Part shown: positions 1-36,139 of the stretch, one piece after another
Layout: every line of letters begins with the position of its first letter
Numbering within the stretch: the stretch's first letter is position 1
IMG/VR virus record: IMGVR_UViG_3300030108_002106
Location: 1-36,139 of that record
Reading direction: 5' to 3' (one strand)
Source: a virus
Length of the DNA: 36,139 nt
Made by a program: the position numbers and the translations under genes
The notes under the pieces: generated by a model
Told to the model about the DNA's origin: nothing
The model's database searches: none
Seen by the model: the letters and a program-made list of their open reading frames with translations, nothing else

Positions 1-444
1 ACCCACAATAACAAAATGCTGTGCAGTCTTCTCAATGTAATTACCATTTGGTAATCTATCTTTGAAGTCAGCACCTCTAGTTGTTTTTGAAAGTATATCA
101 CTTGAAGAAGGATAAATGTTTACCGGAGCACCTGATCCATCCTTACCTCTGTCTTTCCATTCAACATACTCTAGTTTGTAGTAACAAGGTATAACTTGAA
201 TACCTTTCTCACCATCAAACAAATCACCTGTAACTGTATTATAGATCATGCCAGGTGATGCTCCTTCGACATACTTACCGTCTCGTTTGTTAACTTCCGG
301 TGAAAGCTGTCCAAGGATCTTTAGAAATGGTAACGCAAGATCTTCTTGAGTTATGTTACCCATTCCCATATTCGCATCTGCCTCTAAGTTAGATACGGCT
401 AGTGCACCTGCACTAGTCTTTTTCATTAGCTGTTCTTTGCTCAT
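1..444 (-). CDS. Conserved phage protein, probably DNA-replication-associated (partial, runs off left edge)
   Basis: The frame is open from an ATG at 444 to the window edge (148 codons, no stop), so the C-terminus is missing. The start is supported by a purine-rich AAGGA stretch upstream, which lies in the 5-base gap and at the end of the preceding gene. The protein has a low-complexity N-terminus (about residues 1-25), then a conserved-looking core with an ALPFLKILGQLSPEV segment and a GMIYNTVTGDLFDGEKG segment. I recognise this as a protein that recurs in podophage and marine phage replication modules, usually left as hypothetical. An ssDNA-associated role is a guess from neighbourhood. It is the third gene of a leftward operon that begins at 1440. 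Confidence 0.7.
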   Translation of the reverse strand, partial: MSKEQLMKKTSAGALAVSNLEADANMGMGNITQEDLALPFLKILGQLSPEVNKRDGKYVEGASPGMIYNTVTGDLFDGEKGIQVIPCYYKLEYVEWKDRGKDGSGAPVNIYPSSSDILSKTTRGADFKDRLPNGNYIEKTAQHFVIVG

Positions 445-449
445 TTTTC

Positions 450-995
450 TTATTTCCTTGTTATTTTAGTTCTGTTTCCTGCGAACACGTTAAATAGGTC
501 AGAGGGCATATCTTGTCCAGACTCGATACGCTCCCTAACCAATGCTTTAAGTGTCATAGGTTCAACCTTTAATTTCTGGACAGGTTGATACCCTTGACCT
601 TGTGCAAGGTTGGCATATTCTGCCGCCTTGTTATCTTCGTTACGACCGAAGGAAACGGTTACCTCATTTTTAATAAGGTCGCCTAGGCCATTACTACGAA
701 GCCAGTTAAATGCCTCTTCCTTTTTTGCTACAGGAATAGAAGCACCGTAGACGGGTTTAACTTCTACAGCTGACCCATCTGCTAATTTTAAAGTAGATAA
801 ATTCATCTCTTGCATCATCGTTGGGATGACCTCGCCTGATAAATGATCTACTTCTTTCTTGAGTTTTTTAACTTGTTCTTCTGCAGCTTTGAGATCAGTT
901 TCTTTTGCTTGAAGCTTTACACATTGTGCAGATAAAGATTTAGCGTCATTAACATTTGCCAACGACTCTAACTTGTCTTCCTCGAGATTTATCAT
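450..995 (-). CDS. Conserved phage protein with N-terminal coiled coil, replication region
   Basis: This is a 181-residue protein. Residues about 1-60 are rich in K/E/L heptads (KETDLKAAEEQVKKLKKEV), predicting a coiled coil. The C-terminal half carries the pattern EAFNWLRSNGLGDLIKNEV and later TLKALVRERIESGQDMP followed by FNVFAGNRTKI. That end is typical of a small phage protein usually found beside the gene downstream of it here, so the pair probably acts together, likely in DNA replication or repair; the function is not established. An AGGAGA ribosome-binding site lies about 8 bases before the ATG. No catalytic motif is seen. Confidence 0.75.
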   Translation of the reverse strand: MINLEEDKLESLANVNDAKSLSAQCVKLQAKETDLKAAEEQVKKLKKEVDHLSGEVIPTMMQEMNLSTLKLADGSAVEVKPVYGASIPVAKKEEAFNWLRSNGLGDLIKNEVTVSFGRNEDNKAAEYANLAQGQGYQPVQKLKVEPMTLKALVRERIESGQDMPSDLFNVFAGNRTKITRK

Positions 996-1044
996 TTTAG
1001 TTTCTCCTTTCGTAGGTTGTTATATAATGAATTAATATCCTATG

Positions 1045-1440
1045 TCAAGAGTTTTCTTCAATCTCGCCTTTCTCGTATAGATTGATTTCTATGGGATAAT
1101 ACATTTTCTCTTGACGATCCCATTTTAAAAGGTTGAATCGTCCATTGGTAAGATCTGAAACAATAGAACAAGCTGCACCTATGATAGCTGGATCTCCTGT
1201 CAATAATAAATAGTCTGTGGGTTTATAGTTTTTTAATAATTTTCTTAATTTATATACTAAAGGTCCCGGCGATAATATGATTTGTGAGTTTTCGGGCAAC
1301 AGTGTTACTATTTTACCATAGCGGCTAGCTCCCATAATATTGAATTTTGGAGCTCCCATCCTAGTCCCAGGTAATTCTTGTATTACGTAGACTACTGTAG
1401 ATACACCTTTATTCATAGGTGTGTTTATTGAACTTAACAT
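1045..1440 (-). CDS. Conserved phage hypothetical protein (131 aa)
   Basis: This is the first gene of the leftward operon. It has a central hydrophobic segment DYLLLTGDPAIIGAACSIVSDL (about residues 77-98) followed by NGRFNLLKWDRQEKMYYPIEINL, a pattern I know from many marine phage contigs without an assigned function. The ATG at 1440 is preceded by AAGAAAGG and by a sigma70-like promoter. An internal ATG at 1416 has no ribosome-binding site, so the longer form is preferred. The hydrophobic stretch is too interrupted to call a membrane segment with confidence. Confidence 0.75.
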   Translation of the reverse strand: MLSSINTPMNKGVSTVVYVIQELPGTRMGAPKFNIMGASRYGKIVTLLPENSQIILSPGPLVYKLRKLLKNYKPTDYLLLTGDPAIIGAACSIVSDLTNGRFNLLKWDRQEKMYYPIEINLYEKGEIEENS

Positions 1441-1453
1441 TTCATAACCTTTC

Positions 1454-1482
1454 TTGACTAGTTATAATAACTATTGTATAAG
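1454..1482 (+). promoter_or_regulatory. Sigma70-type promoter for the helicase gene
   Basis: TTGACT at 1454-1459, a 17-base spacer, then TATAAG at 1477-1482: five of six matches to consensus in each box at optimal spacing. Transcription would start near 1489, only about 10 bases before the helicase ATG at 1499, and a purine-rich AAGAAAG stretch provides the ribosome site. The TTG at 1454 that could be taken as a start codon is therefore the -35 box. Inferred from sequence only. Confidence 0.6.
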
Positions 1483-1489
1483 ATTGCAA
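1461..1489 (-). promoter_or_regulatory. Sigma70-type promoter for the leftward operon
   Basis: Read on the minus strand: TTGCAA at 1489-1484, a 17-base spacer, then TATAAC at 1466-1461. The start of transcription would fall near 1454, about 14 bases before the ATG at 1440, leaving just room for AAGAAAGG as ribosome-binding site. The two divergent promoters occupy the same DNA, so they should exclude each other. Confidence 0.5.
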
Positions 1490-1498
1490 GAAAGAAAA

Positions 1499-2932
1499 AT
1501 GAATTATAAATTTAAAACAAAGCCTTATGGGCATCAGCTTGAGGCATTAGAAATGTCTTGGAATAAAGAAGTATTTGCGTACTTTATGGAGATGGGTACG
1601 GGTAAATCAAAGGTACTTCTTGATAATATAGCTATGCTTTATGATAAGGGTAAGATTAATGGTGCATTATTAATTGCACCAAAAGGTGTGTATAAAAATT
1701 GGTTTGACAGCGAAATACCAACACATTTAGCTGATCACATAGACCATAATACAGTGTTATGGAAAGCCACACAAAGTCAGAAACAAAAATTATTATTAGA
1801 TAGTTTATTTAAAACTGGAGAGGATCTACATATTTTAGTTATGAACGTAGAAGCATTTAGTACGTCTAAAGGTGTAGAGTTCGCAGCTAAATTTTTAAGA
1901 TCACATAATACTTTAATGGCAATAGACGAATCAACAACTATTAAAAACCCTGATGCAAAGAGAACTAAAAACATAGTTAAACTGGGAGAACAATCTAAAT
2001 ATAGAAGAATACTTACAGGATCTCCTGTAACTAAATCGCCACTTGATTTATACAAACAATGTGAGTTCCTTGATCCTTGGTTATTAGGCCACTCATCTTA
2101 TTACACATTTAGAACTAGATACGCTAAAATGGCTACAGCTAACTTTGGTGGTAGATCTGTGCAAATTGTAGTGGGGTATAAGAACTTAGAAGAACTGTCA
2201 GAGAAACTAAAACCTTTTTCTTATCGTATATTAAAAGAAGATTGTTTAGATTTACCAGCCTATACTTATCAAAAAAGAATTATACAGCTTACACCCGAAC
2301 AACAAAAATTATACGATCAAATGAAAAGAATGGCTTTAGCTATTAAAGATGGAGAAACGATGAGCACAGCTACAGCTTTGGTGCAGCTCATGAGATTACA
2401 ACAAATTACCTGTGGACATTTTAAATCTGATACGGGAGAAGTAACAGAGATCAAAAATGATAGAGTCAACGCTTTAATACAAGTGTTAGATGAAGCACAA
2501 GGTAAGGTAGTAATATGGGCACATTGGAGGAACGATATAGAAACAATCGTTAAACATATTAAAAAAGCGTTTGGGGATAAGTCGTATGTTACTTATTACG
2601 GCGATACATCTACAGACGATAGACAAAAAGCGATTAAGGAAATACAAGACCCTAATAGTGAAGTTAGATTTATTATTGGTACACCACAAACGGGTGGTTA
2701 TGGTATTACACTTACGGAGGCTGATACGATGGTTTATTACTCTAATGGGTATGATCTTGAGAAAAGAACTCAATCGGAAGCTAGAATTAATCGTATAGGT
2801 CAAAAAAGAAAAATGACTTACATAGATATTATCTGTGAAAAAACGGTTGATGAAAAGATAGTAAAAGCTCTGCGTAAAAAAATTAATATAGCCTCTCAAA
2901 TTATGGGCGAAGATTTAAAAGAGTGGATTTAA
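1499..2932 (+). CDS. SNF2-like DEAD/DEAH-box helicase
   Basis: The 477-residue protein has a complete superfamily 2 helicase core: GHQ near residue 11 (Q-type motif), Walker A MGTGKS (about 32-37), motif II DEST (about 143-146, replacing DEAH), motif III TGSP (about 173-176), then in the second RecA domain a GTPQTGGYGITLTEA segment (motif V) and the arginine motif QSEARINRIGQ (motif VI). This arrangement is that of phage SNF2-family ATPases, which remodel or unwind DNA in replication, recombination or repair. It is the only plus-strand gene and ends convergently on the structural operon with a 4-base overlap. The ATG at 1499 is chosen over TTG at 1454 because the latter lies in the promoter. 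Confidence 0.93.
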   Translation: MNYKFKTKPYGHQLEALEMSWNKEVFAYFMEMGTGKSKVLLDNIAMLYDKGKINGALLIAPKGVYKNWFDSEIPTHLADHIDHNTVLWKATQSQKQKLLLDSLFKTGEDLHILVMNVEAFSTSKGVEFAAKFLRSHNTLMAIDESTTIKNPDAKRTKNIVKLGEQSKYRRILTGSPVTKSPLDLYKQCEFLDPWLLGHSSYYTFRTRYAKMATANFGGRSVQIVVGYKNLEELSEKLKPFSYRILKEDCLDLPAYTYQKRIIQLTPEQQKLYDQMKRMALAIKDGETMSTATALVQLMRLQQITCGHFKSDTGEVTEIKNDRVNALIQVLDEAQGKVVIWAHWRNDIETIVKHIKKAFGDKSYVTYYGDTSTDDRQKAIKEIQDPNSEVRFIIGTPQTGGYGITLTEADTMVYYSNGYDLEKRTQSEARINRIGQKRKMTYIDIICEKTVDEKIVKALRKKINIASQIMGEDLKEWI

Positions 2933-3138
2933 TGCATAAACAAATTAAATAAACCTACTAACGTAAGTATTGTAGTAAACGCACCACCAACAATCCAATA
3001 AATTACAGTGTCTGTTTTTCTTTCTAATTTACTAAGATCTTGATGTAGATGATCTATTTGTTTTTTAAATCCAGTTACATATCCGTAAAGAGATACTAAA
3101 TGTTCGCCAGTAGTTTTTGGTGGTTTTCCGTTAGGCAT
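2929..3138 (-). CDS. Small single-pass membrane protein, holin/XhlA-like
   Basis: This is a 69-residue protein. Residues about 20-44 form a polar, heptad-like segment (FKKQIDHLHQDLSKLERKTD), followed by one hydrophobic helix (about 46-67, YWIVGGAFTTILTLVGLFNLF) that runs almost to the C-terminus. A short coiled coil before a C-terminal membrane helix resembles XhlA-type lysis-associated proteins, so a role in lysis is possible; an internal structural role is the alternative. It is the last gene of the long minus-strand operon, 2 bases after its predecessor, and overlaps the end of the helicase gene. Confidence 0.65.
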   Translation of the reverse strand: MPNGKPPKTTGEHLVSLYGYVTGFKKQIDHLHQDLSKLERKTDTVIYWIVGGAFTTILTLVGLFNLFMH

Positions 3139-3140
3139 AA

Positions 3141-3674
3141 TTAATAATCGTACGCAGGACCTCCCATATCAACTCCATAGTCTGTCCCTCCTACATCTCC
3201 TCCTGTGTCTTGTTCATAGTCAGCAAAATCAAACGTTGTTCCGCCTGGATAATCTCTATCTATTCTTGCTGTTTCTTCATCGATAACATTTTGATAGAAA
3301 TCTAATTTTTGTTGTTGAAATGGTGTAAGATTCCCCTTAGCTGCTAATTGTGCGACTTTATCTTGAGCATAAACAGGATAGTTTCCAAACATAGAAACAG
3401 TGTTAATACCGTATGGATCTTGAACACCTAAATTACCAACTCTATTATCACCATAGGTAGAAACTAATTGTGGATTAGCACCCACTGAAAATTGTGATTG
3501 CATAAGTTTATCTCTTGGAGACATAGGACCAACTAAAGATCCTAGTCCAGTTGCTATTGTTCCAACCAAAGGTATACCGGTAACTGCTTTACCAACTAAA
3601 TCAATACCTGTTCTTAAAGGATTAAAAAAATCACTTTGATATATCTCTTCTAATCCTTGTATTGGTTTAATCAT
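3141..3674 (-). CDS. Hypothetical virion-associated protein (177 aa)
   Basis: The protein has a hydrophobic Gly/Val/Ile-rich segment at about residues 23-49 (VGKAVTGIPLVGTIATGLGS), then a polar region and a C-terminal tail rich in Asp, Gly and Tyr (DTGGDVGGTDYGVDMGG). I recognise no enzyme motif. Its ATG overlaps the stop of the 1430-residue gene as TAATG, so it is probably translated by reinitiation after that protein. The position suggests a minor component of the ejected internal-virion set. Confidence 0.65.
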   Translation of the reverse strand: MIKPIQGLEEIYQSDFFNPLRTGIDLVGKAVTGIPLVGTIATGLGSLVGPMSPRDKLMQSQFSVGANPQLVSTYGDNRVGNLGVQDPYGINTVSMFGNYPVYAQDKVAQLAAKGNLTPFQQQKLDFYQNVIDEETARIDRDYPGGTTFDFADYEQDTGGDVGGTDYGVDMGGPAYDY

Positions 3675-6600
3675 TATCTACCAAAAATCCCTCCTGGAAA
3701 AAATTGTTGAAATACACCTGGCTGTCTTACTTGTGCAGATTGTTGAACTACTTGTCCACTTACAGGTGTTCCTATTTGAGAATCTTGTGGTAACTCAACG
3801 GCTTGTTCAATACCTGTGCCTCTTCCTAATTCTATGTCATCAAAAATTCTTGTGCTTGTTGTAGCAGGTGAAATAAATAAGTTTAATAAATTTTCAAAAT
3901 AAGGTCTGTCAATAAGTTTAGTATTGTTCATACTTGTTCTTAAAATATCCATTTGAGATGTTAAATTATTAATTTGTATCTGTTGCTCTACAGCGGCAAT
4001 TGGATCTTCAGATCTTATTCTCTCAATCAAAGCGTTAAATCTTTCCTCACTGTAACCTGGAGCTCTAAAAAATCCATTCATTAATTCGTTAGTTTGTTTT
4101 TTATTTTTTAATCTTTTTTCTAAAACATTTCTAATCTGATTACCAGGAACGTTCATAGTTCTAGCATCCTTAATTACTTGATGCATTAAAGATTGATTTT
4201 CATAACTATCAATTAAAAAGTTTTTGTACGCAGCTAGTTTTTGTTCTGAAGTTGTCGTTGCACTATACGCATCTCTTGCAAACTTTGCACCTAAATCTCT
4301 TTGATCTTTACCAAAGGATGTAATAATGAAAGGCATGCTTACTAATGGTTTAGCTTCCTCTACTCTTAAACCCGTAAGTAATGCTGCTGCTTCCGTTTTA
4401 GAATCATACATAGTACCATAATCGGTAAAGTCTTGAGTTACACCTTTCCAAACTCTTCTTGCACTTCTTGTTGCACCTGGTTCTAAAGATTTAAATATAT
4501 GTGCTAAACTAGCATCTATTTTTTCTAAAGTATCGTCAGTATCAAAATAAACTTTTCTTCCTTCTCTTGTTTCTCCACCTCTTCCTAATATTGGAGATAT
4601 ATCTATCAATGCTTCAGCACCAATTGATTCACTAATGAATGGTTGTAAAAATTCAGATAATGCTCCAGGATTACCTGTGCCTCCAGGACCCGTATCTCCA
4701 AACAAAGCTTGAAAAGCAATTCGCTCTTTAGATTCTTTCGTAAGTGTTCCATCAGCGTAAGCATTAAGAATTGCATTAACAGGTCTTACTAAAGAGTCAT
4801 AAGGATTAGTGTATGAAAAATTAAAATATTTAAATTGTCCTTTAGCATCAGGAGATGTTAACGGAATCAAAGTAGAGTTTTTCTGATACTCAGGACCAAA
4901 AGATCTTTGGAAAGCATCCATTGTTTCTTGATCTACACCTGTTAAACCTTCAGCAGTTTCTTGAATAATTTTACCTACACCACCAAATACAGCGGCTGTT
5001 CCTAATAATCTTCTTGCACCCATCTGTCTAATAAATGGATTTGTACTTGTTAGTTCTCTTGCACCAATTGTAAGTAGATGTCCACCTGTTCTTAATATTT
5101 CTGCAGGAAAAGCTATGAAGTTACCAAGTGGTAAGTTACGAATGACTTTTATAATCTCAGGAACTTTACTATAGGTAGGTATTGTGTTCGTAACTAAATA
5201 AGCTGAAGCATCTTTTAATAATTCATCAGCATTCATGTAACCACCTGAAAATAAATCGGGTCTTAATGCATTACCGGCACTGTCAAATACAGGACCTGTT
5301 TTTGCTACGGTTGTAAACCACTCGTTTAAGTTTTCTTTTAACGCAGCATCTTGTGATAAATTTTTAGGATTAAATTTAAATGCTGTGCCTAATGCATCTT
5401 GATAAAAATCATCAGCGTAGATTTTCCAAACGTTATCGCCACCTTGATATAAGTCAAAAGCTTTTTTAACTATGGGGTTATTCATTAAACCAGACATGGA
5501 TAGTTTACCGTCTTTGGCTCTATTTAAAATATTTTTAATTTCATTAACCTCTATGTTTTGATCAACAACACCTCTTCTAATTCTATCTGACATTTGTCGT
5601 GCAACTTCTTCAACTTTAATTCTTCGACCTCCCGCTCTTGGAAATAAATCATCAGCTAATAATTTAAATGCTGTACCCAAACTTACTTTGCCTCCTATTA
5701 GTCCACTAGCTAACGCAAAGAAAGAAGCTGTAGATACGTTTCTTATTTGTGTCATTGGTGAGAAAACTGTTTTACCTATTTGACCTGCAGCTTTTACAGA
5801 CATAAGAGCTTTATAAAGTGGTAGAGAATACAAAGTTGATAATTGATTATCTACACCTCTAATAGCTTGTGCAATTTCAGGTGTTGTTAATAAACCATCC
5901 ACTCCTCCATCTAAACTTTTTCCTGAAGTAAACAAAGGACTTTGAAACATTTCATTGTATTGACCATAGCTTGGCTTAACATGCACTAAATTATCTGTGT
6001 TTTTTCCTAACGCAACAGCTTGTGTTGGAGATTTAAAAAACAAACCTGATCTTAATCCTGTTTCTGCAAGTTGATCAAAAAATCTTTTTTTATAAATCTG
6101 TTGTCCCATTTGCATAAAAGTATCGGTAACGGCAGCTCGATAGTCTTGAGCGGGTTCTAAGAAAGCCTTGGTTACAGGTGAAAAGTCATCTCCCATTTGT
6201 TTTGTAATAAGATTTCTTACATCTTCACCAGCTTGTAAAACTCTTTCTTGTTTTGTAATAACCTTACCTGTTTCATCTTTAACTATATTACCTGCCTCAT
6301 CACGTAAGGCTGTTGTGGGTATTCTAAACGTTTTAGCTATTTGATTAAATACAGTATCAGGAGCTCTGTTACTTTGTATTAAAGACTTTTGAACTTGTTT
6401 CATTTGTGCATCTGCAAACTCTTCTAAAGCTTGTGATTCAGATATACCTTTTAATTTAGCTAAATCTTTTACTTCTTCTTGTAAATCTGCATTCTTTTTA
6501 ATTATATTATTAATATAAAAATTCTTTGCTCCCTTAATTTTTGTAGGATCAAACTTATAGGCTTCGTTTTTCATAGCAGAGTATACTTGTTTTAAATACA

Positions 6601-7966
6601 CATCTCCGTTGGTCATGATTTGAGTTCCAAACTCCCTTACAGCCTTAAGAGGAGACTGTTGTAAAAGCTGACCATATTCTCTACCAAGTGTTCTAAGTGA
6701 GTCTTTTATTTCTTTAGCTGGTCCGTGAACCTCTTTTGGTAATCGACTTAGTAATGTAGCTTCATCTAATTCGCCTGCTTTTATTTGTGCGGGGTTTAAT
6801 TTTTTAGGGGCTTGTAAATATTGAAACATAGTCTGAGAATTTTTATCTCTCATCACATCATCAACAGCAGTTATAGGTTTAATATTAGTATTTTTAAAAT
6901 ATTCAGGTACTTTTATTGTATAATTATTAGCAATGTCTTTAAACTTAGCGTCAACATCATCCATTAATCTAATAAATTTTTTCTCATCAGCTTGTCTTAT
7001 ATTTTCAGATGTACGTAACAATCCTCCTACTTCTGGCCCCATAACTCCATCCGACTCAAACATTTTTTTTATATAATATATTTTATTTCTTAACCTATCT
7101 CTTAAAGGTGCATTTTTGTTTGCAGATAAATCTTTCCAATCATCAAATTTACCTGTGCCTAATTTTTCTCCTAGTTTAGTTAATCCTTTATCTATCTTTT
7201 CACCCACAAATCGTGTAGCAGTCCCTGCTGTCTCCGTACCAAATAATTTTCCTACAGGATTAAAGACGGTAAAATCTAATGCTCTTAGTGCTTGACCACC
7301 TACATAACCTACAGGCTTGGCTGCCATTAAACCAAACTTAACTCCTAGTGTTCCAGCAACAGGTAATGCTGCTGTAATACCACCACCTAATACTGCACCC
7401 TCTGCTCCAAATTTTATTTTTTCTTTAAAGTCTTCAACAACTCTTTCTCTACCTCTAAGTCTATCCCCTTTATAATCTTCTCCATAACCAAGAGTTTCAG
7501 ATAAAGTTTTCATGTCACCAGGAGTAGAAACTGCAAAATCAGTTATACCTCCAATGCTTCCATAAAATCCTGCTCTCTTTGCTAACTCGGCTCCTTTACC
7601 ACTTAAGCTAGGGATAGAAGAAAGTTTCTTCATTTGACTAGCTTTGTTTAATTTCATTAAACCATTAGCTATTTTTATTGCACCTGTTGCGGGCACACCA
7701 AATTGCACGATAACAGAAGTTATATCTCCAAGTGCTGTATCAGTTTGAATCGTTGGCCATATTTCGTCAATCTTATTTAAAAGATCTGTATTACCAATAT
7801 AATCAATAGGCATTGCACCCAATTGTAAAAGACCTTTGGTTGCTTGACTTAAACCTTTTGCTACACCAACAGGAAGGTCTGTTGCATAATCTAAGAAGGA
7901 TCTTTCTCTTGGTGATTCTAGTGAAGGACCCGAGCCAAAAAATTGAAATGTATTTTCTTCAGCCAT
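3674..7966 (-). CDS. Large internal virion (DNA-ejection) protein, 1430 aa
   Basis: This is the largest gene in the window. The protein is mostly helical by composition, with several Gly/Ala-rich amphipathic or hydrophobic patches (for example about residues 185-235 and around SFFALASGLIGG) and long K/E/Q-rich stretches. No transglycosylase or peptidase motif was recognised. Size, position at the end of the structural operon and lack of enzyme motifs fit the giant internal proteins that podoviruses eject to carry DNA across the envelope. The C-terminal 40 residues are Q/G/P rich (QVRQPGVFQQFFPGGIFG). An assignment to T7 gp16-like function is by analogy only. Confidence 0.7.
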   Translation of the reverse strand: MAEENTFQFFGSGPSLESPRERSFLDYATDLPVGVAKGLSQATKGLLQLGAMPIDYIGNTDLLNKIDEIWPTIQTDTALGDITSVIVQFGVPATGAIKIANGLMKLNKASQMKKLSSIPSLSGKGAELAKRAGFYGSIGGITDFAVSTPGDMKTLSETLGYGEDYKGDRLRGRERVVEDFKEKIKFGAEGAVLGGGITAALPVAGTLGVKFGLMAAKPVGYVGGQALRALDFTVFNPVGKLFGTETAGTATRFVGEKIDKGLTKLGEKLGTGKFDDWKDLSANKNAPLRDRLRNKIYYIKKMFESDGVMGPEVGGLLRTSENIRQADEKKFIRLMDDVDAKFKDIANNYTIKVPEYFKNTNIKPITAVDDVMRDKNSQTMFQYLQAPKKLNPAQIKAGELDEATLLSRLPKEVHGPAKEIKDSLRTLGREYGQLLQQSPLKAVREFGTQIMTNGDVYLKQVYSAMKNEAYKFDPTKIKGAKNFYINNIIKKNADLQEEVKDLAKLKGISESQALEEFADAQMKQVQKSLIQSNRAPDTVFNQIAKTFRIPTTALRDEAGNIVKDETGKVITKQERVLQAGEDVRNLITKQMGDDFSPVTKAFLEPAQDYRAAVTDTFMQMGQQIYKKRFFDQLAETGLRSGLFFKSPTQAVALGKNTDNLVHVKPSYGQYNEMFQSPLFTSGKSLDGGVDGLLTTPEIAQAIRGVDNQLSTLYSLPLYKALMSVKAAGQIGKTVFSPMTQIRNVSTASFFALASGLIGGKVSLGTAFKLLADDLFPRAGGRRIKVEEVARQMSDRIRRGVVDQNIEVNEIKNILNRAKDGKLSMSGLMNNPIVKKAFDLYQGGDNVWKIYADDFYQDALGTAFKFNPKNLSQDAALKENLNEWFTTVAKTGPVFDSAGNALRPDLFSGGYMNADELLKDASAYLVTNTIPTYSKVPEIIKVIRNLPLGNFIAFPAEILRTGGHLLTIGARELTSTNPFIRQMGARRLLGTAAVFGGVGKIIQETAEGLTGVDQETMDAFQRSFGPEYQKNSTLIPLTSPDAKGQFKYFNFSYTNPYDSLVRPVNAILNAYADGTLTKESKERIAFQALFGDTGPGGTGNPGALSEFLQPFISESIGAEALIDISPILGRGGETREGRKVYFDTDDTLEKIDASLAHIFKSLEPGATRSARRVWKGVTQDFTDYGTMYDSKTEAAALLTGLRVEEAKPLVSMPFIITSFGKDQRDLGAKFARDAYSATTTSEQKLAAYKNFLIDSYENQSLMHQVIKDARTMNVPGNQIRNVLEKRLKNKKQTNELMNGFFRAPGYSEERFNALIERIRSEDPIAAVEQQIQINNLTSQMDILRTSMNNTKLIDRPYFENLLNLFISPATTSTRIFDDIELGRGTGIEQAVELPQDSQIGTPVSGQVVQQSAQVRQPGVFQQFFPGGIFGR

Positions 7967-7973
7967 GTCTCTC

Positions 7974-9548
7974 CTATGTGTTTGCCGGTAATACTAAGTT
8001 GACTCCGTATTTTAAATTAAATGAATCTACATCGCCTTGTGTTCTGATGTATGCAAAGTCTTGCATTGCTTCTTGGCTTTTAGAAATAAGTTGAATTACA
8101 TCATCAGTAATTTCTTTTGGTAGTCTGTTTCTTAGTTCTGCATAATCCATTTTTCTTACAGGTGCTGTGGGTGTTTCAGGTCCCTCAGTTATTGTTTCTT
8201 TTACTGTTTCTTCCATCTCGACTGCTCCACTCATATCACTTTTTGGAGTCCCCTGTGCTCTTTTAACTCTACCACCCATAGCAAATTTACTTGGGTCGAC
8301 ACCTTCAATGTTAGCTTTTATAATTAGTTCATTAAAGTCTTCGACAAATTCAGGGTATGCCTTTGCCTGAATATTATATTGAGCCTTTAATTGTTCAATT
8401 AATTCATCTCTATCTTTACCTTTTTTCTTACTTTTAATTCCTATAAGTGAAGTGTTAAGTTGTTGTAAAGCGTTACTCTTAGCGGTTCTCATTTGTATTG
8501 AATCTGATTTACCTAATACTGATATGGCGTCTGATAAATTTTTTAATTTAGCTTCTGCTCTAGATTTTTCTGCTGTTGAAGAATTAGGATCATTAATTAT
8601 TCTTTTAAGGGCTCTTGCTTCCTCAACGTATTTTTCATTTGCTGTTTGTTTACCTGCAGCTATCTCAGCCATTTTAATTTTGTTAACAGCATCATAAGCT
8701 ATCTCAGCAATTCTACCTTTTTGTTTTTTCTTAGCACCCATAATACTTAATAATTGTTTATTAAGAGCACTTGCTTTGTCAGCTATAGATCCAGGTGTGC
8801 CGATAGCATCTGATAAAGCAATAGCTACTTCACCTTTGTAATCTGTTTTACCTAATAGTTTTTCTAATTTTTTAACTTCAGTATCATAAGCTGTTTCATA
8901 ACTTTTTTCTCCTGATGATGCCGTTTTACCTTTTTTATTTGGAATGACTGCTTCTGAAATTTCTTTTAATTGTTCAGAGTAAGTTTTTCTTGGACGTTCT
9001 TCTCCTTCAAATCCATCCTTATCAGATCCTTCTGTTTCAGTTTCTGTTCTTGATTCTATTATTTCATCCACGTTTTGTCTTCCAATTTCAGGTTGAAGAT
9101 CTTCTTGAGTAAGAACTCCAAACTCTGTTTCATAAGGATTAGATACAGGATCTAATAACTCTCCTCTTTTTCTAGCTTCGTTTAATTGTGACATCATGTA
9201 TGCTTGAGAACCTAGAATTGCAGCCGTCGCTGTAGCAGGGTTTACTACGACTGGAGCTAAAGCTCTTACTGTGCCCGCTGCCCTCATTATTCCTGAAGGG
9301 TTTCTAAATTTATTAGCAAATTGTTTTGCTTTATTTAAAATGTTTTGTCCTCGCATTTGACCTACTTCATACTGAGTCATAGATGGGGGAAAATTTTGCA
9401 AAGGCACTGTTCTAGTTCCTATAGTTGTAGGTTTTGGATTAGCGCCACCTAAATTAACAAATCTTGGATTTCCGTTAGCAAAGCCAGTTCTTAAAGAAGC
9501 TATGCCTGCGTTACCACCACGTCTAAAAGAAGGTCTTTTTAAAATCAT
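7974..9548 (-). CDS. Internal virion-type structural protein with GG-R motifs (524 aa)
   Basis: The N-terminus is basic and glycine-rich (RPSFRRGGNAGIASLR). Around residues 95-120 lies an Ala/Val-rich hydrophobic stretch, followed by an acidic region (160-190) and long charged helices (190-410) ending in a MGGRV motif (424-428). Such Lys/Ala/Glu-rich proteins with GGR motifs recur in the ejection-protein section of marine short-tailed phages, but their function is not established. It sits between the 1430-residue protein (7-base gap) and the Gln-rich protein, with which it shares a TAATG junction at 9548. Confidence 0.65.
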   Translation of the reverse strand: MILKRPSFRRGGNAGIASLRTGFANGNPRFVNLGGANPKPTTIGTRTVPLQNFPPSMTQYEVGQMRGQNILNKAKQFANKFRNPSGIMRAAGTVRALAPVVVNPATATAAILGSQAYMMSQLNEARKRGELLDPVSNPYETEFGVLTQEDLQPEIGRQNVDEIIESRTETETEGSDKDGFEGEERPRKTYSEQLKEISEAVIPNKKGKTASSGEKSYETAYDTEVKKLEKLLGKTDYKGEVAIALSDAIGTPGSIADKASALNKQLLSIMGAKKKQKGRIAEIAYDAVNKIKMAEIAAGKQTANEKYVEEARALKRIINDPNSSTAEKSRAEAKLKNLSDAISVLGKSDSIQMRTAKSNALQQLNTSLIGIKSKKKGKDRDELIEQLKAQYNIQAKAYPEFVEDFNELIIKANIEGVDPSKFAMGGRVKRAQGTPKSDMSGAVEMEETVKETITEGPETPTAPVRKMDYAELRNRLPKEITDDVIQLISKSQEAMQDFAYIRTQGDVDSFNLKYGVNLVLPANT

Positions 9549-10441
9549 TAATTACCTCCAAAGATACTGCCTAGACCATAAGCAGTTAATCCTGTTTGAA
9601 GAGCTTGTGATAATGGTCCAACTCCACCACCTGCACCTGGTTGCGTAGTTTGTGTAGATATTGGTATGCCACCTGCTTGTGATGCTAATCCTGTACCTAA
9701 AACATTTAATCTACTGATAGGTTCTTGATAAGCAAGCTGTGCTCTTTGTTGTGCTGCATCTAATAAAGCTTGATTAAATCCTAAACTAGCTGTACCCGCA
9801 CCACCTAATTGTTGAACGTTAGCTGCAACCAAAGATGGTTGTAAAGATGCCAAACCTCTTTGTTGATCAAAAGCTTGACCCGCTAATTGTTGTGCTTGAC
9901 TAAAACCTTGTTGTAATAATTGTGCTTGTAATGCTGCTCTGTTTCTATCTGAACCCGCTTGATATTCTGCTAAGGCAACACCCTCTCTACCACCACCAAA
10001 CGCTCCCGCACCAATTGCTTGTGCTTGAATAGAAGGTATACCTTTTTGTGCTTGAACATCAAACTCTGCTAATGTTGTATCAATAACTTGTTGTTGATAC
10101 GGAGACATAAAAGCTTGAAAAGCTTGTGGGCCTGAGTACGCCGCAGCTTGATCTAAGAAAGGCTGAAAGCCAGCAACTCCTGTGCCAGTTCCCACACCCG
10201 TTAATTGTCCTTCAGGTCCAAACGTTAATTGACCAAGACCAGCTTGAGTAGCTGCAGCTTGTTGAGCTTGTTGTGTTAAAACATTTTGACTAGCAACCTG
10301 TGGACCTAATTCAGCTAATGTAGGGACACCGGCTGTGCCTGGTGCTCTACCCACTTGTTGAGTTAATAGATCTATGTAATTTTCTTGAGCTGCTTCTAAA
10401 AAAGGTGCTCGTCTACTAAGTGTTTCGTATGTTGTTGCCAT
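9548..10441 (-). CDS. Gln/Ala/Gly-rich internal virion-type protein (297 aa)
   Basis: The composition is dominated by Q, A and G with repeated QQ and AQQ patches. A recognisable central block, QAIGAGAFGGGREGVALAEYQ without its last residues (about 140-160), is shared by many marine phage proteins that sit in the internal-virion section. Low-complexity amphipathic sequence and two possible hydrophobic helices at the ends suggest membrane interaction during DNA ejection, by analogy to T7 gp14 or P22 gp7; this is inference. It is linked by TAATG junctions to both its upstream (10441) and downstream (9548) neighbours. Confidence 0.65.
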   Translation of the reverse strand: MATTYETLSRRAPFLEAAQENYIDLLTQQVGRAPGTAGVPTLAELGPQVASQNVLTQQAQQAAATQAGLGQLTFGPEGQLTGVGTGTGVAGFQPFLDQAAAYSGPQAFQAFMSPYQQQVIDTTLAEFDVQAQKGIPSIQAQAIGAGAFGGGREGVALAEYQAGSDRNRAALQAQLLQQGFSQAQQLAGQAFDQQRGLASLQPSLVAANVQQLGGAGTASLGFNQALLDAAQQRAQLAYQEPISRLNVLGTGLASQAGGIPISTQTTQPGAGGGVGPLSQALQTGLTAYGLGSIFGGN

Positions 10442-12171
10442 TATGCTTTACCTACCTGTTCTGCTTGTTTCATTACGTTGTATAACTTTTCTGAGCCTTT
10501 TTCAACACTGCCCCCACCTATGCCTCTGACAGCGTCGGCTGTTAATACAAATTCATTTTTAGATAACATCGCTGGGACATCATCAGCTTTTTCTTTTACT
10601 CCTATTGGAACAAAACCACCAGTAGCTCTCATATCTAATTCTTTAACTCCAGCTTTGTTTGTTCTAACCGGTATTTCATTTACAGATCCTACATCTCCTC
10701 CTTTAGAAAAACCTTTTATCTTTAAAAATTCTTTTAACATTGTAGCATCTTTAGGAAACTTACTTGGATTATTTAATATTCTATAAAGTTGAGGCATTGT
10801 AAAAGATCTGTCTGCTCCACCTAATTTAGCTAAGTGTTTAAATAAGAAAGATTTTTCTAATCTAGTAAATGCCAAAGGTAAGCCACCACCGCCTCCCATT
10901 TTTAATTCATCGAGTCCCCCTTGCAAAGGATCTATTTGTTTAACAGCTGATTCAATGCCTTGGCCGTATTTCTTTTTACCACCCGATCCTGACATTAAAC
11001 CTATTCTACCACCGTCAGCTTCTAACTCTCTTAATATTTCTTGTAGTAAATCTGCTTCTTCTTTTTCTTTATCAAACTTTATAAAGATTGTTGACTCAGG
11101 TGAAACAGGTTCACCAGCTTCTGCTACACCAGGTTCAATGTCCGTAATTTCATTTACCATTTCAGGATATTTTCTAACATTCTCTTCTAAAGCTATCATA
11201 TCAATACCACCGTTTTCAAAACCTATTCTTCCACCTTCTTTTTTACCTGCAAAGAAATTAGTTAAATAACTTGCATACTCAGCTTTCTTTTCAGCTTTTT
11301 GATCTTCATCATATTGAGCTTCTGTGTAATCCGTGACGCCTGCTTCATTAGCAATTGCTTTTGCTTCAGCAAAAGATAATGCAAAAGCTGCTGTTCCTAA
11401 AACCATTGGTTTATCTAATTGACCATCTTTCATAAATACTGCTTTACCAACTTTTTTAAAAGCATCTAGAACTTCACCACCTGCACCTGCATAGTCTTGA
11501 TTTTGAACTTTGTTAACAAGACTTGATACAAAATTTGGATCTTTGGTTATAGTCTCTGCTTTAATAACATCTATAGTTGGACCTACGTTACTTGCTGTCT
11601 CGTACACGTTAGGAAGCATATCTCCATACTCAGGAGAAATTATGTTACCCGTATCTGTTGTTCCTCTTTGTAAATTAATGTCGGCCATTGATTCTCTAAA
11701 TGTTTTAGGTCCTGTTTCAGCTACTTCTGAAATTTCTGCAATCTCTGTGTTTGGCATTCTACGATCAGCGAAGAATTTACCTAAACCTGTGTCTGTACCG
11801 ATAGGACTTGAGAATGATGTAAAGTTACCTAATACATCTCCTTGAAAAGGATTACCTTGAAAGCCTGCACCACCAATGTATCTAGCTGCTTGACCACCTC
11901 CGTAAGTCAATGCACCTCTTTTTAATGCATCACTTAAACTTCCTGATTGATCAAAGGAACCTATGCCTGCCATTCCTGCGGCTAGAGCCGGGTTAAACGG
12001 TGCAACAAAGGGAGCTGCCGTCGTGGCTACTTTAGAAACTTCATTAGGTATAATTTTACGTACAAATCGTTTAAGTTTACTACCTAAACCAAAGTTTTGT
12101 CTTGGAGAAATATTAGTTATTCCTCCTCTATTTTGTAATTGTCTACTTATTTGTGATCTTGATATAGCCAT
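10441..12171 (-). CDS. Structural protein with GGRIG motifs and a conserved C-terminal ADDVPAMLS domain (576 aa)
   Basis: A basic N-terminus (1-45) precedes Ala/Gly-rich hydrophobic segments (about 48-72 and 85-105), a middle region with two GGRIG motifs (313-317 and 387-391), a glycine run (426-430) and a C-terminal block at about 518-570 beginning TGGFVPIGVKEKADDVPAML and followed by SKNEFVLTADAVRGIG. That C-terminal block is a conserved module in marine phage virion proteins, resembling segments of tape-measure and ejection proteins. It precedes the other internal-virion genes, so it is probably packaged and ejected. The exact role is unknown. Confidence 0.7.
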   Translation of the reverse strand: MAISRSQISRQLQNRGGITNISPRQNFGLGSKLKRFVRKIIPNEVSKVATTAAPFVAPFNPALAAGMAGIGSFDQSGSLSDALKRGALTYGGGQAARYIGGAGFQGNPFQGDVLGNFTSFSSPIGTDTGLGKFFADRRMPNTEIAEISEVAETGPKTFRESMADINLQRGTTDTGNIISPEYGDMLPNVYETASNVGPTIDVIKAETITKDPNFVSSLVNKVQNQDYAGAGGEVLDAFKKVGKAVFMKDGQLDKPMVLGTAAFALSFAEAKAIANEAGVTDYTEAQYDEDQKAEKKAEYASYLTNFFAGKKEGGRIGFENGGIDMIALEENVRKYPEMVNEITDIEPGVAEAGEPVSPESTIFIKFDKEKEEADLLQEILRELEADGGRIGLMSGSGGKKKYGQGIESAVKQIDPLQGGLDELKMGGGGGLPLAFTRLEKSFLFKHLAKLGGADRSFTMPQLYRILNNPSKFPKDATMLKEFLKIKGFSKGGDVGSVNEIPVRTNKAGVKELDMRATGGFVPIGVKEKADDVPAMLSKNEFVLTADAVRGIGGGSVEKGSEKLYNVMKQAEQVGKA

Positions 12172-12224
12172 AATTTCCGTTAATTTTATTGTTAGGCAGG
12201 CTTAGAATCCTGTAATATATGACT

Positions 12225-13088
12225 TTATTTGATTTTCTTCACAGGGTCAACTGTTTTAAGATCTGTTAGTTCATCCCAAAAACGCCCACAATACTGATGA
12301 TCTCCTACATGGGTAATGTAATCTAAGACGTAAAGATAAGTTTTACCACCCATTTCTAGCCATCTTTGACAAAAACCAAAGTCTTCTCCAAAGTATCTTT
12401 TAGTTTTAGGGTCATGTAAACACTCAAATAAGTTATACATATTAGGCTTTTTAGTTTCTTTACCGTTAATAAAAGTAGGTTGATAGATCTCTAACTCGGG
12501 ATGAGCCTTTATCATCTTCTCTATAACTTCTCTTTTAATTAACATACATCCTGTTGGAGCGTGGGTAACTTCTACTAATCCCTCTTCTACATTAAACTTC
12601 TTAGGATCTTTCATTTTTATAGGAAAAGTAAAACCTAATTTAGACATATGATCAGAATTTTTAGCCCCATGTTTTTGAAGCTTTCTAAACATTTTATCCC
12701 AATCTAAAAATTTCATAGGATAAGGGCAAGCTATAATATCCTTATCTTTTTCTAACATCGTAAAGATAGTTGTGTGTTGGAAATCAATATCTGAATCTAT
12801 AAATAAAAGATGAGTGTAATTATCTTTGTGACTTATAAAATCAGCCACACATAGATTTCTTCCTTGTTGAACTAATGATGATTTAAGTAAAGTAAAACTA
12901 ACAACAATATTTTTCATAATACAAGCTTGTTGAAATTTAAGCATAGATTGAACATAGTGAATACTTGCTCCACTGTGCATTGGTGTACATACCATAATTT
13001 TATATTTAGGGTTTACCATCGTTGGTCTATTAGTTAGGTCTATAGTTTCAACACCTTCACCAAACCATATAGGTTCATTATTTTCCAT
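12225..13088 (-). CDS. GT-A type glycosyltransferase
   Basis: The 287-residue protein has features of a nucleotide-sugar-dependent GT-A enzyme: an early beta strand KIMVCTPMHSG (about 29-39), the metal-binding DxD-like motif LLFIDSDID (about 93-101), and a later FGEDFGFCQRW segment that fits the catalytic/acceptor loop region. I recognise the overall pattern from glycosyltransferase-like proteins of phages and large DNA viruses. The likely reaction is transfer of a sugar from a nucleotide sugar to an unknown acceptor. It overlaps the preceding glycosyltransferase gene by 11 bases, so both should be made together. The acceptor could be a virion protein or a host surface glycan. Confidence 0.8.
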   Translation of the reverse strand: MENNEPIWFGEGVETIDLTNRPTMVNPKYKIMVCTPMHSGASIHYVQSMLKFQQACIMKNIVVSFTLLKSSLVQQGRNLCVADFISHKDNYTHLLFIDSDIDFQHTTIFTMLEKDKDIIACPYPMKFLDWDKMFRKLQKHGAKNSDHMSKLGFTFPIKMKDPKKFNVEEGLVEVTHAPTGCMLIKREVIEKMIKAHPELEIYQPTFINGKETKKPNMYNLFECLHDPKTKRYFGEDFGFCQRWLEMGGKTYLYVLDYITHVGDHQYCGRFWDELTDLKTVDPVKKIK

Positions 13089-14010
13089 TTGTTAATCCTT
13101 CCAATGTTCGTTTCCAGTTAAGAGCTTGTTTAGACCAATCATAATACTTTCTTGCGTATTGTGACTGTAACATTAAATGTTCATGTAAAGAAGGGTCAGA
13201 TAATGTAGGCACTACCGCATCAATAGCGTAAGCAAATTTTTGAGACAAAGCTCTGTAGTTATTATCATAAGGAATATACAAGGCATATTCTGCACACGTT
13301 TCATAGAGAGCTCCAAGGTCCGTGAGCATACAGTATAAACCCGCAGCCATTGATTCAATGGCAGAGATGCACGAAGTCTCTTCCCATATACTTGGATAAA
13401 CAAACATATGATAATCTTGTAAATGTTCTTTAATATAACTATTAGGTTTATAACCTATGTAATTTACATTTTTTAATTGTTTAGCTTGTTCATACAAACC
13501 TTGATATTGAGGATCATTTTTTTCTGCAAATGCTTTTCCATATACCTCACAGCTTGAATAGACATCTAACGTCACATCACTTTTTACAAGTTGCATAGCA
13601 CCAAGCAACACAGATAATCCTCGCCACGGTGTGCAGTGATGAATAAGTTTTATAGGTTCTCCTTTTTGATATGGTTTTCTTATAGGTATTTCATCAATAC
13701 CATTTTTAATTACAGTGCATCTATCTAAAGGCATTTTAAATTTTTTACGAAACTGTTCAAAATTCCAATGTGAATTAAACACATATAAATCATATTTTAA
13801 GGTATTCTTGGGATCGTTGAACCAGGGGAAAATGTTTGGTTGATCCCAAGAATTTTTTTGCCATAAGACATTCGGTTTAGTTGGATGTAATGGAATTTTT
13901 TCAGGCACAGAGGTTGTTATCTGTACTTTATCTAATAATTTTTTATCAACGTATTTAGATAGGTATTCTAATTGTAGTTCAGTCCCACCTTTAGGATTTT
14001 GATTTATCAT
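13078..14010 (-). CDS. GT-B type (family 1/4-like) glycosyltransferase
   Basis: The 310-residue protein carries GGTELQLEYLSKY near the start (residues 8-20), then a central segment VFNSHWNFEQF, a linker, and in the second Rossmann domain LIHHCTPWRGLSVLL followed by a beta strand, a VNYIGYKPNSYIKEHL segment and the nucleotide-sugar-binding block YPSIWEETSCISAIESMAAG. The E-x7-E-like EETSCISAIESMA segment is diagnostic of GT4-type retaining enzymes. The N-terminus is short for the family: the first strand is missing before GGTEL, which may reflect a minimal phage form. The start overlaps the previous gene by 20 bases. Confidence 0.85.
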   Translation of the reverse strand: MINQNPKGGTELQLEYLSKYVDKKLLDKVQITTSVPEKIPLHPTKPNVLWQKNSWDQPNIFPWFNDPKNTLKYDLYVFNSHWNFEQFRKKFKMPLDRCTVIKNGIDEIPIRKPYQKGEPIKLIHHCTPWRGLSVLLGAMQLVKSDVTLDVYSSCEVYGKAFAEKNDPQYQGLYEQAKQLKNVNYIGYKPNSYIKEHLQDYHMFVYPSIWEETSCISAIESMAAGLYCMLTDLGALYETCAEYALYIPYDNNYRALSQKFAYAIDAVVPTLSDPSLHEHLMLQSQYARKYYDWSKQALNWKRTLEGLTNGK

Positions 14011-14185
14011 TCTGTTGTTGCATTACTTTCTGTATTATTTCTAATCCTTTCGGATCTACCTTTACTGTACAGTCTTTTACAATATCGGGTCCTTCTTTCT
14101 CTTCTTTAAAAACTTCTCCTGTTTTCTTGTTACGCCAAGTATAAACAGTTTCGCATTTAATTTTGGTTATATTATCCGTTTTCAT
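13991..14185 (-). CDS. Small hypothetical phage protein (64 aa)
   Basis: A polar 64-residue protein with the segment YTWRNKKTGEVFKEEKEG in its first half and a Gln/Lys-rich C-terminus. It overlaps the start of the GT-B gene (20 bases) and the end of the 116-residue gene (14 bases), so it is embedded in the same translation-coupled block. No known domain was recognised. A small accessory or chaperone role cannot be distinguished. Confidence 0.6.
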   Translation of the reverse strand: MKTDNITKIKCETVYTWRNKKTGEVFKEEKEGPDIVKDCTVKVDPKGLEIIQKVMQQQNDKSKS

Positions 14186-14522
14186 TCTCTCTGTTTATTA
14201 AAGCATAACTTATCAGGCCTTGAATTGTATTACTTCCTGTAGCTGCTTGTACAGTTATAGCATCACCTGCTTCTAAATTCAAGCCTTGAGGTGAAGCATT
14301 TACTTGTGACTTAGCGCCTACTTCGTCTCGAAAAAATTCGTATTCGGTGCTGGAGTCTGATGAGTCAACAAAATTCATTTGTACTAGAACTCCTGATGAC
14401 GCATCATTATTTGCACAATAGATACTTTTAACTATAATTGTTCCATCTGTAGGGCAAGTAAGAACAGTAGTCTTGCCTGTGCTAGCTTGTTTGAAACCTT
14501 GGTTTTTATATCTAATTGTCAT
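14172..14522 (-). CDS. Small beta-rich virion protein (116 aa)
   Basis: Sequence and spacing of hydrophobics (TTVLTCPTDGTIIVKSIYCA, GVLVQMNFVDSSDS, NLEAGDAITVQA, GLISYALI) predict a compact beta sandwich, like small fibre or decoration proteins encoded next to phage tail genes. No catalytic residues are conserved. The ATG shares four bases (ATGA) with the stop of the 54-residue gene upstream. It probably decorates the tail or fibre; the assignment is from fold type and position only. Confidence 0.6.
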   Translation of the reverse strand: MTIRYKNQGFKQASTGKTTVLTCPTDGTIIVKSIYCANNDASSGVLVQMNFVDSSDSSTEYEFFRDEVGAKSQVNASPQGLNLEAGDAITVQAATGSNTIQGLISYALINRENENG

Positions 14523-14683
14523 GATAAAAAGTAATTGAAAGTATCTTGTTCATTTTTTAAATCTTGTTGAAAAGAAAAATTAAGTTGTTGTTTCAATGTT
14601 GTCAAGGACTCCACAATCTGTCTTTGATTCTGTGGATTGTAATCTTCTGAAGGTTCAGGTATGTAAATAGTTATTTTAGCCAT
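14519..14683 (-). CDS. Small hypothetical protein (54 aa)
   Basis: The frame from ATG 14683 to TGA 14519-14521 gives MAKITIYIPEPSEDYNPQNQ and then a Gln/Asn-rich, probably helical tail ending in NYFLS. Evidence that it is real: a TAATG junction with the upstream gene, an ATGA junction with the downstream gene, and no other gene to fill this 165-base space. The function is unknown. By position between the tail stabilization gene and a beta-rich virion protein it may be a small tail component. Confidence 0.6.
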   Translation of the reverse strand: MAKITIYIPEPSEDYNPQNQRQIVESLTTLKQQLNFSFQQDLKNEQDTFNYFLS

Positions 14684-14817
14684 TATGTTCTTTTCTTATC
14701 TACTCTTTTAATTTTACCTTTATTTTTTGAAGCGTAAAAAACTTGTTCTCCTTTTTTCTTACCGTATTGTTTTTTCATAGACTTCATAATTTTTTTACCT
14801 TTAGGTGTTAGTGGCAT
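14683..14817 (-). CDS. Small basic conserved phage protein (44 aa)
   Basis: ATG at 14817 to TAA at 14683-14685. The protein starts MPLTPKGKKIMKSMKKQYGK and continues with KKGEQVFYASKNKGKI, a short lysine-rich protein that I recognise from many marine phage genomes, always without assigned function. It is 3 bases after the stabilization gene and shares a TAATG with the 54-residue gene. The high Lys content suggests nucleic-acid or acidic-surface binding, which is inference. Confidence 0.75.
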   Translation of the reverse strand: MPLTPKGKKIMKSMKKQYGKKKGEQVFYASKNKGKIKRVDKKRT

Positions 14818-14819
14818 AA

Positions 14820-16775
14820 TTATCTCCTTCCATCGGGTTGTGCGTCGAGTCTAAGAGAACCATATCTCCAAGTTTCTCCAACGTCTTCATTTTCTATTTT
14901 TACACTAAGCAATCTGCCTCTTGCTCTAGTGTCTATTTTCTTTGTAGTACTTGTGACTGTAAATGGTCCCAACGGCGAAACAGTTTGAGTTTCAGAAGGG
15001 AAGTCACTTATAAACAATGAAATTTTTGAGTTACCTACAATTTGTTTATAATCAGGAATAAATCTTCGCATAGACATCATAAATTCTCCGTCATCAATAT
15101 CAAAGTCAGAGGATCTAATAAACGCAGCTATGGCGCTCGTGCCTGTGCTGTTAACTTGATCGGGTTGAGTCTTCTCGTGACAATAATAAACAGTTGCTCC
15201 GTAAGTATCAGTAATTCCAGATATAGGAAACAACGGAGTATCAGACGGATCATTGGTTCCGCTTTGACCTTTAGCTACGTAGTTAGTTGCATAAGGTTCT
15301 GTGAAAACATCTGCATCTTGATACGTTGTTCTATCTAAAGATCCAGTGTACCAACTCGCTTCACCGTAATTATAAGTAACAACTCGATCTACTTGTAGAG
15401 ATCCTGCTTTAGGATAGAACCAACTAACTTCTGTATATAAACTATTGTGTCCTGCGTAAACGATTTCACTTGCATCAAAATTTAAACCTAAGTTTCCGTC
15501 TCCTGTGGTAAATACAAAATCTTCAACTAAGCAAGGTAATTGTTTTACGGTACCGTCGTATTGAAAGAAACTACCTGATGTGCCCATCCAATAAACGGCT
15601 CCTTGTGCAAAAGCCGCAGCATGTTGCCCAAGACAACCACAGTTGGTTCCTACTTGTCTAATACTAAACGTAAAAGGTGGACCAACAAATTGTGCTACGT
15701 AGGCAGCTTGATCAGTTAATATTAAAATATAATCTTTACCTTGTACAGCAGCTACAATCTTATTACCTTTATCTAATTGAAAAGTTCCAGCTGTGTTTGT
15801 AGATGTGGGTGCATATACTGATGTAGACTCTTGATCTGAAAATCTAATAAACATAGGATCTTGAGTTGCAGTGTTACCAATAGTTGTTTCAGTCCCTAGA
15901 TGAAATAGATGTCTGTCAGTTTCTGATACGATAGTTAATCTTGAAGCTGTTGGTGCTCCTGTCATTATAGTTGCTCTGTTGGTTCGTGGATTAACGGCTC
16001 CTGCATCCCACGTAAAAGATTTACCGTTAGCAATAGTAGCTACCAAAGTTTCTCCAAAATTATCAAGAGACCAATTACCTGGTTCTAGAGTTACGTTAGA
16101 TGTTGTTCTTGCAGTTCCCCACGTAGAATCTCCCCATAAATAAGTTCCCCATCCATATCCTAATGTTTGAGCGGTAGGTCCTACCTCAACGTACGGAGTT
16201 ACGGTTACAGATCCACCAGCACTCATTCCTGTTCCGTTATTCTCTGTCGTTGTAACACCAGCAGCAGGATTAGTTAAACTAATTGTAAAAGAGTTAGTCG
16301 TAGTTGTTAAAACTTCAAAAGGGTGAGCAGTAAAATCATCTGCTGTTAAAGTTGTGTTGGCTCCCATCGACACAGAGCTTAAAACAATGTATCGACCTGG
16401 TTCTAATCCGTGACTAGTAAAATTAATTGTTACCGTGGCTGCAGCAGCAGCTGAAGTGGTAAAAGTTCCTGTGCCTGATAAAGCACTATCTAGTGGACTA
16501 ATGTCATAGAAAGCTCCACCATAATATAAAAACAAACCTTGAGACGTTCCTATGGCAGCATACCTTTCTCCAGCTAAAGAAGTAAAAGCGTGTTGAGCTC
16601 TTGCTACACCTGGGAGAGTATGTTGATCATTAGTTAATTGTTGCCATCCTCCAATCTTTTCAGGTATACCATATCTAAATCTAACAAAATCTCCATCAAT
16701 CCACTTGCCTGGAGATGCTGCGGGAGTCCCTTGTTTATCAAAGCCTGGTTGGAATCTTACTTTTTTTAATGCCAT
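14820..16775 (-). CDS. Tail stabilization protein (P22 gp10-like)
   Basis: This 651-residue, beta-rich protein starts with FQPGFDKQGTPAASPGKW, typical of tail tubular/stabilization proteins of short-tailed phages, and ends with RARGRLLSVKIENEDVGETW and a DAQPDGRR tail, the characteristic C-terminus of the family. Residues about 115-192 contain a SHGLEPGRYIVL domain insertion, and residues 208-220 a GWG-x3-WG-x3-WG element like the repeats in the fibre protein at 23140-24717. It should close the bottom of the tail and hold the DNA in the capsid. It is followed after 2 bases by a small lysine-rich gene. Confidence 0.85.
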   Translation of the reverse strand: MALKKVRFQPGFDKQGTPAASPGKWIDGDFVRFRYGIPEKIGGWQQLTNDQHTLPGVARAQHAFTSLAGERYAAIGTSQGLFLYYGGAFYDISPLDSALSGTGTFTTSAAAAATVTINFTSHGLEPGRYIVLSSVSMGANTTLTADDFTAHPFEVLTTTTNSFTISLTNPAAGVTTTENNGTGMSAGGSVTVTPYVEVGPTAQTLGYGWGTYLWGDSTWGTARTTSNVTLEPGNWSLDNFGETLVATIANGKSFTWDAGAVNPRTNRATIMTGAPTASRLTIVSETDRHLFHLGTETTIGNTATQDPMFIRFSDQESTSVYAPTSTNTAGTFQLDKGNKIVAAVQGKDYILILTDQAAYVAQFVGPPFTFSIRQVGTNCGCLGQHAAAFAQGAVYWMGTSGSFFQYDGTVKQLPCLVEDFVFTTGDGNLGLNFDASEIVYAGHNSLYTEVSWFYPKAGSLQVDRVVTYNYGEASWYTGSLDRTTYQDADVFTEPYATNYVAKGQSGTNDPSDTPLFPISGITDTYGATVYYCHEKTQPDQVNSTGTSAIAAFIRSSDFDIDDGEFMMSMRRFIPDYKQIVGNSKISLFISDFPSETQTVSPLGPFTVTSTTKKIDTRARGRLLSVKIENEDVGETWRYGSLRLDAQPDGRR

Positions 16776-16816
16776 AATTTTTAATTATAATGAATTTTCT
16801 CTAAAAATCTACCTTA

Positions 16817-17368
16817 TTAAATCATCCTTGGTCCATGGCAAAATAAGGTTAAAGTCTTCCTCACACCTTTCGTAACAGGAGTTACCCTATGATTTATGTG
16901 AGATTTAAAGACAATCAAGGAACCTGGAGCACATTGTTTAACAACATAAGGATCTCCCGGCCAAAGCCAAAATTCTCCTCCTTCATAACTATCAGATAAA
17001 TTAGCTATGACTGTAAGTTTACAATCATAAATTTCACTTTTAGAAGAATCATAATGCCAATCATATTTAGCTTTTGTTTTACTGTCATAGATATTTAAAA
17101 GCATAAAATCAGAATGATCAAAGGGCTTAATATGGTAACCGAAATTTTTTAAATTAATATCGTAGATACTATGCTCCATTTCGCCTACAATATCTTTTAT
17201 TTTTTTCCAACCGATAACTAAAGTTTTTGTTTTCTTCTTATCTTGACCTTCATTAGTTTTAGCAGCCTTACCTTCTTTTTCAACAAAGTCATAATTGTTC
17301 TCAATAGTCTTACATATTTGCTTTCTATGTTCGGGGCTAAAATAATCGTTTATATACCAACAATCCAT
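16817..17368 (-). CDS. 2-oxoglutarate/Fe(II) oxygenase 1 (prolyl-4-hydroxylase/PiuC-like)
   Basis: The 183-residue protein shows the double-stranded beta-helix signature: iron ligands H105 and D107 in YDWHYDSS, a YEGGEF turn (128-132), the distal ligand H160 in NHRVTPV, and R170 in TKGVRKTL for the 2-oxoglutarate carboxylate. It should couple decarboxylation of 2-oxoglutarate to hydroxylation of an unknown substrate, probably a protein. The ATG at 17368 is preferred because GGAGA lies upstream; a TTG at 17386 overlaps the previous gene. It is the last oxygenase of the cassette, 41 bases before the stabilization gene. Confidence 0.88.
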   Translation of the reverse strand: MDCWYINDYFSPEHRKQICKTIENNYDFVEKEGKAAKTNEGQDKKKTKTLVIGWKKIKDIVGEMEHSIYDINLKNFGYHIKPFDHSDFMLLNIYDSKTKAKYDWHYDSSKSEIYDCKLTVIANLSDSYEGGEFWLWPGDPYVVKQCAPGSLIVFKSHINHRVTPVTKGVRKTLTLFCHGPRMI

Positions 17369-17369
17369 A

Positions 17370-17705
17370 TTAATCTTTCTCCACAAGTATAGTCCACTCT
17401 AACTCCAAAACCAAGTCTTTTACATATACTTTTTTCTTGTTCTCTTTTTTAACATATTGATGAAGTTCTTCTATGTCAAAAATAAGCCATCGTTTATCCT
17501 CTTCAATAACCATCTTTTCAGCTTGTGAATTAAAACTTCCACTCTGAGCTGGTGTTCCATCTGGTAGTTTTATCATTTCTCTAACATCAAATCTGTAAAA
17601 AGCATTTTTTCCTTTTAATATGCCAGCAATATTCCAAGAAGCTTTTTGTTTAGGATACTCTATGGCTTGTAAATATTTTGAAAATCTATCAACTATATCA
17701 CTCAC
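17370..17705 (-). CDS. Conserved hypothetical protein in the oxygenase cassette (111 aa)
   Basis: A compact, charged protein with the core YRFDVREMIKLPDGTPAQSG, then EKMVIEEDKRWLIFDIEELH and a Lys-rich segment. No known enzyme motif was found. It starts with GTG (17705) sharing a TAGTG with the end of the nucleotidyltransferase-like gene, so it is translationally coupled to it. The constant pairing with oxygenases suggests an accessory role (substrate-binding or scaffold), but nothing in the sequence proves it. Confidence 0.65.
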   Translation of the reverse strand: MSDIVDRFSKYLQAIEYPKQKASWNIAGILKGKNAFYRFDVREMIKLPDGTPAQSGSFNSQAEKMVIEEDKRWLIFDIEELHQYVKKENKKKVYVKDLVLELEWTILVEKD

Positions 17706-18292
17706 TATAAAATCTTACGAGGTTCTTTATAAACAAAACCTTCTTTTTGATATTTAATTAAATTTTTTGTAAAAGGATAAATCTTATCTCCTTCATATAA
17801 ACCATATTTATCTTTTTTCCATTCATACATACTAACTTTTTTATTTCCTTTAGGATCAGTTGTAATAAATTTATTACTTATTTCCCAAGCTTTTATGTTA
17901 AAAGTTTTTCCATCCCACTTAGAAATATTACCACAATTAATCATAACACCTTTAAGTGTTGGTTGAAGATTTACATCAATATAAAACTTATAACTAAATG
18001 CTAGTTTTTTAATAGTGTATAAAATTTTATAAGCCATTAAAGATGGCTTGCCTATCAACACTAAGTCAACATCCCACGATACCCAATCTTCTAGAACTCC
18101 ACCACAAACATATAAATCATAATTCAGAAAACTAATTTTATTTTGTTTTTGTAAACTTTCTAGTTCTCTAACAAAAGCTTGAAATAAGGGATGACGTATT
18201 CCACCTATAGCTAACCAATTTTTACTAGAAAAAGTACCATAACACACAGATCCTTTCCAAAACTCAGTTCTATAGTGATCTTTGATATTCAT
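17705..18292 (-). CDS. Nucleotidyltransferase-fold protein (putative)
   Basis: The 195-residue protein contains the three-part signature of the DNA-polymerase-beta-type nucleotidyltransferase fold: a strand ending in Gly-Gly (YDLYVCGG, G64-G65), a DxD pair followed by hydrophobics (WDVDLVLIG, D74 and D76) and a third acidic residue on a later strand (FYIDVNLQ, D106). All three acidic residues needed for metal binding are present, so activity is plausible: transfer of a nucleotide to a protein, sugar or RNA. The spacing between GG and DxD is short (8 residues). It is embedded between oxygenase 2 (TAATG at 18292) and the 111-residue gene. Confidence 0.6.
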   Translation of the reverse strand: MNIKDHYRTEFWKGSVCYGTFSSKNWLAIGGIRHPLFQAFVRELESLQKQNKISFLNYDLYVCGGVLEDWVSWDVDLVLIGKPSLMAYKILYTIKKLAFSYKFYIDVNLQPTLKGVMINCGNISKWDGKTFNIKAWEISNKFITTDPKGNKKVSMYEWKKDKYGLYEGDKIYPFTKNLIKYQKEGFVYKEPRKIL

Positions 18293-18903
18293 TATAAATT
18301 TAATTCTGATAGACCTTCTCTGCTTCCAATATTTCCTTTTACAAAAGTATTAAAAGCTAAACTAATTCTAAGATTATTATCTTGTTTAGTTTGAACTGAG
18401 TGATTTAGATAAGAAGGGAACAATAATATATCTCCTGATTTAACAGGTATCCACCAAGTAAGAGAGTTCCAAGTATTGTATTTATTTGTTTCAAAATTAA
18501 TTTGAGAGTATTTATTTTTATGAAAAATAATTTTATCGTGAGCTTCCTCTGCTTTTACATATAGAACACCAGACACGATTGAGTTAGGATGTTCGTGAGA
18601 ATGATGATGTTCGCCTTTAACATTATAGTTCAACCATGATTGTGTAATATATGGAGTAATTTTATTATAGGTTGCAAAAATATTTTTATAATATTTATGT
18701 GATTCTTTTGTTAAATCATCTTTTAATTGCTTCAAAGGTTTTTCATTTAATACATAAGAATTAATTGTTTTAGAATTGCCTTCATCCTTTTTCAAATTAT
18801 TTTTTTGTTTATCAAAAAATAAAATTTCTTTTTTAGTAAAATTTCTGTTTAAAGAAGTTTGATACACTGCTGTGGGGAATAACGAGTGAACTATGTCTTT
18901 CAT
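18292..18903 (-). CDS. 2-oxoglutarate/Fe(II) oxygenase 2 (TIGR02466-like)
   Basis: The 203-residue protein matches the small family with an N-terminal FPTAVY segment, a His-rich metal site HHHSHEHPNS followed by SGVLYV (about 99-116), the sequence GDILLFPSYLNH with distal H168, and R179 in LRISLAFN for the cosubstrate. The first metal motif is H-x-H rather than H-x-D, as I recall for this family. The substrate is unknown. The gene is very AT-rich, follows oxygenase 3 after 2 bases without a visible Shine-Dalgarno, and probably depends on translational coupling. Confidence 0.85.
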   Translation of the reverse strand: MKDIVHSLFPTAVYQTSLNRNFTKKEILFFDKQKNNLKKDEGNSKTINSYVLNEKPLKQLKDDLTKESHKYYKNIFATYNKITPYITQSWLNYNVKGEHHHSHEHPNSIVSGVLYVKAEEAHDKIIFHKNKYSQINFETNKYNTWNSLTWWIPVKSGDILLFPSYLNHSVQTKQDNNLRISLAFNTFVKGNIGSREGLSELNL

Positions 18904-18905
18904 AC

Positions 18906-19526
18906 TTATAATAAATTTTTATATTTTTTTAATTTTATGTGTCTAGGAAAACCTATGGAAGGTCTTTGATCATATATAAGATGTTCATTTGTTCCATTAA
19001 TTTCTACGTAATGAAGAAAAATTTGTGTACAATAATTATTTTTTAATATCTCTCTGCCATGAGCTAAATCTGCTCCTTTATAAAGCAACAGATCTCCCGC
19101 TTCTAATTTAATTTCAATTTTCTTTTTATTAGAAATTAAATAAATAGGCCACATACCTCCAGATATATTTAACGTTGCTGATATTTCACAACTTGGTCTA
19201 TCTATGTGTTTTGGTAACACAGCTCCTTTGTCGTAAATTCGCAAATAAGAATAGGTTGGAAAAAGTTTTTTGTTAGTTTTCTTTTCAATCATAGGTCTTA
19301 AATTATTTAAGATAATTTCAGAACCATAATCTCCATAACAAGAATAGTGTCCTTTTGCTAAAGAGTCATGCCATACACCATACCAACTGTTTGTTTCCAA
19401 CATTTTATTTTCATAAAAGTTAGCTACTACATGTCTTTTTAAAAAAATACATTGATTAACAAATGCAGCTAATTCTTTTGATATAGCGTTTCTTACAACT
19501 AAATATTTATTTTTTTTAAAACTCAC
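18906..19526 (-). CDS. 2-oxoglutarate/Fe(II) oxygenase 3
   Basis: The 206-residue protein has H107 and D109 in LPKHIDRPSCEIS, a following strand pair, then GDLLLYKGADLAHGRE with distal H156, and an IFLHYVEI strand. These give the metal triad of the double-stranded beta-helix fold. A clear arginine at the usual cosubstrate position is not obvious (the segment reads NNYCTQIFLHY), so cosubstrate binding may differ. It resembles uncharacterised oxygenases of marine phages. It overlaps the start of the gene upstream (oxygenase 4) by 11 bases. Confidence 0.82.
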   Translation of the reverse strand: MSFKKNKYLVVRNAISKELAAFVNQCIFLKRHVVANFYENKMLETNSWYGVWHDSLAKGHYSCYGDYGSEIILNNLRPMIEKKTNKKLFPTYSYLRIYDKGAVLPKHIDRPSCEISATLNISGGMWPIYLISNKKKIEIKLEAGDLLLYKGADLAHGREILKNNYCTQIFLHYVEINGTNEHLIYDQRPSIGFPRHIKLKKYKNLL

Positions 19527-20046
19527 TTATTTCATTAACTCCTTGTTGGCAAAAAGAATAATAACCAGTTATAATACTTCTTTCTTTTTTTAAATCAGGT
19601 TGACCTTTGTGTGTATGTGTAAAATAAGCAGGGAAAATACATACTCTACCCACTTTACTTTCTATTGTTTGTTTATCTCTATAAAATTCAGTGCCACATT
19701 TGTGTGAGGTTAAATAAATTTGTACACTTAATACTCTATATGGAGTTGTTAAACTTACCTCTGAATGATAATTTTTAAAACTTTGTCCTTTTTTAAAAAG
19801 CTTGTATCTTAATGTGTCTAAAGTCCATTGTGAAGAAGTCATATTTACTTCAGGATAAATTTTAACGTACAGTTTAATTAATTTTTCAAGTTTTTCTAAA
19901 AAATTAAATTCTTGAATTACAATATCATTATAAAAATAATCTAATATCTTATTTGATTTTAAATTTTTTTTATAAGTTTTTATAAGTTTATTACATTCTT
20001 TTGAAGAAAGAACATTATCTTTTACTAATATAAAATTAGAACTCAC
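19516..20046 (-). CDS. 2-oxoglutarate/Fe(II) oxygenase 4 (HxE type)
   Basis: The 176-residue protein has YHSEVS (H94, E96) in place of H-x-D, then VLSVQIYLTSHKCGTEF, VGRVCIFPAYFTHTHKG (H144 or H146 as distal ligand) and R156 in KKERSIITGYYSF. Glutamate as the acidic metal ligand is known in the superfamily but less common. N-terminal SSKECNKLI resembles the start of prolyl-hydroxylase-like domains. Substrate unknown. It shares ATGA with oxygenase 5 upstream. Confidence 0.82.
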   Translation of the reverse strand: MSSNFILVKDNVLSSKECNKLIKTYKKNLKSNKILDYFYNDIVIQEFNFLEKLEKLIKLYVKIYPEVNMTSSQWTLDTLRYKLFKKGQSFKNYHSEVSLTTPYRVLSVQIYLTSHKCGTEFYRDKQTIESKVGRVCIFPAYFTHTHKGQPDLKKERSIITGYYSFCQQGVNEISEF

Positions 20047-20654
20047 TTGAATTGAGGCCCTGTAATCCAGCCAACTAAAGAATATCTGTGTCCTTTAGTA
20101 ACGGGTGTCACTTCATGTAAAGTATAACTAGGAAAAGCTAAAAGTTTTCCTTGCTCTTTAGGTAAACAAGTTGGATCGCCACCAGTGTGTAATTTTAAAT
20201 CGCCACCTTCGTATGTATCTGGGTCGGATAACAACAAAGACATTGATAATTTTCTAACTGGTCCTTTGTACCAAGTATCAATGTGCTTTGTATAAAAATT
20301 ATCGGGTGCTTTATAATACGTAAATTGTAGGCCTTCAATAAAACCAAATAAATCAAATTGATGAAACTCGTTGTTTAATCCTGTTACTATATCTGTCAAT
20401 CTTCTAAAAATCCAATCAGTTTCGGCACTTGGCCACATCCAATTAATCTTAGACAACCTAGCTTTTGGTTCCACTCCGTTTCGAACTGCACCATCTACCA
20501 TTGCAAATTGTTTACCTAATTTAATTATTTTTTTACACTCTTCTTTTGAAAATGCGTTGGAGTAATAAGAAAAAGACTCGATGGAATCAGGTTTAAATGG
20601 CCATGATGATGGACCATGTTTAATGCTTTGTTTCTTCTTTTCTTTCTTTTTCAT
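20043..20654 (-). CDS. 2-oxoglutarate/Fe(II) oxygenase 5 (PiuC/prolyl-4-hydroxylase-like)
   Basis: The 203-residue protein starts with a lysine-rich tail (1-12), then FSKEECKKIIKLG, the metal site KHIDTW (H124, D126), RKLSMSLLLSDPDTYEGGDL, the distal ligand H180 in FPSYTLHEVTPV and R190 in TKGHRYSLVGW. This is the clearest prolyl-4-hydroxylase/PiuC-type member of the cassette and is most similar to oxygenase 1 (shared EGG and H-x-V-TPVTKG-x-R elements). It is the first gene of the cassette; no good ribosome site is seen, and an AT-rich inverted repeat lies just upstream. Confidence 0.9.
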   Translation of the reverse strand: MKKKEKKKQSIKHGPSSWPFKPDSIESFSYYSNAFSKEECKKIIKLGKQFAMVDGAVRNGVEPKARLSKINWMWPSAETDWIFRRLTDIVTGLNNEFHQFDLFGFIEGLQFTYYKAPDNFYTKHIDTWYKGPVRKLSMSLLLSDPDTYEGGDLKLHTGGDPTCLPKEQGKLLAFPSYTLHEVTPVTKGHRYSLVGWITGPQFK

Positions 20655-20660
20655 TCTGTT

Positions 20661-20681
20661 AATTTAACATTAAGTTAAATT
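20661..20681. promoter_or_regulatory. AT-rich inverted repeat in front of the oxygenase cassette
   Basis: AATTTAAC (20661-20668), five bases, then GTTAAATT (20674-20681): a perfect 8-bp inverted repeat ending 7 bases from the first oxygenase ATG. There is no T-tract, so a terminator is unlikely. It could be an operator or an mRNA structure; in such AT-rich DNA it could also be chance. Confidence 0.3.
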
Positions 20682-20695
20682 GAATACAACGTATA

Positions 20696-21058
20696 TTACT
20701 CTATTTTATCCCAAACTTGATTTGCTTCATTCCACACATGTAATGTGCCATCTTCAGGATATGCAACTGGTGCTTGCCAATCACTATTATCATCTAACGT
20801 CCAAGATGGATATGGCTGTCTTGAAATAAATATGTCTTTAGCTTCATCATAAGTATCATCTACGCCAGCAAATTGTTTTCTAAAATTACTATTGTAAGAA
20901 GTTTGAACCCATTTAGTATCTTGACCATATAGTGATTTACAGAAAGCAATACCAACAGCTTCGTCTTCGTTACCACTATCGTTTTTGATAGAGTCATTGT
21001 TAACAACTATAACTGTTTTAACTTTGTTATTATCATCTAATTGAGCGAAATGTGCCAT
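20696..21058 (-). CDS. Conserved tail-associated phage protein (120 aa)
   Basis: It starts MAHFAQLDDNN with KVKTVIVVNND, contains VGIAFCKSLYGQDTKWVQTS, YNSNFRKQFAGVDDTYD and the Trp/Pro-rich PYPSWTLDDNSDWQAPV. I recognise this as a very widespread small protein of cyanophages and other marine phages, usually next to fibre genes and left as hypothetical. It probably is a virion component or fibre chaperone. A TAATG junction at 21058 couples it to the polyglycine adhesin. Confidence 0.75.
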   Translation of the reverse strand: MAHFAQLDDNNKVKTVIVVNNDSIKNDSGNEDEAVGIAFCKSLYGQDTKWVQTSYNSNFRKQFAGVDDTYDEAKDIFISRQPYPSWTLDDNSDWQAPVAYPEDGTLHVWNEANQVWDKIE

Positions 21059-22014
21059 TATGCTGTGTAACTCCCTGACCCATTAAATTGCATTATTGTA
21101 TCTGAACCTGATGTTGAAACTGTTGGAGATCCCGTTGTAACTCCTGAATAATCAGCTGTTGCAACTTTAATAGCAACCACTCCTGATCCTCCATTTCCAA
21201 TTGTGCTACCGCCTGGACCGTCAGTATATCCTTGACCGCCGCCACCGCCGCCGGTATTTGCAGTTCCATTTTGTGCTCCTGGAGGTTTTCCAGTGGATCC
21301 TCCACCGCCGCCGCCAGAGCCGCCCGAACCTGCTGAAGCTGCTGGTCCAGAACCTGCTGGGTTTCTAGAGCCGCCGCCACCGCCGCCGCCGAGAGTCGTG
21401 CCTAAAATAGCTACAGTTGCTCCTGCTCCTCCGGCACCAGAGTTACTACTAGAGTTATTTCCTACGGCACCAAATCCGCCGCCGCCTCCAGCTGTTGATT
21501 GAGCTGATACACCAGAACCTGAAGGTCCTGCTTGAATTCCACCATTGTTTCCTTCTGAAGGAGAAAAACTTCCAAGATTACCTTGTCCTGCTGCAGCATG
21601 AAATTGGTTAAAAGCGTTTCCACCACCTGATCCTCCAGGGGCTGCTGCGTACCCACCATATGGATCTGTTGGAGTTGGATATTGAGGGTTACTTGTAGAT
21701 ATGTTGGCTCCAGCCCCTCCGCCAGAAGATGAAAAACTTATGCCTGTTCCAATAATAGAACTAACAACTCCTTGATTACCACCACTAGAGTTAACTCCAC
21801 CAGCACCTACTGTGACTGTGTAAGTTTTTCCAGCAGTTAGTTCTTGAGCTGTATCACTTCGAATCCCGCCAGCCCCTCCGCCGCCGCCGATTCCGCCGCT
21901 CCCTCCGGAGCCGCCACCAGAAACAACCATGAAGTCTGCGTTATATTTTCTTGCGCCTTGTCTTTGACCAAAACCTGATGCTGATCCAGCACCTCTTGAA
22001 GCTATAATTGGCAT
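21058..22014 (-). CDS. Glycine-rich tail-tip adhesin
   Basis: The 318-residue protein has a short N-terminal segment (1-25), the FMVVSGGGSGGSGG start of the glycine-rich region, a beta segment ELTAGKTYTVTVGAGG typical of phage glycine-rich tail proteins, then many runs of four to seven Gly separated by short polar loops, and a C-terminal IMQFNGSGSYTA. Runs of Gly with variable loops resemble the polyglycine-II sandwich of T-even gp38-type adhesins, which carry receptor specificity. The Gly runs use GGC/GGT/GGA codons, creating GC-rich islands in an AT-rich genome. SD: AGGAGG before ATG 22014. Confidence 0.8.
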   Translation of the reverse strand: MPIIASRGAGSASGFGQRQGARKYNADFMVVSGGGSGGSGGIGGGGGAGGIRSDTAQELTAGKTYTVTVGAGGVNSSGGNQGVVSSIIGTGISFSSSGGGAGANISTSNPQYPTPTDPYGGYAAAPGGSGGGNAFNQFHAAAGQGNLGSFSPSEGNNGGIQAGPSGSGVSAQSTAGGGGGFGAVGNNSSSNSGAGGAGATVAILGTTLGGGGGGGSRNPAGSGPAASAGSGGSGGGGGGSTGKPPGAQNGTANTGGGGGGQGYTDGPGGSTIGNGGSGVVAIKVATADYSGVTTGSPTVSTSGSDTIMQFNGSGSYTA

Positions 22015-22034
22015 CTTTCTTTATCCTCCTAGTT

Positions 22035-23105
22035 TTACGCGAACTGTGTTTGAGCTGCGAACGCTGTAAAAGCAGCATCGCCAGTTTTAATTACAGTGTA
22101 CGTGTAAATATCAACAGAGTTAGCGTTACCAGCTGTTGGCGCAGCACCGCCTTGCCATTCTGGAGTTACGCTTGATCCATCGATTGTAAAAGCGTTATTG
22201 TAATAAGGAGTGCCTGTATTTGTTGTTAAGAAAGCAAAAGTTACAGACTCGCCTGTATCCATAATATTATTTAAAGAGTTTGATCCATCACCTCTAACAT
22301 TAACTGTAAAGTTACCTGCTGAAGCAGATGTGTGGTAAAGAACAGCTTGTGTAATTAAATCATAGTTTACTGTTCCAGTTGTACCCGTTGCAGCGATAGT
22401 TACTTTTTCTGCTAGTTGCTGAATTTTACCAGCTCCTAAAGTTACTCTTCCAATTCCTTTTGGACTTATAGTTAAGTCGATGTTTGAATCGCCACCTGTT
22501 GCAGATACGCTTGGACTGTTACTTGTCGCTGCGTTAGTAACTGATATTTCGTTAACTGCTGAACCCGTTGTAGCAAATTTAATTTGCTCATTTCCGTTTT
22601 CATCATTAATTGATTTTGTATTATCGATGATAATATTTTGACCGTTAGTATCTAAGTCAGCTGAAAGTTGTGGCGAGAAGTCTGAAGATAATTCTGTGAA
22701 AGCTGTATCTACAATGTCAGTACCATCACCATAGACCATTTTAGTTCCTTTGTCAGCTGCAGCCCATACTACTCCAGATCCTGAAGTTGTTTTGACTGTT
22801 ACTGAGTAAGCGCCTGAAGTGGCATTGTCTACGATGTAAACTTTTTCTACTACAGGAACAACTACGTTAACGTTTGTTGTAATAGTTCCAGTTAATTTTA
22901 ATACTGCATTTTTACCATTAGAAACCGCACCATTTGAAACTGTTAATGTTGCTCCAGTCGTAGCATTAAGTGCAACAGCTTCAAAACCAGCGATTGCTTG
23001 TTCTACGATTAATAAGTTTGTATTTGTAATTTGTCCCCACGTTCCCGAGTTTTCACCGGTTGCTTGGACTGTAAGTTTCAAAAAACTTGATGTTGAATTC
23101 GCCAT
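22035..23105 (-). CDS. Tail fibre protein (356 aa)
   Basis: The N-terminus has FLKLTVQATGENSGTWGQIT, a widespread anchor motif of marine phage fibres (LxxPAxGxNxGTWG-like). It is followed by beta-rich Thr/Ser/Val/Asn sequence, an ADLDTNGQNI segment and an SPKGIGRVTLGAG segment, both common in fibre shafts. The C-terminus FAAQTQFA is a frequent end of the same class. It probably forms the fibre shaft to which the glycine-rich adhesin, encoded 20 bases downstream, attaches. Confidence 0.8.
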   Translation of the reverse strand: MANSTSSFLKLTVQATGENSGTWGQITNTNLLIVEQAIAGFEAVALNATTGATLTVSNGAVSNGKNAVLKLTGTITTNVNVVVPVVEKVYIVDNATSGAYSVTVKTTSGSGVVWAAADKGTKMVYGDGTDIVDTAFTELSSDFSPQLSADLDTNGQNIIIDNTKSINDENGNEQIKFATTGSAVNEISVTNAATSNSPSVSATGGDSNIDLTISPKGIGRVTLGAGKIQQLAEKVTIAATGTTGTVNYDLITQAVLYHTSASAGNFTVNVRGDGSNSLNNIMDTGESVTFAFLTTNTGTPYYNNAFTIDGSSVTPEWQGGAAPTAGNANSVDIYTYTVIKTGDAAFTAFAAQTQFA

Positions 23106-23139
23106 AATTTTTTACTCCGATTTGTTATTTTTATTAAAT

Positions 23140-24717
23140 TTAAGCTGCGGTGTCAACCTCTCTCCACGTAGCGGTTGTGCCGGTATCAACGGTTTCCCAG
23201 ATTAAAGCATTAAGCGATCCAGTAGACATTGTCAAGTTATTTCCTGTTAAACTTACTGTCCCCGTTCCTTCTAAACTTACACTACCGAGAGTGCTTGTCA
23301 AGGTAATTCCTGAAGGAGAAGCGATAGTATTTGGTGTTCCTGGAGCAGTTCCAAGGGTCATTGTCATGCTTATTCCAGAAGGAGCTACTTGTATCGAATC
23401 AGATACTCCACCCCAGTCTAAAGCACCCCATGTAGATCTACCCCAACCAGCGTTAATTTCACTAGATATTCCTACATCTGCAACAGTAGGTGTTAAATTA
23501 AATCCTACTAAATCAGCTTTATCATTTCCATCATTATTCCATAAACCTTGACCCCATTCTTTTCTACCCCAACCAACATTAACTTCAGCATCTGTTGTTA
23601 CAGAGCCAAGAGTCATAGGTAAAGAGAAGCTTCCTGTAACTAATGTTCCAGGTATACCCCAACCTAATCTACCCCATTGTTGTCTGCCCCAACCGGTATT
23701 AACTTCGTTTGTTATAGATACTGAACCTAAAGTTGCGGATAAACTAAATGTGCCTACAGCACCTGCTTCGTTTGGAGATCCCCAAGTTTGAGCTCCCCAT
23801 TCAGTTCTGCCCCAACCGGTATTAACTTCACCTGAAGAACCTTCGTTTCCTAAACTTAAACTTAAAGGGAATCCTGTGACTTGAACATCTAATACAGTTT
23901 CATTTAATCCCCATGGTTCATTACCCCATTCAGCTCTGCCCCATCCTGTATTAACTTGAGTTCCAATAGTTACAGATCCAAGGCTTGAAGACATTTGAAT
24001 ACCAGTTGGTAAAACAGTTCCAAAAACTCCCCATGATCCTGTATTCCAAGCATCTCTACCCCATCCTGTATTTATTTCTGATCCAATAGTTACACTTCCT
24101 AGAGAAGCTGACATTCCTATGCCATTTGGAAAAGCATCAGTATTTGTAGCTGCACCCCACTGATCGGCTCCCCAAGTTCTTCTACCCCAACCAGCGTTTA
24201 CTTCAGCGTCAGTAGTAACGCTTTGTAAACTTAAACTTAATGGAAATCCTGTTACTTGAGGAGCAGCATTATCTTGATCGCCCCACTGTCCTGTACTCCA
24301 ACTTAATGATGACCATCCATCGTTAACAATATCAACCTCTCCTCCCATTCTGAGGCCGTGATAAAAACAATAATAATAAAAATCGGTTGCGCTTGCAGGA
24401 GTAATTTCTACGTATCGAGTTGTTGCTGAATTAAAAGATCCGCTAGCGTAAGAAGAATAAGGGACCGTTGATCCATCTAAATTATAAACAACCCCTGTTT
24501 CTATTCTTCCTGAGTTAGGATTAGAGGAATCAGTAGTAAATAATAATGGATGGCCATCGTTTGTGGCATCGTCTTGATTAAATCTTAAAGTAGCACCTTG
24601 TGTCCACGTAATATCTAAATCACGAACACCGTCTAAATAATAAACGCTACCTGTGCCCGTGCCTGACGGATATAGAGTTCCGGAAGCGACCGTGACTGTG
24701 TAAGTTTTATCCGCCAT
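23140..24717 (-). CDS. Tail fibre-like protein with cupredoxin-like N-terminus and seven Trp-rich repeats (525 aa)
   Basis: Residues about 26-132 look like a single beta-sandwich domain with the spacing of a type 1 copper site: H56 in NDGHPLLF and C117, H120, M124 in YYYCFYHGLRMGG (Cys-x2-His-x3-Met). Residues 135-435 contain a degenerate and then seven clear GWGR repeats (at 176, 218, 258, 301, 342, 382, 424) with a 40-43 residue period. The C-terminal 90 residues are Thr/Ser-rich beta sequence with more TLGSV elements. The gene lies between adaptor-type genes and fibre genes, so it is almost certainly a virion protein of the tail. Confidence 0.75.
   Translation of the reverse strand: MADKTYTVTVASGTLYPSGTGTGSVYYLDGVRDLDITWTQGATLRFNQDDATNDGHPLLFTTDSSNPNSGRIETGVVYNLDGSTVPYSSYASGSFNSATTRYVEITPASATDFYYYCFYHGLRMGGEVDIVNDGWSSLSWSTGQWGDQDNAAPQVTGFPLSLSLQSVTTDAEVNAGWGRRTWGADQWGAATNTDAFPNGIGMSASLGSVTIGSEINTGWGRDAWNTGSWGVFGTVLPTGIQMSSSLGSVTIGTQVNTGWGRAEWGNEPWGLNETVLDVQVTGFPLSLSLGNEGSSGEVNTGWGRTEWGAQTWGSPNEAGAVGTFSLSATLGSVSITNEVNTGWGRQQWGRLGWGIPGTLVTGSFSLPMTLGSVTTDAEVNVGWGRKEWGQGLWNNDGNDKADLVGFNLTPTVADVGISSEINAGWGRSTWGALDWGGVSDSIQVAPSGISMTMTLGTAPGTPNTIASPSGITLTSTLGSVSLEGTGTVSLTGNNLTMSTGSLNALIWETVDTGTTATWREVDTAA
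23413..24192 (-). repeat. Seven tandem protein-coding repeats (about 120-130 bp each)
   Basis: Each unit encodes a GWGR-x2-W(G)-x3-W(G) element followed by a variable linker, a small beta segment such as SLSLGSV or ATLGSV, and a hydrophilic E-(V/I)-N-(T/A) before the next unit. Units differ at many codons, so the array is old and not a recent slippage product. Confidence 0.8.
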
Positions 24718-24733
24718 AGGAGGTTCCTCCTAT
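24716..24733 (-). promoter_or_regulatory. Shine-Dalgarno embedded in an inverted repeat
   Basis: ATAGGAGG, two bases, CCTCCTAT forms a perfect 8-bp inverted repeat whose minus-strand reading contains AGGAGG (24731-24726) 8 bases before the ATG at 24717, followed directly by the complementary CCTCCT. Folding as seven base pairs with a GAAC tetraloop would hide both the ribosome site and the start. The upstream stop codon (24735-24733) touches the hairpin, so a terminating ribosome could open it. Confidence 0.55.
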
Positions 24734-25191
24734 TATCCGGATATTCTTAATATCGCTGCTGAAGTTGTAAATGCTGGAAACTGAATAGTAAACGTTCCTG
24801 ATGTTGCAGTTTTATCACCACCAAAATCTAAAACTACTACGGCATCAGTTGTACCTGAACCTGCTCCCATAGTTGTGTTGTAGATTAATGCACCTCTTGC
24901 TGTAAGAGTTACACCTGTGAAAGATAAATCAGCAAAGTCAGTTATCGCTACGCCAGAAGCTACTGATGTTCCTGTGTTGACTAACGCTTTCCCACCTTGA
25001 GTGTAAGTCCCTGTGTTAGAAACTTGGTTTCCTGTACTATCACCTGGGTAAGTTGTCGTTGAAGAATTTAAAGTAGCGGAACTTGTGTAAAGCGCTAATT
25101 TATAAGTGTCACCACCGGTTTGTTTGAAACTGTGGTCTCCATCTAAAAGTTCTTTTTTAAAACTGTTACATACTGCTTGCGTTATTGCCAT
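24733..25191 (-). CDS. Conserved phage structural protein (152 aa)
   Basis: The start MAITQAVCNSFKKELLDGDH, the KLALYTSSATLN segment, and the block FADLSFTGVTLTARGALIYN followed by VVLDFGGDKTATSGTFTIQFP belong to a common family of marine phage virion proteins, probably a small beta-sandwich tail or head-tail component. No enzymatic motif. An AAGGAGT ribosome site precedes ATG 25191. The stop at 24733 lies at the base of the hairpin controlling the next gene. Confidence 0.75.
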   Translation of the reverse strand: MAITQAVCNSFKKELLDGDHSFKQTGGDTYKLALYTSSATLNSSTTTYPGDSTGNQVSNTGTYTQGGKALVNTGTSVASGVAITDFADLSFTGVTLTARGALIYNTTMGAGSGTTDAVVVLDFGGDKTATSGTFTIQFPAFTTSAAILRISG

Positions 25192-25200
25192 AAAAACTCC

Positions 25201-25854
25201 TTATTGTTTTCCAATTCGAGGAACACCACTTTGATATTCGTCTCGTCTTCGTCTCCCCATTTGCTCGATTGAGAATCCTTTGACTGCCTCAACGTATTTT
25301 TTATCATAATGTTGTAACATGTCAAGCGGACCTTTCAAGAATCCGTATGCCTCTACTAGGCAAGCATACAATAAGCCATTGGGAAATTTTTCGCTTAAGT
25401 ATGTAGTAGCATTTGTACTAGATAATCCTTGAGGTTTCAAGATATAATTTAACTGAATTGTGTATGTAGCATTAGGGACCGGGGCAAAAACTAAATGGCT
25501 CTCATCCCAATAGCTATAGTATTTCGGTACACCTGTTGCATCAGATTTGTTATATTCTGCCATAAAATTAGTATCTCTATAGTCTAAAAAGTCTCTTTCA
25601 GTGCCTGCTCCTACACCACTAGAATCTACAATTTGAGCAGATCTGACAATTAAAAGGTCAGATGGATTTTGTACATATCTTTGATCAACGGTCAACAATG
25701 CTGTCGCATAAAATCTATTATTATCAGAGTCTACGTCTCTAAGCAGTCTAAATTCAGCGTCTTGAATAAAACCATTTAAAATAGTGTCAGTAAAAACATT
25801 ACTGTCAACCTCTGTATAATCTTTAATTTTTGTTTTTAATTCATCGTATGTCAT
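25201..25854 (-). CDS. Head-tail adaptor protein (SU10-type adaptor-like)
   Basis: The 217-residue, mainly helical protein begins MTYDELKTKIKDYTEVDSNV and has FIQDAEFRLLRDVD, then a beta part with PKYYSYWDESHLVFAPVP and YTIQLNYILKP, and a helical end with FPNGLLYACLVEAYGFLKGP. This succession is that of phage adaptor proteins that bind below the portal ring (T7 gp11 / SU10 adaptor type). It shares ATGA with the upstream gene at 25851-25854. The very basic MGRRRRDEY segment near the C-terminus could contact DNA or the portal. Confidence 0.8.
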   Translation of the reverse strand: MTYDELKTKIKDYTEVDSNVFTDTILNGFIQDAEFRLLRDVDSDNNRFYATALLTVDQRYVQNPSDLLIVRSAQIVDSSGVGAGTERDFLDYRDTNFMAEYNKSDATGVPKYYSYWDESHLVFAPVPNATYTIQLNYILKPQGLSSTNATTYLSEKFPNGLLYACLVEAYGFLKGPLDMLQHYDKKYVEAVKGFSIEQMGRRRRDEYQSGVPRIGKQ

Positions 25855-26663
25855 GCTCTTACATTAACAGGTCCTACTAAAACTTCAAGACCTCCTCCAT
25901 TATCGGTTGATGTTGCGTTAGATTTTAAATTAAATTTAAAGCTGTTTGTTTGAGTTAACGTAGCTGGTTGACCAGTATAAGGAACAGATGTTTCAATCAT
26001 AGTAATTTTATAGCTTCCAAAAACTTTAGCTCCACTGTCATGAGATCTAGCCGTGGTATTAGGAGGCACAACTCCTCTAAATGGTGCAGCTGTTCCTCTA
26101 ATGCATCCAGTTAAATCATTTCCTGAAACTCCTGTATACTGAATAGTTTCATCTTCGATTTTACCCGCATCGATTGTTCCATCTTGAGCGTGAACTTTTT
26201 CAATAACAACAAATCCTGAAGTTGGAAAGATAGTGGCATCAGTTAAAGTAATTGTATTAGCGGTTGTTGTGATATCTCCATTTAAAGTTGTTCCTAATTC
26301 AAGAGTATTTGTTGTAACTCCTCCAATAGGATTTTTAACATTTTGAAATCTTACAGCGTCATCCGTCAACATAGTGCTGTTAGTTTGAGCAACAGTAACG
26401 AGAGTTGAAGATCCAATTGTTGTAAAAGGATTATTATCTAAAAAATCTACAGTTGCAGGTTCAACTCTTGCGGGTCTTGGATGAGGTAAACCTTGAGGAT
26501 CTGCTGTATAAGGTTTTGGATCTAATTGAGGTTGTTTAGGTTCAAACTCAGAAGTATGAACTCTAGCACCATTCCATTCTCTTACCATTTCTCGATAAGG
26601 AAAAGCTAACCCTGATCGATCAGAAATAAATAATGCATATTTTCCTTTTGATAAATTACTCAT
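25851..26663 (-). CDS. Structural protein of the connector/tail region (270 aa)
   Basis: The N-terminus KGKYALFISDRSGLAFPYRE and REWNGARVHTSEFEPKQPQL are typical of a conserved marine phage protein encoded between the two adaptors. Residues about 124-215 form a module with FPTSGFVVIE, ETIQYTGVSGNDLTGCIRGT and a HDSGAKV end that is also present in the gp4-like gene upstream. The C-terminus (PVNVRA) is beta-rich. It probably forms part of the connector; no enzyme motif seen. The gap to the upstream gene is 2 bases. Confidence 0.7.
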   Translation of the reverse strand: MSNLSKGKYALFISDRSGLAFPYREMVREWNGARVHTSEFEPKQPQLDPKPYTADPQGLPHPRPARVEPATVDFLDNNPFTTIGSSTLVTVAQTNSTMLTDDAVRFQNVKNPIGGVTTNTLELGTTLNGDITTTANTITLTDATIFPTSGFVVIEKVHAQDGTIDAGKIEDETIQYTGVSGNDLTGCIRGTAAPFRGVVPPNTTARSHDSGAKVFGSYKITMIETSVPYTGQPATLTQTNSFKFNLKSNATSTDNGGGLEVLVGPVNVRA

Positions 26664-26665
26664 AA

Positions 26666-27607
26666 TTAAGTTGTTGGGTAGTAAGTCTTAGGAGAAATAT
26701 ATGTGCTCGTAGACGAACCATCTTCTTCTAAAGCTCTACTCAACTCATCCTCATATAATAGTTTTAAGTTTTGTGTTTTTTCAGGTGCATATTTTAAACT
26801 TAAGTAATAAGCTAATCCTGCACACATACATGGAACGAATCTGTAAGGAACATTCGTTGCGTTTGTATACGCTCCTGAATCTTGTATTCTTTGTTCATAC
26901 CAAAAATTAATTACATTTCCGTTTTCAGTAGAACCTGGTGTTAAATATAATCTTATAATAATTCTATCAATTAATCTTTGAACATAATATTGTGATGGCT
27001 GACCTGTTGAAGTTTTATTTGATAAAGCTTGATACTGAGATCTAGATATTTTTTCTAGAGGTGCATCAACATTAGATGAATTTCTATAAGACATTTCTAA
27101 AATCTCTGCTGCTCCGTTTACAAAATTAGTTACAGCAGCTCCATTGCTGTGAGTGGCCGCTGTGGTTCCGTTTACTCCTCTCGTAACTCCTGTAAGTTCT
27201 AAACTACTAAATCCTGTGTAGCTGATATTTTCAGAACCAACATTAATCGTGCCTGAAGTAGGCATTCCAGTTTTTGAAGCTAACGTAATTCCTGTAGTTT
27301 GTGAGTCTGTAGTTATGGCTGCGGATAATGTAGTAGTAACTCCGTTTGAATTACCGTCGCCCGTGGATCTAAACAAAACATATTCGCTAGTTCCATTTAC
27401 CAAAGTGATATTTGTGTTTGCTACTTCCCAATAGTGAAGACCTCTATTTCCCCATTCAGAAAATAGAATATTAAGAGATCTTCGAGCAGTTTTTAAATTA
27501 TAACCACTCATATCGAATTGTCCTATTCGATTATAAGACTCTTCGATTATCTCATCTATATAAAATGTTTTCTCAAAAACATTAGTGCCCGAAGTAGTAT
27601 TTGGCAT
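26666..27607 (-). CDS. Tail accessory factor / adaptor (P22 gp4-like)
   Basis: The 313-residue protein has the family order: DEIIEESYNRIGQ, ARRSLNILFSEWGNRGLHYW, NGTSEYVL, then (after an inserted module at about 92-161) EILEMSYRNSSN, KISRSQYQALSNKTSTGQPS, a beta strand block with RIIIRLYLTP, VINFWYEQRIQDSGAYTN and PCMCAGLAYYLSLKYAPE. It should sit between portal and tail knob. The inserted TGMPTSGTINVGSENISYTG module is unusual because it duplicates the module in the next gene downstream. Confidence 0.85.
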   Translation of the reverse strand: MPNTTSGTNVFEKTFYIDEIIEESYNRIGQFDMSGYNLKTARRSLNILFSEWGNRGLHYWEVANTNITLVNGTSEYVLFRSTGDGNSNGVTTTLSAAITTDSQTTGITLASKTGMPTSGTINVGSENISYTGFSSLELTGVTRGVNGTTAATHSNGAAVTNFVNGAAEILEMSYRNSSNVDAPLEKISRSQYQALSNKTSTGQPSQYYVQRLIDRIIIRLYLTPGSTENGNVINFWYEQRIQDSGAYTNATNVPYRFVPCMCAGLAYYLSLKYAPEKTQNLKLLYEDELSRALEEDGSSTSTYISPKTYYPTT

Positions 27608-27618
27608 TGTTTAGCCTC

Positions 27619-27927
27619 CTACGTGTTATTTCCGCCACTATGAAATATAGAGCAAACAGTTACGTGTTCTGTTACAAACGCCACTGTCAAATCTGAAGTA
27701 AATAGAATTGGCTGTGGAAAATTAATTACTAAAGGTGTTGCGCCTGAAGCTGTGCCTGTAGTTTTGTATTTAAATTTTACAGTTCCTGAAGAACCACCAT
27801 CTTTTAAATGAAAGTCTCCTGAAACTCCTGTTGTATTTAATACAACACCATAAGCTCTTGCTCTTCCTGCAACAACAGTTTTATTCTCAGTAGTTACGTT
27901 TGTGTTCGCTATATCAACTTGGTACAT
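27619..27927 (-). CDS. Small virion protein (102 aa)
   Basis: The 102-residue beta-type protein has TENKTVVAGRARAYGVVLN, SGDFHLKDGGSSGTVKFKYK and INFPQPILFTSDLTVAFV, a pattern shared by small head or connector proteins of marine phages. An AAGGAG site precedes ATG 27927 and a bulged hairpin lies upstream. The function is inferred from position only. Confidence 0.65.
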   Translation of the reverse strand: MYQVDIANTNVTTENKTVVAGRARAYGVVLNTTGVSGDFHLKDGGSSGTVKFKYKTTGTASGATPLVINFPQPILFTSDLTVAFVTEHVTVCSIFHSGGNNT

Positions 27928-27944
27928 ATTTTCTCCTTATTGGT

Positions 27945-27989
27945 GTGGGTGAGTATTGAGATCAAAAAGTCTCAAAGTTTCCCACCCAC
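27945..27989 (-). other. Two-tier intergenic hairpin
   Basis: GTGGGTG (27945-27951) pairs with CACCCAC (27983-27989), and inside it TTGAGA (27956-27961) pairs with TCTCAA (27970-27975). The element fills the gap between the 197-residue and 102-residue genes. There is no T-run after it, so it may be an mRNA-processing or stability hairpin rather than a terminator. Confidence 0.45.
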
Positions 27990-27998
27990 GATATTACA

Positions 27999-28592
27999 TT
28001 ACGCTAAGTCTAGAGTTTCTGTAAAGGACATTCCAATGAATGTCACTGTTATATCAGCTCCTGTTAGACCTGGATCTGCCATTGTTACTCTGATTTCATC
28101 AGGTGTTAATGGAATTCCAGCTGTTGTACCTGAACCGCCCGAACCAATTCCTGCTACGCCATTGCAAGCAAAAATTTGAGCAGTGCCTGCAGCTGAAGTT
28201 GCTACCACAGCACCATCTACGTATGCATTAGGGTCACCCGCTGTTCCAACATCTGTAATGTTTCCACCAGTTGTTGTTACTGCGTTATTTCTAATGCAAC
28301 AGTACATAGGTATAAAGTTTGATGGGAAGCCGATTGCTGCCTCATCACCTGTTGTTGCTCCGTTCGCTACAGTCACAGTAGCTTGGTAAGTTTTCATTAC
28401 AAAGCCTGTTGTTGCGATACTGTTAATTAATAATGCACCAGCTTTTTTAGCAGCGTCAGCAGTTACTGAATTTCCACCTGTGCTTTGATGAAGATCAGCG
28501 TGCTTAGTTGCTACACCTGTTGATGCATCTTTTGTTATTGATTCGAATCCGTTCTCCGAACGTACCGGACCATTAAACGTTGTATTTGCCAT
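27999..28592 (-). CDS. Conserved head/virion protein (197 aa)
   Basis: The start MANTTFNGPVRSENGFESI is a widespread beginning of marine phage virion proteins. The remainder is rich in Thr, Ala and Gly with VMKTYQATVTVANGATTGDE, NFIPMYCCIRNNAV and an ADITVTFIGMSFTETLDLA-like end, predicting a beta sandwich. It may be a head fibre or capsid decoration protein. AGGAGG precedes ATG 28592; a weak promoter lies about 90 bases upstream, which may boost expression after the terminator at 29184-29209. Confidence 0.7.
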   Translation of the reverse strand: MANTTFNGPVRSENGFESITKDASTGVATKHADLHQSTGGNSVTADAAKKAGALLINSIATTGFVMKTYQATVTVANGATTGDEAAIGFPSNFIPMYCCIRNNAVTTTGGNITDVGTAGDPNAYVDGAVVATSAAGTAQIFACNGVAGIGSGGSGTTAGIPLTPDEIRVTMADPGLTGADITVTFIGMSFTETLDLA

Positions 28593-28678
28593 AATTATAT
28601 CCTCCTAGTTTTATCGAACGCAGTCTCTAGGCCGTCGACTATACTCGTCTACGTTCTGATTAATTGTATAGTAAGTTA

Positions 28679-28707
28679 GATATATATTAGATTTTTATGA
28701 AGTGCAA
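28679..28707 (-). promoter_or_regulatory. Possible internal promoter after the capsid terminator
   Basis: Minus-strand TTGCAC (28707-28702), 17 bases, TATATC (28684-28679) in a 160-base gap (28593-28752) with no gene. It would restart transcription downstream of the capsid terminator, with a leader of about 80 bases to ATG 28592. The -10 box is imperfect, so confidence is low. I see nothing else convincing in the gap. Confidence 0.3.
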
Positions 28708-28752
28708 GAGAGCCTTATAAGAAAGTACGATTTCAGCGATTGTAGCTTTTTC

Positions 28753-28971
28753 CTAAGTAGCTACTGAAACTTCGGGTGCAGCGTCGTCTATTTTATTAGT
28801 TAGACTAGCTATCTTAGCTTCCTCTAACTTAATTTGATTGACCACTTCTCTAATTTTTTGGTCAATCCTGACCATATCCAAAGTGTACCTTTGGTTGTCA
28901 CGCTGATGCACTGCCCATTCTGTCTCTAGACCCCTCTTCTTCTTGTAAAGGTCTCTGACTTGTATTTGCAT
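28753..28971 (-). CDS. Small coiled-coil protein (72 aa)
   Basis: MQIQVRDLYKKKRGLETEW is followed by RYTLDMVRIDQKIREVVNQI and KLEEAKIASLTNKID, a nearly continuous heptad pattern predicting a coiled coil. It starts inside the 3' end of the preceding gene (74-base overlap) but has its own AGGAG site 9 bases before the ATG. The function is unknown; a small scaffold or assembly factor is possible. Confidence 0.6.
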   Translation of the reverse strand: MQIQVRDLYKKKRGLETEWAVHQRDNQRYTLDMVRIDQKIREVVNQIKLEEAKIASLTNKIDDAAPEVSVAT

Positions 28972-29158
28972 CTATGGTCTCCTCATAGGTTATCCATACT
29001 CTAGATGAATCACTAAATCCATCTTTATCCCACTTTACACTATTTTCTCCTAGTTTGTCAACTAGTGCATTTTCAAAGGCTTCGCTGTTGTCTTCAGATT
29101 GAAGATTAAAGTCAGCGTAATAGCCATATGCTCTGATTTGTACACGGAATAATTTCAT
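28898..29158 (-). CDS. Small hypothetical protein (86 aa)
   Basis: MKLFRVQIRAYGYYADFNLQ with ALVDKLGENSVKWDKDGFSD and SRVWITYEETIDA predicts a small alpha/beta protein. The last 20 residues (after about 66) are encoded in the overlap with the coiled-coil gene and look less structured. It is the first gene after the capsid terminator and so depends on read-through or an unseen promoter. No function recognised. Confidence 0.55.
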   Translation of the reverse strand: MKLFRVQIRAYGYYADFNLQSEDNSEAFENALVDKLGENSVKWDKDGFSDSSRVWITYEETIDANTSQRPLQEEEGSRDRMGSASA

Positions 29159-29183
29159 GGTTGCTTTTTCTTTCTATCATAAA

Positions 29184-29209
29184 AAAAGGGGGCTTTACAG
29201 CCCCCTTTT
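29184..29209 (-). terminator. Rho-independent terminator after the capsid gene
   Basis: AAAAGGGGGCT (29184-29194), TTAC, AGCCCCCTTTT (29199-29209): a perfect 11-bp stem with a 4-base loop and a T-run on the minus-strand transcript, placed 19 bases after the stop of the major capsid gene. The A/T flanks make it able to work in both directions. Confidence 0.9.
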
Positions 29210-29227
29210 AATTTAATTATTTAATGA

Positions 29228-30130
29228 TTAAACGCCTGGTGTGCCGAAAATACCTCTAAAGTCAGATGCGCCAAATACGTATCTTTCTCTAGCTTTGTAT
29301 CTTACGTTTCCAGTATCAAAGTCGCCTTCCATAGCTGTGGAAATTGGTGTTCTTACGAACATTTTCATTCCATTAGGTACGTCAGTGATAATGAAAAACG
29401 CATCAGGGTCAGTTAAGAAATTATTCACTCTATAACCTTGAGGAATCATTCCCATAGATCTGATTGCGTTAATGTCGTTATCAGCTGTAGCAACTCTACC
29501 TTCAGATTTCATCAATCTTTCAGCAGTGAATTGAAGCTGAGAAGGAATAATCATTTTTACTCCTTTAGCTGCAATTTTTAGACCTCTTTCGTCTGTCATC
29601 GCAGCGATCTCTATAAGAGAAGACTCCAATGAAGTTTCGTTTAAGTCTGCATTTGTTGCAAGTCTGTTTGATACAGTACCAGCGATCGTTGGGTGAGACG
29701 TGCTCATTAAAGCGTTTCCATCACCTGATGTGAAAGTAGTGAAACCATTAATTAACGGGTTCACAGCTTTAACTTGCTTCGTGTTTGCCATCGATCTTGC
29801 TAATGCTTTTGTATATCTAGACGATAGTCTGTCATACAAGTTGTCCTCGATTGCTTCTTCAGTAAGTGCGAAAGCAAGAGCCACTGTTTCCATTGTGTAT
29901 CTTGCAGTGTAAGTCTCTTGAGCTGAGTCAAAAGTTACAGCTGAACCTTCCGGTTTTACTTGAGCATTCGCGAAACCTGATAACATAACTTCTTCTTCAA
30001 ACGCTCTGTCTGAAGTTTCAGTCGCATAGATTTCAGCATGCTGATTTTCGTAACGTTTGTATTCCAAGCCGAACAGGGCGTTCAAACCTGGCTCTAGTTC
30101 TTTGACTAGTTGTCCTCGTGATATTGCCAT
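29228..30130 (-). CDS. Major capsid protein
   Basis: The 300-residue protein begins MAISRGQLVKELEPGLNALF and has the block FALTEEAIEDNLYDRLSSRY followed by KALARSMANTKQVKAVNPLI, then MSTSHPTIAG, DERGLKIAAKGVKMIIPSQL and a C-terminal TGNVRYKARERYVFGASDFR. The LTEEAIEDNLYD spine helix, the long inner region and the C-terminal strand fit HK97-fold capsid proteins of the marine phage type. AGGAGA precedes the ATG. It follows the decoration-like gene by 21 bases and is followed by a strong terminator, as expected for a highly expressed capsid transcript. Confidence 0.88.
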   Translation of the reverse strand: MAISRGQLVKELEPGLNALFGLEYKRYENQHAEIYATETSDRAFEEEVMLSGFANAQVKPEGSAVTFDSAQETYTARYTMETVALAFALTEEAIEDNLYDRLSSRYTKALARSMANTKQVKAVNPLINGFTTFTSGDGNALMSTSHPTIAGTVSNRLATNADLNETSLESSLIEIAAMTDERGLKIAAKGVKMIIPSQLQFTAERLMKSEGRVATADNDINAIRSMGMIPQGYRVNNFLTDPDAFFIITDVPNGMKMFVRTPISTAMEGDFDTGNVRYKARERYVFGASDFRGIFGTPGV

Positions 30131-30151
30131 TTTTTATCTCCTATTCAGTTA

Positions 30152-30727
30152 TTATACGCCAGCTACTGCTGCTTTGTAGAAGTGCTCATTGATCGTAACA
30201 ACGAAGTTAACGTTTGAAGTCGTTAAATCATTGCCATCTGGATTTTTGCTCACTCCCATTACTTTTAATTGATTCGTTACGGTGCTTGATGTTGAATCAT
30301 CCAACTCCACTTTCGAAACATTGTTAGCTGAGTCTCCTGCTGTGTACAAGATATTGTACAATCTGAAGACATCAGTTTGCTCTGATGCGAGTGTGTTGTC
30401 TGATTGGATCTCAAACCTTTCGTACGGATCATCTGCCACAAAACCAACTATATCTGTAGCTGCATTGTTTGCGCTAAGATGGTTAGCAAATGTGGGCTTT
30501 GATGTGCTTGAATCAGTAAAGAAACAACCATTGAATGAACCAAGTAGTACATCCCCTGCTGCTGCCACGCCGATTGTTCCAGCGGCTAAAGCTTTAACAG
30601 GATCTTGAAAGAAGATAGCACTATTGTTCGTGTTATCTGTCTTGTACTCGGACAAACCTTGATTGTCATCATTCTGACCAACTTTTCCGATTGGTTTTAA
30701 ACCAAACGCTGCGTCTTTGTTTGCCAT
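30152..30727 (-). CDS. Capsid decoration-like structural protein (191 aa)
   Basis: MANKDAAFGLKPIGKVGQND with YKTDNTNNSAIFFQDPVKAL, LLGSFNGCFFTDSSTSKPTF and FVADDPYERFEIQSD is a recurrent marine phage protein located immediately before the capsid gene. Beta-rich, ending in VNFVVTINEHFY. Its place and abundance of small residues suggest a head decoration or capsid-associated protein. AGGAGA precedes ATG 30727. Confidence 0.75.
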   Translation of the reverse strand: MANKDAAFGLKPIGKVGQNDDNQGLSEYKTDNTNNSAIFFQDPVKALAAGTIGVAAAGDVLLGSFNGCFFTDSSTSKPTFANHLSANNAATDIVGFVADDPYERFEIQSDNTLASEQTDVFRLYNILYTAGDSANNVSKVELDDSTSSTVTNQLKVMGVSKNPDGNDLTTSNVNFVVTINEHFYKAAVAGV

Positions 30728-30801
30728 GTTTTTTTCTCCTATTTAAGACCTATTTCTAGATCAGTTGTTTATTCGTTGGTTAGTTAGAAATAACTAAATA
30801 A

Positions 30802-31278
30802 TTATTTCTTCGTACCACCGAGAACACGAGACTGCCTGTCAATATTGATAGGCATTCTTTTATCTTGGTCCTTTAAGAGATCGTTATCAACGGCTTCCAT
30901 ATTATCTCGCCCTTGTTTCTCATAGTACTCCATGTACTGCTTTGCGAACTCGTTCGGTATCCTAGCCAAAACTAGGCCACCTTGACCGATCACTCCCTTG
31001 TATTTACCAGTTTCATATTGGGCGTACGTAGATAGATCGATGTCTTTGTAGATTGGATCATCAGCTCTTACTAATTCATATCCCGACCTTAGTCTTTTAT
31101 GAATGTTCTTAGTGTCATCAAATCCTAATGAAGACTCTCTAAGCCATCTATGTTGGTACCCTTCTGGTGCAGGGGGTGCATCTAATAAAGATGGTGGAGA
31201 CCAAACTTTAGGTCTTTCTGTTTTAGACCTTGTCTGACTCGCACGGGAAGCTTGTTTATTATCATTTTCTGTTTTCAT
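30802..31278 (-). CDS. Conserved head-module protein (158 aa)
   Basis: An ATG at 31278 with GGAGGT 9 bases upstream is chosen over an ATG at 31338 that lies inside the scaffold gene. The protein starts with a basic, disordered tail (about 1-20), then WSPPSLLDAPPAPEGYQHRW, DDTKNIHKRLRSGYELVRAD, GVIGQGGLVLARIPNEFAKQ and a charged C-terminus. It recurs between scaffold and capsid genes of marine phages; its function is unknown, perhaps an assembly cofactor. Confidence 0.75.
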   Translation of the reverse strand: MKTENDNKQASRASQTRSKTERPKVWSPPSLLDAPPAPEGYQHRWLRESSLGFDDTKNIHKRLRSGYELVRADDPIYKDIDLSTYAQYETGKYKGVIGQGGLVLARIPNEFAKQYMEYYEKQGRDNMEAVDNDLLKDQDKRMPINIDRQSRVLGGTKK

Positions 31279-31282
31279 ATGC

Positions 31283-32290
31283 CTATACCTCCTTCGTGAT
31301 TTTTCGTTTTGATTTTGCATATTCATCAAGTGGCACACCTAATTTTTTAGCTATTGCTACCTCGGACGGCGTGAGTCTTTGGATTTTGCGACCTGTCTTT
31401 GGACTACGCGTTGCTGATGCAACGACCTGTGTAGGTTTACTGATCGTTTCGTTGACAGTAGTATTACCAAATTTGTGAGGGAATTCAAGTGCTATTCTTC
31501 TGTCGATCTCTGAATAGTACTCTTCAGGGTTTCCAACAGGGTCATAACCCTCTTCTTCTGTCAATATCCTGTGTATCACACGAGCTCCTTCAGTCATTAC
31601 AAGGTCTTTATTGAACCATGTATTCTTAGAAGCCCACTCTTCTGCTCTAGGATCTCTAGATTGAGTAGGTTGTGTTTCTTGATTAGTTTGTTGTTTTACA
31701 GGTTCTGACTTCTTAACTGATCTATTTTTTATCTCAGTTAATCTTGCCTCCTCGTAACCTAGTTTCGAGATTTCAGCTTGTGCAACAACTTCAGCTTTCA
31801 TATCGCCATCTTCCCTAGCTTTAGCTAGCTTGGCTACTGCAGCTTCCATACCTGACTTAATTCTATTTTCCATTTCAGAAACATAACCTGTGTCTAACTT
31901 GGTTAATCTAGATTTAAGTTTTTCTTGATCGGCTAAAACTGTTTGAGCATACGATGTAGCTTCATCTCTTTGTCTTTCAGCTTCTCGTAATTTTCTAGTA
32001 AGTTTTCCGATTCTTCTTTTTACTCCTTCGGAGTAATCATCTAAATCTTTCTTTTGTTCTTGTTTCTCGTCTACTTTTACTTCTTCTTTTTTCTCTTCAC
32101 TTTGTTCTTGATTGTTCTCGTCAGTTCGAACATCCACATGCTCACTAGATTTCTCAGGTGTGTTATTGGACTCAACACTGTTTTCAGTACTTTCGACATT
32201 TTGCTCCTCTTTCTGTTCTTCTTTAATTTCGATATCGGCACCAGGTCCGCTAGTATCAATATCGACTGTTTTTTCTGCTTCTTGTTGCAT
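31283..32290 (-). CDS. Scaffold-like protein (335 aa)
   Basis: Residues 1-90 are extremely acidic and Glu/Gln/Lys/Asn-rich (disordered). Residues about 90-190 form a long coiled coil (RIGKLTRKLREAERQRDEAT), and the C-terminal third carries DPRAEEWASKNTWFNKDLVM, YSEIDRRIALEFP and a basic RKIQRLTPSEVAIAKKLGVP tail. Acidic start, coiled-coil middle and basic end, placed just before capsid genes, is the usual plan of phage scaffolding proteins. The ATG overlaps a small inverted repeat carrying its own ribosome site. Confidence 0.75.
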   Translation of the reverse strand: MQQEAEKTVDIDTSGPGADIEIKEEQKEEQNVESTENSVESNNTPEKSSEHVDVRTDENNQEQSEEKKEEVKVDEKQEQKKDLDDYSEGVKRRIGKLTRKLREAERQRDEATSYAQTVLADQEKLKSRLTKLDTGYVSEMENRIKSGMEAAVAKLAKAREDGDMKAEVVAQAEISKLGYEEARLTEIKNRSVKKSEPVKQQTNQETQPTQSRDPRAEEWASKNTWFNKDLVMTEGARVIHRILTEEEGYDPVGNPEEYYSEIDRRIALEFPHKFGNTTVNETISKPTQVVASATRSPKTGRKIQRLTPSEVAIAKKLGVPLDEYAKSKRKITKEV

Positions 32291-32304
32291 AGACCTCTCC
32301 TATG
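32288..32304 (-). promoter_or_regulatory. Ribosome-binding site in the loop of a small inverted repeat
   Basis: Minus-strand CATAG-GAGAGGT-CTATG: a 5-bp stem with the ribosome site in the 7-base loop and the start codon (32290-32288) in the stem, just after the stop of the co-chaperonin gene at 32305. A weak structure, but similar in logic to the one at 24716-24733. Confidence 0.3.
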
Positions 32305-32748
32305 TTAGTATTGATGATATATATCTTCAGGGTTTTCTATTGTGGCTAAAACTTCATCATCATTTAAAAGTCTAACCTCCCCGCCATCGATTTGTATTCT
32401 GGAACCCGCATATCGTGCGAAGATTACCCAGTCTCCTTTTTTGCACCAAGGACCTTCAGGAAATTTTTCCTTATCATAACAATTTGGTCCCATTGCTAGA
32501 ACTAAACCACAAGTCGATGCAACTTGCTGTCGTTCTAAAGTAGATTCTGTGTGAATAATTCCACCTTTACTTTTTTCCTTCATTTTAAAAGGGAGAACTA
32601 ATATTCTCCAACCTGTTGGTTGTGGTAATTTTGAGTGTTCCTTTTTTTCAATTGGAACTTTTTTAGTTTTAACGCCTACTAATCCTGTTTTAGGTGTTAT
32701 TATTTTTGTTTCTGGTGTTCCCGAAACTGAGGACTGTACTTTTGTCAT
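32305..32748 (-). CDS. GroES-like co-chaperonin
   Basis: Residues about 41-138 match the Cpn10 fold: GWRILVLPFKMKEKSKGG (first strand and start of the mobile loop), THE loop region HTESTLERQQVASTCGLVLA, KKGDWVIFARYAGSRIQIDG and VRLLNDDEVLATI. Residues 1-40 are a basic, disordered extension, longer than in cellular GroES (about 95 aa). It should cap host GroEL and help fold capsid proteins, as phage T4 gp31 does. The AAGGAGC site supports ATG 32748; it overlaps the upstream gene by 59 bases. No GroEL gene is in the window. Confidence 0.88.
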   Translation of the reverse strand: MTKVQSSVSGTPETKIITPKTGLVGVKTKKVPIEKKEHSKLPQPTGWRILVLPFKMKEKSKGGIIHTESTLERQQVASTCGLVLAMGPNCYDKEKFPEGPWCKKGDWVIFARYAGSRIQIDGGEVRLLNDDEVLATIENPEDIYHQY

Positions 32749-32944
32749 CTTTTGCTCCTTTGTTTAGCAGGTTGGATATTTCCCCTGTAATAAATTGGTA
32801 GGCGTGTGCCTGACCTAACATATATTTATACTTTTCCATGTTGTCAACCCCACCGCCAATCATGGCGTCGCCTATCTGTTGATATTGATCTTTTAATCTT
32901 TTTTGTAATTGTATTATTATTGTGCCTTCATCAAAATCAGCCAT
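32690..32944 (-). CDS. Small hypothetical protein (84 aa)
   Basis: MADFDEGTIIIQLQKRLKDQ, then YKYMLGQAHAYQFITGEISN and a polar end. An ATG at 32944 with GGAGGC upstream is chosen over one at 32986. It overlaps the previous gene by 8 bases and the co-chaperonin gene by 59, so it is tightly nested. Helical, otherwise unrecognised; I have seen similar small proteins before GroES-like genes in marine phages. Confidence 0.65.
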   Translation of the reverse strand: MADFDEGTIIIQLQKRLKDQYQQIGDAMIGGGVDNMEKYKYMLGQAHAYQFITGEISNLLNKGAKDDKSTVLSFGNTRNKNNNT

Positions 32945-33140
32945 CGTATGCCTCCAATTGTTCAAGTTTTTCTTTTGCATGTCCAATCTTTCCTAATAGT
33001 TTATCTACCTCTTGCACATGTTGTGGATGTTCTCCAATACCTACAGAATTTTCTAAATAAATATTTATTGTAGCATCTGCTTCTGCAATATCAGCTTCGT
33101 ATCTTGCACGAAGTGCATTTACTATTCCTACTTTACTCAT
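32937..33140 (-). CDS. Small hypothetical protein (67 aa)
   Basis: MSKVGIVNALRARYEADIAE, then HVQEVDKLLGKIGHAKEKLE predicts two helices, probably a small coiled-coil dimer. It shares ATGA with the gene upstream (33137) and overlaps the 84-residue gene. No known function. It lies between a set of basic proteins and the co-chaperonin. Confidence 0.6.
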   Translation of the reverse strand: MSKVGIVNALRARYEADIAEADATINIYLENSVGIGEHPQHVQEVDKLLGKIGHAKEKLEQLEAYDG

Positions 33141-33415
33141 GTTTTCCTTCCTTTCCTAATTGCTTCTTTACCTTTTTTAAATATGCTAGCCACCTTTGCC
33201 TTACCCATAACTTTGGCTCTCTGTTCACCAACCGTAAGGATCTGTATTTTCCTTGCGTATGGTTTACTGATTCGTTTAACTTTCGCCACAGTTTTACGAG
33301 CATCCGTCGGAGTTGCAAATTTAATTCGAACAGTATCTTTAGGATTCTCATCGGTATAAAGCCTCCTACCAGAACCTTTCGGTTTCTTACCTGTTCCTGT
33401 TTTTGGGTCTTTCAT
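33137..33415 (-). CDS. Small basic phage protein (92 aa)
   Basis: The start MKDPKTGTGKKPKGSGRRLY with TDENPKDTVRIKFATPTDAR is a conserved motif of small marine phage proteins, followed by a Lys/Arg-rich helical C-terminus (RKIQILTVGEQRAKVMGKAK). Its strongly positive charge suggests DNA or RNA binding, or packaging with DNA in the head. The ATG directly follows the TAA of the previous gene. Confidence 0.7.
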   Translation of the reverse strand: MKDPKTGTGKKPKGSGRRLYTDENPKDTVRIKFATPTDARKTVAKVKRISKPYARKIQILTVGEQRAKVMGKAKVASIFKKGKEAIRKGRKT

Positions 33416-33811
33416 TTAGCACTTCCATCTTCTCCGTGCTTGTCTGATTCGTGAGTTAGGATCGTTTCTTGTTTTGGCTGATGATCTTCTTAGTTGTCCA
33501 AGAGATCTTGCGCAGTATGATTTTCTGCGTTTAGCAGCTTTCGATCCCGGCTTCACTTTACCAGTCACGGCTGTTTTTAGTTTTGAACCGGGATTTAATC
33601 TTCTATAGGCTTTGACACCGGCTCGAGTCATTCCTGCTCCAGACTTTGTGGGTCTAAAGTTTTTCTTATTTCTTGGAGGATTAGTTCCTTTAGCAAAACC
33701 TTCACGAGGCATAATCTTATCCCCATAGTAAGATCTTAAACTTGGATTAGATACTTTAACGCCACCTAAGTCACCTTTGATGTAACTTCCAATGTATGGT
33801 TGCATTTTCAT
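33416..33811 (-). CDS. DUF6321-like basic protein (131 aa)
   Basis: Residues about 58-131 carry GMTRAGVKAYRRLNPGSKLK, TAVTGKVKPGSKAAKRRKSY, CARSLGQL and a terminal IRQARRRWKC. This block, with two Cys and a mass of Lys/Arg, is the small domain I know as DUF6321 from cyanophages. The N-terminal 57 residues contain YIGSYIKGDLGGVKVSN. It is probably a nucleic-acid-associated structural protein; not proven. Confidence 0.75.
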   Translation of the reverse strand: MKMQPYIGSYIKGDLGGVKVSNPSLRSYYGDKIMPREGFAKGTNPPRNKKNFRPTKSGAGMTRAGVKAYRRLNPGSKLKTAVTGKVKPGSKAAKRRKSYCARSLGQLRRSSAKTRNDPNSRIRQARRRWKC

Positions 33812-34089
33812 ATTAATCCTCCTAAGTACGCACTTTTTCTTTTTGGTGCAAACGTAGCTGCTCTAGAAGGTTTAGGTCCAGTGTTAGCTACCGCTTGTTT
33901 TCTTCTTACGGCACCCGCACGTTGCCCTTTGGACATCGCTCTTGCTTTGGCAATGGGCACGCATTTTGGATAATTTTTTCTTTTTTCTCCACCACTGCGC
34001 CCACACTTCGGGTATGAGCCATCCGATCGCTTGTTTGCAATATCGACCCAATTCTCCTTTACCCATGCTCTTAATCCTTTTTTAGCCAT
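33808..34089 (-). CDS. DUF5872-like basic protein (93 aa)
   Basis: KKGLRAWVKENWVDIANKRS, then DGSYPKCGRSGGEKRKNYPK and CVPIAKARAMSKGQRAGAVR matches the DUF5872 pattern of marine phages. The two Cys (PKC and PKC about 15 residues apart) may bind metal. The C-terminus is basic. It shares ATGA/TAATG junctions with its neighbours, so it is part of a co-translated block of basic proteins. Confidence 0.75.
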   Translation of the reverse strand: MAKKGLRAWVKENWVDIANKRSDGSYPKCGRSGGEKRKNYPKCVPIAKARAMSKGQRAGAVRRKQAVANTGPKPSRAATFAPKRKSAYLGGLI

Positions 34090-34277
34090 TACACTAAGCT
34101 CATTTTAGTCATATCAATAAGTCCGCCATTAGCTGCTTTTTTTCTATTTTTCTTTTTGCCACCTGGTGTAACTTTACCAGAGCAAACAGCTGATGCGTAC
34201 ATATTTGCATAAGCGCTAGGATATACCTTAAACTTAGCTTTTGCTGCGGCTTTTCCTCTAGGACATAACTTTGCCAT
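34089..34277 (-). CDS. Small basic Cys-containing protein (62 aa)
   Basis: MAKLCPRGKAAAKAKFKVYP with SAYANMYASAVCSGKVTPGG is a short, highly conserved marine phage protein, also with two Cys, ending in NGGLIDMTKMSLV. The function is unknown. The TAA of the gene upstream abuts its ATG at 34277 and its own stop overlaps the next ATG as TAATG. Confidence 0.75.
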   Translation of the reverse strand: MAKLCPRGKAAAKAKFKVYPSAYANMYASAVCSGKVTPGGKKKNRKKAANGGLIDMTKMSLV

Positions 34278-34421
34278 TTATTTTTTCCTCTTGTGTTTTA
34301 CTTTGCCACCTTTTTTAGCAACTATTCTATTTGGATTGTAACCAAATTTTTTTGCTAACTCAGGTTTTTTCTTAGCTAATTTAGCCAAGCCTTTATTTTT
34401 ACTTTTGCTTATTGGTTTCAT
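34278..34421 (-). CDS. Very small basic protein (47 aa)
   Basis: ATG at 34421 to TAA at 34278-34280 gives a 47-residue protein with MKPISKSKNKGLAKLAKKKP, FGYNPNRIVAKKGGKV and a KHKRKK end. It fills exactly the gap between its neighbours (1 base after the upstream stop, directly adjacent to the next ATG), which together with its KKGGKV motif (shared with the upstream gene) supports it as a real gene. Function unknown, likely nucleic-acid-binding by charge. Confidence 0.65.
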   Translation of the reverse strand: MKPISKSKNKGLAKLAKKKPELAKKFGYNPNRIVAKKGGKVKHKRKK

Positions 34422-34422
34422 A

Positions 34423-34734
34423 TTATCTATTTATTTTTCCTTTTTTCTTCATCTTGCTACCGAACTTACCGTATGACTCATCTCTAGAAGCTTTTAATTG
34501 CTTCTTAGTTCTTTTCTTTTTGATTCTCATAGCGATAGACTCATCTTTTCTAGCTTTGTAGCCTTGTTTCTTCTTGCCTACTTTACCACCTTTTTTGTAC
34601 ATAGCACCACCTCTCATGCCCATGTCATCTTTGTAGTAACCAGATCTCATGTCTTTTCTAGCTGTAGACATTCCGCCACCTCTCATTGGTGTACGAGAGT
34701 TAGCAACTTGTTTGTTGAACCTTCTATTTGGCAT
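34423..34734 (-). CDS. Lysine/glycine-rich basic protein (103 aa)
   Basis: A low-complexity protein: MPNRRFNKQVANSRTPMRGG, GMSTARKDMRSGYYKDDMGM, RGGAMYKKGGKVGKKKQGYK and a Lys-rich end. It has no visible hydrophobic core, so it is probably disordered and DNA-binding. It shares TAATG with the membrane-protein gene upstream. It carries one of the GG-(K/R)-(V/I) motifs discussed as a finding. Confidence 0.65.
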   Translation of the reverse strand: MPNRRFNKQVANSRTPMRGGGMSTARKDMRSGYYKDDMGMRGGAMYKKGGKVGKKKQGYKARKDESIAMRIKKKRTKKQLKASRDESYGKFGSKMKKKGKINR

Positions 34735-35123
34735 TATTTTTTTCCTCCGTTTTTAAATATCTGTGTGCCCTTTATTCCAAATATACTCGCCACGACAAGG
34801 ATCCACAGATTTGTAAACCATGACGGTAGTGTTGAAAAGTATTCGAAGAAAAGTTTTACTTTTTCCATCGCCGCCGGATCATCCGACATCACCGCCCACA
34901 TCAACACAATGATGGGCGCTGAAATAATTACGAGAACAAATTCATCCTTATAGTCGTTTTGCCTCGCTTCTAAAAGTTTGCCTTGGTAAGCTTCCTCACC
35001 TCGAGCCATTTTTTCTGCGTGCATAAGTTGAGCGTCTGACATAGCCATTTTTGTCTTTTGACGATTGGCATATATCTTACTACCTGCTTGCAGAGCAATT
35101 TTTGCTAAACTAAACCAAGCCAT
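34734..35123 (-). CDS. Two-helix membrane protein, possible holin (129 aa)
   Basis: MAWFSLAKIALQAGSKIYAN, then KTKMAMSDAQLMHAEKMARG, a charged segment, a hydrophobic helix (VLVIISAPIIVLMWAVMS, about 63-80), YFSTLPSWFTNLW and a second hydrophobic helix (about 105-118, LWILVVASIFGIKG). The family is widespread in marine phages. Two membrane helices and a short charged end fit a holin, but no endolysin is in the window to support it; a virion membrane-interaction role is the alternative. Confidence 0.7.
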   Translation of the reverse strand: MAWFSLAKIALQAGSKIYANRQKTKMAMSDAQLMHAEKMARGEEAYQGKLLEARQNDYKDEFVLVIISAPIIVLMWAVMSDDPAAMEKVKLFFEYFSTLPSWFTNLWILVVASIFGIKGTQIFKNGGKK

Positions 35124-35124
35124 A

Positions 35125-35310
35125 TTAGTACCAAGTTGCAGTTTTGCTTTTATCTCTCAACATTCTCTTCGTGCCTCTTACTTGCACTTCTTCACCAACA
35201 CCGATTTTGTTTTCAGGCGCATCTTGGTTAGTGATAATCTCGGATCTAGGATCTTTTTTTGTCTTCATTTCCTGAGATGCCAAGTTTTTTATTTTATCGA
35301 GTCTTTGCAT
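35125..35310 (-). CDS. Small hypothetical protein (61 aa)
   Basis: MQRLDKIKNLASQEMKTKKD, then PENKIGVGEEVQVRGTKRML and a KSKTATWY end. It has a strong AAGGAGG site 4 bases before the ATG, and ends one base before the membrane-protein gene. Polar and basic; function unknown. A small protein with a VRGTK core is common between portal and membrane-protein genes of marine phages. Confidence 0.65.
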   Translation of the reverse strand: MQRLDKIKNLASQEMKTKKDPRSEIITNQDAPENKIGVGEEVQVRGTKRMLRDKSKTATWY

Positions 35311-35333
35311 ATGTCCTCCTTAGTTAATACTAC

Positions 35334-36139
35334 TTACTTTTTCTTAAAATTTCTACCAAAATCGTGAATTTTGCTTCTATTTGCCATTTCTTGCTTAGTT
35401 AAAGACGTGGCTGCACGTAATTCTGCTAATTCTTCGTTTTGTTGAAGCTTTTCGTCCTTGTTCATTTGATTCATCATCGCTTTCATACGATCAAGGTTAA
35501 TTTTTTCTTGTGCTTGCTGTGCTTTTGTAAAGTCATCACGAGCTCTGATGTCTAATTCTCTAGATTTTAGCTTCGCAATAGGGTCATTTGCAAAATCACC
35601 AAGTAACATTTTCTCTTCTTTAGCAAAATCTTCAAACATTTCTGCAATTAAGATAGATTTTCTAGCTTCAATCTGCATATTTAAATTCATCATTTGTTGT
35701 TTCATCTCAGGATTCTGCATTGCAGCAGGATTTTGTGACATCATTTGTAATTGTCTAATTTGATCTTGGAATTCTATCTCAACTTGTTCTAATGCCATCA
35801 AAGAAATATGCTCAAAAATGTTTTTTTGCATAGCTCCTGTAACCAAAGGATTACCTCTAGCCATAGAAGTTGTCATAAAATTTAAATGAGCTGTAATATG
35901 TGCTTTATGGTCTTGACCTTTGAACGCTTGGAAAGGTTTACCTGATAAAGACATAATCGCTTCAACACTAGGATCCATTGGTTGAGGCTGTGGTTGTGGT
36001 TTTAAAATAAGATCTATGTTTTTAACTCCTAATGCTTCGTACATTGCACGATATGCATTGTATAAATTATGCATCTGTGGATTAGATTGTGCTAATTGTA
36101 ACTCAGCTTGAGCCATAGATATTCTTTGAGTTTGAGAAA
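35334..36139 (-). CDS. Portal protein, C-terminal part (runs off right edge)
   Basis: The frame is open to the window edge and continues upstream of the ATG at 36116 (in-frame codons Ser-Gln-Thr-Gln-Arg-Ile-Ser precede it), so that ATG is internal and the N-terminal portal core lies outside. The visible 268 codons hold the Gln-rich segment AQAELQLAQSNPQMHNLYNA, the LGVKNIDLIL segment, SGKPFQAFKGQDHKAHITAH, and long K/E/Q helices up to FGRNFKKK. This is the known C-terminal extension of portal proteins in marine short-tailed phages. Confidence 0.75.
   Translation of the reverse strand, partial: SQTQRISMAQAELQLAQSNPQMHNLYNAYRAMYEALGVKNIDLILKPQPQPQPMDPSVEAIMSLSGKPFQAFKGQDHKAHITAHLNFMTTSMARGNPLVTGAMQKNIFEHISLMALEQVEIEFQDQIRQLQMMSQNPAAMQNPEMKQQMMNLNMQIEARKSILIAEMFEDFAKEEKMLLGDFANDPIAKLKSRELDIRARDDFTKAQQAQEKINLDRMKAMMNQMNKDEKLQQNEELAELRAATSLTKQEMANRSKIHDFGRNFKKK

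Follow-up and report, generated by a model that had tools for sequence, protein, structure and literature searches.

A recombining cassette of oxygenase-fold genes in the host-recognition region of a pelagiphage is exchanged together with a Gly-rich adhesin-like protein

Introduction

What function could several unlike oxygenases, encoded side by side in the tail region of a virus, have for that virus? The question is raised by the window, the whole stretch of 36,139 nucleotides analysed here (IMG/VR record IMGVR_UViG_3300030108_002106), which comes from an HTVC023P/HTVC027P-like pelagiphage, kin of the SAR11 viruses. Five intact open reading frames of the oxygenase fold lie on the minus strand at 16817-20654, flanked by tail-fibre and Gly-rich genes on one side and by a virion structural gene on the other. 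The original prediction regarded this battery as exceptional and proposed a multi-site hydroxylation system. The evidence points instead to a frequently reshuffled cassette that moves with a neighbouring adhesin-like gene, and a multi-site modification system remains a plausible description of it.

The locus and its genes

The genes of the cassette and its flanks are, in the order of transcription:

22035..23105, minus strand: fibre-like conserved protein at the upstream edge of the variable block, with weak matches to tail-fibre PHROGs
21058..22014, minus strand: Gly-rich adhesin-like protein, 31% Gly, matching PF21722 (Gly_rich_2, 1.7e-06)
20696..21058, minus strand: hyp, a small protein of the phrog_7759 family (6.2e-40)
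20043..20654, minus strand: ox1, putative 2-oxoglutarate (2OG)/Fe(II) oxygenase of the PKHD/P4H type, 203 aa, HxD...H with TPVTKGxR
19516..20046, minus strand: ox4, putative 2OG/Fe(II) oxygenase, P4H-like, 176 aa, HxE...H with R at H+10
18906..19526, minus strand: ox3, phrog_2954 member, predicted oxygenase-fold enzyme, 206 aa, HxD...H, no canonical cosubstrate Arg
18292..18903, minus strand: ox2, member of the 2OG-FeII_Oxy_5/TIGR02466 family, 203 aa, HxH...H...R
17705..18292, minus strand: g195, rare gene, 195 aa, with a GG-x8-DVD...D106 pattern
17370..17705, minus strand: g111, small conserved cassette gene, 111 aa
16817..17386, minus strand: ox5, putative 2OG/Fe(II) oxygenase, 189 aa, TTG start, HxD...H with TPVTKGxR
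14820..16775, minus strand: stab, virion structural protein at the downstream edge of the variable block (phrog_3287, 6.2e-83)

From ox1 to ox5, neighbouring genes overlap by 1-17 bp or are separated by a gap of 2 bp, which bears out the coupled run of five unlike genes in a tail/host-recognition region that had been described; pairwise identity among the five is 20-29%. Their adjacency held only in part: they belong to one run, but they are not contiguous, since g195 and g111 stand between ox2 and ox5. A scan for promoters and terminators gave a signal no better than that of shuffled sequence. Two glycosyltransferase-like genes are found downstream of the cassette.

Among the accessory genes, g195 carries five invariant residues in its four members (G64, G65, D74, D76 and D106), a pattern typical of Pol-beta-type nucleotidyltransferases that suggests a similar activity, and comparison with Pfam, PHROG and the PDB gave no convincing match. 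The g111 gene is present in most of the cassettes anchored on stab (alignment of 31 sequences) and has no convincing PDB or Pfam match. The hyp family adjoins fibre genes in many marine phages; its AF2 model (pLDDT 96.4) has no fold match in the PDB, and a comparison with tail-fibre chaperone folds gave nothing significant. The Gly-rich protein exceeds the cut-off of PF21722 (28.6 bits against 24.3) and is possibly both a receptor-binding component and a candidate substrate of the oxygenases.

Four enzymes of recognisable families

The several types of metal site originally listed (HxD...H with TPVTKGxR, HxH, HxD and HxE) were all found. The HID/HYD and TPVTKGxR motifs occur in ox1 and ox5, which match PF13640 above its cut-off of 27 bits (ox1, E 2.8e-15, 57.5 bits; ox5, E 7.2e-12, 46.6 bits) as well as phrog_61 (1.5e-35 and 1.8e-21, respectively); ox1 also matches NF003974 at 8.6e-21, under the equivalog cut-off. 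The third member of this group of hits, ox4, stays below the PF13640 cut-off (24.2 bits) and matches phrog_61 at 2.8e-19, and the profile of its family matches prolyl 4-hydroxylase structures (3itq, 1.7e-12). The HxE site of ox4 is confirmed by its relatives, all of which keep H94 and H146 and nearly all E96; at H+10 the window has R where most relatives have K. In the case of ox2, both PF13759 (2.4e-22, 79.7 bits against 27) and TIGR02466 (69.8 bits against 62.5) are exceeded, and its relatives of solved structure are 3bvc and 2rg4. The H103xH105...H168...R179 residues vary little or not at all among 20 relatives, so that the HxH site stands as a feature common to the family. By homology to families and structures with that fold, ox1, ox2, ox4 and ox5 are predicted to be double-stranded beta-helix proteins. 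All four carry a basic residue about 10 positions past the distal His, a position that is variable in ox3.

The gene known as ferrochelatase

Both PHROG and GenBank label ox3 a ferrochelatase; 156 records match it and, among the matches listed, most bear that name. The label has been used to present the protein as a partner of 2OG oxygenases (PMC9599517, PMC11561400). In the 38 members of the family, however, an oxygenase-type site, H107xD109...H156, is invariant, and PF00762 (ferrochelatase) matches none of them. The same profile matches none of seven phage records carrying the family and is positive in 8 of 14 control genomes; phrog_2954 has no match in its own 14 control genomes. The AlphaFold model of ox3 (pLDDT 94.1) shows a predicted double-stranded beta-helix resembling that of prolyl hydroxylases: it gives 523 PDB matches at E<=1e-3, headed by P4H, PHD2 and PiuC, and there is no chelatase among the best 50 of them. 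With oxygenase fold, HxD...H site and no PF00762 signal where the controls work, identity as a ferrochelatase is refuted at the level of family and predicted fold.

The canonical cosubstrate Arg is absent from ox3, as had been noticed, and R96, R158 and Q168, also invariant in the family, are candidates to replace it. The protein has no Pfam match, and a profile-profile comparison with ox4 detected no link (probability 2.7%), therefore what links ox3 to the superfamily is its motif and its fold alone. On the strength of the metal site and the model, ox3/phrog_2954 is taken to be an oxygenase whose cosubstrate site is atypical. One bacterial relative sits between NRPS and PKS genes and is apparently a natural-product tailoring enzyme, so small-molecule or glycan substrates are possible.

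Exchange of the cassette among related phages

Five oxygenases are not exceptional. All 53 relatives with a complete fibre-to-stab interval hold between one and ten oxygenase-like genes in the same slot (median 4), the cultured phage HTVC008M carries a row of five, and the non-orthologous 2OG oxygenases clustered in HTVC023P-type pelagiphages were described as metabolic genes in 2022 (Wittmers 2022, PMC9599517). Neither is the set of five conserved as a block, since relatives with flanks about 90% similar differ in repertoire. Phages whose stab is 87-94% identical to that of the window have different oxygenases, of at most 50% identity. In these close relatives the first glycosyltransferase is 91-94% similar where it is complete, the Gly-rich protein has no detectable similarity to that of the window and hyp is diverged; in most close relatives whose cassettes differ, the fibre-like protein keeps a similarity of about 0.8.

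The reverse situation is found in a locus that has the cassette of the window (oxygenases 76-90%, g195 82%, Gly-rich protein 87% and hyp 88% identical) on another backbone, with a far diverged stab (normalised score 0.28) and no match for g116; its fibre gene, cut to 77 aa by the contig end, was left out of this comparison. Over 25 stab-anchored loci, a Mantel test relates the similarity of the oxygenase repertoire to that of the Gly-rich protein (rho 0.38, p 0.001) and of hyp (0.23, p 0.012), and not to that of stab (-0.05, p 0.70) or the fibre (0.05, p 0.32). Homologues of the Gly-rich protein and hyp also stand beside oxygenase runs in HTVC008M and P-RSM4, myophages with unrelated backbones. 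The repertoire is therefore shuffled and travels with the Gly-rich protein and hyp, independently of the genome backbone.

In roughly one relative in four, part or all of the oxygenase set runs antisense to the tail genes, hence a shared tail transcript is not required. Orientation goes with the type of adhesin: the Gly-rich protein and hyp are present in all 38 loci with sense oxygenases only, and in the 10 loci lacking them the oxygenases are always antisense or mixed (Fisher p 1.5e-7, uncorrected for relatedness).

Possible roles of the cassette

Because the repertoire travels with the Gly-rich protein and hyp, modification of the tail adhesin is the leading mechanism for this recombining cassette of Fe(II)/2OG-type oxygenases in the host-recognition region; it is unproven, and we hold it tentatively, at slightly less than an even chance. 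According to this proposal, the oxygenases would be produced alongside the tail proteins and would oxidise side chains, in most cases by hydroxylation, on the adhesin inherited with them or on other tail proteins. Exchange of an adhesin would bring its own modifying enzymes, and the modification might adjust receptor binding by the fibre, or its stability or resistance. A link to tail proteins is favoured by the co-transfer with the adjoining adhesin, and there is a precedent in the prolyl 4-hydroxylase of chlorella virus PBCV-1, with hydroxyproline in viral proteins, according to work cited in PMC9301287. Counting against adhesin modification are the antisense oxygenases, the possible small-molecule or glycan substrates noted above, the physical linkage of the Gly-rich gene and hyp to the cassette, the absence of a recognisable chaperone fold in hyp and an oxygenase number that does not track Gly-rich composition: ten tests against the length of the protein and its Pro, Lys, Asn and Asp content gave nothing convincing. 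An extended version, a rather unlikely one, is a combinatorial post-translational modification in which each adhesin type would have its own diversifying hydroxylases, receptor specificity would be changed by joint exchange, and ox3 would belong to its core and bind the cosubstrate in a new way.

The main rival, itself somewhat unlikely, is that the targets of the enzymes lie on the surface of the infected host cell (lipopolysaccharide, capsule or outer-membrane protein), the modification serving, for instance, to block superinfection or adsorption to debris. Since a surface-modifying set must match the adhesin, co-transfer is equally expected here, and the two downstream glycosyltransferase-like genes, the nucleotidyltransferase-like g195 within the cassette and a weak match of ox2 (TIGR04324, 6.1e-5) to oxygenases of the "sporadic carbohydrate cluster" type speak for it, as does the interpretation given to the glycosyltransferases of pelagimyophage host-recognition clusters (PMC7029224). 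Nevertheless, the glycosyltransferases do not travel with the cassette, since close relatives keep them near-identical where the oxygenases differ, and the solved relatives detected for the ox4 family are protein prolyl/lysyl hydroxylases. Co-transfer might also be plain linkage, as the Gly-rich gene and hyp physically adjoin the cassette; a recombination hotspot alone would then make both co-vary, the oxygenases having assorted unrelated jobs. This is improbable: adjacency, the mixed types and antisense copies, and the small correlations agree with it, but stab, just as close on the opposite flank, is uncorrelated, and the combination of Gly-rich protein, hyp and oxygenases recurs on unrelated backbones.

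Action on host metabolites or on host translation proteins, in the manner of the prolyl hydroxylases of EF-Tu or ribosomal proteins, is improbable to a similar degree. The best fold matches of ox3 include a Pseudomonas P4H, one entry being complexed with EF-Tu, and such genes have been published as classical auxiliary metabolic genes (PMC9599517, PMC11561400); however, the fixed place beside the adhesin, the co-inheritance and the fast turnover between near-identical phages would remain unexplained. Modification of DNA or nucleotides in the manner of AlkB or TET is very improbable, although the profile of ox3 matches Naegleria Tet weakly (E 0.02) and AlkB is present among its fold matches, given that the Pfam search gave no TET/JBP or AlkB family for any oxygenase of the window and that the genes lie in the tail region, outside the DNA module. 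Finally, the iron/haem pair of ferrochelatase and iron-dependent oxygenases, which follows from the database labels and both published accounts, deserves almost no credence, being refuted at fold and family level by the results given above for ox3.

Comparison with known systems

The HTVC023P-type clusters (PMC9599517) belong to the same phage group and contain several nearby non-orthologous 2OG oxygenases, always with a "ferrochelatase" adjoining one of them; there they were taken for metabolic genes accompanied by a haem partner, whereas here the partner is a predicted oxygenase and the cassette co-varies with an adhesin. The gp68-gp72 run of HTVC008M resembles the window in its five oxygenase-family genes, one of phrog_2954, beside Gly-rich and hyp homologues, and differs in its myovirus backbone, its different members and an orientation antisense to the structural genes. 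Studies of metaviromic islands and the host recognition cluster of marine phages (PMC3909814, PMC7029224) found hypervariability around tail fibres and listed Fe(II) oxygenases, binned as host recognition, although they stress lectins and glycosyltransferases and offer neither a mechanism nor a cassette analysis. Known prolyl 4-hydroxylases (3itq, P. putida P4H, PHD2, chlorella virus P4H), whose activity is the hydroxylation of protein side chains, share fold and metal site with ox1, ox3, ox4 and ox5 as judged by sequence and fold comparison; the window enzymes differ in their low identity, in the lack of the usual cosubstrate Arg in ox3 and in a candidate substrate without collagen-like repeats. 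The polyglycine adhesin gp38 of phage S16 (PMC6851490) similarly has Gly-rich runs and variable segments in a host-recognition module, a resemblance only.

Biological significance

Among the "auxiliary metabolic genes" of very abundant ocean phages that still lack an explanation, oxygenase clusters rank with the commonest. Batteries of them are already normal for this group; what goes beyond prior work is their joint swap with the adhesin and phrog_2954 as a predicted oxygenase. The reassignment takes away the haem/iron reading that at least two papers adopt (PMC9599517, PMC11561400), and it renames a gene in many phage records. Co-inheritance with the adhesin, in turn, leads to a specific idea that may be tested in cultured phages: that these enzymes would modify tail proteins or a matched surface.

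Composition of the Cassette

Seven closely packed genes occupy the minus strand of 16817-20654, namely five oxygenases (ox1 to ox5) and two others (g195 and g111), adjacent ones sharing 1-17 bp or being separated by 2 bp. With their neighbors, in the order of transcription, they are:

22035-23105 (-), fibre-like gene, upstream edge of the variable block
21058-22014 (-), Gly-rich, adhesin-like protein (PF21722)
20696-21058 (-), hyp, small phrog_7759 protein
20654-20043 (-), ox1
(-), ox4
18906-19526 (-), ox3, 206 aa
(-), ox2
17705-18292 (-), g195
17370-17705 (-), g111
end 16817 (-), ox5
14820-16775 (-), stab, virion structural protein (phrog_3287), downstream edge; followed by two small genes and a pair of glycosyltransferase-like genes, the first a clear Glycos_transf_1

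In profile searches, ox1 and ox5 exceeded the PF13640 cut-off and ox2 those of both PF13759 and TIGR02466. The score of ox4 lay slightly under the PF13640 cut-off, and the profile of its relatives matched prolyl 4-hydroxylase structures (E 1.7e-12); a Pfam search of ox3 gave no match. Pairwise identity among the five is only 20-29%. The metal motifs of the original prediction were read correctly: HxD in ox1, ox3 and ox5, HxH in ox2 (conserved in its family) and HxE in ox4.

Among the other genes, g195 displays GG-x8-DVD and a later invariant Asp, a Pol-beta-type nucleotidyltransferase pattern; its family search gave no match and only three relatives were found (L165, L191 and L192). The small protein g111 (invariant D77, E80 and W104) occurs in most of these cassettes, whichever oxygenases are present. 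The fold of hyp is predicted very confidently (pLDDT 96) and has no significant match in the PDB; phrog_7759 relatives occur in phages of SAR11, OM43, Roseobacter, and cyanobacteria. A GWGRxxWGxxxWG-type repeat recurs about seven times in a tail protein (23140-24717, minus strand).

Abundance of Oxygenase Clusters

DNA and protein matches group the window with HTVC027P/HTVC023P-type pelagiphages. Related loci were sampled with stab, not the oxygenases, as anchor, loci from other scans were added, and all ORFs were annotated with iterated profiles (0 matches in a reversed-sequence control). Each of the 53 loci in which the fibre-to-stab interval is complete has oxygenase-like genes, from 1 to 10 per locus (median 4; five in the window). 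These counts are approximate, given some near-duplicate loci and a few weak profile matches that may be wrong. In the largest cassette (L017), six of eight genes tested passed Pfam cut-offs. The cultured myophage HTVC008M has four annotated 2OG oxygenases and a "ferrochelatase" in one run, eight non-orthologous 2OG oxygenases have been described in HTVC023P-type phages (PMC9599517), and Fe(II) oxygenases are among the genes listed for hypervariable islands of marine phages (PMC3909814). A battery of five, initially regarded as striking, is thus ordinary here, and the cluster is a further example of an already published kind.

Exchange of the Cassette with the Adhesin

Conservation of the five as a block, proposed as a check of the original prediction, was not found; the repertoire is shuffled. 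The phages nearest to the window, with a stab 87-94% identical and, where that gene is complete, a first glycosyltransferase 91-94% similar, have oxygenases at most 50% identical to those of the window; their hyp reaches 15-29% of the self score, and similarity between the Gly-rich proteins is not detectable. L165 is the reverse case: stab has only 28% of its self score and g116 no match, while identity is 87% for the Gly-rich protein, 88% for hyp, 76-90% for four oxygenases and 82% for g195; ox4 is absent. In a comparison of 25 loci anchored on stab, similarity in oxygenase repertoire correlates with similarity of the Gly-rich protein (rho 0.38, p 0.001) and of hyp (rho 0.23, p 0.012), but not with that of stab or the fibre; omitting ox3 leaves this unchanged, and contig ends blunt the fibre comparisons. 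Oxygenase orientation goes with adhesin type: the Gly-rich protein and hyp are present in 38 of 38 loci with all-sense oxygenases, and where the two are missing, the oxygenases are antisense or mixed (10 of 10 loci). The Gly-rich protein, hyp and oxygenases are also found together on the unrelated backbones of HTVC008M and P-RSM4. Since hyp homologues lie among fibre genes with no annotated oxygenase nearby in HTVC025P, Bellamy, and Melnitz, the oxygenases seem to have been added to a fibre module. No prior statement that oxygenase sets are inherited together with the Gly-rich protein and hyp was found in the open-access papers searched; one elsewhere is possible.

Most of L208-L218, recorded as genomes of Maricaulis, Flavobacteriaceae, Dehalococcoidia or Pelagibacter, carry the fibre/Gly-rich/hyp/oxygenase/stab module; they resemble contigs of phages that were binned with bacteria or came from infected single cells.

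The analysis establishes what the enzymes are, their slot, the shuffling and the co-inheritance; substrate, timing and benefit are inferred. The most economical reading, favored tentatively, is that the enzymes would oxidise side chains in the adhesin inherited with them or in other tail proteins. Host surface structures that match the adhesin would, if modified by the enzymes, account for the same pattern, and this is the main rival reading, at lower probability, although the glycosyltransferases of the region are not co-inherited with the cassette. Linkage alone could suffice for co-inheritance, because the Gly-rich protein, hyp and the oxygenases are physical neighbors. Pure hitch-hiking, host-protein or metabolite targets and DNA modification are considered less likely than modification of tail proteins or of the host surface.

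The "Ferrochelatase" Family

ox3 is assigned to phrog_2954 (E 1.9e-43). It is matched by 156 phage records, and most of the matches listed, S-PM2 included, are named "ferrochelatase", a name underlying arguments of two papers (PMC9599517 and PMC11561400), one of which explicitly cites phrog2954. Six lines of evidence (motif, fold, the S-SM1 match, PF00762 controls, bacterial context and oxygenase adjacency) reject this identity; ox3 is an oxygenase. H107, D109 and H156 are invariant across 38 diverse members, and the relatives from cyanophages, HTVC008M and bacteria keep all three. Structure prediction gave a very confident model (pLDDT 94.1); its top solved-structure matches are Pseudomonas P4H, PHD2, and PiuC, and no chelatase is found among the best 50 of 523 chains at E<=1e-3. 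A viral protein of S-SM1 labelled ferrochelatase matches the same model. Of 14 control genomes, 8 gave a ferrochelatase match with PF00762, against 0 of 7 phage records carrying the family, and the phrog_2954 profile had no match in its 14 control genomes. Relatives outside the window include:

L225:7974-9400 and L226:7902-9349, ox3-like gene directly upstream of a PF13640 oxygenase gene (Legionella and another proteobacterium)
L196:8980-10263, 427-aa protein with an ox3-like region (cyanophage S-SCSM2R)
L220:7959-8630, ox3-family relative flanked by NRPS and PKS genes (cyanobacterium Brasilonema)

Another oxygenase abuts 97 of 103 internal ox3 genes, and a complete locus never has more than one ox3 copy; the published rule of a "ferrochelatase" next to an oxygenase therefore comes down to an additional oxygenase of the cluster. 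One reservation is that the family as a whole lacks the usual cosubstrate Arg some ten residues past the second His, with R96, R158 and Q168 invariant; 2-oxoglutarate use is accordingly put as likely, not as certain. The open-access papers searched held no earlier statement that phrog_2954 is not a ferrochelatase; one is possible elsewhere. The labels of phrog_3531 ("ferrochelatase"), phrog_2297 ("DNA endonuclease") and phrog_274 ("DNA endonuclease V"), which match window oxygenases over much of their length, may be mislabels of the same sort. The position of the Brasilonema relative is one where a hydroxylase is expected, and this gene offers a lead to the natural reaction of the "ferrochelatase" family.

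What the first reader, a model, noticed from the sequence alone, without database searches (positions are those of the whole stretch)
24322..24630. Copper-site-like (cupredoxin-type) domain at the start of a tail fibre-like protein
Residues 56, 117, 120 and 124 of the 525-residue protein are His, Cys, His and Met with Cys-x2-His-x3-Met spacing at the end of a domain of about 100 residues, preceded by a GHPLLF element. This is the ligand pattern of type 1 copper proteins. A copper or other metal site on a phage tail is unexpected and could serve stabilisation, redox sensing or receptor contact.
Basis: partly seen in the sequence, partly recalled or inferred. Interest (0 to 1): 0.7.

Follow-up and report, generated by a model that had tools for sequence, protein, structure and literature searches.

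The report
Copper-protein domain on phage tail
A tail-region protein of a marine virus that probably infects SAR11 bacteria begins with a domain that has the fold and the four conserved metal-gripping residues of blue copper proteins; the same domain recurs in tail and baseplate proteins of many ocean phages, which hints that marine virus particles carry copper.

Summary
Protein 23140-24717(-) begins with a ~130-residue domain with His56, Cys117, His120 and Met124. These include the only Cys and only His residues in 525 aa. AlphaFold2 gives a confident model (pLDDT 92.4), and all 45 PDB matches with E<=0.001 are cupredoxins or proteins built of cupredoxin domains (AcoP, rusticyanin, nitrite reductases, laccases, factor VIII). 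Profile comparison with plastocyanin-like proteins aligns all four ligands (E 4e-6; controls 0.07 or worse). Of 155 distinct viral copies, 146 keep His-Cys-His-Met, one has Gln in place of Met (as in stellacyanin), and eight lose Cys, nearly always with other ligands. The domain occurs in baseplate wedge, tail-fibre-connector and tail-fibre proteins of marine cyanophages, pelagiphages and Methylophilales phages. In this tail slot it is an optional N-terminal module: HTVC027P and eight other contigs have the same neighbours and Trp-repeat protein without it. Best reading: a new viral cupredoxin family with a type-1-like copper site, used as a virion module. Copper binding is inferred, not measured; the biological role is open. 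No description was found in the papers searched.

The parts
23140..24717 (-). 525-aa virion tail-region protein: N-terminal cupredoxin-type domain followed by Trp-rich repeats
24319..24717 (-). cupredoxin-type domain, residues 1-133
   Evidence: AF2 pLDDT 92.4; Foldseek/VIA matches to cupredoxins; family alignment
24550..24552 (-). His56 codon, proposed N-terminal copper ligand (in GHPLLF)
   Evidence: conserved in 149 of 155 copies
24367..24369 (-). Cys117 codon, proposed thiolate ligand; only Cys in the protein
   Evidence: conserved in 147 of 155 copies
24358..24360 (-). His120 codon, proposed second His ligand
   Evidence: conserved in 148 of 155 copies
24346..24348 (-). Met124 codon, proposed axial ligand
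   Evidence: conserved in 148 of 155 copies; Gln in one copy
23398..24315 (-). Trp-rich repeat region (W-x4-W-x4-W about every 40-43 residues, 8 copies), shared with HTVC027P gp68
   Evidence: poor AF2 model
24733..25191 (-). upstream syntenic structural-region gene (phrog_644)
25201..25854 (-). SU10-type adaptor protein (PF24175), syntenic
22035..23105 (-). downstream syntenic tail gene (phrog_31104; weak hits to tail fibre families)

Best explanation
The first ~130 residues form a cupredoxin-fold domain with an intact type-1-like site (His56, Cys117, His120, Met124) that binds one metal ion, most likely copper. It is a detachable module placed in front of a Trp-repeat tail-region protein, and its relatives sit in baseplate wedge, tail-fibre-connector and tail-fibre proteins of marine phages. 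The most likely role is a metal-locked binding or docking module on the virion surface. The apo domain is made in the reducing host cytoplasm, takes up Cu(I)/Cu(II) during lysis or in seawater, and the metal rigidifies the loop that carries Cys-His-Met, either to hold a contact surface or to contact a host envelope component. Shown: sequence, fold prediction, conservation and modularity. Inferred: metal binding, copper identity, virion location. Conjecture: the docking role. My estimates: cupredoxin fold 0.95, functional metal site 0.85, copper as the physiological metal 0.75, structural/docking rather than electron-transfer role about 0.6.
For: Confident AF2 model. All 45 PDB hits with E<=0.001 are cupredoxins or multi-cupredoxin proteins; VIA Z 8-9 over 103-110 residues to nitrite reductase, rusticyanin and small laccases, Z 7.7 to Synechococcus plastocyanin and 7.6 to a Nitrosopumilus purple cupredoxin. 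Profile-profile alignment with Copper-bind (PF00127) plastocyanin-like proteins: E 4e-6, probability 87%, His/Cys/His/Met in register; 40 column-shuffled controls and one reversed control at E 0.07 to 0.95. Single relatives hit the NCBIfam plastocyanin (1.1e-4) and amicyanin (7e-3) models and Pfam SoxE (5e-4). Ligands 146/155 intact, one Met-to-Gln, and co-loss of ligands across 28 clusters (Fisher p 7e-5, 7e-6, 5e-4 for His1, His2, Met against Cys). The only Cys and both His of the protein are ligands. Presence/absence of the domain at a fixed syntenic slot. Tail/baseplate annotation of relatives.
Against: No metal was measured and side-chain distances in the model could not be read. VIA Z of about 8 is near the background this tool warns of, so the case rests on Foldseek, profiles and ligand co-conservation together. 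Degenerate copies without ligands persist next to intact ones (L051, L171, L172, L173, L175), so the fold does not need the metal. No redox partner or copper-handling gene was recognised among the window proteins scanned. The Fisher test treats clusters as independent, which related sequences are not. Some loci were fetched with peptide patterns that include ligand residues, so the 146/155 figure leans high.
Confidence: 0.7

Rival explanations
1. The domain binds a metal other than copper in vivo (zinc, or iron in the sense of the Ferrojan horse idea), or is mostly apo; the site serves stability or receptor mimicry with that metal.
For: Cys/His sites also bind zinc; phage T4 gp37 carries iron through HxH motifs and marine phages are proposed as iron ligands (PMC11705849). 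The host of the relative HTVC027P raises iron uptake genes on infection (PMC12753301).
Against: A His/Cys/His/Met set on a cupredoxin fold, with Gln as the natural replacement of Met, is the type-1 copper signature. It has no HxH pairs as in gp37.
Confidence: 0.15
2. The copper site is redox active in infection: it accepts or donates an electron with a host envelope redox protein (or senses redox state or copper), triggering attachment or tail conformational change.
For: All four electron-transfer ligands kept under strong constraint; most named relatives infect photosynthetic cyanobacteria.
Against: No partner known; the domain also occurs in phages of heterotrophs (Pelagibacter, Methylophilales); intact and dead copies are mixed in one protein.
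Confidence: 0.15
3. The cupredoxin fold is used only as a generic immunoglobulin-like spacer and the four residues are conserved for packing, not metal.
For: Degenerate copies show the fold is usable without ligands; Ig-like spacers are common on tails.
Against: Ligands are lost together rather than one by one, and the single exception is Met to Gln; a lone Cys and two His otherwise absent from the protein.
Confidence: 0.08

Closest known systems
Cupredoxins: plastocyanin/pseudoazurin/amicyanin (PF00127), rusticyanin, AcoP
   Same: Predicted fold; His ... Cys-x2-His-xn-Met ligands in register with plastocyanin-like proteins
   Different: Part of a viral tail-region protein, not a free exported electron carrier; low sequence identity (7-18% to the PDB hits listed); loop length x3 here, mostly x2 in the family; optional or tandem in tail proteins, sometimes degenerate
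PHROG 708 (cyanophage baseplate wedge subunit), PHROG 677 (baseplate wedge tail fibre connector), PHROG 30742 (tail fibre)
   Same: Carry the same domain internally; homologous in sequence
   Different: Large multi-domain baseplate or fibre proteins of cyanophages; not annotated as copper proteins in these records
Pelagibacter phage HTVC027P gp68
   Same: Same gene slot and same Trp-repeat region
   Different: Lacks the cupredoxin domain entirely
Iron-binding HxH sites of T4 gp37 and marine tail fibres (Ferrojan horse hypothesis)
   Same: Metal ions carried on phage tails (PMC11705849)
   Different: Different fold and ligands; octahedral iron by HxH motifs in tail fibres

Membership tests
Cupredoxin superfamily | Greek-key beta-sandwich of the cupredoxin type | tested here: met
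   AF2 model pLDDT 92.4; all 45 Foldseek PDB hits at E<=0.001 are cupredoxin-containing; VIA Z 8-9
Type 1 (blue) copper proteins | Conserved His, Cys, His and axial Met/Gln in the right order and positions | tested here: met
   155-copy alignment; profile alignment to PF00127 relatives in register
Type 1 (blue) copper proteins | Four ligands within bonding distance in the structure | not testable with these tools
   model coordinates not available; topology from DSSP is consistent
Type 1 (blue) copper proteins | Bound copper with ~600 nm (or ~450 nm) charge-transfer absorption | not testable with these tools
   needs protein
Pfam PF00127 Copper-bind | Score above gathering cut-off | tested here: not met
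   no Pfam hit for the window domain above cut-off; one of 24 relatives at E 0.061. It is therefore a separate family within the superfamily, not filed as PF00127
Phage tail or baseplate protein | Located in virion tail | tested here: inconclusive
   gene order in the tail region and tail/baseplate annotation of relatives; no proteomics for this virus

The most novel reading that the evidence does not exclude
Marine phages of cyanobacteria, SAR11 and Methylophilales carry copper in dedicated cupredoxin domains on tails and baseplates, and use it in host contact or as a redox or copper-dependent trigger; virions would then be a copper pool in seawater.
Probability: 0.3. Interest if true: 0.9.

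Novelty: new variant of a known kind. Interest (0 to 1): 0.72.

Why it matters
If the domains bind copper, a class of very abundant ocean viruses carries a transition-metal cofactor on the machinery that contacts the host. That would extend the iron-only Ferrojan horse idea to copper, give a possible receptor or trigger logic for cyanophage and pelagiphage baseplates, and make virions part of the marine copper budget. It is directly testable with one 130-residue domain.

Tried and rejected
Pfam and NCBIfam give nothing above cut-off for the window domain itself; the weak Vel1p hit (E 0.054) is taken as chance. The single-sequence PDB hit to a pectate lyase chain (8wc1, E 0.002) does not cover the ligands as a set and vanished with the profile. 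The full-length AF2 model is unusable (pLDDT 39), so nothing is said about the fold of the Trp repeats. The azurin-like profile aligned only weakly. Homologues in cellular genomes are few, mostly short contigs of marine MAGs or single cells, probably viral; a cellular origin was not traced. Literature searches pairing cupredoxin or copper terms with phage, cyanophage, baseplate or pelagiphage found no report of such a domain; the library holds open-licence papers only. An auxiliary-metabolism role (phage plastocyanin, petE) was rejected because the domain is fused to structural proteins.

Full report
What is there. The window is a whole IMG/VR virus record of 36,139 bases. Its structural genes match Pelagibacter phage HTVC027P in the same order, with the major capsid protein 87% identical, so it is most likely a pelagiphage; the host is inferred. 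Protein 23140-24717(-) has 525 residues. Residues 1-133 form a domain. The rest is Trp-rich repeats (W-x4-W-x4-W every 40-43 residues) that HTVC027P gp68 shares.

The observation. They include the only Cys and both His of the protein, a composition kept in 12 of 13 aligned full-length proteins. The C-x2-H-x2..4-M pattern occurs once in the open frames of the window.

Fold. AF2 with 24 homologues gives mean pLDDT 92.4 and pTM 0.87. Foldseek against the PDB gives 45 hits with E<=0.001; all are cupredoxins or multi-cupredoxin proteins, led by AcoP and rusticyanin. VIA-align gives Z 9.0 to the N-terminal part of Hyphomicrobium nitrite reductase and about 8 to rusticyanin and small laccases. Z of 8 alone would be weak by the tool's own yardstick; the uniformity of the list and the sequence evidence carry it. 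In the DSSP string Cys117 ends the penultimate strand, His120 lies in the turn and Met124 in the last strand, while His56 precedes strand 58-61, as in cupredoxins (the comparison is from general knowledge). Inter-ligand distances were not available.

Sequence membership. A profile of the family aligned to plastocyanin/pseudoazurin-like proteins gathered by PF00127 from bacterial genomes gives E 4e-6, with His-Cys-His-Met in register; 40 column shuffles and one reversal give E 0.07 to 0.95. Some relatives hit NCBIfam plastocyanin and amicyanin and Pfam SoxE weakly. The window domain passes no curated cut-off, so this is an undescribed family of the superfamily rather than a PF00127 member.

Ligand conservation. 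Among 155 distinct copies, 146 are HCHM. One (cyanophage P-RSM6) is HCHQ; Gln is the axial ligand of stellacyanin (general knowledge). Eight lack Cys. In 28 clusters at 60% identity, every copy with Cys keeps both His, while Cys-less copies keep His1 in 2 of 8 and His2 in 1 of 8 (Fisher p 7e-5 and 7e-6). In T4-like cyanophages a single baseplate protein carries an intact copy followed by a degenerate copy (L051, L171, L172, L173, L175), and the neighbouring gp9-type connector carries another intact copy in the four named phages. Some fetch patterns contained ligand residues, and relatedness inflates the Fisher values; both are caveats to the size of the effect, not its direction.

Distribution and modularity. 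tblastn finds the domain in 235 and 186 phage records with two different queries, of Synechococcus, Prochlorococcus, Pelagibacter and Methylophilales phages and unnamed marine phages. Viral contigs gave 50 loci with the window protein, and at least 595 matching stretches with a shorter-loop relative. PHROGs with the domain are baseplate wedge subunit, tail fibre connector, tail fibre and virion structural protein. In the window's gene slot the order adaptor, phrog_644 gene, Trp-repeat protein, tail gene is constant, but the cupredoxin domain is present in the window's clade and in L018, L021, L023, L024 (two tandem copies) and L025, and absent in HTVC027P, L027-L032, L035 and L038. It behaves as an exchangeable module.

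Mechanism. Best supported: a virion-borne cupredoxin binding one copper per domain. Since the fold survives without ligands, the metal is not simply needed for folding; where it is kept it is under strong selection, so it probably fixes the Cys-His-Met loop for a contact or takes part in host interaction. Electron transfer has no identified partner. Other metals are possible until measured.

Known or new. The fold and site are textbook; a cupredoxin family on phage tails and baseplates was not found in the searchable literature. The nearest published idea is iron on tail fibres (PMC11705849; discussed for HTVC027P in PMC12753301).

Noticed in passing
16817-20654: Cluster of 2OG-Fe(II) oxygenase-like genes next to the tail genes: 16817-17386 (PF13640), 18292-18903 (PF13759), 20043-20654 (PF13640) above cut-off, 19516-20046 (PF13640) just below it, and 18906-19526 of similar size without a Pfam hit. 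Several diverse oxygenases in one 36-kb phage record is notable; they might modify tail proteins or DNA.
   Followed up: partly
L171:2815 frame, L172:2794 frame, L173:2812 frame, L175:2287 frame: T4-like cyanophage baseplate proteins carry one intact and one ligand-less cupredoxin copy in the same order in each genome.
   Followed up: partly
L169 4498-4836: Cyanophage PSS2 gp080 is a stand-alone 112-residue version of the domain without the His/Cys ligands, downstream of the tape-measure genes.
   Followed up: no
L024 782-1717 and 3307-4005 (+): One contig has three copies: two in tandem at the start of the Trp-repeat protein and a third at the end of a separate upstream protein.
   Followed up: no
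23398-24315 (-): Eight W-x4-W-x4-W repeats at 40-43 residue spacing of unknown fold; no Pfam family.
   Followed up: partly
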